Assembly (NCBI GenBank): GCA_017656185.1
Contig: JACDOK010000016.1
Location: 1-50,773 of the forward strand
DNA from: Peptococcaceae bacterium
Lineage (GTDB): Bacteria; Bacillota; Desulfotomaculia; Desulfotomaculales; JACDOK01
Length of the DNA stretch: 50,773 nucleotides
Direction of reading: 5' to 3'
Made by a program: the position numbers and the translations under genes. The notes beneath the pieces were generated by a model. The model was given only the letters and a program-made list of their open reading frames with translations. It was not told the origin of the DNA and made no database searches. Below, one piece after another: positions 1 through 50,773 of the stretch (positions within the stretch are counted from its first letter, which is position 1; the number at the start of each line of letters is the position of its first letter).

Positions 1-41
1 TTGCCGTGAGTCTTTATTTTCCTGCGCTGCGGCAATTAATT

Positions 42-665
42 TTACAACTTACCCCAAAAAATTTTCTCGCTCAACTTCCCCGGTTCCAGTAGTAATTCGT
101 CGGTAGTGTATCTCTTGCCTGCCGGCGTCATTTCTTTTGCCTCAGTCTCCGTTGGAAAGATATACAGGTCAGCTGTTGCCGTCGGTTCCTGCTCCGTGCG
201 CGGGGCGTCAACAAGCCACCGCTCCGGGCCGTTTTGTCCGTGAAACTCTAATGTTGCCATCGCATGCGATTTTCCATTTCTGGTCAACTGCCACCTGAAT
301 CCCGGCACCTCGTGCTTCGCCAGGCTGTAACAAAGCCCTAAAACCGCCATGCGGCAGGCTTCCTGGGCATCCCGTGGAGGCCGTGCTTCTACTGGAAGCC
401 AGAGCCGAAACATTCCTACGGTTGATTGCACATCGTACCATTCTGCCATACCGGCATACCAGAGTGTCTTCATGCCATTGCTTGCCGTTTGTCGGCTGCA
501 ATTTACCGCCATAGCCGCTGCTCCCGTCGTTAGCCCTCCGGATTCGCACAGCGCTTGCAGCAGTTCCCACGCCCGGCCGGAAAAATCCCGCGCCTCAATC
601 CCCGGCCCCCGGGGACCGGGTTTCACGGCCATACCTTTGGCAAAAGGGTTCCTTCGTTGTTCCAT
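42..665 (-). CDS. Winged-helix-like hypothetical protein
   Basis: About 207 residues. The segment roughly at residues 30-95 (ending near the motif FRLWLP) has the pattern of a winged helix-turn-helix: a helix, a Gly-rich turn, SRQTASNGMKTLWYAGMAEW, then a hairpin. DNA binding is therefore inferred. I chose the ATG at 665 over the GTG at 671 because the G-rich SD sits about 7 bases before the ATG. The C-terminal half is not recognised. It is the last gene seen in the leftward maintenance block, after the S1-domain gene with a gap of about 15 bases. Winged-helix proteins of this type often sit near plasmid replication or mobilisation genes, but the sequence alone does not show a function. Confidence 0.6.
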   Translation of the reverse strand: MEQRRNPFAKGMAVKPGPRGPGIEARDFSGRAWELLQALCESGGLTTGAAAMAVNCSRQTASNGMKTLWYAGMAEWYDVQSTVGMFRLWLPVEARPPRDAQEACRMAVLGLCYSLAKHEVPGFRWQLTRNGKSHAMATLEFHGQNGPERWLVDAPRTEQEPTATADLYIFPTETEAKEMTPAGKRYTTDELLLEPGKLSEKIFWGKL

Positions 666-680
666 CGCCACGCCCCCCCT

Positions 681-1493
681 TTACAGGCACATATTGCGGT
701 AGGCCAGATGCAGCCGCCGCTGTTCCCGGTTAAAGTTTTTCACCCGGCAAACTACCTTCTGCCCGGGACGCACCAGTGGATGGCCTGTGTTGTTGGCCAG
801 GCCAATCAGGCCTGGCCGCACCTCTACAAAGATGTGACGGCTATCCATACCCGTTACGTATCCGCGCACATCCTGGCCCCGCCGGTACCCCGCCGTCTCC
901 CACGGGTCGGGCAGCGCGTCACGGGGAGAAACCTGCACGGTTCCGGTTTTGGGATCTACCTGCGTAATTTTCGCCTTCACCGTCTGTCCCCGTACGTATT
1001 GTCGCCCCAGAGGCAGCGCGCTCCAGATTGCGGCCTGCACGCGGGGCACCTCGACCAGGACACCACCGCCGATATCTAACAGCACACGGGCGGGCTTATC
1101 TTTCTCCGGGGCCAAGACGGCCCGCACGATGCACTCAATGATTTCACCTTCGCGCAATTCGGCCAGCAGTTGTTTCCGCGCTTCGTCCAATACTTCCAGC
1201 CGGGAGCATGCTGCGATACCGCTTTCCGCATCCAGGCCTTTCACTTTTACCCTTATTGGCTGACCAACAAACAAGCGCATCAACTGCTCGTTCTCCAGCC
1301 CCGTTTCAGATGCAGGCACCAAACCCTGTACATCCGGGATATCCAAAAACTGTATCTTCCAGATTTGCCCCTGTCTGTTTACACGGTCTACCTCAACCAC
1401 TTCGGCATCCAGAGTCCAGTTTCTCTCCTTTGCCTGATACAGGCGTTCCCACGGGTCCACCTGCAGTCGGTACCCATCCGGTCTTACTGTCAT
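681..1493 (-). CDS. S1 RNA-binding domain protein
   Basis: A 270-residue protein with about three S1-like OB-fold repeats, near residues 25-105, 112-195 and 203-268. Each contains a G-x-x-V/I-x-G-x-V type strand (for example GQDVRGYVTG and GLVPASETG, which matches the loop of ribosomal protein S1). S1 domains bind single-stranded RNA, and the protein is presumably cytoplasmic. The start is the ATG at 1493 behind a strong GGGAGGGGTGAT SD. It lies directly after topoisomerase III with a 14-base gap, so the two are probably co-transcribed. It is much shorter than ribosomal S1, so it is not the housekeeping protein. A role in translation of element mRNAs or antitermination is only a guess. Confidence 0.75.
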   Translation of the reverse strand: MTVRPDGYRLQVDPWERLYQAKERNWTLDAEVVEVDRVNRQGQIWKIQFLDIPDVQGLVPASETGLENEQLMRLFVGQPIRVKVKGLDAESGIAACSRLEVLDEARKQLLAELREGEIIECIVRAVLAPEKDKPARVLLDIGGGVLVEVPRVQAAIWSALPLGRQYVRGQTVKAKITQVDPKTGTVQVSPRDALPDPWETAGYRRGQDVRGYVTGMDSRHIFVEVRPGLIGLANNTGHPLVRPGQKVVCRVKNFNREQRRLHLAYRNMCL

Positions 1494-1507
1494 ACAATCA
1501 CCCCTCC

Positions 1508-3613
1508 CTAAAACTTAAACTCTATTTTCCCACCGTCTCTCAACACCAACACAGCGTTGAACTTCTTACCCGCCTTCGACTTGAACCCCTTGATCAGCCC
1601 CGTCCGTCCCTTCTGCAGCAGAGCCTTAGCCTGCGTCCGGCTGATCTTTTTCCCCGCCACCTGCTTCCAGATCGCAAACCGGCACCCTTCCCTGTACCCG
1701 CTGCAGCCGTAGCTCTTCGGATACTCCACCACATCCCGACCGCACAGCGGGCATTTCCCTAACACTTCCTTCTCCTTCTGCCGGTGTACCGCGCTGTTCG
1801 CTTCCTGTTCTTTAGCTATCTGCACCACCTCCCGGGTAAAATTCTTGATACCCGACACCCACAACCGTGCATCGTCCAGGCCCTCCTCGATCCGTCGTAG
1901 CCCATCCTCCCACTCCGCCGTCATCTCCACGGATTTCACCTGTTCCGGCACCAGGTCAATGAGCGTTTCTCCTTTCCTGGTAGGCACCAGCGTTTTCTTC
2001 TGTCTTTCAAGATATCCCACCCTGATCAGCCGCTCGATGATCGCCGCCCGTGTCGCCGGCGTGCCGATCCCGCCGGCGGCCTTCAATGTTTCTGCGGTTT
2101 CCTTATCTGCAACGAACCTGCCCGCGTTTTCCATGGCCGCTAACAGGGTTGCTTCGGTGTATCGTTTCGGAGGTTTTGTTTGCCGTTCAACGGTCTCCGC
2201 TTCCGCAACACGGACCGCCTCGCCCTCGGCCAGGGGCGGGAGCAGCTGCTTTGCGTCACCTTCGTCTTTCCCATTCTTTTCATCCCTTTCTTCCGGTTTG
2301 TAAACTATCTTCCATCCCCGTTCTTTCTCGACCCGGCCTCTGGAATTGAACGTCTCACCCCCGGCCTCGGTAACCACTGCAGTCTCGTCATACACTGCCG
2401 GGGGATAAAGCATGGCCAGAAATCTCCGGACAACCAGGTCGTATACCTGTCGCTCTGCAGTGTTGAGTGCCGCCAGATCCGGAGACACGTCCGTGGGAAT
2501 GATGGCGTGGTGATCCGTAACCTTTGCGTCATCGACATAACGCTTACCCGGGACCACTCCCACCCTGATCTGGCGGACCGGTTCCCTGTATTCCGGGCAC
2601 TTTTCCAGAACCGCCAGGCGTTTTTGCAGCGTGTCCCGCACCAGAACCTCCGTCAGGTGCCGGCTGTCGGTCCGCGGGTACGTGATCAACTTGTGTTTCT
2701 CGTACAGCGCCTGTGCCGCGTTCAGCGTCTGCTGCGCCGTCAGCCCATACCGGCGGTTGGCCTCTTTCTGTAAATCATTTAAGTTGAACAGCAGGGGCGG
2801 CTGCTCCGATTTCGTACGTTTTTCAACCCTTACCACCCTGCCCGATCCAGCGGCCTCAACGGCCCGGGCCAACTCTTCCGCCCGTATTCGTTCCCTGACG
2901 CGGCTCTCGCCGTCCCTGATCCACCTGCCCCGATAGGTGGCCCCGTCAACTTTCCGGAAGGTGGCCGTAATCTCCCAGTAAGTTTCCGGCTTAAAACCCC
3001 TTATCTCCCTTTCCCGCTGTACCACCAGGGCCAGGGTGGGAGTTTGTACCCTACCAACAGACAGTAAAGTCTTGTGCTTCACTGAAAAGGCCCGGGTCGC
3101 ATTGATTCCTACCAGCCAATCCGCCTGCGCCCGGGCCTCAGCTGCCGCAGCCAAATTGTCCAGCTCCCTGCCATCCCGGAGTTTTTTAAATGACTCTCGA
3201 ATAGCCGACGGGGTAGCCTCGGAAAGCCAGAGCCGCTTCACAGGCTTTTTGCAACCGCAAAAAGAGTAGATCCGGCGAAAAATCAGTTCCCCCTCCCGCC
3301 CCGCGTCACAGGCGTTCACCACTTCCCCTACATCCGGCGAATTAATTAGCTGTTTAAGCACTTTAAGCTGTTTCTGGCTGTTCCTTATCGGGCGCAGTTT
3401 AAAGTCCGGGATGATGGGCAGAACATTCAGTGACCACTTTTTAAAGGCCGGGTCGTAGTATTCCGGCTCGGCCAACTCCAGCAGGTGTCCCAGTGCCCAG
3501 GATACGATATACCGGTCATTTTCTAGGTACCCGTTGCGGCTCTGGAACCTGCCCAGGACTTTTGAAATGTCCCTTGCCACCGACGGCTTTTCACAAACAA
3601 TCAACGTACGCAA
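1508..3613 (-). CDS. topB: DNA topoisomerase III (type IA)
   Basis: A 701-residue type IA topoisomerase that relaxes or decatenates DNA by a single-strand break. The TOPRIM domain has Glu8 in CEKPSVA and the DAGREGE acidic motif at 103-109. The catalytic tyrosine is Tyr312 in ITYPRTDSRHL. A single C-terminal zinc finger uses Cys621, Cys624, Cys637 and Cys644, followed by a short basic tail typical of TopB. Length matches the family. TopB homologues are common on Gram-positive conjugative elements, where they help resolve replication or transfer intermediates. It follows the HAD gene with almost no gap (stop and start 2 bases apart), so translation is probably coupled. No disruptive mutation is visible. 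Confidence 0.95.
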   Translation of the reverse strand: MRTLIVCEKPSVARDISKVLGRFQSRNGYLENDRYIVSWALGHLLELAEPEYYDPAFKKWSLNVLPIIPDFKLRPIRNSQKQLKVLKQLINSPDVGEVVNACDAGREGELIFRRIYSFCGCKKPVKRLWLSEATPSAIRESFKKLRDGRELDNLAAAAEARAQADWLVGINATRAFSVKHKTLLSVGRVQTPTLALVVQREREIRGFKPETYWEITATFRKVDGATYRGRWIRDGESRVRERIRAEELARAVEAAGSGRVVRVEKRTKSEQPPLLFNLNDLQKEANRRYGLTAQQTLNAAQALYEKHKLITYPRTDSRHLTEVLVRDTLQKRLAVLEKCPEYREPVRQIRVGVVPGKRYVDDAKVTDHHAIIPTDVSPDLAALNTAERQVYDLVVRRFLAMLYPPAVYDETAVVTEAGGETFNSRGRVEKERGWKIVYKPEERDEKNGKDEGDAKQLLPPLAEGEAVRVAEAETVERQTKPPKRYTEATLLAAMENAGRFVADKETAETLKAAGGIGTPATRAAIIERLIRVGYLERQKKTLVPTRKGETLIDLVPEQVKSVEMTAEWEDGLRRIEEGLDDARLWVSGIKNFTREVVQIAKEQEANSAVHRQKEKEVLGKCPLCGRDVVEYPKSYGCSGYREGCRFAIWKQVAGKKISRTQAKALLQKGRTGLIKGFKSKAGKKFNAVLVLRDGGKIEFKF

Positions 3614-3615
3614 AC

Positions 3616-4170
3616 TTACTCATCCTTTCTAGTCGCCAGTTCCGCCGCCGCCAGCTCCGGATTGCTGCTGATCATCGCTCTGAAAATCTCCTGCCAGCTT
3701 TTAAACCGTATTACACCCTGCGAAATTTTGCGGTTATAAGGCCAGTCCTTGAGCCAGAGAGCTGGGACTTTCCCGGCGAGGCTTGCCGCCACAACTGGAT
3801 CGTCCTCAAAAACGATTGCCGGCCCAAGTTCCCGAACGGTATTTAGTTTCGACTCACGGGACAGACCGGTTACAACCTGATCAGCCGGGAAACCGTTTAC
3901 CTGCAGCCACCGCACGGTGTTGAACAGGGCATCGCCGGGCCGGGAGCTGATGTATGCTATCCGGTAGCCCAAATCTGCCAGAATTCCCAGTGCTCTAGCC
4001 GCGTGGGGAAACGGCTCGACCTTCTGCAGCATCTGCATCCCTTCCCTGCTCGCAAAAAACCCCGGCGGCACCTCCGGCGCCGGGTACCTTTTCAGCGATA
4101 TGCCGAACCTGCGCACCAGCTCCAGGTTTACATTTGCTACGGTGTTGTCTATATCCACGGCGATCCACAC
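3616..4170 (-). CDS. HAD-superfamily phosphatase (nucleotidase-like)
   Basis: A 184-residue protein with HAD motif I at the extreme N-terminus (DIDNT, nucleophile Asp6), motif II in YISSRPG, a candidate motif III Lys near SRESK, and motif IV in VFEDDP. The compact form with DxDNT resembles 5'(3')-nucleotidases and phage or plasmid-borne HAD phosphatases. The substrate is unknown. Start is a GTG at 4170 with a GAGGGGGGG SD. In this frame a TAG lies just upstream, so a longer protein is not possible. The gene begins inside the reading frame of the preceding small ORF. Together with topB and parM this suggests a nucleotide or DNA housekeeping block of the element. Confidence 0.8.
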   Translation of the reverse strand: MWIAVDIDNTVANVNLELVRRFGISLKRYPAPEVPPGFFASREGMQMLQKVEPFPHAARALGILADLGYRIAYISSRPGDALFNTVRWLQVNGFPADQVVTGLSRESKLNTVRELGPAIVFEDDPVVAASLAGKVPALWLKDWPYNRKISQGVIRFKSWQEIFRAMISSNPELAAAELATRKDE

Positions 4171-4420
4171 GAATATTCCCCCCCTCTATCGCTTTCAGTA
4201 CCTGGCGGGGGCATATCCCCGCCAACTCGAATACACAGCACTCGTGGCCGTCTTTTTCTGCCCCGTTTCTGAGAAACCGCCTGGCATCGGCCCTGATATA
4301 CCAGACCGGCCAGTCGCGCGCGTTGACTTTGACAGGCCTCAAGACATCCCGGACCGCCTGGGACACTATTGCCCGTGCCAGGCGGCGGTAAGCCAGGTGA
4401 CGGCGGTAAGCTTCAGCCAT
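3995..4420 (-). CDS. Small basic hypothetical protein overlapping HAD gene
   Basis: The ORF starts ATG at 4420 behind an AGCGAGGT SD and runs 141 codons, but only the first 80 or so residues lie outside the HAD gene. That N-terminal part is basic and helical (start MAEAYRRHLAYRRLARA), contains CCVFELAGICPRQVLKAIEG, and looks like genuine protein. The remainder overlaps the HAD gene by about 176 bases in another frame and reads like shadow sequence. A run of seven G (complement of 4178-4184) sits exactly where sense-looking sequence ends. Removing one G would fuse this ORF to the HAD frame. The natural C-terminus is therefore uncertain: overlap, frameshift or slippage. Function not recognised. 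Confidence 0.45.
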   Translation of the reverse strand: MAEAYRRHLAYRRLARAIVSQAVRDVLRPVKVNARDWPVWYIRADARRFLRNGAEKDGHECCVFELAGICPRQVLKAIEGGNIRVDRRGYRQHRSKCKPGAGAQVRHIAEKVPGAGGAAGVFCEQGRDADAAEGRAVSPRG

Positions 4421-4446
4421 ATCGATACCTCGCTTTCATCAAATCA

Positions 4447-4746
4447 TCAAAGATTCATAAACGCATCTACGTCAAACATCACTTTCGGTTTATCCTCCTC
4501 AAGTTTCTTCCTACCGTCGAGCGAAGAAAAAGAAAGCGCGTCCAGCTTTTCCTCCAGACGAGATAGGTGAGCTTCCATTGCGTCCAGCCTGCTGCTTATG
4601 TTCCCTAAAATGTCTTCTATTTTGCCTGCCAGGTCCAGTGCTTCACGCACCCGGGCTGCCCGCTGCCCGGGTGGGTACTTCCATATAGCATGCTTTTCAT
4701 CTATGAAAACTTCCAACCGTTTCCCTCTTGGTCGCTTGGCAGCCAA
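4447..4746 (-). CDS. Putative ParR-like partition adaptor
   Basis: A 99-residue protein. The N-terminus (MAAKRPRGKRLEVFIDEK) resembles a basic arm followed by a short beta strand as in ribbon-helix-helix DNA-binding proteins. Residues 35-75 form a heptad-like coiled coil with repeated Leu (IEDILGNISSRLDAMEAHL). Start is a TTG at 4746 behind AGAGGGGGG, 6 bases away. It is directly downstream of parM, and the space between them carries four palindromes, so it is a good candidate for the DNA-binding partner (ParR) of the actin-like ParM. Sequence similarity to known ParR is not strong enough to see by eye, so the call rests mainly on context, size and fold pattern. Confidence 0.55.
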   Translation of the reverse strand: MAAKRPRGKRLEVFIDEKHAIWKYPPGQRAARVREALDLAGKIEDILGNISSRLDAMEAHLSRLEEKLDALSFSSLDGRKKLEEDKPKVMFDVDAFMNL

Positions 4747-4783
4747 ACCAGGCCCCCCTCTGCTATCTCTGCTATGTATGTAT

Positions 4784-4952
4784 GGTATCCGGATACCCCA
4801 AGCTAGGAACTACAAGGCTTTGCTGGCATTTTAGCGCCAGGTATCCGGATACCTTTACCAGACGTCATCTCTGTCCCGGAAGTATCCGGATACCCGGTAC
4901 CTAAAACCAACGCCATCCCTTGATTTTCCTGGATATTTTCATTCCGGATACC
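4784..4952. repeat. Four TATCCGGATA palindromes (candidate centromere/operator)
   Basis: The gap between parM and the ParR-like gene holds four copies of a palindrome with core TCCGGATA. They lie at 4784-4797 (GGTATCCGGATACC), 4840-4853 (same 14 bases), 4882-4894 (first base differs) and 4942-4952 (left half degenerate). Centres are 56, 41 and 58 bases apart. Repeated operators next to parM/parR genes are typical of parC-type centromeres that load ParR, which then nucleates ParM filaments. The position between, rather than upstream of, the two genes is unusual. Confidence 0.75.
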
Positions 4953-5927
4953 TTACCCGCCGATTAGTTTTAGAAATCCCGATGCGTTTGCCCATAACGG
5001 TTCCGGAATGATATCGACTACCGAAGCATCTAACAACAGCTTCCGCAACAGCGGTAGTTCTTCCGCACCGCCCCCGGCCAGTAAGACCTTCCGTACGGCC
5101 GCCATACGGTCGCCCATCGCCGCCCGCACCTGGTCGGCTATTGCCCGCGCGGTATCCGCCCGGGCCTTTCCCAGTACGTCGGACAAGTCCAGCTCTCTGC
5201 CGTAGTGGTACGTCTTCCCGCCGTTTGCCATTATCTCCGGTATCCGTACGGCGGGGAGGGGAGCGCCCGTTGCCGCCTGGTAGCCGGCGGCCAGGGCTTC
5301 ATGTACGGCAAAAATACCTATCTCCACACTACCGCACAAGGAACTAACGGGACGTGCCATTCCACCGACAATTTCGGCGGTGACGTAATCGGTGGTTTTG
5401 TAGCCTACGTCCACCAGCAGTACCAGACCGGAATCCGGCAGATCCGGAGCGGCAAGCATTGCTCCTGCCCCCTGGGGATAAACGATCACCCGCCCGAAAG
5501 AGACGCGAGAAGGCATGCTACCGTCCACCGAAACTTCAGCATGCAGGGCCTCCAGGTGCCGACGCAGATCTTCCTTTTGGCTGGCGTAGTAGGCCACGGG
5601 CAGTCCGGCCACCAGAATAGCCCCCGGTCCTGCGCCCAACAGCCTGGCAGCGGTAAGAATGAGAACATCATGGTTCGGGTGACGGTGCTTGTCCCTATCC
5701 AGCGTAAACGTCGCGCCGCGGCCCTCCTGGACAGCCAGCTCTCCTACGAAGTGCCGGCTGGTGGTGCCGTCCACCCGGCGGATCGTTACGATGTGGCCGG
5801 TATCGTTCCCCCTCAGATCGGCCAGGGCCAGTTCACGATATGGGGCCACCACTGAAGGGATAAGTACACGCTTGTCAGTAGTTACAGCTTTGGTATGACT
5901 GTAACCCACATCAATGGCTATTTGCAC
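4953..5927 (-). CDS. parM: ParM/StbA-type actin-like segregation ATPase
   Basis: A 324-residue actin-fold protein. Phosphate-1 loop is DVGYSHTKA at residues 6-14, phosphate-2 loop is VDVGYKTTD around 172-180 (Asp173), and the adenosine loop is LLAGGGAEE at 282-290. Length matches ParM/Alp proteins. ParM-type filaments push or pull replicon copies apart using a DNA adaptor and a centromere, so its presence argues that the element replicates autonomously at least some of the time. Start is GTG 5927 with an AAAGGAGCG SD 8 bases upstream. A terminator hairpin lies 50 bases upstream of the start and four palindromes lie just downstream. No missing catalytic loop was noticed. Confidence 0.88.
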   Translation of the reverse strand: MQIAIDVGYSHTKAVTTDKRVLIPSVVAPYRELALADLRGNDTGHIVTIRRVDGTTSRHFVGELAVQEGRGATFTLDRDKHRHPNHDVLILTAARLLGAGPGAILVAGLPVAYYASQKEDLRRHLEALHAEVSVDGSMPSRVSFGRVIVYPQGAGAMLAAPDLPDSGLVLLVDVGYKTTDYVTAEIVGGMARPVSSLCGSVEIGIFAVHEALAAGYQAATGAPLPAVRIPEIMANGGKTYHYGRELDLSDVLGKARADTARAIADQVRAAMGDRMAAVRKVLLAGGGAEELPLLRKLLLDASVVDIIPEPLWANASGFLKLIGG

Positions 5928-5961
5928 GAAACCACGCTCCTTTCAACATTCTTTAAAGACA

Positions 5962-5999
5962 GCTAAAAAAAACTAAACCGGGCACGCACGTACCCGGTT
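5962..5999 (-). terminator. Hairpin terminator upstream of parM
   Basis: AACCGGG (5976-5982) pairs with CCCGGTT (5993-5999), and on the minus strand this is followed by a T-rich run. The same stem sequence recurs at 8357-8380 and, diverged, at 30597-30618. Just upstream on the minus strand is an SD-like AAAGGAG with no gene after it, which could be the scar of a deleted gene. Confidence 0.6.
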
Positions 6000-6073
6000 A
6001 AGCGATCCACTCCTTTCGCTGTGGTTCTCCCAAAAAAAAAGCGTGATGGCAGCCAACTGTACATCCGCTCATA

Positions 6074-6114
6074 AAAAGAAAAGGCTCGGTCTGAAACGCC
6101 GAACCTTTTCTTTT
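6074..6114 (-). terminator. Strong terminator after zinc-knuckle gene
   Basis: A 16-base-pair stem with one mismatch: 6074-6089 pairs with 6099-6114, loop of 9. Arms begin AAAAGAAAAGG and end CCTTTTCTTTT, giving U-rich tails on both strands, so it may work in both directions. It closes the transcription unit of the zinc-knuckle gene. Confidence 0.75.
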
Positions 6115-6140
6115 AATTCTGCAGCTTCCCGAAAATGGTC

Positions 6141-6875
6141 CTACGTTCCAGGCCGGAACTTTTTTCTCAGGGGCGGCAGTCCCAGCTTACGCCGGGTCTT
6201 GTTCTCCCGTCTCCTCTCCCGGCACTCCGCGCAGTACGCAAATCCTTCGTCCCCCGGAGCCAGGGGTTTGCCGCACCAGACGCAGAGCCGGTTGACCCGC
6301 CGCTCCCAGTAGACCTTCCTCCGCCGCCCGTACACTTCCCGCTCGTGTTCCCGGCAGTAGGGCGGGACAAAGCCGTTCGGGCGCGGCTCTACGGGTTGCT
6401 CGCAGAGGAGGCACAGGCCCTCCTCCCGCAGCCTGTCGCGGCGGTTCAGGTTCCGCGCCAGGCTTTCCCGGTAGCACGACTCGCAGTGTCCGGCCTTGAA
6501 AACGGGGTTTTCCCCACACCGCTCGCAGATTCCCTTCTCCTTCCGGGCATCCCGGACTTTCCGCGTCCCGCGGTTTACCTGCTTGAGGCACTTTTGACAG
6601 TAGACGTGCCCGGGCACGGCGGGCCTCCCGCAGTCGCGGCAGAGGCCCGCTGCCTTCAGCCTGGCGCGGCGCTCCTTCGCCTTTCCCTCCCGCTTCGCCA
6701 TGCACTCCGGACAGAGTACTTTCCCGCCGGTCGGCTTTCCGCAGTCAGTGCAGATGCCCGATTTTCTCTTTTCGCGGTACCGCCTCCTGCGGGCCTCCAG
6801 CTCACACTCCTTCGAGCAATACCTGCGGCGGCCGGGATAGATGGGTACAGAACAGATGGAGCATTTTTCCCCGAT
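6141..6875 (-). CDS. Six-module zinc-knuckle protein without a standard start codon
   Basis: The open frame runs from 6890 to 6141. Translated from 6875 it gives about 244 residues containing six paired CxxC modules: CSIC/YCSKEC, CTDC/LCPEC, CRDC/YCQKC, CERC/HCESC, CLLC/YCREH and CVWC/YCAEC. They are separated by basic helical linkers, so this is a zinc-binding, probably nucleic-acid-binding protein. The first ATG (6701) would remove the first two modules. Upstream of it the frame has no ATG, GTG or TTG back to a TGA at 6891. An ATC codon at 6875-6873 sits 9 bases after AGGGGG and directly before the first Cys pair, so a lost ATG or a rare AUC start is possible. The role is unknown. Confidence 0.6.
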   Translation of the reverse strand: MGEKCSICSVPIYPGRRRYCSKECELEARRRRYREKRKSGICTDCGKPTGGKVLCPECMAKREGKAKERRARLKAAGLCRDCGRPAVPGHVYCQKCLKQVNRGTRKVRDARKEKGICERCGENPVFKAGHCESCYRESLARNLNRRDRLREEGLCLLCEQPVEPRPNGFVPPYCREHEREVYGRRRKVYWERRVNRLCVWCGKPLAPGDEGFAYCAECRERRRENKTRRKLGLPPLRKKFRPGT

Positions 6876-7105
6876 TCCGCCCCACCCCCTTCAGAATGAC
6901 AGGTTGTCGAAGTCTTCGACCGCGGCAGCCGGCCCGCCGAACTCCAGCGCTAAACTCTTCAGGAGCGTCCTTCCCGACATTCCTTCGGCCAGTCCAAATA
7001 CTCCACTCTCTTTACGACCACCCCGGTCACCCGCCGTCTTATGCCGCACGCGTCCTGATATCTTTCTCCAGCCTTTCCGAGGTTGAGTTCCGGTGTTTCT
7101 ACGGG
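6876..7105 (-). other. Short overlapping ORFs, possible gene relic
   Basis: Between the HD gene and the zinc-knuckle gene two reading frames look partly sense-like. One (7105 to 6959) encodes ELNLGKAGERYQDACGIRR and further VKRVEYLDWPKE, ending TGA, but has no usable start after the HD stop codon except internal GTGs. The other (7127 to 6891) ends LALEFGGPAAAVEDFDNLSF and is in the same frame as the zinc-knuckle ORF, separated from it by one TGA. The pattern suggests one or two small genes damaged by indels. No function is assigned. Confidence 0.4.
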
Positions 7106-7669
7106 TTATAAGAAAAGTCTCAGCCACTCTTCGAACCGCGCTACCTTGTCAGGACCGAGACGGGCAAGTTCCCGCTTGACTTCGTCCACCGTCTTTTCCC
7201 TGCGGAGCGCTCCCCTGTTTTTCGAGAAAAACTTGTCGGCAAAACAGATAATTTGCTCCTCGAGCAAAATCGGTACCATGTCCCTCTGGGGCAGGGGAAG
7301 GTTCCGCGCGATAATTTCCTCCTTCGTTATTCCGACGCCCACGTGCCGTTCGCAGACGAGGGCATGCCTCGGCAGGCCTTCTTTTTCTAGAATCTCGCGT
7401 CCCAAGTAGCCATGGCAAATATACGGTTTGTCTCTTGTGCAGCCTATCTCCGGGAGATAAGTCAAAAAAACGCCGATATCGTGAAGCATGGCGGCTTCAA
7501 CGATGAACTTACGATCGGGATTGAGGTGCCTGACTTTCTCTGCCGCTTCAAGCGCCTTCCGAGCGACCGCTTCCCCGTGCTCCACCAAGAAGTGATAAAG
7601 CTCGAACGCCGGGTCGTAGTATTTCCGAATGATCCTCAAAGGTTCTTCAATAATCAGCGCTGTAATCAT
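7106..7669 (-). CDS. HD-domain phosphohydrolase
   Basis: About 187 residues from the ATG at 7669 (an in-frame GTG at 7681 has no SD). The HD metal-binding signature is EHGEAVA near residue 31, AAMLHDIG with His63-Asp64, HVGVG near 110 and CFADKFF near 145. This is the classic HD arrangement of metal-dependent phosphohydrolases acting on nucleotides or related phosphates. The final residues are EEWLRLFL. The substrate cannot be told from sequence. It lies downstream of a second, unrelated HD (HD-GYP-like) gene with a 67-base gap that holds no clear terminator, so the two may be co-expressed. Confidence 0.8.
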   Translation of the reverse strand: MITALIIEEPLRIIRKYYDPAFELYHFLVEHGEAVARKALEAAEKVRHLNPDRKFIVEAAMLHDIGVFLTYLPEIGCTRDKPYICHGYLGREILEKEGLPRHALVCERHVGVGITKEEIIARNLPLPQRDMVPILLEEQIICFADKFFSKNRGALRREKTVDEVKRELARLGPDKVARFEEWLRLFL

Positions 7670-7748
7670 TCCTTGAATCACTCCAGCGACATAAGCTCAC
7701 CCTTCTCTGGGGTTCGATATTTCCAAAAACATTCCTGCTGATGCAGAC

Positions 7749-8315
7749 CTAACGACAAAAAGACGCTACCTTTCGATAATCTTCACCCAACTTTTCCAGT
7801 ATCCTAACTGTTACTTCGCACCCCACCTTTGACGCTTCCCGCAATGCTTCAAAAACCGGCAACGGTTCCGGCCTGTATACCCTCGGCTCCAAACACGCCG
7901 CATAAGCATCGCATGCACCAATCAGAAGAGCCGCCGGGTGCGGGTCGGCCAGTTTGCGCGGGTATCCGTTACCGTTTCGGTGCTCATGATGCTGCTCGAT
8001 CAGCACCCGGATAATCTCTGTTACTCCCAACTCTTGGGCCAGTCCTGCCCCTATGAGTGGATGTGCTTGGATAACAGAGTGGTCACCATGAGAAAGTAAA
8101 TAATGGGGTTTCGTAAAATAATCTTCCGGCCAATTAGTCTTATCCAGGTCGTGCAGAAATGCAGCCAGCATTACGTCCCGTAGTTCTATCCCTTCCGCTA
8201 AACCGGGCTCCCGTTCAAGAACATCAGCTACCAGGATGGCCACGCGGCAGGAGTGGTCTAAAAGACCATTTCCAGTAGCTGCTATCCTGTTGGCGGCACG
8301 GACAATTAAAGTCAA
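7749..8315 (-). CDS. HD-GYP-type domain protein
   Basis: About 188 residues with HD-GYP hallmarks: AFLHDLDK (HD pair), AHPLIGAGLA, QHHEHRNGNGYPRKL (the HHExxxGxGYP block) and IGACDAYAA. Such domains usually hydrolyse cyclic di-GMP. This one is free-standing and begins only about 20 residues before the HD core, so it is a minimal version. An AAAGGAG SD is ideally spaced for the ATG at 8321, which is out of frame with the HD-GYP frame by one base. Reading that ATG with one T removed would give MLDLIVRAAN. As it stands, the in-frame TTG at 8315 is the likely start. Because the neighbourhood encodes a Tad pilus, a link to c-di-GMP control of pilus or surface state is an inference. Confidence 0.75.
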   Translation of the reverse strand: MTLIVRAANRIAATGNGLLDHSCRVAILVADVLEREPGLAEGIELRDVMLAAFLHDLDKTNWPEDYFTKPHYLLSHGDHSVIQAHPLIGAGLAQELGVTEIIRVLIEQHHEHRNGNGYPRKLADPHPAALLIGACDAYAACLEPRVYRPEPLPVFEALREASKVGCEVTVRILEKLGEDYRKVASFCR

Positions 8316-8346
8316 GCATAACAACTCCTTTCGTGATGCTGCTGCT

Positions 8347-8380
8347 AAATAAGAAAAACCGGGTACGTATGTACCCGGTT
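8347..8380 (-). terminator. Terminator overlapping stop codon of CpaE-like gene
   Basis: Perfect palindromic stem AACCGGGTAC / GTACCCGGTT at 8357-8380 with a 4-base loop and a T-rich tail on the minus strand. It overlaps the TAA of the upstream gene and shares its stem with the hairpin at 5976-5999. Confidence 0.75.
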
Positions 8381-9602
8381 AACCGATTTGTTCCATTGCA
8401 AACGGTTCTGCCAGCAGCTTTTCAAAGGTTTCCCTTAGCTCACTATCATATAAAACAACTGGTATTCCTGCCTTAATACTTTCCGGTACGGTCGGCTTCG
8501 CTGGCAGGACACAAGCAACGTTTAGGCCCGCGGCCTTCTGGACGTCGTCCACGGGTAGTTTTTCGCTGTCTGGAAAGTTGTTTGCCACGACCACCATTTT
8601 TTCGAAGTTAAAATCCTCGGGTAAACCGTCCATTTCGGCCTGAAGCTTCAGAAGATGGTTGTAGTCCGGGTCAGCAACTAATATCACAGTGCCGGCCAGG
8701 TCAATGGCCGTCTTAGTGACGGGCATGGAAAATTCCCCGGGAGTGTCAATTATTACAAGATCAACTACACCTGCCAGGGCTTTTATAAGCCCGATCAGTT
8801 TCTTTTCCGTAAGTAAAGTTTTATTCTCAAAGGGATCGTTGGTTATGACGTAAAGGCCGGGTATGAAGTGTGGCTGGAAGGCATGGGCCAGCGGGTCTTC
8901 CGTATCCTGCATGGCCCGGACCAGTCCTTCTTCACCCGTTGGGCAGTTAAGCCACGCATATACGGCGTGGCTTCTTATGTCACAGTCCAGCAAGGCAACC
9001 GTATATCCCTGCTGCGCCAGGGCGGTTGCAAGGTTTACCGCCACAAAGGTTTTGCCGCTGGATGTTGGGGAACATACTGCAATGACATTTTCTATTTCCG
9101 AAACACTTTTTCTGGTCCGTAATGATACCCGGGGAATACTCTTTTTTACCTCTCCCCCAAGTCGAACAATGCGTTTTAACGGACCTTCATGTTCTTCTTC
9201 ATCTTCGTCAAAAGGTTCTAGTTGTTTTGGAACAGATACGTTTTGATTACCTGAAGCGGATTTAAGGATATCAATTACCTGGCCGATTCTTATTTCTCCG
9301 AAAATAATATCTCGAACTCCGTACTCGATTATTTTCGTTATTGTAACGTCACCTGGATCAAGACTCCCGGCTATAAATACAATCCTTATATCCAAAGACC
9401 GAAGCTGATATATTACGTCCAGGATGTCCATCTGACCGGAAAGCTCCGGGCTTAAAACTACCGTGTCCGGGCGCAGTTCTGAAGAATAAGTTACAACATC
9501 TTCACGGGAACGTACTTTGGCTATCACGCTGAAAGAACTACCCTGGGCAGCTTCCAGGGCGTCTTCAAGGTCTTCCATACTGGTTGCTAAAAGAACTTTC
9601 AT
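8379..9602 (-). CDS. CpaE/TadZ-like ATPase with atypical P-loop (paralogue 1)
   Basis: A 407-residue protein. Residues 1-115 resemble a degenerate response-regulator-like domain (start MKVLLATSMEDL) as in CpaE/TadZ. Residues 170-400 are a ParA/MinD-type ATPase. The P-loop is SPTSSGKTF (178-186), Walker A' is ALLDCD (about 203-208) and Walker B is VIIDTPG. The signature lysine of the deviant Walker A motif (KGGxGKT) is absent, so dimer-dependent ATPase activity may be altered. TadZ/CpaE proteins localise Tad pilus assembly to a cell pole. Start is ATG behind AGGAGGTG. It ends the Tad-associated block, and it closely resembles the product of 28894-30195, which suggests a duplication within the element. 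Confidence 0.8.
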   Translation of the reverse strand: MKVLLATSMEDLEDALEAAQGSSFSVIAKVRSREDVVTYSSELRPDTVVLSPELSGQMDILDVIYQLRSLDIRIVFIAGSLDPGDVTITKIIEYGVRDIIFGEIRIGQVIDILKSASGNQNVSVPKQLEPFDEDEEEHEGPLKRIVRLGGEVKKSIPRVSLRTRKSVSEIENVIAVCSPTSSGKTFVAVNLATALAQQGYTVALLDCDIRSHAVYAWLNCPTGEEGLVRAMQDTEDPLAHAFQPHFIPGLYVITNDPFENKTLLTEKKLIGLIKALAGVVDLVIIDTPGEFSMPVTKTAIDLAGTVILVADPDYNHLLKLQAEMDGLPEDFNFEKMVVVANNFPDSEKLPVDDVQKAAGLNVACVLPAKPTVPESIKAGIPVVLYDSELRETFEKLLAEPFAMEQIG

Positions 9603-9647
9603 ATTAGCATTAGCACCTCCTGCAGAAAAAGTTTTGGATCAACTTCT

Positions 9648-9682
9648 TAGAAAATAACCCGGGATAAACTCCCGGGTTATTT
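9648..9682 (-). terminator. Terminator overlapping end of secreted propeller gene
   Basis: A 12-base-pair perfect stem: AAATAACCCGGG (9652-9663) with CCCGGGTTATTT (9671-9682), loop of 7. It overlaps the TAA stop of the upstream gene and precedes the AGGAGGTG SD of the CpaE-like gene. Confidence 0.75.
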
Positions 9683-11335
9683 CGTTAAGGCTAGCTCAAC
9701 AGAATATAGTACCTTACCGTTTACCACTATCAGGGGGTCAGCGGTCAAGTGCTTTTGGAGTGACCCCTTCTCGGCAGTTAATGTTACTGAAATAATCGCC
9801 CCTTCTTCCGTATCTACAGGAACAGTATAAAACCCCCGCCAGGTATTGATGTCCTGGTCAATGGGTTCTTTAGGAGACAGTTCTATGCTGGCCCCGGTAC
9901 TGAATACCGCATGAACCCTTTCTGCATATCCTTCCGAAGTCACTTCAAACATAACTTCCGCTCCTGCCTTGACTTCGACAGGAAAACTCGAAGTAGGAAG
10001 CAGTTGGTCAGGGTCATTGTAGGCTACCGCCATAACCCTTAAATCCCTCAGCAGCAGGGTTGTGGCTTCTAATTTCACCTGCAATATCTTGGGGGTTTTT
10101 GAGGTATCAATTGTGTCTAAAACAGCCCGGACCACAAACTGCCTTCCTGGAGGTACTACATGCCACGTACCTGGCGTTACTTGAGTCCAATTAGAACCTC
10201 CGTCGGATGACACGTAATATTTTATTGATGTTCCCGCTGGTATGTCATCCTGAACTGTGAGTCTTACCTCGTCATAATCTCTTGGAGTATTCAACACCTT
10301 TGACCAGTATTCCGCAGGATGAAAGTATTTCCGCGCAAGGTTGACCGTTGTTTCCAGGGCAGGGTTACGCCTCATACCTGAGCCGTCGAACATCCAGTAT
10401 TGTATCTGGCCGGAATCGGTGACAACGGCGTACTCGTATGAACCGGGCTTGAGGGATACCGCCACCGGTTCGGTGAGCCCGCCAACGCTCAAAATATCCA
10501 CCCTGCCTGCACCGGAAGGGTCGGTATACATCCAGTATTCGGCTTCGCTGTAATCCAGTGCTACGAAGCCGGTTTCGCCTGAGCTGACGGATACCACGGA
10601 AGAGAAGCCCAGGACGTCCCGGGCCGGGTGCCGGACGTAACCCCTTGTGGCGTCGTCGTAGAGGTAGTAGTACACTGCTGTTTGTGTTGCTATCACAAAA
10701 TCGGGAGTATCCGGCACGGCTGTTATGGCAATGGGGTTCGCCAGTCCGGTGTCGAGGGTGAAGGTGTTTGTGAGCACCCCTCCTACCTCGCGGTATATAT
10801 TCACCAGGCCCGTGTTGCCGGCCGATCTGGACAGCACCGCCGCTACGGTCTGGCCGTCCCATGTTGCCACAGATAGTGTATTAGAAAGTCCGGTGACTAC
10901 CATACCCGGTACCGCTGACATTCCCGTACCGTTAAAGGAATACATAGTAAGGGAATCATTGGTAAGCGCCCATATTATGGCCTCGTCATTTCTGACTGCA
11001 AGACCTATGGCATCGGTTACCGTGGGAATCGAGAGAGCAGAATTTTCCACCAGGGAGCCGGTGGCATCGTCAAAAGTAAAAACCTTTATGCCGTCCGCTG
11101 TTGCCACGGCGTATTCGTAGCCCAGCTTTCGCACGGCAACGCTGCTGGGCATGGGTTGTCTGGGTAAGGTGACAACACCGGCCGCCGTGTCCACGCGGGC
11201 GGTAGTGTGTACCGTGTCAACCCCGGATAAGTCATCAAAAGTGTCCTCAAACACCGTAACTGCTTCAGAAGGCGGTGGGAGGGCTGCCAGGATTATCAGG
11301 AACAACAGCCCTGCTAAGTACCTTCTCAATGTCAC
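9677..11335 (-). CDS. Secreted beta-propeller-like surface protein
   Basis: A 552-residue protein with an N-terminal signal peptide (hydrophobic core LAGLLFLIILAAL, cleavage likely near SEA). Residues 60-330 contain repeated blade-like units (EYAVATADGIKVFTFDD, FVIATQTAVYYYLYDD, YEYAVVTDSGQIQYWMFDG), typical of a beta-propeller. The C-terminal 220 residues are beta-rich with Ig-like patterns (YYVSSDGGSNWTQV). It is presumably an extracellular or pilus-associated protein. GTG start at 11335 overlaps the stop of the preceding gene (GTGA), so translation is coupled to the membrane protein encoded there. No sorting signal such as LPxTG is visible. An adhesin role is inferred from its place beside the Tad genes. 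Confidence 0.65.
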   Translation of the reverse strand: MTLRRYLAGLLFLIILAALPPPSEAVTVFEDTFDDLSGVDTVHTTARVDTAAGVVTLPRQPMPSSVAVRKLGYEYAVATADGIKVFTFDDATGSLVENSALSIPTVTDAIGLAVRNDEAIIWALTNDSLTMYSFNGTGMSAVPGMVVTGLSNTLSVATWDGQTVAAVLSRSAGNTGLVNIYREVGGVLTNTFTLDTGLANPIAITAVPDTPDFVIATQTAVYYYLYDDATRGYVRHPARDVLGFSSVVSVSSGETGFVALDYSEAEYWMYTDPSGAGRVDILSVGGLTEPVAVSLKPGSYEYAVVTDSGQIQYWMFDGSGMRRNPALETTVNLARKYFHPAEYWSKVLNTPRDYDEVRLTVQDDIPAGTSIKYYVSSDGGSNWTQVTPGTWHVVPPGRQFVVRAVLDTIDTSKTPKILQVKLEATTLLLRDLRVMAVAYNDPDQLLPTSSFPVEVKAGAEVMFEVTSEGYAERVHAVFSTGASIELSPKEPIDQDINTWRGFYTVPVDTEEGAIISVTLTAEKGSLQKHLTADPLIVVNGKVLYSVELALTK

Positions 11336-12090
11336 TCCCTCCAGACCAATGCTGTTCGGGTAATCTTCCAGTCCCCGTCGATCTTTGCCAGCTCAAACAA
11401 CACCCTCATTTCTCGCAGCATTTCCCCCGGTTTCTGCACCTTGTACCGGGCTTCCACCAGAGAAAGGGCATCCTTTGCGGCCACCGGCTGCAGCTGCAGG
11501 TCCGTTATTGTTGTTCCGCCGGTGTCAACTGTATCTATTGAGTTTTTACCTGTCGCATATTTGGCCGCTTCTCCCCACTTACCCGAGGCTGAAAGCTGCA
11601 GGTATTGTTTGATGATTTCTTTTTGTTCAGGTGACACGGTTCCTACTTCCGGCTCGGGACCGTAATTCGGTTGGTTGGTTAACTGCTCAAATATCTTCCA
11701 CGTTCCATTCAGCCGGCATAACCGGTATAGATAGCTTTGCCTGCTCACGGTGCCATCCGGAAGTTTTAGTGATATTTCCGCTTCTACCTCCGCATACCGT
11801 GAATTGGCCGTTTTTACGAACAGGTCAAGGTCCAATATTCTTACCTTCTGGGCCTTTGTATGCCTCACTTTTACCCGTTCCAGGGCCTCCCCGGAAAGGT
11901 TAACCATCGCTTTGTCCCACTCTCCCCGGGCGCTGTAGCGAATAAAATCTTCCACGGCTGTTGTTGCGCCGTCCTTCAGGTCAGGGGTGGTATCGTTGGT
12001 GTTGTTGTTGCCCGGCTTTTCACCCAGATAAAAGAAGAATAAAAGGATCAGAAAGCAAAACAATAATGCGAATAACAGCGCACGTTTCAC
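11332..12090 (-). CDS. Membrane-anchored protein with two NTF2-like domains
   Basis: A 252-residue protein with one N-terminal transmembrane or signal-anchor segment (LLFALLFCFLILLFFFYL) and an extracellular part. That part holds two similar alpha+beta domains, about residues 42-140 and 155-250, each starting with a helix like TAVEDFIRYSARGEWDKA or IKQYLQLSASGKWGEA and ending in a strand with W-K-I. This is the pattern of NTF2-like or TcpC-like domains found in conjugation proteins of Gram-positive elements. Start is GTG 12090; a TAG lies two codons upstream, so no longer start exists. The SD is separated from this GTG by a stem-loop (see 12097-12145). Confidence 0.65.
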   Translation of the reverse strand: MKRALLFALLFCFLILLFFFYLGEKPGNNNTNDTTPDLKDGATTAVEDFIRYSARGEWDKAMVNLSGEALERVKVRHTKAQKVRILDLDLFVKTANSRYAEVEAEISLKLPDGTVSRQSYLYRLCRLNGTWKIFEQLTNQPNYGPEPEVGTVSPEQKEIIKQYLQLSASGKWGEAAKYATGKNSIDTVDTGGTTITDLQLQPVAAKDALSLVEARYKVQKPGEMLREMRVLFELAKIDGDWKITRTALVWRE

Positions 12091-12096
12091 GATCTA

Positions 12097-12145
12097 CCCG
12101 GCGTGGATGCCTCCGACTTTAGTCGGGGAAGGAAACGCCGCCGGG
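12097..12145 (-). promoter_or_regulatory. Stem-loop between SD and GTG start
   Basis: On the minus strand an AAAGGAGGG SD (complement of 12151-12159) is followed not by a start codon but by a 49-base structure. The outer stem is CCCGGCG (12139-12145, as read on the minus strand) with CGCCGGG (12097-12103). It encloses an inner hairpin CCGAC/GTCGG near 12112-12126. The GTG start comes 6 bases after it. If the stem folds, SD and start are brought to about 11 bases apart. Confidence 0.55.
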
Positions 12146-12170
12146 CTGTTCCCTCCTTTCTGCAATTAAT

Positions 12171-12194
12171 AAAAAAACCCCGGTTTAACCGGGG
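12171..12194 (-). terminator. Terminator after large surface protein gene
   Basis: CCCCGGTT/AACCGGGG stem at 12178-12194 followed on the minus strand by seven T (12171-12177). It sits 10 bases past the stop at 12204 and directly upstream of the SD for the next gene. Confidence 0.85.
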
Positions 12195-12203
12195 CTGGTT
12201 AAA

Positions 12204-14327
12204 TTAGAGCTTCCAGATCGTAATTGCTTTTGCGGCAACGTTCCCTGCTTCGTCCTTTACCCTGATCATGACTGTGTTTGGCCCAGGGCTGGATACCGGC
12301 GCGGTTATTATGCCGTCGGCGGGGAGAGGGGCGTATGCTCCCCCGTTGATGCTGTATGACAGGTTTGTGCTGCTGTTGTCGCTGGCAGCCACGATCAGCC
12401 GGATCGAGCTGCCGGATGTAGCTGTAGCACCAGAAAGAGTCTTTACTTCGATAAAAGGAGGAATATTGTCGGCGGTAATAGCGTTCTTGATTGCGTTGAT
12501 AGCTGCTGTATTCCAAGCCGTCTGAAGCGATTCCTCAGCTACAGGGATTTCTGTGTAAGTGGATGATCCCTTATACCGGCATAGAATAGCATATTTTTCT
12601 GTACCATTTCCTACTGCTTTGGTATCTATATAACTAGTATTGGTGCTCCAATTTCGTACCTGAACACCGTTTTTCATAACGGCATATTCTAATTTTGTAC
12701 CTGGAGGATACGATGGTACATCCCAGCTTATTGCACAACCATTATTCCACCGAATTCTAAGCTGATTGATGCGATAAACATAATAACGCGGGCTTTGCAA
12801 AGTAATATTTACGCGGAAACGTGGATTCTCGTCTAGCGGCCAATCATTTTCTTCTTCATAGGTTAATTTGAAGTAGGTAACGCCTTTAGGAAAAGATATT
12901 GCAACATTTCCGGTTTTTGTCTCACCTGGATCTACATGAAGTGGAATTTCAGCAACTAGAGTTTCTCGTACTCTTGTGTGACCACTGGATTGATATCCCC
13001 AAATACGAAGAAAAAACTGACCGCCATCTTCCCTATAGTGTGTATTCTTTATCGAATACTTCAAGGTTAAACTTCTCATTGTGCCCCCATCTGGCACATT
13101 ATAAGAGTACAGTGTTTGCCGAACGGGAGATGATAAATTCCAGGTACCAAAAGGTTGCGACTGAATAGTTTTCGTGGGAAGCACAATGTCAGGAGTAGTA
13201 ATCAATTCGGGTTGAACAATATTGTTTGGTTCTCGTGTTTGCCCTCGGTAGATCTTGCCGTTTCCGGCAATTAATATACTTCCATTAGCTTGGGCTTCTG
13301 CCCACGCGATGTTGACAGGAGCACTACCTTCTTTTCCAAAAGTGCCGTCGTATCGCCAGACCTTAAACTGCTTGTTACCGCCAATAAAAAGCGTGCCGTT
13401 GGACCATTCAGACATCGGTCCTGTAAATCCAACGTACATAACCGTATTGTAGAGACTATCAGCTCCAAGGATTCCATTTTTAGATAACCACCAATAAGAT
13501 GACTTACCCTTTTTGGTGCCACATACAATTCCTGAAAAAGTTCTCATACTATATGGTCCCAACGAGTTGTCTGCATTTAACCACTGAACGGCAACGCCGA
13601 GCCAATCACCTCCGTCTTGTCCTAGAAACAGAATTTTACCATCGTCATAAGGAATAGTGTCACTAATGAAAGCACGGTTATAAGAACCTTTATAGCGCCA
13701 TCCAGTATATTCGCCCGTAATAAATACATTATTGGCATTTAGAATTGCGTAATATCCACCGTCTCCTCCCATGACTACAGCATTATCTGGCCCTGGCTTA
13801 TCACATACGGTTCTAATTGTTATGCCGTAAGAACGGTGGTGATAACTATATCTATCTCCTTGAGGCCAAATTCCTTGCTTCACCCACCGCCAAGCGCCAG
13901 ACTTAAATTCCAATACTGCATAACGCCCGTATTGTCCAACAAAAACGATAGAAGTGTTGCCATCACGAACTGTAACGTCGGTAATGCTATAGTAATGAGG
14001 CCATGTACCTATAGCTTGCCAGGTGTTGGTACTGGAGTTATAAATAGCAATATGCCGGTTTGTGCCAGCGAAAACAATGCGAGGATCACCGTTTTTAAAC
14101 CTTTCTGCAGCAACAAAATGTTCATTACCGTAAGGCCATGTGGTAATTTTTGACCAAGTAATGTCCCAATCAGCACGTTCACCAAAATTAACAGCAAGCG
14201 CAGGATGTATTCCGAATAAAAGAGCCGATATAAGAGCCATAAAATAAGGTAAAACTCTTGTCAGACGCTGCCAGATGCAGGTTCTATGTTGCTCTTTCTG
14301 GTGTTTTTTACATATTAAACCTCTCAT
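12204..14327 (-). CDS. Large secreted surface protein (propeller + Ig-like)
   Basis: A 707-residue protein with a signal peptide (basic start, core LPYFMALISALLFGI, AxA site near HPALAVNF). Residues 70-380 contain blade-like repeats: IVFAGTNRHIAIYN, IVFVGQYGRYAVLEF, VVMGGDGGYYAILN, ILFLGQDGGDWLG, LFIGGNKQFKVWRY and ILIAGNGKIYRG, so a beta-propeller is likely. Residues 420-700 are beta-sandwich-like and end in an Ig-like domain (ITAPVSSPGPNTVMIRVKDE). ATG start with GGAGGGG SD 10 bases upstream. The first two thirds of the gene are clearly more AT-rich than neighbouring Tad genes, suggesting recombination or diversifying exchange. A pilus-linked adhesin is the most reasonable role, by context only. 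Confidence 0.65.
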   Translation of the reverse strand: MRGLICKKHQKEQHRTCIWQRLTRVLPYFMALISALLFGIHPALAVNFGERADWDITWSKITTWPYGNEHFVAAERFKNGDPRIVFAGTNRHIAIYNSSTNTWQAIGTWPHYYSITDVTVRDGNTSIVFVGQYGRYAVLEFKSGAWRWVKQGIWPQGDRYSYHHRSYGITIRTVCDKPGPDNAVVMGGDGGYYAILNANNVFITGEYTGWRYKGSYNRAFISDTIPYDDGKILFLGQDGGDWLGVAVQWLNADNSLGPYSMRTFSGIVCGTKKGKSSYWWLSKNGILGADSLYNTVMYVGFTGPMSEWSNGTLFIGGNKQFKVWRYDGTFGKEGSAPVNIAWAEAQANGSILIAGNGKIYRGQTREPNNIVQPELITTPDIVLPTKTIQSQPFGTWNLSSPVRQTLYSYNVPDGGTMRSLTLKYSIKNTHYREDGGQFFLRIWGYQSSGHTRVRETLVAEIPLHVDPGETKTGNVAISFPKGVTYFKLTYEEENDWPLDENPRFRVNITLQSPRYYVYRINQLRIRWNNGCAISWDVPSYPPGTKLEYAVMKNGVQVRNWSTNTSYIDTKAVGNGTEKYAILCRYKGSSTYTEIPVAEESLQTAWNTAAINAIKNAITADNIPPFIEVKTLSGATATSGSSIRLIVAASDNSSTNLSYSINGGAYAPLPADGIITAPVSSPGPNTVMIRVKDEAGNVAAKAITIWKL

Positions 14328-14388
14328 TGAGATTTTGTCCCCTCCTTAATTCGTAAAAAAAGATATTTACATACTCAAAAAAGTTACC

Positions 14389-14772
14389 TCATGGCTTTTC
14401 TTTCTTGAACACCGATGTGCTGCTCAAGTGGAAATGGTCGTCCCACGGGCTTTGCCCGAAAATAACCGGCAGGCCGGGAACAATGGTAGGCTGGTCATAT
14501 TCCACGGTTACTGTGACGTAGTTGGTGTTTTCTATAACATCCACTTTCTTGATATTTGCGACTTTCAGATGCCCGTCCGTTATTACTTCCTCCACCTTTT
14601 CCTGGGCAGTGCCCAGGTTCAATGCCACGTGCCTGGCAGCTTCCCTGGCGGCGTCGGTGGTGATGATCTTCGCCCAGCCGGTAAGTATGAGGGTCATGAC
14701 CGACACCCCCATAAAAACAATCAGGGGGAGAGTTATTGCCACTTCGGTTGCAATAGCACCTCTCTTCCTCAT
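14389..14772 (-). CDS. tadE: TadE-like minor pseudopilin
   Basis: About 127 residues. The N-terminus MRKRGAIATEVAITLPLIVF is a short basic leader followed by the hydrophobic TadE signature with Glu, then about 90 residues that would lie outside the cell. TadE/TadF are processed by the prepilin peptidase and needed for Flp pilus assembly. I chose ATG 14772, which overlaps the stop of tadV in an ATGA arrangement, over a GTG at 14781. It is the last gene of the core Tad operon before the large surface protein genes. Confidence 0.8.
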   Translation of the reverse strand: MRKRGAIATEVAITLPLIVFMGVSVMTLILTGWAKIITTDAAREAARHVALNLGTAQEKVEEVITDGHLKVANIKKVDVIENTNYVTVTVEYDQPTIVPGLPVIFGQSPWDDHFHLSSTSVFKKEKP

Positions 14773-15290
14773 GCCCACCACCCCAATGTGATACCGGTTA
14801 TCAGCACTCCGGCGGCCACCGCCACGGCGTAGGGTATAGTAGTACCGCCGTCAACTTCCGTCTTGGAGAAATCACCTGACAAATACTTTCCGGCAATATA
14901 CATTGAGTGATTAAAAGTAAAACTAAATACCTCTTTCATCCGCCCTTCCTTGATACTTATTGCTATGCCAATGAGAGCTCCCACCATTGCCGCGTAGAAA
15001 GCCGCCCACATGGCAAAGTGGGGCCCGGTAATGGCTCCCACGGCGGCCATAAGCTTCACATCGCCCTCACCCAACCCTCCGATAATCAGGTAAGGGATAA
15101 AGAGCATGAATAATCCTACCAGTAACCCCTTCAAACCAAAGAGAAACCCCGGCATACCGTCAGTAAATGTGTGCAGCGCCAGGGCAAGAAAAGCAATCGG
15201 GAATACCAGTATGTTTTTAATAACTCGCTGGCGCAGGTCGGTATAGACCGACCCGGTCAGCAAGATAACAAGGAGTACAGTAAGTGTCAT
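14769..15290 (-). CDS. tadV: Prepilin peptidase (TadV/CpaA)
   Basis: A 173-residue A24 family aspartic prepilin peptidase with several membrane helices. The two catalytic aspartates are visible: Asp18 in VYTDLRQR and Asp77 in the GEGD motif (residues 74-77). It lacks the N-methyltransferase domain of classical PilD, as expected for CpaA/TadV. It cleaves the leader of Flp pilins and TadE/F pseudopilins at the cytoplasmic face of the membrane. ATG start with GGAGG SD. It lies between the pilin genes and tadE, with translational overlap to tadE. Confidence 0.9.
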   Translation of the reverse strand: MTLTVLLVILLTGSVYTDLRQRVIKNILVFPIAFLALALHTFTDGMPGFLFGLKGLLVGLFMLFIPYLIIGGLGEGDVKLMAAVGAITGPHFAMWAAFYAAMVGALIGIAISIKEGRMKEVFSFTFNHSMYIAGKYLSGDFSKTEVDGGTTIPYAVAVAAGVLITGITLGWWA

Positions 15291-15327
15291 AACAACCTCC
15301 GTTTACTTGTAAGGTTTTAACTTCATA

Positions 15328-15534
15328 CTACTTTGTCAGGGAGCCATTACCGTATTCCCAGTTCTTGGCGTTATCGAGGGTGCCTCCCCCGGCGTCAACT
15401 GCCTCCTTGATCTTGGTTCCCGCGAAAGTCAAGAGGCCGATGATCACTGCGGAACCTACAGCAATCAGAATAGCGGTTTGGGAACCCTCGCCACCTTTTT
15501 CACTACGCAGAAAATTGATTACAGATTTCATCAT
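15328..15534 (-). CDS. flp: Flp-type pilin 1
   Basis: About 68 residues. Short basic leader ending in SEKGGEGSQ, then hydrophobic helix TAILIAVGSAVIIGLLTFA, then a longer hydrophilic tail (residues 45-68). This matches Flp/type IVb pilins, whose leader is cut after Gly by TadV. Start chosen at ATG 15534 (ATGATG), with a GGAGG SD 10 bases upstream. It forms a tandem pair with the shorter pilin at 15549-15701; both share a GSxxTQ/GSQT-AI pattern around the cleavage site. Confidence 0.8.
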   Translation of the reverse strand: MMKSVINFLRSEKGGEGSQTAILIAVGSAVIIGLLTFAGTKIKEAVDAGGGTLDNAKNWEYGNGSLTK

Positions 15535-15548
15535 AAGCAAAATACCTC

Positions 15549-15701
15549 CTATCCGGTTAATGAAGATATGATTTTATCCACAATGTCCTTGATATGGGGA
15601 GCAAGACCGGTATATATACCGATAGCTATGGCAGAACCGACAGCTATGGCAATGGCTATCTGCGTGGACTCACTCCCCCGCTCTTTGAGATACCTGCGCA
15701 T
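15549..15701 (-). CDS. flp: Flp-type pilin 2 (short)
   Basis: A 50-residue ORF. MRRYLKERGSESTQ is the leader, followed by helix IAIAIAVGSAIAIGIYTGL and a short tail ending SSLTG. Length and layout are those of Flp pilins, the major subunit of Tad pili. ATG at 15701 has an AGAGGTG SD. It sits between tadC and pilin 1, 14 bases from the latter, inside the Tad operon. The presence of two pilins differing in tail length suggests a major and a minor pilin. Confidence 0.8.
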   Translation of the reverse strand: MRRYLKERGSESTQIAIAIAVGSAIAIGIYTGLAPHIKDIVDKIISSLTG

Positions 15702-15713
15702 ACCTAACACCTC

Positions 15714-16589
15714 TCAAAAATTGAACACTTTCTTCAGTCCCAGCATGGCCGGCCCCATGACTATGACAAACAGTGAAGGCATGATAAGAAACATCAGCGG
15801 AAACACCATTTTTACAGGCGCTTTCTGTGCTTCTTCCGTAGCCTTCGCCCTCACAACATCCCGGATTCTCTTGGCCTGCGCATCCAGGACCGCGGCCAGA
15901 GACGTGCCGGTCTTGCGGGACTGGTTGATACTGTTTACCAGCAGGGTCACGTCCTTGGTATCCAGCCACCGGGCCATGTCGTTCAGCGCTTCTTCGATAG
16001 GCTTCCCCCCTTTCATCTGCACCAGGGCGTCCATGAAAGCATTTGAAAGCACCCCGGGGTAATTTTGCGACACCAGTTCCACTGCCCGGTTCATGTCCGC
16101 GCCGGCGCTCACCGCGATAGCCAACAGGTCGGCAAAGTCCAGACACTGGGCAGCGGCTGCTTTCTGCACCTGGCGGGACCGGGCAGTTACATAAGTTTGC
16201 GGCAGCATATAAAAGAAAACGCCTGACGTTATGCCGAAGAAAAGCATCTGCATAACGTTGGGCACAAAAAGCACAGCAAAAAGTCCCCCACCAATTACAC
16301 CGCAGGCAAACCTGACGGCAATGAATTCCTCGGGGGACATCTTCCAACCGGCCCGGGCAAGGGTGAATCTCATTTGTTGCAAAGCAACCTCGTTGGGTAA
16401 CAAAGGTTTCGTTATGTTCCTTAACCACTGGCCCGGGTTGCCCGTTTTTTCTTCTATTGCTTCCCCTTTTAACATGGCCAGCACGGCCCGCTTACGCTTA
16501 CGCTCGGTGTCGTAAAAAAACAAAACAATGAGCAGTATGGCAAAAAAGACCAGATAGCCTAAAAACTCAGGATGTATCAGACGATCCAC
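15714..16589 (-). CDS. tadC: Tad pilus inner-membrane platform protein TadC
   Basis: A 291-residue GspF-type membrane protein. N-terminal membrane segment (FLGYLVFFAILLIVLFFY), two mid-protein helices near 95-140, the T2SSF signature region around 155-250 (CLDFADLLAIAVSAGADMNRAV and GTSLAAVLDAQAKRIRDVVR), and a C-terminal membrane helix. TadB and TadC form the platform on which the TadA ATPase drives pilin insertion. GTG start, GAGGGGTGG SD, 13 bases after tadB. Gene order TadA-TadB-TadC-Flp is the canonical one. Confidence 0.9.
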   Translation of the reverse strand: MDRLIHPEFLGYLVFFAILLIVLFFYDTERKRKRAVLAMLKGEAIEEKTGNPGQWLRNITKPLLPNEVALQQMRFTLARAGWKMSPEEFIAVRFACGVIGGGLFAVLFVPNVMQMLFFGITSGVFFYMLPQTYVTARSRQVQKAAAAQCLDFADLLAIAVSAGADMNRAVELVSQNYPGVLSNAFMDALVQMKGGKPIEEALNDMARWLDTKDVTLLVNSINQSRKTGTSLAAVLDAQAKRIRDVVRAKATEEAQKAPVKMVFPLMFLIMPSLFVIVMGPAMLGLKKVFNF

Positions 16590-16602
16590 ACCACCACCCC
16601 TC

Positions 16603-17499
16603 TCAAATTTTCGGTATGGTAATTTTTCTTATCACCCACCAACCCAGAACACTCAAGCCCAGGCTGGCCGTAAACACCATCATACCCAGGATGTTCTCGA
16701 AGAAAGGGCTGAGATAATCCGGCGACAAAACCCGGAGAATGACAATCAAACCCACCACCACAAACAGAATGGCGTTGCTGGCTATGCGCCCCTGAGCCGA
16801 AAGGGCCTTGGCTTCGGAGCGCATCCTCCGTCTTTCCCGCACTGCCCGGGCTATATTCTCTAGAGCGGCAGCCAGGTTGCCCCCCAGTTGGGTGTTCACT
16901 TTTACCGCCACCAGCACCATCTTGTACTCCACGGCGGGAATACGGTCTTTCACCATCTCCAGGGCTTCATAACCAGGAGTTCCTAAATCTACCGCCCGGA
17001 CAACCTTTTCGATTTCTTCCCGCAGTGCCCCCTGAAGCCTTTCCAGACTTATCTTAAGTGCCTGGGTCAGGGACAGGCCGGAACGAAGGTGGCTGGAGAG
17101 AATCAAGAGCCAGTCCTCCATTTCGTCGGCCTGTTTCTCGGCGCGTTTTTTGGCACGTCCCTTGAGGTAGCCCCAAAATACACCTATACCAAAGGGAGCG
17201 GTAAAGCAGGCTATCACAAAATTACCAAACAATAAAAAACCTGCGGCGACAGATATTGCTGCAACCAGCAGGAAAAGTATCAAAACTTCGTGGGGTGCCA
17301 TGTTCAGCCCGGCCTGGCTGAACCGGATTGATATGCGCTCAAAAAACCCCGGTCCGCGGGGTTTGACCGGAGAAACTTCCTCTCCCACCCCAAAGGCTTT
17401 ACGGATGAATTCCTTCCGGGCGCTTCTCAGAGAGGTCAGTGCCCCGAAGATGAGTATAATAGACGCGAAAACCAGGGTTTGTATCGTTATCTCTTGCAC
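16603..17499 (-). CDS. tadB: Tad pilus inner-membrane platform protein TadB
   Basis: A 298-residue GspF-type protein with an N-terminal helix, two central helices (VLILFLLVAAISVAAGFLLF region), the T2SSF core at about 135-260 (LLILSSHLRSGLSLTQALKI, QLGGNLAAALENIARAVRER) and a C-terminal hairpin. It pairs with TadC as assembly platform. The start codon lies inside the end of tadA (13-base overlap), so translation is coupled. No oddities were seen. Confidence 0.9.
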   Translation of the reverse strand: MQEITIQTLVFASIILIFGALTSLRSARKEFIRKAFGVGEEVSPVKPRGPGFFERISIRFSQAGLNMAPHEVLILFLLVAAISVAAGFLLFGNFVIACFTAPFGIGVFWGYLKGRAKKRAEKQADEMEDWLLILSSHLRSGLSLTQALKISLERLQGALREEIEKVVRAVDLGTPGYEALEMVKDRIPAVEYKMVLVAVKVNTQLGGNLAAALENIARAVRERRRMRSEAKALSAQGRIASNAILFVVVGLIVILRVLSPDYLSPFFENILGMMVFTASLGLSVLGWWVIRKITIPKI

Positions 17500-18836
17500 G
17501 GCAATTCACCCCAAATCCATGCGGGCAGTTCCACTCCTTTTTCCCGAAAGACTTCTTCCAGCTTGAAACGGTTTTCCGTTACCACCAGCCTGTCCGCCTT
17601 GTGGTCGTATCTGAGAATTTCAGCCAGGACAATGTCGTTGCCATTCATTCCTTCGACTAAACTTACTTCAGTGACCCGGCGCCGGCCGTCCCTTAACCTC
17701 TGCTGGTGGATTATGACATCTATTCCGGCACAAATCATCTGCCGTATGGCCCTGACAGGCAATTCCACCGCAAAAAGAATCATGGTCTCCAAACGAATGA
17801 GAGCATCCCTGGCACTATTGGCGTGAGCCGTGGTCAAGGACCCATCGTGGCCGGTATTCATGGCCTGGAGCATATCCAGGGTTTCGGCTCCTCTAACCTC
17901 GCCCACCACGATTCGGTCGGGCCTCATCCGGAGCGCATTTTTGACCAAATCCCGTATGGTTACCTGTCCCCTGCCCTCCACGTTGGGGGGACGGGCTTCA
18001 AGCGGTATGACATGGGGCTGCTGGAGCTGCAGCTCCGCTGAGTCCTCCACGGTTACAATACGTTCGTTTTCCGGTATGAAGGAAGAAAGGATATTAAGGG
18101 TTGTGGTTTTCCCGGAACCGGTACCGCCGCTGATCAGGATATTGAATTTCGTCTGGACTAACTGGTAGAAAAGAAAAAGCTCCCGGCAGGAGTAGGAGCG
18201 GAATCTGAATATCATGTCAAACGGTGTCAACGGTACCTTACTGAATTTCCTTATGGTCAGTACCGGACCAATCAAGGACAGCGGAGGAATGATGGCATTC
18301 ACTCTTGACCCGTCCGGCAGCCGGGCGTCCACCATCGGCGTGGCCTCGTCGCACTTCCTGCCGATGCGGGAAACGATGCGGTCTATGATGTTCATTACGT
18401 GCTTGTCGTCGTTGAACTTAACATCGGTCAGCTCTATCAGGCCGTTTCGCTCCACGTAAACTTTGTCCGGGCCGTTGACCATGACTTCGGATATTTCCGG
18501 GTCGTCCAGAAGATCCTGGATAGGTCCGAACCCGGTAACCTCGTCAATGATCTGGTCGGCCACCGCATTCAGCTTGGCCCACATTATCCGGGGCAGGTCT
18601 CTTCCTTCTTCCAGAACCTTATCCTTGATGTATTTCTCCACCTGTTCTTTAACTTCCGGTCGGTGGAGATTGTTGAGAAGACTTTTGTCCATCTGGTTGT
18701 AAACTGCATCCTTTACCTTAGCCCGGATTGTTTTCAAGTCGGCTTGCCCCAAATGTCCCAGGGGAACCACCGTGCTTCCCGCTTCCATGCGGCGTTTCAA
18801 TATTGTCTGAAGGTCGTCCACTTCGTTATAAATCAC
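17487..18836 (-). CDS. tadA: Tad pilus assembly ATPase TadA/CpaF
   Basis: A 449-residue secretion ATPase of the VirB11/GspE superfamily. Walker A GGTGSGKT at 237-244, Asp box VTVEDSAEL at 261-269, Walker [10 protein letters not shown] at 308-316 and His box [12 protein letters not shown] at 329-340 are all intact. The N-terminal domain (residues 1-200) has the CpaF-type motif [20 protein letters not shown]. It powers pilus polymerisation (and retraction in Tad systems) at the cytoplasmic face. GTG start overlaps the tadZ stop as GTGA. A conjugative VirB11 role is a minor alternative, but the linked TadB/C genes settle the assignment. Confidence 0.95.
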
Positions 18837-20083
18837 CGGGCAGCCCTCCTTCTCATAAACAGCGGAAACCTGAATCCTGATTTTGTTGTCCCGAATACAG
18901 GAATTATTTGATTGGCAAGCTGCCGTACAGCCTGGTTGAAAGCCTTGGAACGCCTGTCAAGGACAGGCAATCCCCCGCTGTTGATTATCCTGTCTACAGC
19001 CGGGTCATGGGGAATTATAGAAGGGTTCTTCCAGGGTAGAACTTCGGCGTAGTCAGAAAACCTCAGCGGCGGCTTTTTGGGCATCATGTTGAGTACCAAC
19101 TGGAAGTTGGAAATGTCTATTTGCGCCTGTGCCAGTGTTTCTGCCATTTTCCCATTGTCCTGGAGCGTTACCCGGCTGGGGTTCGCAATGATGAACACCT
19201 TGCTGGCGTTCTCCAGGGCCAAAGTCACTGACTCCCTGGGCATATGGGTGGTGTCCACGATTACCACGTCGAAGCGCCGGGTTAGGATGGATAAAATACG
19301 AGCTGCTTCCTGTCTGCCTATGGCTATACCGTCCAAAGGGTTTCTCGGCCCGGGGAGAATCTTCACCCCGCTGGGATGGTCCACCAGATAGTCCTTCAGG
19401 TCTTCCGTATCCTTGCTCAACCAGTCCAGTATTGAGCACCGGGGCTGGATGTTAAACACTTTGGCCAGGTCGCCGTTGAAAGGGTCGAAGTCCACGACTA
19501 CCACGCTGAGCTTCGTCTGCGGGTTATTCGCCAGGGCCACCGCAAGGGAAGCCGAAACCATTGTCTTCCCCACGCCACCCTTAAAGGCGTAGCAGACCAC
19601 CAACTTGTTGTTGTGAATAATAACCTTGTTATCTTTATGATGTGAAGGCCGGGCAGAAGGCCGAGATACAAGGTCTTGTGCCGGGGTTGGCGTTGTTTTT
19701 ACGGTGGAACCCCGGTCCAGCCTGCCGCGCAGAGGTCTTGCATGCCGGTGTCTGTCAGCCTGCCCCCCGTTGGCTATGGAGACTATTCTTGCCACTTCGG
19801 CTTCGCTTTTCTGGCATATTCCCTTGCCGCCGGCGTTTAGAACGGACATTAAAAGATCCAGGTTGGTTTCATCGGACATTAAATAAACCGCCGTGCCCTG
19901 TTGGGCCAGGGCGGTTATGAGGTTTTCGGGCATTACGTCCGTGACTTCCCCTATGAAGGCTATGTCTGCCTGTTCCGCCTGGAGACAATCAACCGCGCTG
20001 GATACTGTTATGACTTCTGCTTTGACGTTTTGAGCTACGCGCTGCAGGAAGTCTACGTCCGCATCACAGATAATAACTCTCAC
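18833..20083 (-). CDS. tadZ: TadZ/CpaE pilus localisation ATPase (canonical copy)
   Basis: A 416-residue protein. Residues 1-105 form an atypical receiver-like domain (MRVIICDADVDFL), followed by a Pro/Arg/His-rich linker at 105-155 and a MinD/ParA-type ATPase. The deviant Walker A FKGGVGKT (167-174) retains the signature lysine, unlike the two paralogues in the window. Walker A' VVVDFD and Walker B VVIVDTTHM are present. It marks the pole where the Tad machine assembles. It sits between cpaB and tadA with 4-base overlaps on both sides, so the three are translationally coupled. Confidence 0.9.
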   Translation of the reverse strand: MRVIICDADVDFLQRVAQNVKAEVITVSSAVDCLQAEQADIAFIGEVTDVMPENLITALAQQGTAVYLMSDETNLDLLMSVLNAGGKGICQKSEAEVARIVSIANGGQADRHRHARPLRGRLDRGSTVKTTPTPAQDLVSRPSARPSHHKDNKVIIHNNKLVVCYAFKGGVGKTMVSASLAVALANNPQTKLSVVVVDFDPFNGDLAKVFNIQPRCSILDWLSKDTEDLKDYLVDHPSGVKILPGPRNPLDGIAIGRQEAARILSILTRRFDVVIVDTTHMPRESVTLALENASKVFIIANPSRVTLQDNGKMAETLAQAQIDISNFQLVLNMMPKKPPLRFSDYAEVLPWKNPSIIPHDPAVDRIINSGGLPVLDRRSKAFNQAVRQLANQIIPVFGTTKSGFRFPLFMRRRAAR

Positions 20084-20856
20084 TCTTCAATTCCCCCCTT
20101 ATCGTTATCCGGAGAAGGCTGTTGGGGCTGGTTATAATGAATATAGCGGTTTACAAAGCTCTCCGCTGTGGTGGGCGTAGTAACAGCATCTTCCGGGTTC
20201 GCGTCATACCCGTTCAACATGAGACTGACGGTGCCGTTTGCCAGGGCGAAGTCTACGTCCTGAGCTTCCTGCGGCGTGAGGGCTACGATGATACCTTTCA
20301 TTGAACCCGGACCGCCGATAATGTCCAAAACCGGAACGCTCCTGGCTATCACTTGAGCCACGGGTTGCTGCATGCCGTTCAAGGGCAGTTTCATTGAGCC
20401 TACAACATCCACCCGGTCCCCCGGGGTAACCTTACCGTTCAGGCCGTAAATGTTGTCAACCGGTATAGACTTGGCCCTCAACTTCGGATCTCCCAACTCT
20501 CCCAGGTGCGCGGCCAGGGAACCCGACACTCCGGGGTTGGCTTCCGTAATCGCACTGCTGGACACCGGCCAGCCCTGGGGTATTACCGTCCTGGCATATT
20601 TGCCAATTACGTGTTCCACCGAAGGAAACATGGTAGACTGAACAGCACTCCTGGGGAGTTGTATAATTTCCAGGCTTTCAGGGCTAATTTTGGTGTACGG
20701 TGGAATTTCCACCTTGGCTACCACGACCGGTACGGAAGATGTCGAGACATACATGAACTTCACTACTCCGAAAGCGGCCAGAGCCGCACAAATTAACCCT
20801 GCAATCAAAAGATATATGCCCGAGTTTTTAATAGTTAGTCCGCTAACTTTTTTCAA
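20080..20856 (-). CDS. cpaB: CpaB/RcpC pilus assembly protein (SAF domain)
   Basis: A 258-residue protein with one N-terminal membrane segment (IYLLIAGLICAALAAFGVV) and an SAF domain (about 42-110: VVVAKVEIPPYTKISPESLE). The RcpC-type beta-rich region continues to about 220 (VTPGDRVDVVGSMKL). The tail is Pro/Gln-rich. It acts at the cell surface side of the Tad machine. TTG start with GGGGGAT SD. It opens the core Tad cistrons (cpaB-tadZ-tadA-tadB-tadC-flp-flp-tadV-tadE). Confidence 0.88.
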   Translation of the reverse strand: MKKVSGLTIKNSGIYLLIAGLICAALAAFGVVKFMYVSTSSVPVVVAKVEIPPYTKISPESLEIIQLPRSAVQSTMFPSVEHVIGKYARTVIPQGWPVSSSAITEANPGVSGSLAAHLGELGDPKLRAKSIPVDNIYGLNGKVTPGDRVDVVGSMKLPLNGMQQPVAQVIARSVPVLDIIGGPGSMKGIIVALTPQEAQDVDFALANGTVSLMLNGYDANPEDAVTTPTTAESFVNRYIHYNQPQQPSPDNDKGGIEE

Positions 20857-20857
20857 A

Positions 20858-21583
20858 CTAATCCCCCTTCATTTGTACTTGAATATTACAAACCAGTAAT
20901 TCCCACGCTTCAGGCAGGTGCACCGGTCTCGTTGATTTCACCTCCCCGAACATACTTTTTTGCACCTTCCTGAATTTGCGAGGGTGGTATGTGTAGCAGA
21001 TCACCCCCGGCAGGGTGACCCCGCCGAAGCGGTACACCTGCGCGCCCGGCTCCTCTGCAAAATGCCGTTCCAGCCGGTCCAGAAGGCGGCGGTTGAAGGT
21101 GTTGAGTGTGACGGTGACCTCGCGGCTGAACACGCCGCGTTCAATAAGATCCGCCAGTCTCCGGATGTCCTCCTCCATTTCGCGGTTGTAGTCGTCCCAG
21201 TTCTCGTACCTGCGGCCGGTGTTCACGTGCAGGTCAATGCAGTTTCTGTATATCGGCACGGAAATGTTGCGCCGTTTGAGCATGAAGCCCAGCCACATAC
21301 GGGAGCCGGGTAAGACCACCAGCAGCCGCAGTCCCCAGCGGCGCAGGGACAGGAAGCGCCACTGATAGAGGACCGCCGCCTGGACGACCGAGAGAAGCAG
21401 AAATGCAACATCGACCCAGAGCAGGGCAGCCAGGGCCAGGCGCATTCCGCCCAGGATGACCAGGCCGGCGGCTGTCAAAAACGTTACAAGAACGATCCTG
21501 GGGCCGTTCTTGCACCAGTGGCCTGCGATAAAGGCGCTGACGTAGTTGTTCGCGAACCAGGAATAAAGATTAATAAGTACCAC
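20858..21583 (-). CDS. Membrane protein of unknown function upstream of cpaB
   Basis: About 241 residues with two to four transmembrane helices in the first 100 (IVLVTFLTAAGLVILGGMRL, VDVAFLLLSVVQAAVLY) and a cytoplasmic alpha/beta domain of about 140 residues (DLHVNTGRRYENWDDYNREM, then VTLNTFNRRLLDRLERHF). No family recognised. Its 5' end is odd. The longest frame begins at a GTG inside the T-run of a terminator (21601). GTG 21583 lies in the G-run that follows. An ATT at 21574 would be best spaced to the GGGGGGTGG SD. The stop is one base from the cpaB start, so it is co-translated with the Tad operon. Confidence 0.6.
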   Translation of the reverse strand: MVLINLYSWFANNYVSAFIAGHWCKNGPRIVLVTFLTAAGLVILGGMRLALAALLWVDVAFLLLSVVQAAVLYQWRFLSLRRWGLRLLVVLPGSRMWLGFMLKRRNISVPIYRNCIDLHVNTGRRYENWDDYNREMEEDIRRLADLIERGVFSREVTVTLNTFNRRLLDRLERHFAEEPGAQVYRFGGVTLPGVICYTYHPRKFRKVQKSMFGEVKSTRPVHLPEAWELLVCNIQVQMKGD

Positions 21584-21588
21584 CCCCC

Positions 21589-21625
21589 AAAAAAAAAGCA
21601 CCGCCTCTCAATGAAGCGATGCTTT
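21589..21625 (-). terminator. Terminator directly before an SD
   Basis: AAAGCATCGC/GCGGTGCTTT stem (minus strand; 21616-21625 with 21595-21604), then nine T that run straight into the G-rich SD of the next gene. It separates the upstream pilus-related cistrons from the cpaB-led block. Confidence 0.75.
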
Positions 21626-21633
21626 CAGAGGTA

Positions 21634-22383
21634 TTACGAGCGTTTGTCAAAGAACTCGTCCGATAATCCCGGCTCAATAAAATCCAGAACCAACCTTTTC
21701 TTCTCCATTTCTTTATCTTCTTCGCTTATCCGAAAATCCAGCAATTCCAATTGCTCCACAGCATCCAGCGAAATCCAGATAATCTTCTCGGGAATATCTG
21801 CATCCCTGACCAAAAGGCTTTCTGTTCCTCCCCACGAATATTTCAAGCATTCACCTTCAACCTTTCTCCCGTCCTTGAACCACAGGCGTAAGTACGGCCT
21901 CCTACCTGCTATCCTGTAAGCTACCATTACATCTAACAACAACTTCCCGGGTGACAACCTGAATTGTGCTCCACCTTTTTTCCTGACTTTCTTCAATTGG
22001 TATTCAAGCCAATTTTTTTGTGGTTTTGTCCAACTCGTTAATAGTAATATATCCAGCATTCCAAATACAAATGCTGCTATATAAGTCAAACCAAACATCA
22101 AAGCAACAGAACCGAAATTAAGATTTTTAAGATTGATACTTGCCTCTCCGCTGCTGAACGTAACCACTGCGAATATAAAGTCATCCAATATATTACTTAA
22201 CCCAAAAGATCGTAGGAAAAAGGTAACGATTAATACAAAACTGAATACAAGTGCCCCGACCCCAATAATCCTGCCCAGTGATCGCTCACCCTTACCGGTT
22301 TTCCCGGCAACCAGCAACGCAAAATTACCCGGCAACAGTACGAACAAGAAAAATAGTATTAGTGACAATGACAGCCCTGCCAT
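21634..22383 (-). CDS. Membrane protein, DUF6338-like
   Basis: A 249-residue protein. Three or more membrane helices in residues 5-120 (LILFFLFVLLPGNFALLVAG at the start, LTYIAAFVFGMLDILLL near 105). A soluble C-terminal part has a small beta-barrel-like stretch (YLRLWFKDGRKVEGECLKYS, then IIWISLDAVEQLELL), similar in layout to the DUF6338 family. That family assignment is from memory of the pattern and is tentative. ATG start abuts the upstream stop (TAAATG). It is part of a small cluster of membrane genes between the TadG-like gene and cpaB. Confidence 0.55.
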   Translation of the reverse strand: MAGLSLSLILFFLFVLLPGNFALLVAGKTGKGERSLGRIIGVGALVFSFVLIVTFFLRSFGLSNILDDFIFAVVTFSSGEASINLKNLNFGSVALMFGLTYIAAFVFGMLDILLLTSWTKPQKNWLEYQLKKVRKKGGAQFRLSPGKLLLDVMVAYRIAGRRPYLRLWFKDGRKVEGECLKYSWGGTESLLVRDADIPEKIIWISLDAVEQLELLDFRISEEDKEMEKKRLVLDFIEPGLSDEFFDKRS

Positions 22384-22773
22384 TTATCGGCACCACCTCT
22401 CGAAATCCAGCATACAGGTACTAAGTTCCTTTAATGTCAATGGATGTTCTCTTCGAGCCCCATTTCTCTTATTTGCAACAAAATCCTCCCAAGTAATTAC
22501 AGCAATTGAAAACAAAACGGCAGCAGCCAAGACAGCAACTCCCCATCCCAAAGTGATCAACAAGGCGTGTATGAGTTTAAAACCTTCTTCAGCACCTACA
22601 AACAAATATTGATACGGGATACACAAAAGCCAAAGAATGCAAACAAGCATAAAAAAGAGACCCAAGAACCATAAACCCAGCCAGAAAAGTCCCAGCCAGT
22701 GGTCCCCGTCCTTGATTGGCTTAACATATTTGTCCATACAAAACTTGGAAAGCTGGTCAAACAAGAAAGTCAC
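22384..22773 (-). CDS. Small membrane protein
   Basis: A 129-residue protein with two predicted transmembrane regions (LGLFWLGLWFLGLFFMLVCI at about 27-46, and ITLGWGVAVLAAAVLFSIAV near 72-92) and a basic C-terminal tail (NKRNGARREHPLTLKEL). GTG start with GAGAGGAGA SD. Not recognised. It is probably co-transcribed with the TadG-like gene 10 bases upstream and the DUF6338-like gene that abuts it. Confidence 0.6.
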   Translation of the reverse strand: MTFLFDQLSKFCMDKYVKPIKDGDHWLGLFWLGLWFLGLFFMLVCILWLLCIPYQYLFVGAEEGFKLIHALLITLGWGVAVLAAAVLFSIAVITWEDFVANKRNGARREHPLTLKELSTCMLDFERWCR

Positions 22774-22783
22774 TCTCCTCTCT

Positions 22784-23257
22784 TCATGGTTTTGCCCGCG
22801 CTTCGGCCTCGCGCACTATTGTTATTTTCCGTCCGCTTCCCGTTAAAGGGCCGTAAAGAAATGACTCTATTTCCGCGCTCACCTTCATGTAGTACCCGTC
22901 CAGGATGCCGTCAACGTCGGTGTCCACGGCGCGATTTTCGATTACCTGCACGTTGGTTATCCCCTGCTTGTCAAAGTTGTGCTTAGCTATGTTTTCGTTT
23001 AACAGTTCAATAGCGTACAGGTCCGCTGTTATGGGGTCCAGCTCTAAGTGAGTGCCAACCGGAACATTTCCAACCATGGTAAGTTTGGCCTGAATTGCGC
23101 TAGAGCCGGCCAGGGAAGCCGCGTCCACCACGGACTGCAGCTCGTGCTTCAACACAAAAATTCTCATGCCGTCGAAGCATAAAGCCATGAACATGAGAAC
23201 CAGGGGGAGGAGTATGACGAAAAAGGTTGACATCACTCCGCGTTCCTTTTTGAACAC
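22784..23257 (-). CDS. TadG/TadE-like pseudopilin
   Basis: A 157-residue protein. Basic start FKKERGVMSTFFV, then hydrophobic helix LLPLVLMFMALCFDGMRIFV, then LKHELQSVVDAASLAGSSAI, the typical TadG/TadE N-terminal pattern in which a conserved DAAALAGA-like motif follows the membrane segment. The remaining 100 residues are beta-rich and extracellular. Full-length TadG proteins are longer (often with a vWA domain), so this is a short version or a TadF-like minor pilin. GTG start, GAGGTGAT SD directly after a terminator T-run. Confidence 0.7.
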   Translation of the reverse strand: MFKKERGVMSTFFVILLPLVLMFMALCFDGMRIFVLKHELQSVVDAASLAGSSAIQAKLTMVGNVPVGTHLELDPITADLYAIELLNENIAKHNFDKQGITNVQVIENRAVDTDVDGILDGYYMKVSAEIESFLYGPLTGSGRKITIVREAEARAKP

Positions 23258-23270
23258 ATAACATCACCTC

Positions 23271-23302
23271 AAAAAAAGAGCCGCCTCCGTTATGGAGACG
23301 GC
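23271..23302 (-). terminator. Terminator directly before an SD
   Basis: GCCGTCTCC/GGAGGCGGC stem (minus strand, 23302-23294 with 23288-23280), then TCTTTTTTT leading straight into GAGGTGAT, the SD of the TadG-like gene. Confidence 0.85.
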
Positions 23303-23309
23303 CTTGAAA

Positions 23310-25838
23310 TTATTTTGTTAATTGAAGCTCCGGTCTCTCAACCGGAAACGGCCTTATTTTTACCACTTTCCGTGCCGTGCCTGCTCTCGTAACGCTGGCC
23401 TCCAGCACAACAGTTGTTTCGGAATATCCCGCCATGCCACAGGCCGGAAACGTGTAGGTAAAAGTCCTGGTATACGATCCCGATTTCTCAGTGAAGTTTT
23501 CCGTCCAGCTTTTTTCCCGGGGAATAGTCTTCTGGAAACCACCACTGGGGTCCATGGGATTCCACTCGACGGTCAACACACCCTTGCCTGTAACGGTACA
23601 ATTCAAGTTATATGTTTTGCTGATACGCACCCGTTTGTGGTGTTTTTTGCCTTCCGAATCAGTCCATGTCTTGGTCTTGTAATCATAAGGCAGATAGTCT
23701 TCTACCACCACTTTAAAGTTGAAGGGCTTCAAGGCATCCCAAACATCCGGGGCTATGATTTTTACGCTGCCCTGTACTTCCTTCTCTGCGGGAAGAACCG
23801 TAATGCTGCAGGTGTCGATATTGTCGTCAAAAGTTGTTTCACTGGCAGGTCTGTCCCTGTCCGGGTTAACTTCCACAGTAACTTTACAATCCTGATCCGG
23901 TTTAATGGTGACGGAATTGTCATACTGTCCTATCAGGTCAAAATTGGGAATGTCCTTGACTATTTCGCCGTTAACCTTCCACACCAAGCGTGTAGTCAGG
24001 AGCCGGTTGCTGTCATTTGTCACCCTTGCTGCTACAGTTGCAGAATCTCCCTCTATACACTGTTCGGTATAGCTCGTTATCTGCACCCGGAGGTTTTGAG
24101 CATCTACTTCAACCGGCACGGTGATTTCATTGTCATCAAAAGTGTTTTCCTGGAAAACCCTCATCACCGGCGGCTTATCCAGGTTAATGACCGCCGTGAT
24201 CTCTCTGGCGCTGGTCGCCGTCCAAGTAAAATGCACGGTGCGTTCTTCGCCCTTGTTGATATGCTCTAACTTATAAATAATGCTCCCGTTAACATTAACT
24301 TTGGGTAATTCATTACCGTCGGCATCAGTTAGCTTGAGATATTGATCGCCGTAGAAAACACCTATAGGGACATCTGCCCAATCGTAATCACCCTCGTACT
24401 TGAATACTGCGGTACCATGATAAGTTTCTCCAAGTTTGGCCTTCTCGCCTTCTGGGAGACCGGGGTCAATACTGACAGCTTGAAGGTTAAAGTTATTTAT
24501 TACCCAACTGCCAACTATACCTTCTTCTGTGGAGATTAAGGTATAGTTTTGTGCCGCCGAAATCCCTCCACAGACCCCAGAGCCGAATTTATTTAAGCTA
24601 TACCTTTCGCTGATTTTGACAGCATCAATAATCTTACCGTTGAGATTTAAAAACGCTAACCACCCATCAGAAGTACCTTCCCAAATTTCGCTATAACCAT
24701 CAGGAGTAGTGAGAATAGTAGCTGCCGTCTGAGCACGACTGGAGAACTGCTTAACCCATTTTGTGGTACCGGTATTACGGTCGATCGCAATTAATTTACC
24801 TTTTTCTCCGGGATCGCCTACAGCCGGAAACAATACTAGGTTATTCGTCAAAGATGGGGAACGGTTGGAGAAAATGCCGGCGTATTTGTTATTCCACCAA
24901 ATAAATTTTTGTTCAGCGGTGTTATAAGCGTAAACATTGCTTTGTGTGTCTCCAAAATACAGCATATTACCGTCTACCGAAAAACTGGCCGCAAGGCCAC
25001 TCTTGATATTTTCTACGATCCGGGCATTATGGCTTTTCAACTCAACTTTGCCGTCAGGACGCTCTCTTAAAATGTCGTCTAAATAGTAAATCTGCAATTG
25101 TCCCTGCTGCCGTCCCTGGTCGAGGCCTATGGCAAACCCCTTGCCGCTGTTCACTGGGGCCGGGGATGACGAAGTGCGTCCTAGACCGGCGTTGATGTAG
25201 AAACCATCAGATTCCATCTTTAACGGGTCAACGATAATAAATACTTTACCCGTATCACCACTAGTGCAAATCACTACGTCATGCCCGCGCCATTTTAAAA
25301 CCAAGGGAGCCGATGTAATATCCGTGGCATGAGGACTTTTCTTAGCCTTTACTTTACTTTGGGTGACATTAACAAAATCGGTAATATCAATTACATTCAG
25401 ATTCTTGGAATAGGTGCCAATGAAAAGATATTTTTTGTCACCTTTTTCAAAGAACGTAGGGTCAGACTTGGTGGGTACACTTCCCGATAACTTAACACTC
25501 CACAAAGGTTTTAACTTTAAGGGTTCTACCGGCGGTGGCTCCGAAGCATCGGGAAGAAGGTAACCGTACATGATATTGTTTTCCACCGTGATGGCTACCA
25601 TGCGGCCTTTCAGTTTACCGCCCCACCTGTCGCCATTTAAAATCAGAGGTTGCGAATAACTCGGTCCGCCGAAGTGACACATACACCCGCCGGTTAATCC
25701 CCCAACGACACTTCCTTCCCGGTTGCGCTCATCGGTAAACCCGAAAGTCTTAACCTCGTTCACCGGATTAGCAAAGGCTGGTAACACAATAGCAAACATT
25801 AAAAACAGTATTAAGCTTAACGATGTTGCTTTACGCAT
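23310..25838 (-). CDS. Large secreted PQQ-propeller/Ig-like surface protein
   Basis: About 842 residues from ATG 25838, which has a GGGGGTG SD (an in-frame ATG at 25853 lies before that SD). Signal peptide SLSLILFLMFAIVLPAFA. Residues 40-450 resemble a quinoprotein/PQQ-like propeller with repeated blades (KYLFIGTYSKNLNVIDITD, NMLYFGDTQSNVYAYNTAEQ, KGKLIAIDRNTGTTKWVKQF), and YxxN-T-x-KW elements are typical. Residues 460-700 hold CARDB/Ig-like repeats (two FDDN elements), and the last 130 are beta-rich. No wall-sorting motif seen. It has no obvious enzymatic residues, so it is likely an adhesin or pilus-tip protein. The gene is followed by a strong terminator. Confidence 0.7.
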   Translation of the reverse strand: MRKATSLSLILFLMFAIVLPAFANPVNEVKTFGFTDERNREGSVVGGLTGGCMCHFGGPSYSQPLILNGDRWGGKLKGRMVAITVENNIMYGYLLPDASEPPPVEPLKLKPLWSVKLSGSVPTKSDPTFFEKGDKKYLFIGTYSKNLNVIDITDFVNVTQSKVKAKKSPHATDITSAPLVLKWRGHDVVICTSGDTGKVFIIVDPLKMESDGFYINAGLGRTSSSPAPVNSGKGFAIGLDQGRQQGQLQIYYLDDILRERPDGKVELKSHNARIVENIKSGLAASFSVDGNMLYFGDTQSNVYAYNTAEQKFIWWNNKYAGIFSNRSPSLTNNLVLFPAVGDPGEKGKLIAIDRNTGTTKWVKQFSSRAQTAATILTTPDGYSEIWEGTSDGWLAFLNLNGKIIDAVKISERYSLNKFGSGVCGGISAAQNYTLISTEEGIVGSWVINNFNLQAVSIDPGLPEGEKAKLGETYHGTAVFKYEGDYDWADVPIGVFYGDQYLKLTDADGNELPKVNVNGSIIYKLEHINKGEERTVHFTWTATSAREITAVINLDKPPVMRVFQENTFDDNEITVPVEVDAQNLRVQITSYTEQCIEGDSATVAARVTNDSNRLLTTRLVWKVNGEIVKDIPNFDLIGQYDNSVTIKPDQDCKVTVEVNPDRDRPASETTFDDNIDTCSITVLPAEKEVQGSVKIIAPDVWDALKPFNFKVVVEDYLPYDYKTKTWTDSEGKKHHKRVRISKTYNLNCTVTGKGVLTVEWNPMDPSGGFQKTIPREKSWTENFTEKSGSYTRTFTYTFPACGMAGYSETTVVLEASVTRAGTARKVVKIRPFPVERPELQLTK

Positions 25839-25856
25839 TATACACACCCCCATTAA

Positions 25857-25884
25857 ATAAAAAAGGCTCCAAGTTGGAGCCTTT
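25857..25884 (-). terminator. Terminator upstream of propeller gene
   Basis: Perfect 11-base-pair stem AAAGGCTCCAA/TTGGAGCCTTT (25862-25884) with a T-rich minus-strand tail. It lies 26 bases past the stop at 25910 and 20 bases before the next gene's start. Confidence 0.85.
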
Positions 25885-25909
25885 AAAAAAATACTATTGT
25901 TAGTTAAGG

Positions 25910-26497
25910 TTACTGAACCGGTTCTATCTCGTCCAAGCTATTGCTCGGCGGAGTAGTATTTGTTCCACCGCCGCCGTCACGGATTTCCTCAACATTCGTG
26001 GTGTTGGCTGGTGCATCGCTGTAGTCGTCGTTTTGTACTTCTCCATCGTTGATTATTACCGTCCTGGTCTTACCGTCCCAATCAACTTTGTAACCGAACG
26101 CCCCGGCCACCCACCGCGCCGGGAGATAGGTGCGACCGTTCCGGATCAGGGGCGTTACGTCCATCTGCCTGGGCTCATCGTTGACGTAAATTACATTGCC
26201 GCCTATGGCAAGGGTTACGGTCACATCGTCCTTGATTAACGTGACCGTATTGGCAGAAGGACTCCAGATAATCTTATCCTCCGCTACGCCTGTAGCCAGG
26301 GCCAGGTAACGCACCGGGACGTAAGTACGGCCGTTCTCGATGAATGTCTTGGCGTCCATGCTGTTCTTTACCCCGTTGACAATGTAGACGTTTTTGCCGA
26401 CAGGAAACTGGATATTCATGTCCGTGTCAGCAAAGCCCGGAACGGCGAAAGTCAGAAGGAAAATCAGCGTTAAAACAACAGTAATAGTCTTACGCAT
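25910..26497 (-). CDS. Secreted copper-amine-oxidase-N (stalk) domain protein
   Basis: About 195 residues from ATG 26497, preceded by AAGAGGAGGT; the longer frame to 26596 has no such signal. Signal peptide KTITVVLTLIFLLTFAVPGF. Two copies of the stalk repeat are visible (NGRTYVPVRYLALATG and NGRTYLPARWVAGAFG), each with a following W-x-x-x-x-x-T-V strand. These are the Cu_amine_oxidN1 'stalk' modules common on secreted proteins of Bacillota; they do not make it an oxidase. The acidic, Thr/Gly-rich tail (GGGGTNTTPPSN) is probably disordered. Its place between NYN and propeller genes suggests a surface-anchoring or pilus-associated role. Confidence 0.8.
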   Translation of the reverse strand: MRKTITVVLTLIFLLTFAVPGFADTDMNIQFPVGKNVYIVNGVKNSMDAKTFIENGRTYVPVRYLALATGVAEDKIIWSPSANTVTLIKDDVTVTLAIGGNVIYVNDEPRQMDVTPLIRNGRTYLPARWVAGAFGYKVDWDGKTRTVIINDGEVQNDDYSDAPANTTNVEEIRDGGGGTNTTPPSNSLDEIEPVQ

Positions 26498-26674
26498 AGG
26501 ATAAAGGTACCTCCTCTTAATAATTAGACAAAATTTACCTGAAGTTTGTTTCGCTGTTCCATCCATTTTCCGTCCATTTTTGTTAGCAAGAAACATCGCT
26601 ATTCGGCCACATCACCCCTATCTGTAATATAGACTCATAGACCTTCAGGCGAAAAAACTGTAATAAAATGAGGT

Positions 26675-27235
26675 TTAATTTAAATCAAAAAAGAATTCCT
26701 TACTCATTTCAACATAACTGTCTGCTAGATACTTCATTCTTGCTGCCTTCTGGTTTTTTGTTATAGCAATCTCAACTACTTTCCCAAGGCGCTTGACAGT
26801 TTTAACAGCCGTACTATAATCCGAATCGGCACTTATAAGAATGGCTGTATCATAAGCATTAAAGAATGCTTTAGTTAATAAGTCAGTTGCTATATTAACG
26901 TCAGTCTGCTTTTCAATGTGAATGTAAGTAGAGGGGTCTGAAGGGTCCAACTGTTTACCAGGCAATTGCTTCTTCGCTAAGTATCCTACTACAACCTCAA
27001 CTCGGGGCATGGCAGACAAGGCATCAATAAAACGTTTATGGTTGTCGTAAGCTTTCGGATTGTCCTGTCTTTCGGCTAAAGCAGTATAATAGAAAACTTT
27101 GATAAGGCTCCGTTGACTTCCGCATAATTTCTCTGCCAGTTTTCTAATATTAAATCTTGGCGGATTACCATCAAAAAGATAATATACTGCATTGTTCAGG
27201 TTGTTTCCATCAATAAAAACCATTACTCGTTCCAA
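26675..27235 (-). CDS. NYN-domain (PIN-like) ribonuclease, LabA/DUF88 type
   Basis: A 186-residue protein of the NYN/LabA-like family. The acidic active-site residues are present: Asp9 in MVFIDGNNLN, Asp112 and Asp117 in QTDVNIATDLL, and Asp137/Asp139 in LISADSDYSTAV. NYN proteins are metal-dependent RNases of the PIN fold. Start ATG 27235 with an AAAGGAGGT SD, which immediately follows a terminator at the end of a structured leader. The leader begins at a perfect consensus promoter (27379-27407), so expression is probably attenuated. The adjacent structural genes and the leader suggest a possible RNA-level regulator of the pilus region (inference). Confidence 0.85.
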   Translation of the reverse strand: MERVMVFIDGNNLNNAVYYLFDGNPPRFNIRKLAEKLCGSQRSLIKVFYYTALAERQDNPKAYDNHKRFIDALSAMPRVEVVVGYLAKKQLPGKQLDPSDPSTYIHIEKQTDVNIATDLLTKAFFNAYDTAILISADSDYSTAVKTVKRLGKVVEIAITKNQKAARMKYLADSYVEMSKEFFFDLN

Positions 27236-27372
27236 GAACAGATACCTCCTTTGAAAATAAAAAGGCCGGTTAGCAAAGCTACCGGCCTTGATTCTAAATC
27301 CTGCTGACGTCTTAACCTACTACGTCAGCAGCGAATCTATATTGCTGTCGGAGTTCCGTGCTCCGCCAGCTA
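27236..27372 (-). promoter_or_regulatory. Structured leader with attenuator before NYN gene
   Basis: Between the predicted transcription start (about 27372) and the SD the RNA can form three hairpins. First, CGGAG/CTCCG near 27335-27365. Second, a perfect 10-base-pair stem CTGCTGACGT/ACGTCAGCAG (27322-27331 with 27301-27310). Third, an intrinsic terminator with stem AAGGCCGGT/ACCGGCCTT (27262-27289) and a CTTTTTATTTTC tail that ends at the SD. The layout is that of a transcription attenuator. No known riboswitch core was recognised. Confidence 0.6.
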
Positions 27373-27378
27373 GGTATT

Positions 27379-27407
27379 ATTATAATCGGCATCCTAAAAC
27401 ATGTCAA
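27379..27407 (-). promoter_or_regulatory. Perfect consensus sigma-A promoter
   Basis: On the minus strand: -35 TTGACA (27407-27402), spacer of exactly 17, -10 TATAAT (27384-27379). Both hexamers match consensus. It would transcribe the leader, the NYN gene and the genes beyond. Confidence 0.85.
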
Positions 27408-27443
27408 CTCATACTGGGTTCAATATTCCAAATTGTACCTTCT

Positions 27444-28325
27444 TCACTCCTTACCGACGAAAAAGGTCTTATCGCCTCGCTCGAGAAGAAACTGCAGCAC
27501 ATTCCTGACCCCTTCCGGGGCCTGGCTTACCAGCCAGGAAAACTGCCAAATTACAGCTAATAGACCGCCTGATATAATTAGGCCGTAATAGGCTAGTCCC
27601 ACATTATCTAGGCTTATGTAGTGCAGTGCTTTTACTACCACCGGAACCGACGCAATTATCTTGTAAACAAGCACCAGATTGGGCATATCCTGCCTTTCTT
27701 CAATCCGGTAGGTGATCCAAAGCCAAACGTATAGAAACACAATCAGTCCTTCGGTAGAGGCAATGCCCGTCGTGTAGCCTAAAGATGCAAGGCCCAACAG
27801 GTAAAACCCTAATGCCTTATAATTAATGCTGCGCAGCTTGTCGTTCAACCACCAAAACCAACCAGCAATAATCATAAGCAGTTGGCCGAACCGCGATATT
27901 GTCTCGCTCATGCCCGCGACAAGCTGGCCGCCGGCGCCAAAGAATTTGCCGGCTATCATTCCTCCCAGGTCTGCCACACCAAACCCGCCGGAAAACATCC
28001 CAAACAAAGCCGCCAGCGGCGCCATGACCATGGGCGTGGCAACCCACAAGCAGGCCCCGACAACAAACAGACCAATGGCTGCAATTGCGGGGACAGCAAC
28101 TAAAGCGTAGTAGGCCCAATTTAGGAAGATGTGTACAAGCAAAAGAGCTGTCACCATAGCCAGGAGGACGATCATGTTGTGCCCTACTTGAGACGGAGCA
28201 TGGGCAACCCAAAACGGTAGCACCAACAAGAAGACAATCAAATAGAGGACACCTAGAAGCAACGAACCATCTCTTAGACGGAGCAATAAACTTCGCACAT
28301 CATTCCAAACAATGTTTATGCTCAC
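27444..28325 (-). CDS. Polytopic membrane protein, unknown
   Basis: A 293-residue protein with about seven hydrophobic helices, including LGVLYLIVFLLVLPFWVAHA (24-43), VPAIAAIGLFVVGACLWVAT (78-97) and LGFYLLGLASLGYTTGIA (about 175-192). A Gly-rich segment GMFSGGFGVADLGGMIAG lies between. The topology recalls TrbL/VirB6-like channels, but no signature settles it. GTG start with GGAAAGGAG SD. It sits at the boundary between the pilus and secretion modules and ends just upstream of the consensus promoter of the NYN gene. Confidence 0.6.
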   Translation of the reverse strand: MSINIVWNDVRSLLLRLRDGSLLLGVLYLIVFLLVLPFWVAHAPSQVGHNMIVLLAMVTALLLVHIFLNWAYYALVAVPAIAAIGLFVVGACLWVATPMVMAPLAALFGMFSGGFGVADLGGMIAGKFFGAGGQLVAGMSETISRFGQLLMIIAGWFWWLNDKLRSINYKALGFYLLGLASLGYTTGIASTEGLIVFLYVWLWITYRIEERQDMPNLVLVYKIIASVPVVVKALHYISLDNVGLAYYGLIISGGLLAVIWQFSWLVSQAPEGVRNVLQFLLERGDKTFFVGKE

Positions 28326-28401
28326 AAACCCAACTCCTTTCCCGGTTTAGTTCCATTATTTTTTGGCTTTTAGCACATTTTCAGCGTTTTTTACGGTCGG
28401 G

Positions 28402-28572
28402 TTATCCGGAAGCCTTACCAATATGCGATTTTTCGTGTCTATTGGTAACTACTCTCAGTCCTGGAAAAACTCCTTCTGGAAATAAATGCGCCTGCAGGCT
28501 ACCTTCGAGCTTTAGCCTGCACATCCGGCTAAACTGCGGTTCAGCCCCGGAAAGGCTCAGTTCTACAAACAT
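28402..28572 (-). pseudogene. Probable frameshifted gene relic
   Basis: ORF of 56 codons (start MFVELSLSGAEPQFSRMC) that reads well until about GLRVVTN. After that a different frame carries the sense-like sequence TKNRILVRLPDN followed by PTVKNAENVLKAKK and a stop near 28360. The two parts look like one short gene broken by a one-base indel. The SD before the ATG is too close (AAGGGGATG). No family recognised. Confidence 0.35.
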
Positions 28573-28609
28573 CCCCTTAACCCGAGAAAGGCATATCCGC
28601 TAAGAACGG

Positions 28610-28693
28610 CTAACGTAAGGAGTGCTCCCGAGTGTCTTGCTTTCCATCCTGTGCATACATTAAGGTTTTCAATTCCACTATTGCTTTTCTCAT
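28610..28693 (-). CDS. 27-residue ORF, possible truncated pilin N-terminus
   Basis: ATG 28693 follows a good CGGAGG SD with 7-base spacing. The product begins MRKAIVELKTLMYAQDGKQD, a basic amphipathic start followed by a D-G element that resembles the leader of Flp-type pilins, but the hydrophobic helix that should follow is missing and a TAG ends the frame after 27 codons. It may be the stub of a decayed pilin-like gene or a genuine small peptide. Confidence 0.3.
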   Translation of the reverse strand: MRKAIVELKTLMYAQDGKQDTREHSLR

Positions 28694-28714
28694 TAATTAA
28701 CCTCCGTGCAAAAA

Positions 28715-28888
28715 CTACAGTCCCCAAAAAAGAATTATTGAGCCAAAGACAAGCAGGAGTAACACAAACATCATTATGGCCGGAATGAAGCCAGTGATAA
28801 AGTTAACAACAAAAGGAAAAATCAATAAAGGGCGGGATAATCCCCACCGCCTAAGTAAATTAAAAACAACACATGACTTATAACGCAT
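28715..28888 (-). CDS. Small membrane protein (57 aa)
   Basis: 57 residues, basic N-terminus MRYKSCVVFNLLRRWG followed by a long hydrophobic hairpin-like region (FVVNFITGFIPAIMMFVLLL and on to ILFWGL). ATG 28888 starts 3 bases after the stop of the CpaE-like gene 28894-30195. The SD is not ideal (AGAGG only 2 bases before, or GGAGAG 17 bases before). Its position after the ATPase gene suggests translational coupling. Function unknown. Confidence 0.4.
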   Translation of the reverse strand: MRYKSCVVFNLLRRWGLSRPLLIFPFVVNFITGFIPAIMMFVLLLLVFGSIILFWGL

Positions 28889-28893
28889 AACCT

Positions 28894-30195
28894 CTAACGA
28901 ATACTCTCCAGCGCATGGTTATGGTTGCAATATTCCCCTTTCCTGATTAGATTTTCAATTAGTAGGTTTAAAGCGGTTTTTATCTCCGTACAAAACAAAA
29001 CCGCAGGTATACCGGTTTTAATGCTTTCCAACACATCCTTCGATTTTTCAGGTAAAACAACATCCGTTTGTAAACCTACTGCTTTTTCTGCATCTGATAC
29101 TTTAAGATTCTGACCTTTAATTGAACGGTTGACCAGTAAGCTAAACTTATCAAAATCCAGGGTGTCTTCAATTTTATCAATGTCAACTTGCAATTTTATT
29201 AAGTGGCTAAAATCCAGGTCAGCTACCAGCACTATACTTGTTGCCATATCAATGACGGTCTTTGTTACCGGTTCGTTTAAATCACGGTAAGTATCCACCA
29301 CAATAACATCAACATGCTCATGCAGTATGTTCAGAAAGTTCGCCAAAGACTTTACGCTAATCGGTACTACTTTATCTGAGTGCAAATCGGAACTAAACAC
29401 ATAAAGCTCAGGTAACATCGGGTGTTGGAAAGCATACGACAGCGGATCGTCATCTTTCAAAGCCTCGATTAATCCAACTGAGTCCATTGCAAACCAGGCC
29501 GCAATTGACTGCTGCCTGGTATCTGCATCAACCAGGGCCACGGTGTAACCCATTTGTGATAAGGCAGTAGCTAAATTAACAGCTATAAAAGTTTTGCCGG
29601 CAGGAACAGGAGAAACTACAGCAATCACTTTATTCGATGGGAACTGCTTGGTCGATTTTACAGTTATGGCCGGCATATCCCGCATCAGCAGGGCTGTTTT
29701 GGAAAAAGTGCCCCGTCTGAAGAAGAGCCCGCCCAGGAACCCCGCTTTCCGCTTCGTCCCCTTCTCTCCGGCGGTCGGTACTTCCACCGCATCCTCGTCC
29801 GGATCCACGCCCGCCTCAGCTAAGGTGGCCGGGTTCAGTACCCGATCAACCACGACCGCCGGGCTCACCGGGTCCCACACCAAGTCATAGACACCCAGCG
29901 CCACGGCCTTTCGTGCCAGGTCAATCGCCTTCGTGTCGTCACGACAGCCGGGCAGGAAAACCACACGCAGGTCGGCCATCCGGCACTCCCGGAGCAGATC
30001 GACCATGTCCGCCTGCCCCGGTAGGTTTATAGAAAGCACTATTGTGTCAGCTTCCCGCTGATGCGCCAGGGAAACAACCGCCTCCCGGTAGTAGCACTCT
30101 CCGACAATTTCAATAGTCTCGGCATCGCGCTCCTCCGCAGAATGTCTGATTTCCCTATCTAAATCTTCTAATCCCGTAGCAAGCAGTATACGCAC
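28894..30195 (-). CDS. CpaE/TadZ-like ATPase with atypical P-loop (paralogue 2)
   Basis: A 433-residue protein with the same layout as the product of 8379-9602: receiver-like N-terminal domain (MRILLATGLEDLD), linker 130-180, then a MinD/ParA-type ATPase with P-loop SPVPAGKT (195-202), Walker A' ALVDADTR and Walker B VIVVDTYRD. As in that paralogue, the signature lysine of the deviant Walker A is missing. The two share local identities such as AVNLATAL, GYTVAL and LVAD. GTG start with GGGGAGGTG SD. Base composition shifts: the first 500 bases are GC-rich and the rest AT-richer, suggesting a hybrid gene. Confidence 0.8.
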   Translation of the reverse strand: MRILLATGLEDLDREIRHSAEERDAETIEIVGECYYREAVVSLAHQREADTIVLSINLPGQADMVDLLRECRMADLRVVFLPGCRDDTKAIDLARKAVALGVYDLVWDPVSPAVVVDRVLNPATLAEAGVDPDEDAVEVPTAGEKGTKRKAGFLGGLFFRRGTFSKTALLMRDMPAITVKSTKQFPSNKVIAVVSPVPAGKTFIAVNLATALSQMGYTVALVDADTRQQSIAAWFAMDSVGLIEALKDDDPLSYAFQHPMLPELYVFSSDLHSDKVVPISVKSLANFLNILHEHVDVIVVDTYRDLNEPVTKTVIDMATSIVLVADLDFSHLIKLQVDIDKIEDTLDFDKFSLLVNRSIKGQNLKVSDAEKAVGLQTDVVLPEKSKDVLESIKTGIPAVLFCTEIKTALNLLIENLIRKGEYCNHNHALESIR

Positions 30196-30285
30196 CGGAA
30201 CACCTCCCCTGAAAGCTTATGTAGAAGGCAAAGAAGGACATGGCCAAACCGGAAATCAGGTCTACTCGTAACAACCAGGGAGTTC

Positions 30286-30504
30286 TCAATCGTCTTCTCC
30301 CGGATAGAACATAGCTTTCTTAGACCAGAGGACATAAATCCCCTCGAAAAGGTAATCGCCTGTGACATCACCCGAAGCCTGAACCTTCCCATTAATCGCA
30401 GCGTCCCAACTAAAGAAAAACGCCCCTTTCCCATTGGCAGAGACGGGCCTCACTGCAAAGGCCGGAATGCCGAGCTTTCTTGTTCGGCGCCACAATACAT
30501 GCAA
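30286..30504 (-). CDS. Small hypothetical protein, 5' end unclear
   Basis: A frame of 72 codons from TTG 30504; sense-like sequence continues upstream (NCILLIGPDVFYDDQTTNS) to a TAA at about 30575 with no ATG, GTG or TTG in that extension. The protein is short and mixed alpha/beta (GKGAFFFSWDAAINGKVQ). Either the TTG is used without a good SD, or the gene has lost its start. A terminator lies just upstream, so it would need its own promoter. Not recognised. Confidence 0.35.
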   Translation of the reverse strand: MHVLWRRTRKLGIPAFAVRPVSANGKGAFFFSWDAAINGKVQASGDVTGDYLFEGIYVLWSKKAMFYPGEDD

Positions 30505-30582
30505 GGAATTGGTCGTTTGGTCGTCGTAGAAAACGTCAGGGCCTATAAGTAGTATGCAGTTACTTTCTTACAGAGCGTCTAA

Positions 30583-30618
30583 TAAAAAAAAACAAAGCCG
30601 GGTACGCGCGTACTCGGC
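30583..30618 (-). terminator. Terminator ending the secretion operon
   Basis: GCCGAGTAC/GTACCCGGC-type stem (30597-30618, loop GCGC, one mismatch) with a long T-run on the minus strand. It follows the small membrane gene 30643-30816 and closes the VirB-type operon. Stem sequence related to those at 5976 and 8357. Confidence 0.8.
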
Positions 30619-30642
30619 CCCGTATATGTCAAGCTTCCCTGA

Positions 30643-30816
30643 TCAGTATAACAGCAACAGCAAAAATACTGCCTGCAAAATGCCGCCCGCAAGCATCAGA
30701 AGCAGTCCCTTTCGCCTGTATAAGGGCGTATGCAGTTTGCTATATATACACGGGTACATTTCCAGAATTGCCCCCGTGATAACACAAATTACGCCGAAAA
30801 TTGCAAGCCAGTACAT
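30643..30816 (-). CDS. Small membrane protein (57 aa) at end of secretion operon
   Basis: 57 residues with two hydrophobic segments: MYWLAIFGVICVITGAIL at the N-terminus and GLLLMLAGGILQAVFLLLLL at the C-terminus, joined by a basic loop (LYRRKG). ATG 30816 is 1 base after the TAG of the wall-hydrolase gene and its SD (GGAGG) lies within that gene's last codons, so translation is coupled. It is the last gene before the terminator. Function unknown; small membrane subunits are usual in VirB-type operons. Confidence 0.6.
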   Translation of the reverse strand: MYWLAIFGVICVITGAILEMYPCIYSKLHTPLYRRKGLLLMLAGGILQAVFLLLLLY

Positions 30817-30817
30817 A

Positions 30818-32548
30818 CTATCCTCCGACTCTCAGTACATCCAGCGGATCAATCCAGCACCCCCGGTCCAGGTCTTTCACGCCGAAATGCAGGTGCGAAC
30901 CGGTGGACTCCCCGGTACTTCCTACCGCACCGATTTTCTGCCCCGGTTGTATCATCTGGCCCTTTTTCACGCTCGTATCGCTCAGGTGAGCATATAAGTA
31001 CAGGTGCAGCCCGTCCCGCACGGTGACGCGCAGGCCGCAATCACCGTACCAGCCGACGGCCGTGACAACCCCCCCGGAAGCAGAGACCACCGGTGTCCCC
31101 TCCGGCGCTGGGATGTCAATGCCTGTATGAAGAGAATACGTTCCTTTGGTAGGATGAATCCGGTGTCCATACGGAGATGAGATCACCGTATGCCCCGGCA
31201 CCGGCCATTTTGCAAAAACGCTCCGGAACGACTCCGCGTACTCCCATATCTTCGAAGCATACTCTTTTCGGCACCGCTCCAGCACGGCTTCGTCGATTTC
31301 GCCGTCCACACCAAACTCCCCGTAGTAGGCGAGGGCCTCAAGCGTCTGTTCTTTCCAATTACCACCCCAGTCAACATTTCCCAGATGCTTCTTCAATATG
31401 TACGCGCCCACCTCAAGCTGCGCCCGAAGGCTCCCCTGATCCGCAACGGGGTCGAAACCCAACTCTGGAGCGTGCGCCTTCCAGTCTTGCTCCGATATTC
31501 CCAACAGCCCCCCCGCTGCATCGGGGTTGAAGGACGATTCCTGCATTATGACGGCGACCAGAAACCACCACGGAATGCCGTATTTTTCCGCAACGCCATT
31601 GATCACCGGAACCATGTCCGGCGGCAGCATGGCCGCGGACACAAATTCCGAAATATCGTAGTTTTCCAGCATCCAATCCAGCCATTCCTTCCCTTCGGTG
31701 AACCCCTCCCCGGCTTCCATGACCCAGGCACGGGCTACTTCAACCTCGTCGGGCTTGCCCCGAAGATCATACAGGTTCTTCAGATACCCCTTGATCCAAA
31801 AATACTTATCCGACAGAATCTGCTTCCTATCCACCAGCACCTCTTTTTTAACCATGGTAGTGCACTTGTCCGATTTGTGTGTAAACGTCTTCCACTCGTA
31901 TGTAAACAGGTAGTGCCCGTAGATGGTATAGGCTTCCACCAGAAGGTAAATGTCCTCTGTTTCCTTTGTTACCTTTATTACCGTGTTTCCGTCTTCGTCT
32001 TTAGTTTTGCAGCGAGTTATCCTGGTGATGGTGGACGGTTTGTAGTAGAAGTAGGGGTGGAGATCTCTGGCGACTTTTTCTCTCAAAGAATCTGGTATCT
32101 CAGCCTTTCCGTAGTTATATGCCCAGAAAAGGTTCACTGCGTGCACAATGCCCCACTTCAGGCGTAGGTCGTAGTCCCGCCGGTAGTGATCCACCAATGC
32201 GTAGAGCTTCGGGTAGTTTTGGGACGGGTAGTATATCCCTTCGCTGGGTACCTCGTAGCAGTCAGCCGCATTCCAGGCGGGTTTTCCTTTCCAAACAGTA
32301 TCGGTGAGTTCCAGGTATTTATTTTTTATGGCTTCGTCCTCCGGAGACATTTCATACGAAGTCATATATCCCCCGGGAATCATTGCCGAATAAGTAAGTG
32401 CCACCAAAATAGATAGAATAATAAAAATCAATAAAAAAATCAGTACAGGCACAAGGTAAGGCAGAAGGATGAGGAGAAGTTTCTTTATCCCCGCTTTTAC
32501 CGTCCGCTTGACAGCGTTTTTGGCAACGTTCTTAATGAAACGCTCCAT
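30818..32548 (-). CDS. Bifunctional wall hydrolase: SLT lysozyme-like + M23 peptidase (VirB1-like)
   Basis: A 576-residue protein. Basic cytoplasmic tail (1-22), one membrane helix (LLLILLPYLVPVLIFLLIFI region), then a 250-residue extracellular linker. Next is a lytic-transglycosylase-type domain (about 310-440) with catalytic Glu337 in VIMQESSFNPDAAG, and a C-terminal M23 metalloendopeptidase with zinc ligands His474 and Asp478 (HTGIDIPA), and His552/His554 (SHLHFGV). Such fusions open the peptidoglycan for conjugation machines in Gram-positive bacteria (VirB1/CwlT-type). ATG with AAGGGGATGG SD, directly after a terminator. Confidence 0.92.
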   Translation of the reverse strand: MERFIKNVAKNAVKRTVKAGIKKLLLILLPYLVPVLIFLLIFIILSILVALTYSAMIPGGYMTSYEMSPEDEAIKNKYLELTDTVWKGKPAWNAADCYEVPSEGIYYPSQNYPKLYALVDHYRRDYDLRLKWGIVHAVNLFWAYNYGKAEIPDSLREKVARDLHPYFYYKPSTITRITRCKTKDEDGNTVIKVTKETEDIYLLVEAYTIYGHYLFTYEWKTFTHKSDKCTTMVKKEVLVDRKQILSDKYFWIKGYLKNLYDLRGKPDEVEVARAWVMEAGEGFTEGKEWLDWMLENYDISEFVSAAMLPPDMVPVINGVAEKYGIPWWFLVAVIMQESSFNPDAAGGLLGISEQDWKAHAPELGFDPVADQGSLRAQLEVGAYILKKHLGNVDWGGNWKEQTLEALAYYGEFGVDGEIDEAVLERCRKEYASKIWEYAESFRSVFAKWPVPGHTVISSPYGHRIHPTKGTYSLHTGIDIPAPEGTPVVSASGGVVTAVGWYGDCGLRVTVRDGLHLYLYAHLSDTSVKKGQMIQPGQKIGAVGSTGESTGSHLHFGVKDLDRGCWIDPLDVLRVGG

Positions 32549-32560
32549 ATCACCATCCCC

Positions 32561-32597
32561 TTAAAATAAAGAAAGGACCGGGGAAACCGGTCCTTTC
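32561..32597 (-). terminator. Terminator between VirB6-like and hydrolase genes
   Basis: GAAAGGACCGG/CCGGTCCTTTC stem (32571-32597) with tail CTTTATTTT on the minus strand, starting right at the upstream stop codon and ending before the AAGGGGATGG SD of the hydrolase gene. Confidence 0.8.
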
Positions 32598-34682
32598 TCA
32601 GTGAAACCGGAAGCCGTCGATTGATGACGTGGGTCCGGGGTTATGGTAGCGTTTTTGGATAGAATTTCCCTCTTGCAATGGAGTTCCCGCCATTTCCGCC
32701 ACGCGCGTCGTCATCTGCGGAGAAACGGCGTCTATACCTGTCAGGGCGGCCATCTTACCCGCCGTTGCCAGCGGGGTCCATCCCCCGCCAACATGCTGCA
32801 CGGCTTCTTTCAGCGATCCGGTTTCCCGGAATTTCCGTGCGGTCTGCGCACCCAGGTGCGTTGCGCTTCCGGCAAACCGGGCCAGGCTTGCCGTGACGTT
32901 CGCCGCACCGCGAGCAAGTATCTGTCCGCCGGGAATCGCGGCGGCAGCCACCGTAGCAAGAGCGCCGGCTACGGCACCGGCGGCGGCTCCGACCGTGCGG
33001 CCTGTATCCAGAGCACGCCCTATACCATCTCCCGGAGATGATCTATCTGTACTAGGCGCAGCTGTTTGCTGGGAAAGCAATGAAGAAGCACCAGGCGGAA
33101 CATATAACCCCGACGGTGTCCGGACCATCTCATCTCCTGCCATAACAGGAACCGCACCTCCGTCCATGGGTGCTCCGGTCAGAGGTATGCCGTCCAGGGC
33201 ACCGGCGGCAGCAGCATCCGCACCTGCGGCGCCCGCACTTCCGCTGGAAGGCATGGACGAACTTTGCATGCTGACTGCTCCGATGCGCGGCAGGGAAGCC
33301 ACGCCGGCCAATCCAAGCATCCCGAGCATTCTTGTCCCTACACCTTCTTCGTCAACACCGGACCACTGCGTCCAAAGCCCCTGGAGGGAGTTTCGCAGCA
33401 TACCGGCAATAGGCAGAACACACATACACCCGACCAGGAGCGTAAACCATCCTCCGTCTTTGACTCCCTTTGCCGATATGTCGCAGAAGGTCAGCACTAA
33501 AAGGAAGGCTATGACGTACGCAGATTGGAGAAAGGCGTTGGTCAAAACTTCTCCGACCCAGACCATGGCCGCCCGCGCGTTCTTGTTGATCGCCCACAGC
33601 CATGCCGCTATCGGAGTGAAAATATATATGGCAGCTAGCACCCACTTGCGAACCAGGAAGACAATGTTCAGGTGCAGTTCCAGGCCGGCGAACATCAGTT
33701 TGACAAGAGCCGTACCCAGGACGGAACCCGTCCTGATGCTTTGAATCACATCTCCCCCGGCCTTGAGGTTGTCCAGGGTGGATGACGCATCAGCGTTTTG
33801 CGCTATGCCCACAAGAGAAGCAACCAGGGCACTATTAATTAGAAGCAGAATACGTACCAGGATAGGTGCTCCGGCAATAAACAGCACTGCGAACACCCAC
33901 CGGAGCATGCTCTCGGACGCTTCGGCACGTACATCCGGCTTCCCCGTGACTCCAGCATTCACGAACTTAAACGCTGTCAAAAAGATAGTTATCAAACACA
34001 ACCCTGCTGCAACCGACCCCATTCCGGCATACCAGACATTGAGTTTAGGCCACCAGGAAGTCAACGGCTCCGGATTCATTAAGTCGTCCAAATCCCCCGG
34101 CGTGAACAGTAATTGGCCCAGGGTCTTAAAGTCCCCACCGGTAATGGCTTTTTCCAGCGTCTGGACAACCGTCACCAGGCTGTTGATAACCGCTGCGATA
34201 GCCCTCTCGAACAGCCCGCCGGTATCTCTAATTGGTTCACTATTTGTATCCGTTTCGTCTCCATATTGGTCGGCCTGTTCTTCAGGCCTGTCGGACACAA
34301 CTACGTTTACGGTTTTCCATCGCCAGGCCGCATCACCGGAAGAAACTTTATATACATATTCCCGGTCAGCAATCAAACCGGACGTATCTGTCCATGTCAT
34401 TGTTACATCGCCCGTCTTACGAGGAGCGTCAAGCACCGCTACTTTTTTCAAATTGTATTCATTTGGGCCGCGCCAGACGGTCACTTTGGTGTCACCGAAT
34501 ACCCGACCGACGTTTTTCTTAACAGATGCCGTCCACGTAAGCACTACCTTTTTTTCGTATGTTTCGGCCCTGAGGTTGCTGATACCGCTCACGCGGTAAA
34601 CGTCACCCGCCCATACGACACGCGGAAAAACACAGGAAAGGATGCAGAGCAAAACAGCTATACCGGTAGCGATACGCCTCAC
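32598..34682 (-). CDS. VirB6/TrbL-like channel protein with extracellular Fn3-like domain
   Basis: A 694-residue protein. Signal peptide IAVLLCILSCVFPRVVWA, then a fibronectin-III-like domain at about 30-130 (GISNLRAETYEKKVVLTWTA, ending in KVSSGD). Next is a polytopic membrane core at about 215-450 with VirB6-like helices (WVFAVLFIAGAPILVRILLL, WVLAAIYIFTPIAAWLW). The C-terminal third is Ala/Gly/Pro-rich and probably cytoplasmic or disordered. VirB6 proteins form the inner-membrane channel of type IV secretion systems. GTG start overlaps the preceding stop (GTGA). The combination of Fn3 ectodomain and VirB6 core is unusual. Confidence 0.75.
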   Translation of the reverse strand: MRRIATGIAVLLCILSCVFPRVVWAGDVYRVSGISNLRAETYEKKVVLTWTASVKKNVGRVFGDTKVTVWRGPNEYNLKKVAVLDAPRKTGDVTMTWTDTSGLIADREYVYKVSSGDAAWRWKTVNVVVSDRPEEQADQYGDETDTNSEPIRDTGGLFERAIAAVINSLVTVVQTLEKAITGGDFKTLGQLLFTPGDLDDLMNPEPLTSWWPKLNVWYAGMGSVAAGLCLITIFLTAFKFVNAGVTGKPDVRAEASESMLRWVFAVLFIAGAPILVRILLLINSALVASLVGIAQNADASSTLDNLKAGGDVIQSIRTGSVLGTALVKLMFAGLELHLNIVFLVRKWVLAAIYIFTPIAAWLWAINKNARAAMVWVGEVLTNAFLQSAYVIAFLLVLTFCDISAKGVKDGGWFTLLVGCMCVLPIAGMLRNSLQGLWTQWSGVDEEGVGTRMLGMLGLAGVASLPRIGAVSMQSSSMPSSGSAGAAGADAAAAGALDGIPLTGAPMDGGAVPVMAGDEMVRTPSGLYVPPGASSLLSQQTAAPSTDRSSPGDGIGRALDTGRTVGAAAGAVAGALATVAAAAIPGGQILARGAANVTASLARFAGSATHLGAQTARKFRETGSLKEAVQHVGGGWTPLATAGKMAALTGIDAVSPQMTTRVAEMAGTPLQEGNSIQKRYHNPGPTSSIDGFRFH

Positions 34683-35062
34683 TTGGCACCACCCCCGTAA
34701 TACCAGACGCCTCGTTCGCCAGTGCCGGTGGCAAAGATTTTTGACGGCGCAGGCGGGTCGTACCGGGGTCCGTACTCCCGCCGCCAGCGCACGCGTTTTT
34801 TCGGCTCACCGTCTTCCGGACGCAGGTGCCGGTCAATCCGGTAAGGGCGCGGCGGCAATTTTTCTACCTTCTTACAGTAAGCACAGGCTTCAAAAGCACG
34901 GATTACCGCTATCACTACATAAATGCAGAGTATAAAAAATAAAACGAATAAACCCCATAAGTTGCCGAAACACCATGCCATGCCGCGTATACTCTCTGCT
35001 GCGATCACTTCATCTTCGCACGTTGCAGAAATGCCGTTGTAACGGTAATCAGACCAATTCAC
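34679..35062 (-). CDS. Small membrane protein between VirB4 and VirB6
   Basis: 127 residues from GTG 35062 (GTGA overlap with the VirB4 stop, SD GGGAGGGGGAG). One strong membrane helix (WGLFVLFFILCIYVVIAVI) with a short Cys-containing N-terminal part and a basic, Pro-rich tail (RYDPPAPSKIF, ending WYYGGGAK). Not recognised. Its coupling on both sides shows it belongs to the secretion operon, perhaps as a small accessory membrane subunit. Confidence 0.6.
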   Translation of the reverse strand: MNWSDYRYNGISATCEDEVIAAESIRGMAWCFGNLWGLFVLFFILCIYVVIAVIRAFEACAYCKKVEKLPPRPYRIDRHLRPEDGEPKKRVRWRREYGPRYDPPAPSKIFATGTGERGVWYYGGGAK

Positions 35063-36930
35063 TTTGCTCCCCCTCCCTCGGCAACGCCCGTGGTTACGTG
35101 TGGCCATTCGTGGGCCAGGGGCTGCACATATAGTGTTGTGAAGGTGTTCCCCACGCGCAGCAGGCACTCACCCGGGCGGGCCCGGTCCAGAAAGTCCGCC
35201 GCACCCGAGGGAAGTCTGAATGCTTCCACCACCTGCGGGAGAACGGACGGCGACTGCCGTAAAAGCATCAGTGTCTCGCAGCTCCCGATGATCGCCCGCC
35301 CTTCCTCGCGGGCCAAAAACTCCTCGATGAACTGGCTTGCCACGACCAGAGAAAGCCTGCGCTTACGACCACGCCGGGCGAGTATCTCCATAAAATGTGC
35401 TGCCGCCGGGTATTTCACAAACATCCAGCTTTCGTCGATCAGGATAGCCTTTCTATTTTCGTACCGCAGCACGAATTCGTGCCATATCCAGGTCAGGATC
35501 ACGAACATGGCGTAAAGCTTCGTAAACTCGTCCCTGATGTCGTACAGGTCGAATACCACCGCCGGGGAGTCCAGATTGAGCGTGGTTTCACAGTCGAACA
35601 TCCCCAGGGAATTTCCCCGCAGGAAAATTTTCAGCACCGTAGCGAGATCGTCCATGCCCGGCTTCTGTGACAGTCGCTTGTGGATATCAGACAGGGTCGG
35701 CATCTGCTTTTTGACCCGGCCGATGGCATATGCTCCTTCTTCGTTTAACCTTGTCCCGCCCGGCTTGTATAAGCTGTCCGGGTCGGATGTGATACCCCTG
35801 GCGGCATACTCTTCCCGCACAACTTCTTCAAGTATGCTGATTTCCTGCGCGGTCAGGGACCGGTTGGCAAACCCCTGTACGGCCGTGGTAAACAGGGCAC
35901 GAACGTCGGCCACCTTATCCGATATATTGACGGTCACCGCGCCGGTATCCGGATCAGCCTCCGGTTCCAGGTCCAGCGGATTGATGCCGCTGACCCTGCC
36001 GGGGCCGATGGTTATCACCTGTCCGTCATACAGGTTAGCCGCTGCTTTGCGGTATTCCCGCTCGCAGTCGAAGATTATTACCTTTACCCCGTCCAGCACC
36101 AGCCGGCCGGCATATGTCTTCAATGTCACGCTTTTGCCGACTCCGGGCGGGCCGAACACAGCCATGTGCGCGTTCATCAACCGAGGCGGGCCGATGAACG
36201 CGTCGTAGAAAACCGGCGTGTCGTCTGCGGCGTGACCCAGGAAGACCCCCGACGGGTGCGTAAAGGTAGAACTGGTCACCGGAAACACGGCCTGCGCTCC
36301 GCCCGTGGAAAGATTGCGCTGAAATTCACTCGTGACGAGGTTTGCCGTGGCAAGAACACTTTTAAACCCGTCCACCTGGCGGAACAGAAGCGCCCGCGCC
36401 TGGGTCGCCTTCCGTGCCAGAATATTTTCCAGACGGTCGCACCGCTGGTTGAGATCGTCTTCATCATCTCCGTAGACGGCGATCAGAATCGTCACGAAAA
36501 ACACCCGATCACGGTTTGTCTGCACGGCTTCGCGCAGCGTCTCCAGGTCGGCAACCGTCCTGGAAAGCTCGGGCAGGCGCACGATGGAACCGCGCTTTGT
36601 ATCCACTATGCGCTGTGCCTCTATTTTTACCACCTGTTTAGTGAGGCTGGTAACTACCCGCCGGTCGGGTACCGGGTTTATGTGCACGGACAAATCCACC
36701 GACCCGATGCTGAAAATATCGTCAAGCCACGAGAGCCAGATACTGCGCGGCCATGTAGACAGGGCAAAGACCCGGACGTACTGCGAAGGTCCGACAAGCA
36801 GGCGGTCGGCAAACTCTTCCAGCCCGTCCGGGGCGATCAGCTCCCGCAGCGACGGCACGTTGTTTACAATATCGTCCTGTTTCTTTTTTGTCTTTTTCTT
36901 AATTCTTTCTTTAATCCTAGCGAACACCAA
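35059..36930 (-). CDS. VirB4-type secretion ATPase
   Basis: A 623-residue protein. Residues 1-235 are the VirB4 N-terminal domain; the RecA-like ATPase follows. Walker A is GPPGVGKS (260-267), Walker B ILIDE (496-500, in KAILIDESWMF). A VASQFIEEF segment and an arginine-rich RRGRKRRLS region lie near the C-terminus, as in VirB4/TraC. The hexameric ATPase energises type IV secretion at the inner face of the membrane. TTG 36930 or GTG 36927 is the start, inside the end of the preceding VirB4 N-domain-like gene (14-base overlap). Confidence 0.92.
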   Translation of the reverse strand: MVFARIKERIKKKTKKKQDDIVNNVPSLRELIAPDGLEEFADRLLVGPSQYVRVFALSTWPRSIWLSWLDDIFSIGSVDLSVHINPVPDRRVVTSLTKQVVKIEAQRIVDTKRGSIVRLPELSRTVADLETLREAVQTNRDRVFFVTILIAVYGDDEDDLNQRCDRLENILARKATQARALLFRQVDGFKSVLATANLVTSEFQRNLSTGGAQAVFPVTSSTFTHPSGVFLGHAADDTPVFYDAFIGPPRLMNAHMAVFGPPGVGKSVTLKTYAGRLVLDGVKVIIFDCEREYRKAAANLYDGQVITIGPGRVSGINPLDLEPEADPDTGAVTVNISDKVADVRALFTTAVQGFANRSLTAQEISILEEVVREEYAARGITSDPDSLYKPGGTRLNEEGAYAIGRVKKQMPTLSDIHKRLSQKPGMDDLATVLKIFLRGNSLGMFDCETTLNLDSPAVVFDLYDIRDEFTKLYAMFVILTWIWHEFVLRYENRKAILIDESWMFVKYPAAAHFMEILARRGRKRRLSLVVASQFIEEFLAREEGRAIIGSCETLMLLRQSPSVLPQVVEAFRLPSGAADFLDRARPGECLLRVGNTFTTLYVQPLAHEWPHVTTGVAEGGGAK

Positions 36931-37671
36931 GCGGCACTCCCTTCTTTCCGGTTAAACAGAGATCCAGGCCGCCCGCCGCCACAACTTCCGATGGGCGCAC
37001 CCGTTTCCCGCGGTTAAGCTGGTGATGCAGGAGGTCCACGATGGCCTCGCTCGAAAGGCGCTCAACCACGACATTGGCCCTTCCGAGGCTGTTAGCCAGC
37101 ACGGCGCACCGGTGGTCAAGCTCCTGAGCCGCCTTCCCGGGATCGCGCTGATCGCTTGTAACGACAACGTAAATCTCCCGCGACAGGACGCCTTTAGTAT
37201 CCTGTATGGCATCCAGGTACTGACACAACTGCTCCGCGTAAGCCTGGCGGATCGGCGACGGATCGCGGGTGGCACGCGCGGCAATGCCGGATACCGCGTG
37301 TCTCGTGTCTACCGTGTTCGTGGCACTCACGAACTGCACCGGGAAGGAAATTCCCATAGCGCATGCCATCAGCGCGTCCTCGGTAGCCGTCTGCTCCTCT
37401 TCGGACATAAGAGCAACGTTAATTGGCGTGATCCGGAGTATGGCCCTGTACCGGTTATTCGTCAGTTGTAGTACGCCGTTCCGCACGTCTTCGATTTCCC
37501 AGAGCCACTGCAGACCGTCCCGGCGCTGCTTTTTCTCCTTATCTTCCTTCTGTTTTTGCGGCGAAGAGCGCGACCACCGCCGCGCACTCCGCTTTTCAAC
37601 GAGCCGCGACAGATATGGAATGGAGCAGCCCAGGGAACTGCCAGGACGACGAAAATAATCCCGATAATCAC
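36917..37671 (-). pseudogene. Frameshifted VirB4 N-terminal-domain-like/TraC-like protein
   Basis: The long frame (to 36917) encodes sense-like protein from about PYLSRLVEKRSARR onward, with a VirB4-N-like core (NGVLQLTNNRYRAILRITPI, then VALMSEEEQTATEDAL). In this frame there is no ATG, GTG or TTG near the natural start. The proper start is GTG 37671, overlapping the PrgI-like stop (GTGA) behind GGGAGGGAGG. It encodes the expected membrane segment VIIGIIFVVLAVPWAAPFHI but is one frame off. A one-base indel near 37605-37640 joins the two. Either the gene is broken or it needs frameshifting. The intact protein would be about 251 residues. Confidence 0.65.
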
Positions 37672-37973
37672 TTAGACCTCCCTCCCAGGACCCACCGTCG
37701 TTTGCGCCAGCGAAATAGAATAAACAAGGCCGCGTACCGGTCAAGATACATGTCTGCAAACCGGCCAAAGGCGAAAGCACAGCTGCCTGCCAGAAGTGCA
37801 GCGTCGCACAGTATATGCACCCAGAAAGGTACATGGATGAGACGAAAAAACAGCCAAACAATTCCGATAAACGGCAGCGGCGCGCAGAGCCAGACGAGTT
37901 GCCGTAAGGACAGCAGCCCACCCATGAATTTCTCTTCTTCCAGCAGGTTCATCGGCACGGGGAACTGGCGCAT
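37668..37973 (-). CDS. PrgI/VirB3-like membrane protein
   Basis: About 101 residues from ATG 37973 (TGATG overlap with the VirB2-like stop, SD GGGGAG). Motif RQFPVPMNLLEEEKFMGGLL followed by LSLRQLVWL and two membrane helices (APLPFIGIVWLFFRLIHVPF, DAALLAGSCAFAFG) is characteristic of PrgI-family proteins, the VirB3 equivalents of Gram-positive T4SS. The basic tail RWRKRRWV faces the cytoplasm. It lies between the pilin-like gene and the VirB4 genes, as expected for VirB2-B3-B4 order. Confidence 0.85.
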   Translation of the reverse strand: MRQFPVPMNLLEEEKFMGGLLSLRQLVWLCAPLPFIGIVWLFFRLIHVPFWVHILCDAALLAGSCAFAFGRFADMYLDRYAALFILFRWRKRRWVLGGRSK

Positions 37974-38317
37974 CAGCTCCCCAGCCTTTCCCCGATTCCC
38001 AGGAAAACCCCCGCCAGAAAGAGCGAGGCCCCCAGTACGACGCCGGCCACACCTACCCACAGCAGGCCCTGCATCGTTTCCGCCATTTTCTCGGGGCGTC
38101 CCTGGGAGATCATAGTGCGGACGGCGATAACCACCACAGACAAAAACAGCACCGCACCGCCAATGGGCATCCCCACCGTTTTGACCAGGTCAACCAGTTT
38201 ATTAACGAAGGTGCCCGGGTCCTGCACATCGACTCCGGCTGCCGAAGCGGTCGTCACAGCAGCCGCCATGACAAAAACAGTTAATACGATTACAGTAAGC
38301 GTGCGTTTAAGGTTCAT
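37973..38317 (-). CDS. VirB2-like pilin/channel subunit
   Basis: A 114-residue protein. Signal peptide (TLTVIVLTVFVMAAAVTTAS, AxA site at ASAAG), then two hydrophobic helices (MPIGGAVLFLSVVVIAV at 50-66, LLWVGVAGVVLGASLFLAGV near 85-104) with a short loop. This is the VirB2/TrbC architecture. ATG with AAGGAGGGG SD. Located immediately upstream of the PrgI/VirB3-like gene. A second protein of the same type is encoded upstream. Confidence 0.8.
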   Translation of the reverse strand: MNLKRTLTVIVLTVFVMAAAVTTASAAGVDVQDPGTFVNKLVDLVKTVGMPIGGAVLFLSVVVIAVRTMISQGRPEKMAETMQGLLWVGVAGVVLGASLFLAGVFLGIGERLGS

Positions 38318-38342
38318 TCTTCAATCCCCTCCTTTTATGATC

Positions 38343-38708
38343 TTAGGGTAGATGACAGGTAAGATACTTTATCACCCCCACCAGATAAGGTGCCCCGTAC
38401 CACAGTACGAGGCCAAATGCCACCGCCAGCACTGCGCCCAGCACCCGGCCAAGTATCTTTGTACCGACGACCAGCACCAGCAGCGCAGATATACCTGCAG
38501 CTGCCAGCACGAGCTTTGCCATCGTGTCCGTAATCGGGCTGGCGACTTCGTAGATTTTTTCACCCAGTGTCTGGATTTTTCCAGTAAATTGCTCCGGGCT
38601 AACCGGTCTAACCGGTTCGACAGCCGGAGCTTCATTCGCCGCAGCTGTAGCCCAGACCGGCAGGACAAGGCCGCAAAAACATAACAACACTGCAATCCAT
38701 GGTTTCAC
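38343..38708 (-). CDS. VirB2/TrbC-like membrane protein
   Basis: A 121-residue protein with signal peptide (WIAVLLCFCGLVLPVWATA), a periplasm-side Pro-rich stretch (EPVRPVSPEQF) and two adjacent membrane helices (LVLAAAGISALLVLVVGTKI, VLGAVLAVAFGLVLWYGA). Similar in size and layout to the VirB2-like protein encoded next. It may be a second pilin or a channel component. ATG with GGTAGGTGA SD. Confidence 0.65.
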   Translation of the reverse strand: MKPWIAVLLCFCGLVLPVWATAAANEAPAVEPVRPVSPEQFTGKIQTLGEKIYEVASPITDTMAKLVLAAAGISALLVLVVGTKILGRVLGAVLAVAFGLVLWYGAPYLVGVIKYLTCHLP

Positions 38709-38725
38709 CTACCTACCCCCTTTCG

Positions 38726-38932
38726 TTAGCGTCTAACTAAAAAGAAAAACGCCTGACGGCGTTCAGCTAAAGCTAACTTTGTTCCGCTACCCAACTTCCG
38801 CCACCACCCCGGCCTGTAGACCCATTCCTGGCAACCGGTATCGAACTGAAAATCCATAGGATCCAGCACCCCGATATCAAGCGTTTTGGGCAAAGGATAC
38901 GGGAACAGCTTATCAGAAGCACTCACACTCAT
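38726..38932 (-). CDS. Small soluble protein opening the secretion operon
   Basis: 68 residues from ATG 38932, which has an AAGGAGGTG SD (a longer frame to 38971 has none). Sequence MSVSASDKLFPYPLPKTLDI, later DTGCQEWVYRPGWWRKLG. No family recognised. Unusually, its last 12 codons coincide with an intrinsic terminator (38748-38763), so part of the transcripts would end before the stop codon. Confidence 0.5.
   Translation of the reverse strand: MSVSASDKLFPYPLPKTLDIGVLDPMDFQFDTGCQEWVYRPGWWRKLGSGTKLALAERRQAFFFLVRR
38735..38763 (-). terminator. Intrinsic terminator inside the end of a coding frame
   Basis: AACGCC/GGCGTT stem with TGAC-complement loop (38748-38763) followed by TTTCTTTTTAG on the minus strand. 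It precedes the VirB2/TrbC-like genes and lies within the last codons of the 68-residue ORF. Confidence 0.7.
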
Positions 38933-38976
38933 CAGCAACACCTCCTTCCTAACAGCGAAGGAGTTTATCATCCCTC

Positions 38977-39081
38977 AAAAAAAAATGCCCGCTAGGCGGG
39001 CCATGGGGGTGTACTCCGCCACCGCCGCCCACCCCCGAAACGGCGGCTTCCAACAATACAAAAGCCGGGCGAAAGCCCGGC
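38977..39081 (-). terminator. Two tandem terminators in front of the secretion operon
   Basis: Read on the minus strand: first GCCGGGC/GCCCGGC with a GAAA-complement loop (39064-39081) and a TTTTG tail. Then GCCCGC/GCGGGC (38987-39001) followed by nine T. Both lie upstream of the first secretion-operon SD, so transcription entering from the right must pass two terminators plus the one at 38748. Confidence 0.7.
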
Positions 39082-39520
39082 GAGAAGTTCTTGACCTTTT
39101 TGACCGGATACTTGTCATACAATCCCTCAATAATGCATCATCCTTGCTCTGCCCTAAAAAAGGTATTTTCATTGGCTGATCATCCTACTTACCGTGCCAC
39201 AGGTTTGCTTTGCGGTATATATCGCACCAGAGAAAAAGTGCCGGTACCCGGCATACTTGTTCATACGAAAAGTGCCGGTCTACAAACGCCATTTGCGCAA
39301 TGCAGTCCCGGCACTAAGACCTAATACTCCATCCTTGCTCAATATACACCTACAAATAATTCTTACTGCCCAGACATTACCACCTAAACTTTAGAAGCCC
39401 CTTTGCATAATATCCCAACGCCCTATTGCTTTCCCTTAATTACTATCAAATAATTATTACCAACAAGCAGGAACTAATTAAAGAAAGTCGAAAATCTGGG
39501 TAATACAGGATAAAAAGTAG
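39082..39520. other. Non-coding stretch with short repeats
   Basis: No convincing gene in about 440 bases. It holds two direct copies of AAAAGTGCCGGT (39234-39245 and 39268-39279) and one inverted CCGGCACT (39308-39315), forming possible hairpins. The region marks the change from GC-richer T4SS genes to AT-rich cargo. Frames on either strand here are short and lack SDs. Confidence 0.5.
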
Positions 39521-39658
39521 CTAGGTGGAAGGATGCTCATTACTTTCCTCTGATATATCAGAGGAAGCAAGTAATTGCTTTAAACGCCGAAGCTCTTGAA
39601 TTATATCTTCTCTTGTCTCTTGCTTTAATAAAATTTCCAAAACATCTTTGGTTTTCAT
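39521..39658 (-). CDS. 45-residue protein divergent from the NTPase gene
   Basis: 45 residues, ATG 39658 behind an excellent GGGGAGG SD. The sequence (MKTKDVLEILLKQETREDII, then QELRRLKQLLASSD) is an amphipathic, probably coiled-coil helix with a polar tail. It is too short for the usual ORF cut-off but has clear translation signals. It is divergent from the metallophosphoesterase-NTPase gene with 75 bases between starts, so the two may share control. It could be a small regulator or antitoxin-like partner; this is inference. Confidence 0.6.
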   Translation of the reverse strand: MKTKDVLEILLKQETREDIIQELRRLKQLLASSDISEESNEHPST

Positions 39659-39733
39659 ATATTATACCTCCCCTGTAAAATATATGCACGCAAGGATCTA
39701 TATAGAACATGTTTTTTAAGGGGGTTTAAGATT

Positions 39734-42700
39734 TTGGAAAAACTATCTATTCTACACGTATCCGATTTTCATATTGAAGAAAATAAGTTGCCTGATATCC
39801 AAATTGTTCTAGATGCCTTTTTTACGGACATAGTTAAGCTTACTCAAGAAAATAACGTTTCAATCGATTGCGTTTGTTTTACTGGGGACCTTATTCAATC
39901 AGGGGCTCAGAGGGAAAAACAATTTGATTTAGCAATAGATTATTTTATTACACCGTTAATGGACAAGTTACAGCTGCAAGAAAATAACTTCATTTTTGTC
40001 CCTGGCAATCATGAAGTAGATCTAACCCAAATTGATGAAATAATGGAACAGGGATTATGTTCTAGATTGATTAGTAAGGAAGCTACTAATGACTTCTTAG
40101 ATCACCTTCAATCCAAATACCTAACAAGAATTAGCCACTTTAATGAATTTACCCAACTTTTTCACAAGAATCCAATAATGAGTAACACTCTTACTTCCGC
40201 TTTTATTTTGGAAAAAGCTGGAATTAAGATTGGTTTCGCTTGTTTAAATTCTGCTTGGAGGTCAACAGGAGCAGGGGACGCAGAAAAAGGCAAATTGATC
40301 ATAGGAGAAAGGCAGGTTGATCAGGCTTACAACCCTATTTCAGAGTGTGATATAAAGATTGCCTTAATGCACCATCCCTTGGAGTGGTTAATGGATCATG
40401 ATAAACAAGCTGTCGGTCCATTATTAGCTCATTTTGATCTAGTGCTTTTCGGCCATCTCCATAATCTATCAAATCAACAAATCATAACCCCAAGACAAAA
40501 TACTCTTTATTGTGGTTCCGGAGCCCTTTTTAAGGGCCGTTCTATATACAATGGGTACTCACTAATCATAATTAATCTGTCTAGTTTTGAAGCAACAATC
40601 CTTGTACGTGAGTATTTTGACGGTAAAAGAAGTTTTGACAAAGCATTATCAGTAGCGGACGAGGGTCGTATTACTTATCAGCTTAATCCAAAGCAGACAA
40701 GCGTAACAATAAGTTTAAACTTGATAACTAACTTACGTGAACGTTTAATTCCAAAAGTTAACAAATCTTTAGTCTCAACTATGGTAGATCATTCTGCTCC
40801 TCAACAGCTTGAAGAACTTTTTGTGTCGCCTAATTTAAGTTATAAATCGGTATACAGAAAAGAAGAAGAACAGGAAAGTCCGAAAGGAAAACCTAAACTT
40901 GAAGATATTCTCGAGGCAAACGAAAATGTTATGTTTATTGGGAAGAAAGAAATCGGTAAAACAACATTGTTACATTATATTACAGTTCATTACATAAAAG
41001 AATTTGGTAGATTATTTAAAGTGCCCTTTGTAATCGACCTTAACTTAATACCAAAAGGTAAAAACATTATTGAAAAAGCCATGATCGATTTTATCTTACG
41101 TAGTACAGACCATCAGGTAGTTCTTACATTAGATCAAATTATTGAACTTTTGCAATTAGGAAATTGTATAATCCTCCTTGACAACCTCGATATTAGCAAT
41201 AAAAAGCAAATAACTGTCATAAAAACCTTTATTGATAAATACCCTGGTAATCGGCTAATTATAACGGTAAACGAAGATATTTTTACTTCTGTTTCTGAAA
41301 AATACTTGCCCGATTTCGGATGCAAGAAAATTTATATGCTCCCATTTACAAGAAACGATATTAGAGCATTAATCACAAAATGGTTTAATACTAATCAATC
41401 AGTTAATATTGTTGATGTTGACCAATTTCTGAACAAAATAGTTTCACACCTAACATACATTGGCTTACCAAGAACACCATTTATAATTTCCCTTTTATTG
41501 GCTATTTGTAACAATGACCAGAACTATATGCCTGTAAATGAGTCGTCAATGATAGAAAGATTTATGGAAATTGTTCTTGAGAAAATGAGATTAGAAGAAA
41601 CAAAAATTAGTACGTATGATTTTTTAAATAAAGAAAATTTTTTAGCATTCCTAGCTTGGCACATGGCTCAAAAAGATAGATTTTATTTAGATAAGCATGA
41701 ATTTCTTGAGCTTACGGCAAAGTATTTTGAAGATATTGGTTTTGATCTAGCATCCAGTAAATTTGATACATTGTTTTTTGAAAAAGGCGTTCTTGCTGAA
41801 TATGATGATAAAGTTTTCTTTCGGTATAGATGCTTAGCAGAGTATTATTTAGCAAAGAAAGCTAGTACTGACCCGGATGTTTTAGATTGGATACTGTTAC
41901 CGGAAAACTACTTAAGGTTTACCAGTGAAATTTCTTTCCTCACCGGGTCGAATAGAAATCTAATTAAAGTAGTGGAATGCCTTGAAAAACGTTTGGCATC
42001 TCTTATGCAGAATCACATTTCATTACTACCAAATTTACAAGATTATGGCATAGACGTTGATTTTAGTTTATCCACAGAGACAATTGAGGCTGAATTAGAA
42101 GAATGTATTCTGGATGATGAAGAAAAGGATAAAATTTTTGATTACCCAGATCTATCCGAGCAAGTAAACTCCCCAGATGCTCCACGGAAGGTTTCAGGCT
42201 CAAATACCTTCATATCCACCCTATTACTCTTCGGTAGGGTTATTCGAAATAGTGAACAACTTAGTGCAAAGATCAAGGAAAGGACACTTAGTCTTTGTAT
42301 TAATGGTTACTGTGTTGCATTAGCCATTTTCAAGCAACATATTGAGAATATAACGAAAGAAAACTTAAATGCAAATTTAGAACAATTCGGTATCAATCGC
42401 CAAACTAAGGATGACGAAATAAAACTCATCAAAAACATACTAAAAATAACAGTACCACTGGTATTGCAGAATGTAGCTTCTGAAACAATAGGCTCTCCTA
42501 AACTAAAAAGTATTTTTGAAAGGCTAATAAGTAACAAGGATTGTGATGACTTTTCCAAGTTTATCTATATCTTCCTATATGGTGATTTAAAGCTACCTGG
42601 GTATATTGACAAGATGGAAAAATTTATAAGGTGCACAACATCAAAAGATATCCTTTCGCTAATAGTGTTTAAGTTATGGTTCTATTATCTTATTGGTCAT

Positions 42701-42850
42701 ACCACTCCTTATCAAGACAAGGCTGAATCTTTGCTCGCTGATGCAATTATTAAGGTTAAAAAACTTCATACACGTTTAAAAAGTGAAGTTATCAAAACCC
42801 TTCGCAAAAAGGCGATTGATATTAGAGGCTTCCTCACAGCATCTGGTTAA
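39734..42850 (+). CDS. Metallophosphoesterase-STAND/NACHT-like NTPase (candidate defence protein)
   Basis: A 1038-residue protein. Residues 1-300 are a calcineurin-like phosphoesterase with all metal motifs: Asp11/His13 (HVSDFHI), Asp52 (FTGDLI), Asn92-His93 (VPGNHEVD), His213 (LMHHPLEW) and His241/His243 (FGHLHN). Residues 395-720 form a P-loop NTPase of the NACHT/STAND type: GKKEIGKT at 403-410, Walker B IILLDNLD at 479-486, then a winged-helix-like region (VFFRYRCLAEYYLAKKA). The last 300 residues are helical and may act as sensor. TTG start, SD AAGGGGGT. It is far more AT-rich than the secretion genes, so recently acquired cargo. Family knowledge: calcineurin-like effectors fused to STAND ATPases occur in anti-phage conflict systems; activity here is inferred. 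Confidence 0.8.
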   Translation: MEKLSILHVSDFHIEENKLPDIQIVLDAFFTDIVKLTQENNVSIDCVCFTGDLIQSGAQREKQFDLAIDYFITPLMDKLQLQENNFIFVPGNHEVDLTQIDEIMEQGLCSRLISKEATNDFLDHLQSKYLTRISHFNEFTQLFHKNPIMSNTLTSAFILEKAGIKIGFACLNSAWRSTGAGDAEKGKLIIGERQVDQAYNPISECDIKIALMHHPLEWLMDHDKQAVGPLLAHFDLVLFGHLHNLSNQQIITPRQNTLYCGSGALFKGRSIYNGYSLIIINLSSFEATILVREYFDGKRSFDKALSVADEGRITYQLNPKQTSVTISLNLITNLRERLIPKVNKSLVSTMVDHSAPQQLEELFVSPNLSYKSVYRKEEEQESPKGKPKLEDILEANENVMFIGKKEIGKTTLLHYITVHYIKEFGRLFKVPFVIDLNLIPKGKNIIEKAMIDFILRSTDHQVVLTLDQIIELLQLGNCIILLDNLDISNKKQITVIKTFIDKYPGNRLIITVNEDIFTSVSEKYLPDFGCKKIYMLPFTRNDIRALITKWFNTNQSVNIVDVDQFLNKIVSHLTYIGLPRTPFIISLLLAICNNDQNYMPVNESSMIERFMEIVLEKMRLEETKISTYDFLNKENFLAFLAWHMAQKDRFYLDKHEFLELTAKYFEDIGFDLASSKFDTLFFEKGVLAEYDDKVFFRYRCLAEYYLAKKASTDPDVLDWILLPENYLRFTSEISFLTGSNRNLIKVVECLEKRLASLMQNHISLLPNLQDYGIDVDFSLSTETIEAELEECILDDEEKDKIFDYPDLSEQVNSPDAPRKVSGSNTFISTLLLFGRVIRNSEQLSAKIKERTLSLCINGYCVALAIFKQHIENITKENLNANLEQFGINRQTKDDEIKLIKNILKITVPLVLQNVASETIGSPKLKSIFERLISNKDCDDFSKFIYIFLYGDLKLPGYIDKMEKFIRCTTSKDILSLIVFKLWFYYLIGHTTPYQDKAESLLADAIIKVKKLHTRLKSEVIKTLRKKAIDIRGFLTASG

Positions 42851-42915
42851 CTGATGCAACAAAAGAATGTCAATTTAATATGCTCATCCGAAATCCGAAA
42901 ACTCTTGTGTGACTG

Positions 42916-43047
42916 TCACAGGTCCATCTGCACCGCCAGCGCCCCGGTCAGCATTTCGAAATCCCGGTAGGTATCCGGGTCCACGTCCACCCCGGCCAAA
43001 ATGTGGAACGTGCCCCGGATACCCCGCCATTCGTCATCTACTCCCAC
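42916..43047 (-). CDS. 43-residue ORF overlapping integrase 3' end
   Basis: GTG 43047 lies within the last codons of the tyrosine recombinase gene; the product (start MGVDDEWRGIRGTFHILAGV, later DPDTYRDFEMLTGALAVQM) reads like real protein and its GC content and codon use match the recombinase, not the AT-rich cargo on the other side. SD weak (GGTGG). It may be a small accessory factor or the remaining part of a larger gene. Not recognised. Confidence 0.4.
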   Translation of the reverse strand: MGVDDEWRGIRGTFHILAGVDVDPDTYRDFEMLTGALAVQMDL

Positions 43048-43898
43048 GCCAGCTTTTCCACCGCCCGCTCCAGGTCCTGCACCGACGGCCTAGTGTACCT
43101 GGCCGTGGTGTTTAGGTTTGAGTGACCCATCAGGGTAGCCACCCTGTCCAAACTTTCTCCCGCATCCACCAGAAGTTTGCCAAAGGTATGCCGCAACCGG
43201 TGTGGGGTTACTTCCACTCCCGCCAACCGTCCAAACCGAACCAGCACCTTCTCAACAGCCCTGGTAGTAATGTGTCCTCCCCGACCCCGGCGACTGGGAA
43301 ACAACCATTCTCCTGTCAACCCGGCCAAATACTCACTCAATACCCGCCTAACCGTAACATTTAAGGGCACTTCCCGATATTTATCGCCTTTGCCCTGGCG
43401 CACCCGCACAAAGCCCGACCGCTCCCGAATAACTACGTCATCCAGCCGTAATGCTACGACTTCGGATACACGCAGGCCGGCATGCAGCAGGAGCATCACC
43501 AGGACCTGATCGCGCAAAGAACCATACTTCCGTACCGTCCTGACAAGTGTTCCTAGCTCCCTGCGCTCCAACCAGCGTGGAGCCTTTTTCTGCTCCCGAA
43601 CCCGCTTTACCCCGGCGGTAGGGTCGGACTGAACTACCTTCTCGACAACGGCCCAGGAAAAGAAACTGGATAACACGTCCAGGGCGTGATTTACTGTGGC
43701 GGGTTTCCTGCCCCGCTCCAGCAGATAGCGGCGGTAGTCAGCCACGTCCAGGGGAGTTACGGCAGCCGGGTCGAAGTCGCCGTAAGTTTGCTCCACCCAT
43801 CCAGCAAAGCGCCGCAGGGTAGATAAGTAGTCGGTTACGGTGTGATCGGAGAGTCCTCGCCCCCGCAGATATAATTCAAAAGTGTGTAATAGGCCCAC
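43038..43898 (-). CDS. Tyrosine recombinase (XerC/XerD-like)
   Basis: A 286-residue phage-integrase-family recombinase. Residues 1-85 form the SAM-like core-binding domain and 105-286 the catalytic domain. The catalytic set is complete: Arg143 (HAGLRVSEV), Lys170 (RQGKGDK), His233 and Arg236 (PHRLRHTF), His259 (LMGHSN) and nucleophile Tyr268 (ARYTR). It lacks the arm-type DNA-binding domain of Tn916-like integrases, so XerC/D-type site-specific integration or multimer resolution are both possible. GTG start with GGGAGGAAG SD. A hairpin and a long inverted repeat lie directly upstream. It could be the integrase of an ICE or the resolvase of a plasmid. Confidence 0.9.
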   Translation of the reverse strand: MGLLHTFELYLRGRGLSDHTVTDYLSTLRRFAGWVEQTYGDFDPAAVTPLDVADYRRYLLERGRKPATVNHALDVLSSFFSWAVVEKVVQSDPTAGVKRVREQKKAPRWLERRELGTLVRTVRKYGSLRDQVLVMLLLHAGLRVSEVVALRLDDVVIRERSGFVRVRQGKGDKYREVPLNVTVRRVLSEYLAGLTGEWLFPSRRGRGGHITTRAVEKVLVRFGRLAGVEVTPHRLRHTFGKLLVDAGESLDRVATLMGHSNLNTTARYTRPSVQDLERAVEKLAWE

Positions 43899-43919
43899 TC
43901 TACTTCCTCCCGCGTTTTC

Positions 43920-44002
43920 CTTATACGAACTAAAAACACCCCCTTAGCGGGGGTATTTTTGCCTGCTTATACGCCATCCAGTCAGGCTTTAGTTCGTATA
44001 AG
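43920..44002. repeat. 15-bp inverted repeat with internal terminator, upstream of recombinase
   Basis: CTTATACGAACTAAA (43920-43934) is exactly inverted at 43988-44002. Between the arms are a terminator-like hairpin (ACCCCC/GGGGGT, 43938-43954, T-runs on both sides) and a second CTTATACG copy at 43965-43972 enclosed by GCCTG/CAGGC. Candidate recombinase binding site or autoregulatory region. Confidence 0.6.
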
Positions 44003-44067
44003 ACTTCTTATATGAATTTCCTATTTCGCGCATCCTAAATAGTCAAAAACGAGCACCGTAAGACGTA

Positions 44068-44350
44068 ATGTGTTATCATGTTGCCAAAAAAGAAAGTAGC
44101 ATTATGAAAAATTTTAAGGATATACCTTTCGCGGTATTTGATAAAAATCCCGGAAGACGTGCCTTTTTTCCATATTTCGGTTGTGGCTCGTATTACGGGG
44201 TAAACCCTTCGACCATACGATATTTTGAGACACTGGGCCTTGTAAAGCCCCAAAAATCGAAGGGCAATCAATCACCGTTATCATTCGAAGCGTGACGTTA
44301 AAACTTAAAGAGCTGCGGTCCTTATCTCTCGCACCGCCCAAAATTAAACC
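44068..44350 (+). pseudogene. MerR-family regulator relic
   Basis: The plus strand encodes VNPSTIRYFETLGLVKPQ, the typical DNA-recognition region of MerR regulators, followed by KSKGNQ. Sense sequence then continues in a second frame (RYHSKRDVK) and a third (KLKELRSLSLAPPKI), so at least two indels have destroyed the gene. The part before the MerR helix is also not intact. It is a clear degenerate fragment, presumably left from an earlier insertion. Confidence 0.7.
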
Positions 44351-44384
44351 TCGCTTTTAGTTTTATCAAGGGGTGATCACCGTG

Positions 44385-45047
44385 ATGGAAGGTTACTTAA
44401 CTAAATCGGATTTTAAAAAATTAATTTGTTCAGATGATACAACAACACGCAAACAGTTTATGATAGCTTTTTCCGATAAGATTGAAAAATTCGTTGATAA
44501 GATCTTTGACACTTATCACGTTTTCAAAAAAATAGATCAAAAGTGTAAAGGAGATAAAAGAAGATCTTTTACTGCTGCCTTTTTCTATAATGCTCTCAAT
44601 AGTTTAATTGTTTCATTTAATCTTTTAATTTCGGGATACTTGGTTCCGTCTGGAAACTTAATGAGGCATTTTGCTGAATCCTTAGCAACGGCACTATTAG
44701 TTTCAAGTGAAGAACTCAACGTTTTAGAAAGGGTTGAGAATAACCAATTTCCAGTTCACAGATCTTTAGATTGGATCAACAGGAAGAAAGTTGCGAGTAA
44801 ATTACAAATAAATAAAAAAAGGCTGGAAAAGTTTAGACAGGTAATAAAGAACAATTATAACGATTATAGTCATGCTTCTTTGTTTTCTCTAGCTAATGTA
44901 TTCTATTTTGACCAAAACGCAACTGTTTTAGGAGCTGTTTATGACCCTGGTAAAAAGAAAGGTTATGAAATAGAAATTGAACAACGGTTACGGGCTATAG
45001 CATCCTTAAAAAACGCTATGGAGGAATATATCAGAAGATTAAAATAA
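44385..45047 (+). CDS. AT-rich all-alpha hypothetical protein
   Basis: 220 residues from ATG 44385, preceded by AAGGGGTGATC, nearly a full anti-SD complement. An almost entirely helical protein with a central hydrophobic, small-residue-rich region (NALNSLIVSFNLLISGYLVP, then RHFAESLATALLVSSEEL) and basic segments (INRKKVASKLQINKKRLEKF). Composition is much more AT-rich than the secretion genes, like the STAND gene, so acquired cargo. The RHFAES and NDYSHAS elements might hint at a HEPN-like fold, but this is weak. No function is assigned. Confidence 0.55.
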   Translation: MEGYLTKSDFKKLICSDDTTTRKQFMIAFSDKIEKFVDKIFDTYHVFKKIDQKCKGDKRRSFTAAFFYNALNSLIVSFNLLISGYLVPSGNLMRHFAESLATALLVSSEELNVLERVENNQFPVHRSLDWINRKKVASKLQINKKRLEKFRQVIKNNYNDYSHASLFSLANVFYFDQNATVLGAVYDPGKKKGYEIEIEQRLRAIASLKNAMEEYIRRLK

Positions 45048-45176
45048 AATATCCCGCAATTCCATCATATTTTTGGTTTTAAAACTATTATAGCTGTTTT
45101 TGATAATCTCGCGCCACTCAAAAACTCCCAACCAAAAAACCAGCGGCAGGAGAAAAAGGTAAATCTTAGTTTGCAT
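45039..45176 (-). CDS. 45-residue possible membrane peptide, convergent with AT-rich gene
   Basis: ATG 45176; one N-terminal hydrophobic helix (IYLFLLPLVFWLGVFEW) followed by a basic tail (KNSYNSFKTKNMMELRD). The SD is weak (GCGGA). Its end overlaps the end of the convergent gene 44385-45047 by 9 bases. Such single-helix peptides can be toxins or membrane accessories, but the evidence is only compositional. Confidence 0.3.
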   Translation of the reverse strand: MQTKIYLFLLPLVFWLGVFEWREIIKNSYNSFKTKNMMELRDILF

Positions 45177-45218
45177 TACAATCCGCACATCTGTATAAAA
45201 AAAGCAAGTTAACCCTAG

Positions 45219-45249
45219 CCCACAAAAAGTACCGTTTTTGTGGGAATTT
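45219..45249 (+). terminator. Terminator for AT-rich gene
   Basis: CCCACAAAAA (45219-45228) pairs with TTTTTGTGGG (45235-45244), loop of 6, followed by AATTTTT on the plus strand. The rest of 45048-45359 holds this hairpin, the next one at 45291 and otherwise nothing recognisable apart from a possible small peptide on the minus strand. Confidence 0.65.
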
Positions 45250-45290
45250 TTAGGGGTCTAGCCCAAGCTTAAACTGTACGGCTACTTTTA

Positions 45291-45335
45291 GCAAAAGCTC
45301 GCGGATACCGCCGCGAGCTTTTGCTTTCTTTTATT
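45291..45335. terminator. Bidirectional terminator between convergent genes
   Basis: A perfect 14-base-pair stem GCAAAAGCTCGCGG (45291-45304) with its complement at 45311-45324, loop ATACCG. The plus-strand side ends in TTTCTTTTATTTT. It separates the plus-strand AT-rich gene from the minus-strand zinc-ribbon gene. Confidence 0.85.
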
Positions 45336-45359
45336 TTCTCTCTATTTCCAACCCTCATC

Positions 45360-45824
45360 CTACCATTCTTTTGCTACGCCAATAGCCCAGGCCCCGCACT
45401 CATCGCACTCGCAAACATATATAACCGTTTCGTCCGGGTGCAGGTTACCTTCCGATGCGTCAAAGGTTTCGTCGCAGGTATGCTCATACAGGTTAAACCA
45501 CTTATTTCCGCAGTCGCAGCTGCTCACCCTCACGCGCTCGCGAAAAGCAAACTCGCCGCAGTGCGCCAGGAAGTAGTCACGTACCTGCTGTTTATTCACC
45601 CCCTCGCAATCACTGTAACCGTCAAACCTGCTGAAATCAGCTTTAAAAACTTTTTGGTCCTGCTCCCCCTGATTCTTCCTCTGCTCCCGGTTCCGACGCA
45701 GGCGACCTTGGATTTTTTCGTACACGGCGATCAATTCCTCGCGGTAGCAGTTGATGCACAATCCGTCTAAATCTTTTCTATGTAACGGGTCTGTAATCTC
45801 CACGCCGCAGCGTCTACATTTCAT
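45360..45824 (-). CDS. Zinc-ribbon hypothetical protein
   Basis: 154 residues from ATG 45824 with GGGAGTGGAG SD (the frame extends to 45890 without an SD). Two zinc-binding parts: N-terminal MKCRRCGVEI with LCINCYREE, and C-terminal CDCGNKW, then YVCECDECGAWAIG. Central region charged (RLRRNREQRKNQ). It resembles small zinc-ribbon proteins common on phages and plasmids; the partner is unknown. It follows the broken Dam gene by about 70 bases. Confidence 0.6.
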   Translation of the reverse strand: MKCRRCGVEITDPLHRKDLDGLCINCYREELIAVYEKIQGRLRRNREQRKNQGEQDQKVFKADFSRFDGYSDCEGVNKQQVRDYFLAHCGEFAFRERVRVSSCDCGNKWFNLYEHTCDETFDASEGNLHPDETVIYVCECDECGAWAIGVAKEW

Positions 45825-45896
45825 ATTTTTCTCCACTCCCTCTAGGTTCGGCCTCACCCGGATCAACGGCAAGCCGGTGACCGGGCGCAACCGCTT

Positions 45897-46705
45897 TTAG
45901 AACAACCTTAAACCGAACACTTGCCTTGCCGCTTTTTCATTCAACCACAGGACTTCCTGCCGCGCCCGGCCCCCCTCTGCCAGGGTGCGTATCGTCCTGC
46001 GCTCCCAGTGTGCCAGCCGTTCATTATATATCGGGTTATCGTAACCGCTTAACAGGACAGGTCCCGGATGCTGGTCCAGAGCTTCCAACAGTTTAACGTG
46101 ATCCTCATTGGTCATTTCGTAAGCGTAAAAAGTGCAACTCCGGGTACTAAGCGGATACGGTGGATCGGCGTATATCAATACATCCGGATGTTTGTAACGT
46201 TCAATTAACTTCAATGCCGGCTGATTCTCTATTTGAGCGTTTTTAAGACGCGTTGCAACATGTATAATCTGTTCAGGAAGATGCCCCACCGATAAACACA
46301 GTACATCCTACGCCTTCCAACTATGTCATTTCTCCATCCTGTTTTTGTACAGGTTCTTGTTCCAAAAGCCTGCCAGCACCGAACCAGGAACCGCCTGGCG
46401 TCCTCCAGTGGGTCACCGGTGCGCTCATAGCTGGCGTAATATTCCTCCCTGGCCCAGGGTGTCATCTCAATGAGTGCCGCCAACTCTTCCGTCCGATCCC
46501 GAATTACCCGAAATAAATTAACTACGTTGCCGTCGATGTCGTTTATTGTTTCTATTGGAGACGGCGGCTTATTAAAGAACACTGCTCCAGACCCGAAAAA
46601 GGGTTCCAGGTATGTTGTGTGCGCCGGCATATGGCTAACTATCCAGTCAGCTATCGTCCATTTTGACCCCGGATATTTAAGCACACGTGCAGTAGCATCC
46701 ACCAT
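45897..46705 (-). pseudogene. DNA adenine methylase (Dam family) with one frameshift
   Basis: Start ATG 46705 (TAGTATG coupling with the upstream gene, GGGAGTGGG SD). Part one carries VLKYPGSKWTIADWI (the FxGxK-like SAM motif), LEPFFGSGAVFF and NDIDGNVVNLFRVIRD. Part two, in another frame, carries the catalytic IYADPPYPLSTR and a C-terminal TRD-like region. The frames join at a run of four C (46284-46287; G on the coding strand). One extra G would restore VYRWGHLPEQIIHV. Restored length is about 270 residues, normal for Dam (GATC-type or related N6-adenine methylase). As sequenced it should be inactive unless slippage occurs. Confidence 0.8.
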
Positions 46706-46706
46706 A

Positions 46707-47081
46707 CTAACCCACTCCCAACAGGGGTTCCCACAGCAACCCCCTGGCAATACATTTTTCAATCGCTTTCCTTCGTACCCCGTATACCCATTCCGGCATC
46801 TTAGTAAAGTCAACAATTTCATCCCAGGAATGTTTTATCTTGCTTGCTTCCTCGGCGAGTACCCGAGCGACTTCGCAGGCGTCCCTAATCGTTGCTATAT
46901 CAACCACAATCGCGACACCGCATGCAAGTGACACGCGGCAATCTCCGGCAAAATCAAACCCCCTGGGAAGTTTATGGACAACCAACCCGGGAAACTCCCG
47001 GCTGACAATAGCCCGAACGGGCCTGTAACGCAAAGGTGCAGTGCCGCAATGCGAAGGAGCATAAGCAATATTGAAACACAC
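46707..47081 (-). CDS. Hypothetical protein upstream of Dam
   Basis: A 124-residue protein (GTG start, weak SD AAGGATTAGG). Mixed alpha/beta, with a hydrophobic beta region (RVSLACGVAIVVDIATIRDA) and a helical end (VYGVRRKAIEKCIARG). Its stop overlaps the SD region of the Dam gene, so they form one unit. It is not a recognised methylase or restriction partner. No function is assigned. Confidence 0.5.
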   Translation of the reverse strand: MCFNIAYAPSHCGTAPLRYRPVRAIVSREFPGLVVHKLPRGFDFAGDCRVSLACGVAIVVDIATIRDACEVARVLAEEASKIKHSWDEIVDFTKMPEWVYGVRRKAIEKCIARGLLWEPLLGVG

Positions 47082-47185
47082 CCCTAATCCTTACCCGGCG
47101 CCAACACGCCGCCACCCTACAGGAACAAAATCTAAACGGTTATAGCACCCCTGATTCCCTTCTCTATAAACTCATCGCTGAAAAA

Positions 47186-48127
47186 TTATCTAACAGCATC
47201 CCACTTTTGCCGGGTTGCAACATTTTGCAACCCTCCCCCCTTCCCTTTCTTACCGGTACCGCAAGTGCCGTACCACACCCGCCGCGACTCGCGTTCAGCT
47301 GCACGGGCTTGGGCATACCATCGACGAACCAGCACATCCGGCGGCGGCGTCTCCGGCTCCAGTGCCGGAGCCCAGTCCCTGGCATCCTGGATTACCTGAT
47401 CGTAATAACCTGGTAAAGTATTGGGGTCAATGGTTGCTGTTTGCTGTAGTACGTATCCTACCGTCGTTTCCGGATTCACAAAACCGGCATCACGTACAGC
47501 TTCCCTTGCCAACTGTATTGCTTTTCCCAGATTAAAACTATCTAGGGCTTCCCTGATCCGCAGTATGGCAGGTCCAGGCACACCAAAGAGGATACGGGAA
47601 CTAATTCTTATTTCGTACGTTGCCCGCCCGGCCGCCTCCGACGGGGTGGTATATATAGGATCTTTGGCCTCGTGCGGAACGGGGTGAGGTATCTGAGGTA
47701 TCGGGGGTAACAGCATGGCAAACGTCCGCTGCTCGCGGGTTGCATTCATTTCCCTCAGCGCACGGCGCATCACGGCCAGGACTTCGGGATCTCTGAGTAA
47801 TTGCTGGACAGCTTTGATATAGGACGTGCCGAGAAAACGCTCCCGGCGTTTTCGCTCACGGTCCTTCTCCCGCGCTTCGGGCGTGCGCTTTCGCTCACGG
47901 TCCTTGCGGCGGCGTATTTCGACATTCTCCCTTTTACGCCGCGCCCGTTCCGCCCGGTAGGCCTCCGGGTCGTAACACTTCAAGCCTTTCGTTACGGCCA
48001 TCTTTGAAACATTCAATCTCCTGCCTATCTCGGCAGCGCTCATTCCGCATAAAAAATACCCGTCCAGGTAGGCATCCAGGTTTACTTTTTGCGGAGGACA
48101 GCATCCATTGCACACTAATCCCCACAC
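47186..48127 (-). CDS. HTH protein with long basic helical linker
   Basis: A 313-residue protein. N-terminal helix-turn-helix at about 18-55 (LDGYFLCGMSAAEIGRRLNV, then SKMAVTKGLK), similar to homeodomain-like resolvase/transposase HTHs. It is followed by a very basic helix (residues 60-100, RERKRTPEAREKDRERKRRE) and a 200-residue alpha/beta region (RISSRILFGVPGPAILRIRE). The start could be GTG 48127 or 48115. The upstream gap contains palindrome GGAATATTCC (48196-48205). It may be an activator of element genes, comparable to late activators in phages; this is inference. Confidence 0.55.
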   Translation of the reverse strand: MWGLVCNGCCPPQKVNLDAYLDGYFLCGMSAAEIGRRLNVSKMAVTKGLKCYDPEAYRAERARRKRENVEIRRRKDRERKRTPEAREKDRERKRRERFLGTSYIKAVQQLLRDPEVLAVMRRALREMNATREQRTFAMLLPPIPQIPHPVPHEAKDPIYTTPSEAAGRATYEIRISSRILFGVPGPAILRIREALDSFNLGKAIQLAREAVRDAGFVNPETTVGYVLQQTATIDPNTLPGYYDQVIQDARDWAPALEPETPPPDVLVRRWYAQARAAERESRRVWYGTCGTGKKGKGGGLQNVATRQKWDAVR

Positions 48128-48223
48128 CCTTCCGTCCCGCCTTGTTCCACAAGGCCGGACCCGGACTAAATTATTCGCTTGTAGAAGGCAAAAGTAGGAA
48201 TATTCCCATCCTATTTCGACGAA

Positions 48224-48562
48224 TTACCGGGTATTTGTTGTGTTATGATAAGAAAGTAATCTATGGAAAGTAATTTCACCTAGGTTAAACCTATTTTTCT
48301 GTTTTGAAAATTGTTTATTTTGTTGCTTCTTTTGGCCCATAGGTTGGAGTGCTCGCGTTGTGCGAGCATCATCTCCAAAATAAATAGCCTCTACAGGCAC
48401 TCCAAAAAATCTTGCAATTTTGATTGCTGTTTTTAGGGGCGGAGTTCGCTTTCCAGTTTCGTACATTGCAACAGTGCTTGGATGTAATCTAACGGCTTTA
48501 GCAAATTCTCGTTGTGTTAATCTTTTTTCTCTTCTTAGTTGCGCTAAGGTCTTGGTTTTCAT
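48224..48562 (-). CDS. XRE-family regulator A (leftward)
   Basis: 112 residues from ATG 48562 with AAAGGTGAT SD. Residues 5-60 form a classic XRE/Cro HTH (LAQLRREKRLTQREFAKAVR, then LHPSTVAMYETGKRTPP) ending VPVEAIYFG. A basic, Gln/Lys-rich tail follows (KKQQNKQFSKQKNRF). It is transcribed from the consensus promoter 48607-48635, whose spacer contains an operator, and is divergent to regulator B. By arrangement it is the Cro-like partner of the ImmR-like repressor. Confidence 0.8.
   Translation of the reverse strand: MKTKTLAQLRREKRLTQREFAKAVRLHPSTVAMYETGKRTPPLKTAIKIARFFGVPVEAIYFGDDARTTRALQPMGQKKQQNKQFSKQKNRFNLGEITFHRLLSYHNTTNTR
48350..48368. promoter_or_regulatory. Operator-like palindrome inside regulator A gene
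   Basis: TGCTCGC-GTTGT-GCGAGCA, a perfect 7-bp inverted repeat within the 3' part of the regulator A gene, matching the operator consensus CTCGCA-NNN-TGTGAG found in the divergent promoter region. Confidence 0.5.
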
Positions 48563-48580
48563 GGGCATCACCTTTCCGCT

Positions 48581-48595
48581 CTCGCATGTTGTGAG
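48581..48595. promoter_or_regulatory. Operator downstream of leftward promoter
   Basis: CTCGCA-TGT-TGTGAG, one mismatch from perfect dyad. It lies between the -10 of the leftward promoter and the regulator A start codon, so a bound protein would block early transcription. Confidence 0.6.
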
Positions 48596-48606
48596 CATCT
48601 AATAGA

Positions 48607-48635
48607 ATAATACACGCAATATGTGAGCATGTCAA
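48607..48635 (-). promoter_or_regulatory. Leftward promoter with operator in its spacer
   Basis: Minus strand TTGACA (48635-48630), 17-base spacer, TATTAT (48612-48607). The spacer contains CACGCA-ATA-TGTGAG (48613-48627, plus-strand reading), a third operator copy. Drives regulator A. Confidence 0.75.
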
Positions 48636-48677
48636 TACTTCCGGCAATAGAATTTCACTATTCGCGAACATATATTT

Positions 48678-48706
48678 TTGACAACTCACAAATTGTGATA
48701 GTATAT
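48678..48706 (+). promoter_or_regulatory. Rightward promoter with operator in its spacer
   Basis: TTGACA (48678-48683), 17-base spacer, GTATAT (48701-48706). The spacer holds CTCACA-AAT-TGTGAT (48685-48699), the fourth operator. Drives regulator B and the ImmA-like gene. Confidence 0.7.
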
Positions 48707-48725
48707 GGTGATGGGGAGAAAAAAT

Positions 48726-49118
48726 ATGATGCTAGCGTCAAGATTAAGGCTTTTAAGAACAAAAAAGGGGTTAAGTCAACGGGAGCTAGCCAAACTGATA
48801 AAGATAGCACCTAGCACCCTAGCTATGTATGAAGTAGGAAAAAGGGAACCTGACTACAACACCTTAGAAAAAATAGCTGATTTCTATGGAGTCACTACAG
48901 ACTATCTTCTTGGCCGCACCGATAACCCAAAAGGAAACGTAGACGAATACGATCCTAAATTGAAGAAGGCCCTCGAAGATCCGGCTATTACCGACTTATT
49001 AATGAAAGTTCCGGATCTTACCGAAGAAGAAAAGCAGTCGCTTGCCGAACACTGGGCCTATGTGATGGACTTCATAGAGCGAAAACGCCAAGAACGCAAG
49101 AAACAGCAAAACGATTAA
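48726..49118 (+). CDS. XRE-family repressor B (ImmR-like)
   Basis: About 130 residues from ATG 48726 or 48729 (GGGGAGAAAAAAT SD). N-terminal HTH (residues 3-60: LRLLRTKKGLSQRELAKLIK, IAPSTLAMYEVGKREPDYNT) with the typical IADFYGVTTDYLLGRTDNP linker. The C-terminal 70 residues are helical (DLTEEEKQSLAEHWAYVMDF) and may mediate oligomerisation. This length and layout match ImmR of ICEBs1 and related repressors that keep mobile elements quiet. The next gene downstream is ImmA-like, as in ICEBs1. Confidence 0.85.
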   Translation: MMLASRLRLLRTKKGLSQRELAKLIKIAPSTLAMYEVGKREPDYNTLEKIADFYGVTTDYLLGRTDNPKGNVDEYDPKLKKALEDPAITDLLMKVPDLTEEEKQSLAEHWAYVMDFIERKRQERKKQQND

Positions 49119-49225
49119 AAACCACCTCTTCTAACCAAAAAGAAGGCCGCTGCCGAGAGCAGCGCCTTCGCCGTTTATAGGGGTCTCGACACAAATCGAC
49201 AAATATTTTCACCAAGGTGATCCAA

Positions 49226-49693
49226 TTGCACTGGGCAATCAACCGCGCTTTCGAAGTGCTTGAGAAATACGACCTGTGGGATACCTATGTAGGACTTCGT
49301 CAGCTAAGGATGATCTGCGACAACCAGGACGTTTACTATACAACCTTCCCCTTCCGCGGCCGGATCAGGGAACGGTATGTGCGAACATCGGACGATATCA
49401 AAGTATTGACGGTAGATCGCCGCGCCCTGGGCGACACGGCCATGCACAAACATTTAATTGCTCACGGCCTGGGACACCACTTCCTGCACCAGGGCAACCA
49501 CTGCCACCTGCATACCCTGTACCTGGACAAGCAGGAAATCGAAGCGGAGCAGTTTGCGGCTGTGCTGCTGGTACCGCCGGGCGTGCTGCGCTCTGAAGAC
49601 AGCTGGACACCAAAGAAGATCGCCCTGAGATGTCGTGTACCGACCAATGTGGCTGCCCGCCGCTTCCGGATTATGGAACGAGTGGGGATGTGA
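49226..49693 (+). CDS. ImmA/IrrE-family protein with altered active site
   Basis: About 155 residues; TTG 49226 follows AAGGTGATC, a strong SD, better than the GTG at 49217 that lies inside it. ImmA/IrrE fold features are present: VDRRALGDTAMHKHLIAHGL then GHHFLH, and EIEAEQFAAVLLVPPGVL with the third zinc-ligand Glu. The HExxH motif reads HGLGH (codons CAC GGC CTG GGA CAC), so the catalytic Glu is Gly. A two-base change from GAA or GAG is needed, so it is not a simple read error. The zinc ligands remain. Intact family members cleave the neighbouring ImmR-like repressor to switch on the element. Confidence 0.8.
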   Translation: MHWAINRAFEVLEKYDLWDTYVGLRQLRMICDNQDVYYTTFPFRGRIRERYVRTSDDIKVLTVDRRALGDTAMHKHLIAHGLGHHFLHQGNHCHLHTLYLDKQEIEAEQFAAVLLVPPGVLRSEDSWTPKKIALRCRVPTNVAARRFRIMERVGM

Positions 49694-49711
49694 ATTAAGG
49701 GAGAAGGATGA

Positions 49712-50308
49712 TTGCTTGTGATTGACTTTAATAATTTGGCGAGTTGTGAGAAGAGATCTCTAACTACGTTTTGTGATCGAGCAAAGGCTTTGATGTCAAG
49801 GCGTATGTTGAAAAATGGTCTTCCGAAAATTGAGTTAAAAGAAACTATCTCCCTAAATCCGCCTACTTTCGAGTGCGAGGCTACACTACCAGACGAAGAA
49901 GAATTTAGATCATTTCTCATAGATTTACGTACTTTTATAAGTGAAAAAGAACCCAACTATTTCTATAAAGTTTACAACATTCTCCATAGAAAACTTAATG
50001 ACAAGGCACTCAAGGATAAGCTAGTCTTAGTACGAAAAGAATTTTCACAGGCTTTAAAGCAAGGACCAATTAGCATTATTAACGGTACAAAAAAGTATAC
50101 GCCTAAATACATCATTAATTTATATTTGAACGGCCGCTATTTTCACGATGATGAAGAGAAACGAATTGAACTTGAAGAGCTCGAACATAGTTTAGGAGGC
50201 GAAGCCGAGTTAAAGTTTATTTTTCATGAGTGTGCTCGCAAGCTAATAAAGTGCATTTATATTTTACATCAATTAATTAGAGAAAATGTCAATAATTTAG
50301 GATTCTAA
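49712..50308 (+). CDS. AT-rich hypothetical protein next to ImmA-like gene
   Basis: 198 residues from TTG 49712 with GGGAGAAGGATGA SD. Mostly helical with some charged strands (FRSFLIDLRTFISEKEPNYF, then VLVRKEFSQALKQGP). It ends in a helix HECARKLIKCIYILHQLI. AT-rich compared with the regulator genes, so perhaps separately acquired. It is 18 bases after the ImmA-like gene and so probably in the same operon. No recognised motifs; cargo or immunity function is possible. Confidence 0.5.
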   Translation: MLVIDFNNLASCEKRSLTTFCDRAKALMSRRMLKNGLPKIELKETISLNPPTFECEATLPDEEEFRSFLIDLRTFISEKEPNYFYKVYNILHRKLNDKALKDKLVLVRKEFSQALKQGPISIINGTKKYTPKYIINLYLNGRYFHDDEEKRIELEELEHSLGGEAELKFIFHECARKLIKCIYILHQLIRENVNNLGF

Positions 50309-50354
50309 TAATTCTAATAAAGCTTTTTGGAAGGTAGGTAATGTAATATGGTAC

Positions 50355-50650
50355 TGTAATGCCCCCCAGAAATGAGACAACTTTAAGCGGCTGATTTCCG
50401 GAGACAATTCCTAAACTGTACCGGTGATTGATAATCTAAGGCAGAGTGCATACGCTCCTCATTGTAAAACTTCACCCAGTATAACCAGGATGCCATCACC
50501 GGATCTGAGCAGAGCCCAGATCCGGCGGTACCTGTAGGTGGGGTATTGACGGTATAGTTCCTTAATCCGGCGATAGATTATCTCTCCAGAAAACAACTGT
50601 TTCGTTCCCAAGGGGAGCAGTATACAAGGTTAGTAATTAACTGGTTAGCA
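50355..50650 (-). mobile_element. IS3-family insertion sequence remnant, internally deleted
   Basis: The minus strand encodes the end of an IS3/IS150-type OrfB transposase (WVKFYNEERMHSALDYQSPV, then QFRNCLRKSAA, stop 50383-50385). Upstream of it in another frame is an N-terminal region, IYRRIKELYRQYPTYRYRRI then WALLR. The catalytic DDE core between is missing. The junction lies in a palindrome CCGGATCTG/CAGATCCGG (50499-50525). A terminal sequence beginning TGTAATGCCCCCCAG at 50355 marks one end. The element cannot move by itself. Confidence 0.75.
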
Positions 50651-50720
50651 AAAATTAGAAAAAGAAAGTTTTAGCTTTGATCGACCTATTTCGACATAAT
50701 CGCCAAAGGGTATCGACTGG

Positions 50721-50747
50721 GTCAAGTCCAAACTTGTGTGTAAAATC
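50721..50747 (+). repeat. Possible IS256-type terminal inverted repeat
   Basis: GTCAAGTCCAAACTTGTGTG followed by TAAAATC resembles the ends of IS256-family elements (GTCCxxxxxTTGTGTAAA pattern, from memory). If so, an IS256-like element begins here and its transposase lies to the right of the window. Confidence 0.35.
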
Positions 50748-50773
50748 CCTCTGGTAGGGTAGTTGTTTTCAGG

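Follow-up and report, generated by a model that had tools for sequence, protein, structure and literature searches.

A conserved divergent XRE/XRE–M78 control region with predicted operators on both promoters and an M78 partner that lacks the HExxH glutamate

The window, that is, the whole stretch of 50,773 nucleotides analysed here (contig JACDOK010000016.1 of a Peptococcaceae bacterium), carries two divergent XRE genes and an M78 gene. Judged from the sequence, the architecture of this switch is real and conserved, and an ICEBs1-type protease step is unsupported. We read the locus as probably an immunity-type control region of an integrative conjugative element or prophage, a repressor–Cro-type switch in which the M78 partner would act without proteolysis. 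The compact divergent layout, with predicted operators on both promoters and the same arrangement in relatives, is the well supported part of this reading.

Gene content of the locus

Open reading frames and Pfam matches bear out the divergent set of two XRE genes and an ImmA-like gene described in the first-pass annotation. The left XRE gene, short and Cro-like, lies on the minus strand (48224..48562; HTH_3, E=1.3e-16). Its likely start is ATG 48562, with 48568 as an alternative, and the ribosome-binding-like sequence GGAAAGGTG is found upstream. The right XRE gene, a candidate for an ImmR/DdrO-like repressor, lies on the plus strand (48726..49118; HTH_3, E=5.2e-18). Here we favour ATG 48726, which has GGGGAG upstream of it, because the start of the open reading frame at 48705 precedes the expected start of transcription. 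A C-terminal helix region of the right protein, LTEEEKxSLAEHW, is conserved. The left and right proteins match at 50% over the HTH (DNA-binding) domain, and sequence comparison gives close recognition helices, PSTVAMYE and PSTLAMYE.

The third gene, also on the plus strand, encodes an M78 (IrrE N-terminal-like) pseudo-protease (49217..49693; PF06114, E=5e-9) and starts at GTG 49217 or, by comparison with relatives, at TTG 49226. The locus thus has a pair of divergent genes, both with HTH_3 matches, as expected of CI/Cro regulators, as well as an XRE repressor gene followed directly by that of an M78-fold protein, as in ImmR/ImmA modules.

The gap between the repressor and M78 genes (49119-49216) holds a strong hairpin with a T-run after it on the minus strand, which is terminator-like. 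A search against Rfam gave no match for an RNA element at the locus.

Promoters and predicted operators

The left promoter (48607..48635, minus strand) matches the consensus, with TTGACA at 48635-48630, a 17-nt spacer and TATTAT at 48612-48607. Its spacer is filled by the dyad CACGCAATATGTGAG (48613..48627), which ends exactly at the -10. The right promoter (48678..48704, plus strand) can be read as TTGACA-15-TAGTAT with an extended -10 (TG at 48696-48697) or as TTGACA-18-TATATG; a simple promoter scan gives no call and there is no usable 17-nt spacer. Comparison with relatives favours the extended -10 reading, since the same register of dyad and -10 is seen in six other loci. In this register, the right half of the dyad CTCACAAATTGTGAT (48685..48699) would provide the TGn and the -10 starts on the last base of the dyad. 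The earlier description of two promoters with 17-base spacers filled by dyads therefore holds for the left promoter and fails for the right one, where only 15 or 18 nt are available. The two promoters had also been called facing; they are in fact oriented back to back.

All four dyads reported in the first-pass annotation are real, and its count was one short. The one that had been missed, TTCACTATTCGCGAA (48654..48668), lies between the promoters. Of the two others, CTCGCATGTTGTGAG (48581..48595) is placed between the expected start of the left promoter and the ribosome-binding site of the left gene, and CTCGCGTTGTGCGAG (48352..48366) lies inside the left XRE gene, near its 3′ part. The locus thus has five related dyads of the general form TCRC-N5-GYGA, all of them predicted operators read from the sequence.

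With at most one mismatch, CTCRCANNNTGYGAG occurs at five places in the 2.3-Mb genome, four of them at this locus within 348 bp. The fifth place (C28:5671) was rejected as a second target and attributed to chance, as it lies inside a phoU-like coding sequence. In the 156-bp intergenic region, four dyads agree with the core at 7 or more of its 8 positions; shuffles lead one to expect 0.18, and none of 1000 shuffled sequences reached four. When up to three mismatches to CTCRCANNNTGYGAG were allowed, the window showed no excess (23 found, 43 expected), so only close copies of the dyad are meaningful. These genome counts and shuffles, together with the conservation described below, rule out chance repeats. 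A genome-wide regulon is not claimed: a looser pattern, WTCRCN5GYGAW, occurs at 34 places and its reversed control at 17, but the places are scattered and include only the middle dyad of this locus.

Conservation of the layout in relatives

Searches with the M78 protein revealed the same order of XRE / XRE–M78 genes in a Desulfosporosinus genome and elsewhere in the order and the phylum; IMG/VR phage contigs have a similar gene order. A protein search of annotated phages and plasmids returned no homologues. For the comparison of DNA sites we used eight loci (the window, L020, L013, L027, L028, L031, L033 and L095), with the close g8 genomes reduced to one representative. The dyad pattern was derived from the window sites themselves. 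Its core was then applied to the relatives, which makes them a fair and independent check.

All eight loci have the left promoter, with TTGACA or TTGCAT as the -35 and a dyad that begins 2-3 nt after it and runs to the -10. At seven of the eight, L027 being the exception, the final base of a dyad is also the first base of the right -10, and the extended -10 takes its TG from that dyad. Most loci have a middle dyad (besides the window, L020, L013, L028, L031 and L033). The dyad counts of the relatives, at 7 of 8 core positions, were reached in 0 to 26 of 1000 shuffles. The several repressor sites in both promoters that characterise ImmR/ImmA modules thus have their counterpart here in predicted sites that are conserved in relatives. 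The relatives do not keep the helical phasing seen among the dyads of the window (3, 4 and 3 turns), and we do not use it as an argument.

The intragenic dyad is found at position 203 of the coding sequence in the window and at 197-212 in every left XRE gene read except that of L020. It comes directly after the same landmark of the protein, an FF or FG motif closing the HTH domain. The residues encoded there vary (ARTTR in the window; HGSR, HESR, HEPR, HDMR or HETQ in others), and in L028 the stop codon forms part of the dyad. A fixed place with changing amino acids argues for selection on the DNA, although conserved H and R/Q codons in related genes account for part of the pattern.

Two groups of loci differ in their sites. 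The IMG/VR phage loci L016-L018 belong to the same M78 clade but lack the dyad sequence of the window. In the prophage locus L096, which was left out of the counts, TTGACA and TATAAT are separated by a dyad-like sequence of another kind.

The M78 protein and its lost active site

ImmA/IrrE-type proteins are generally thought to act by cutting the repressor. In the window protein, HExxH is replaced by HGLGH (residues 83-87; 49463..49477, plus strand). His83 and His87 are kept, as is the third zinc ligand, Glu107 (49535-49537, plus strand). In a fold search the predicted structure (mean pLDDT 90.3) matches CapP, PprI/IrrE and MtPrpR; a sequence-profile search of the PDB gave marginal matches only (CapP, E=0.98). 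By its sequence, the protein is not classifiable as a working ImmA protease, as it fails the defining HExxH feature of that family.

The loss extends to the whole clade. An intact HExxH is found in none of the 25 rows of the window's M78 clade, whereas 30 of 34 other M78 rows have HE..H. The same division is seen in the scores of M78 relatives: above 85 bits all are without an intact HExxH, and below 73 bits nearly all have it. The tree sets these 25 rows apart from the others by a single branch (92/87; 89% of bootstrap trees), so that a single origin of the HExxH-less clade is favoured, with moderate support. We found no report of this clade in the literature searched.

Members of the clade differ in what is left of the zinc site. 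Both histidines are kept, as HGLGH or HALGH, in the window, the Desulfosporosinus locus L020, the G118 prophage, phage contigs and one chromosomal copy (L062/L095). The remaining chromosomal copies have YGLGQ, CGLGQ, FGLGL, YGLAF and the like, with the zinc histidines gone, and L025 reads YELGQ, with the glutamate present and both histidines absent. Taken over seven chromosomal copies that are close to one another, median dN/dS is 0.46 for M78, 0.13 for the right XRE and 0.25 for the left XRE (0.18 for HflX, from three sequences), dS being small in all genes compared. Constraint on these M78 genes thus remains but is weaker, and some of the zinc-less copies may be decaying.

For three members of the clade (L029, L030 and L032, in G107, G105 and G108), the stretch read shows no divergent pair of XRE genes; in one of them, M78 has a subtilase and a large secreted protein as neighbours. 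The phage-type copies L021 and L022 are on contigs labelled as candidate phyla (Collierbacteria, Paceibacterota) and may be phage or misbinned.

These results divide the lambda- or ICEBs1-like switch proposed in the first-pass annotation. Its divergent repressor/Cro-type layout stands and is conserved, but its ImmA step does not, given HGLGH and the clade-wide loss. The switch logic had been drawn by analogy with ImmR/ImmA, and the sequence leaves the protease step of that analogy unsupported: when the glutamate of IrrE is changed (E83Q), the protein no longer removes DdrO from DNA (PMC5552922). Likewise, MpaR with the change H54A gives no cleavage (PMC6872733).

Genomic context

The contig of the switch also encodes a tyrosine recombinase (43038-43898), a topoisomerase, actin-like and ParA-like proteins, T2SSE/T2SSF, a TraG/HerA-type ATPase and an M23/SLT protein. 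This content fits an integrative conjugative element, although neither element ends nor a relaxase were identified in the window. Two further genes are worth recording. A gene for a D12-class adenine methyltransferase (45897-46822) occupies two overlapping frames, whose products align with consecutive portions of a single Pfam model, and is probably frameshifted. A protein of 1038 aa (39734-42850), encoded in a low-GC (33%) stretch, combines a calcineurin-like phosphoesterase domain with a NACHT/STAND-like region and is possibly a defence gene.

Two of the relatives look mobile: L020 has a serine recombinase close to an smpB-like gene, and the copy in G118 is accompanied by phage-type genes and by a serine recombinase next to a sigma-factor gene. 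The relatives carrying serine recombinases are L020 and L096/L104/L105.

In six chromosomal copies (L095, L097, L098, L099, L102 and L103), the next genes downstream of the left XRE gene, on its own strand, encode S-layer proteins (SLH, Big, fn3) or other large secreted proteins. The gap before them measures 78-201 bp, and only one of the six gaps (L103) has a hairpin with a T-rich run. Read-through from the left XRE gene into these genes is plausible, and the neighbourhood suggests that the switch may have been domesticated in the six relatives.

Discussion

In the mechanism that we propose, the 15-bp dyads are most likely the sites from which the right XRE protein represses both promoters, and the left one probably binds them too, as a Cro-like competitor. 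The left promoter would be shut by a dimer on the left-spacer dyad, and a dimer on the right dyad would cover the extended -10 of the right promoter. The middle, leader and intragenic dyads may contribute cooperativity, act as a roadblock or allow looping; looping to the intragenic site would resemble that demonstrated between the operators of pLS20 (PMC4207663). Such a switch could be bistable. The M78 protein, encoded directly after the repressor, would most likely bind it and block its dimerisation or oligomerisation, as a non-proteolytic antirepressor, perhaps gated by zinc at the retained His/His/Glu site. As this M78 family is without the residues needed for cutting, the switch probably works without it.

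Several known systems share parts of this arrangement. ICEBs1 of Bacillus subtilis has a repressor of the XRE type and about 130 aa followed by M78, an opposing promoter and several repressor sites, six in all, in both promoters (PMC8960796). In contrast to ICEBs1, the opposite gene of the window is a second XRE, its M78 lacks the catalytic glutamate and its dyads occupy the left spacer and overlap the right -10. With CI/Cro of phage lambda, the window has in common two divergent regulators that likely share operators between two promoters, but it has no CI-type self-cleavage domain, its five dyads are placed otherwise and M78 is a third gene. Rco of pLS20 likewise belongs to a conjugative element with divergent promoters, one XRE-type repressor, and operators that lie partly on the promoters and partly farther away (PMC4207663), whereas in pLS20 the promoters overlap, the loop is demonstrated and the antirepressor is a Rap protein. 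An XRE repressor is also paired with M78 in the Listeria monocin CI-like/MpaR, TnSmu1 ImmR/ImmA, CapH/CapP and DdrO/IrrE systems (PMC6872733, PMC10233336). CapP and PprI are the best fold matches of the window M78; unlike it, MpaR, TnSmu1 ImmA, CapP and IrrE have HEXXH and are shown or predicted proteases.

By analogy, we favour binding without cutting over a ligand-binding regulatory domain. The model for the former is Rir of a Streptococcus thermophilus phage, a COG2856 protein that acts on the repressor Crh by preventing its oligomerisation without cleavage (PMC7907104). For the window M78 this action is a proposal; Rir itself keeps a predicted intact HEXXH. The model for the latter is PrpR of Mycobacterium tuberculosis, a regulatory non-protease with an M78-like fold without HEXXH residues, which binds CoA (PMC6765138) and is among the best fold matches. 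On this model M78 would be a corepressor or coactivator of the XRE protein rather than an antirepressor, a role with which the persistence of zinc-less copies under some constraint agrees. However, PrpR is a single fused protein that binds CoA and an iron–sulfur cluster, there is no divergent XRE pair, and its M78-like domain is joined to an HTH and to a ligand-binding GAF-like part that is absent from the 158-aa M78. We consider a co-regulator of this kind unlikely.

It is distinctly unlikely that M78 still cuts the repressor as in a standard ImmR/ImmA pair despite HGLGH, with zinc bound and the glutamate replaced by something else. The retained zinc site, with His83, His87 and Glu107, might support residual catalysis, and the gene order is that of ICEBs1-type modules (PMC8960796); but the glutamate is absent from nearly the whole clade, later members lose the histidines too, and IrrE E83Q is inactive (PMC5552922). 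That the M78 gene is a decaying relic, which would leave the switch to the repressor and the Cro-like protein alone, is very unlikely: the weaker constraint and further loss of zinc ligands in chromosomal copies agree with it, but across long divergence many genomes and phage contigs retain the gene intact next to that of the repressor, with core residues conserved and dN/dS below 1.

For the M78 clade as a whole, we tentatively suggest that it arose once, in mobile elements, when the catalytic glutamate was lost; there the protein would have served as a non-proteolytic partner of an XRE repressor. It may then have been taken over, together with the operators and the Cro-like gene, in chromosomes of Bacillota as a switch for surface-layer genes, the zinc site being lost too.

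A clade that keeps the partner but not the scissors is a natural test of the share that binding alone has in antirepressor function. The conserved operator layout, including an intragenic dyad that stays in place while the amino acids change, gives predictions at the level of DNA that can be tested by footprints. If the surface-layer neighbours are indeed regulated by the module, a switch of mobile elements would have become a regulator of the cell surface.
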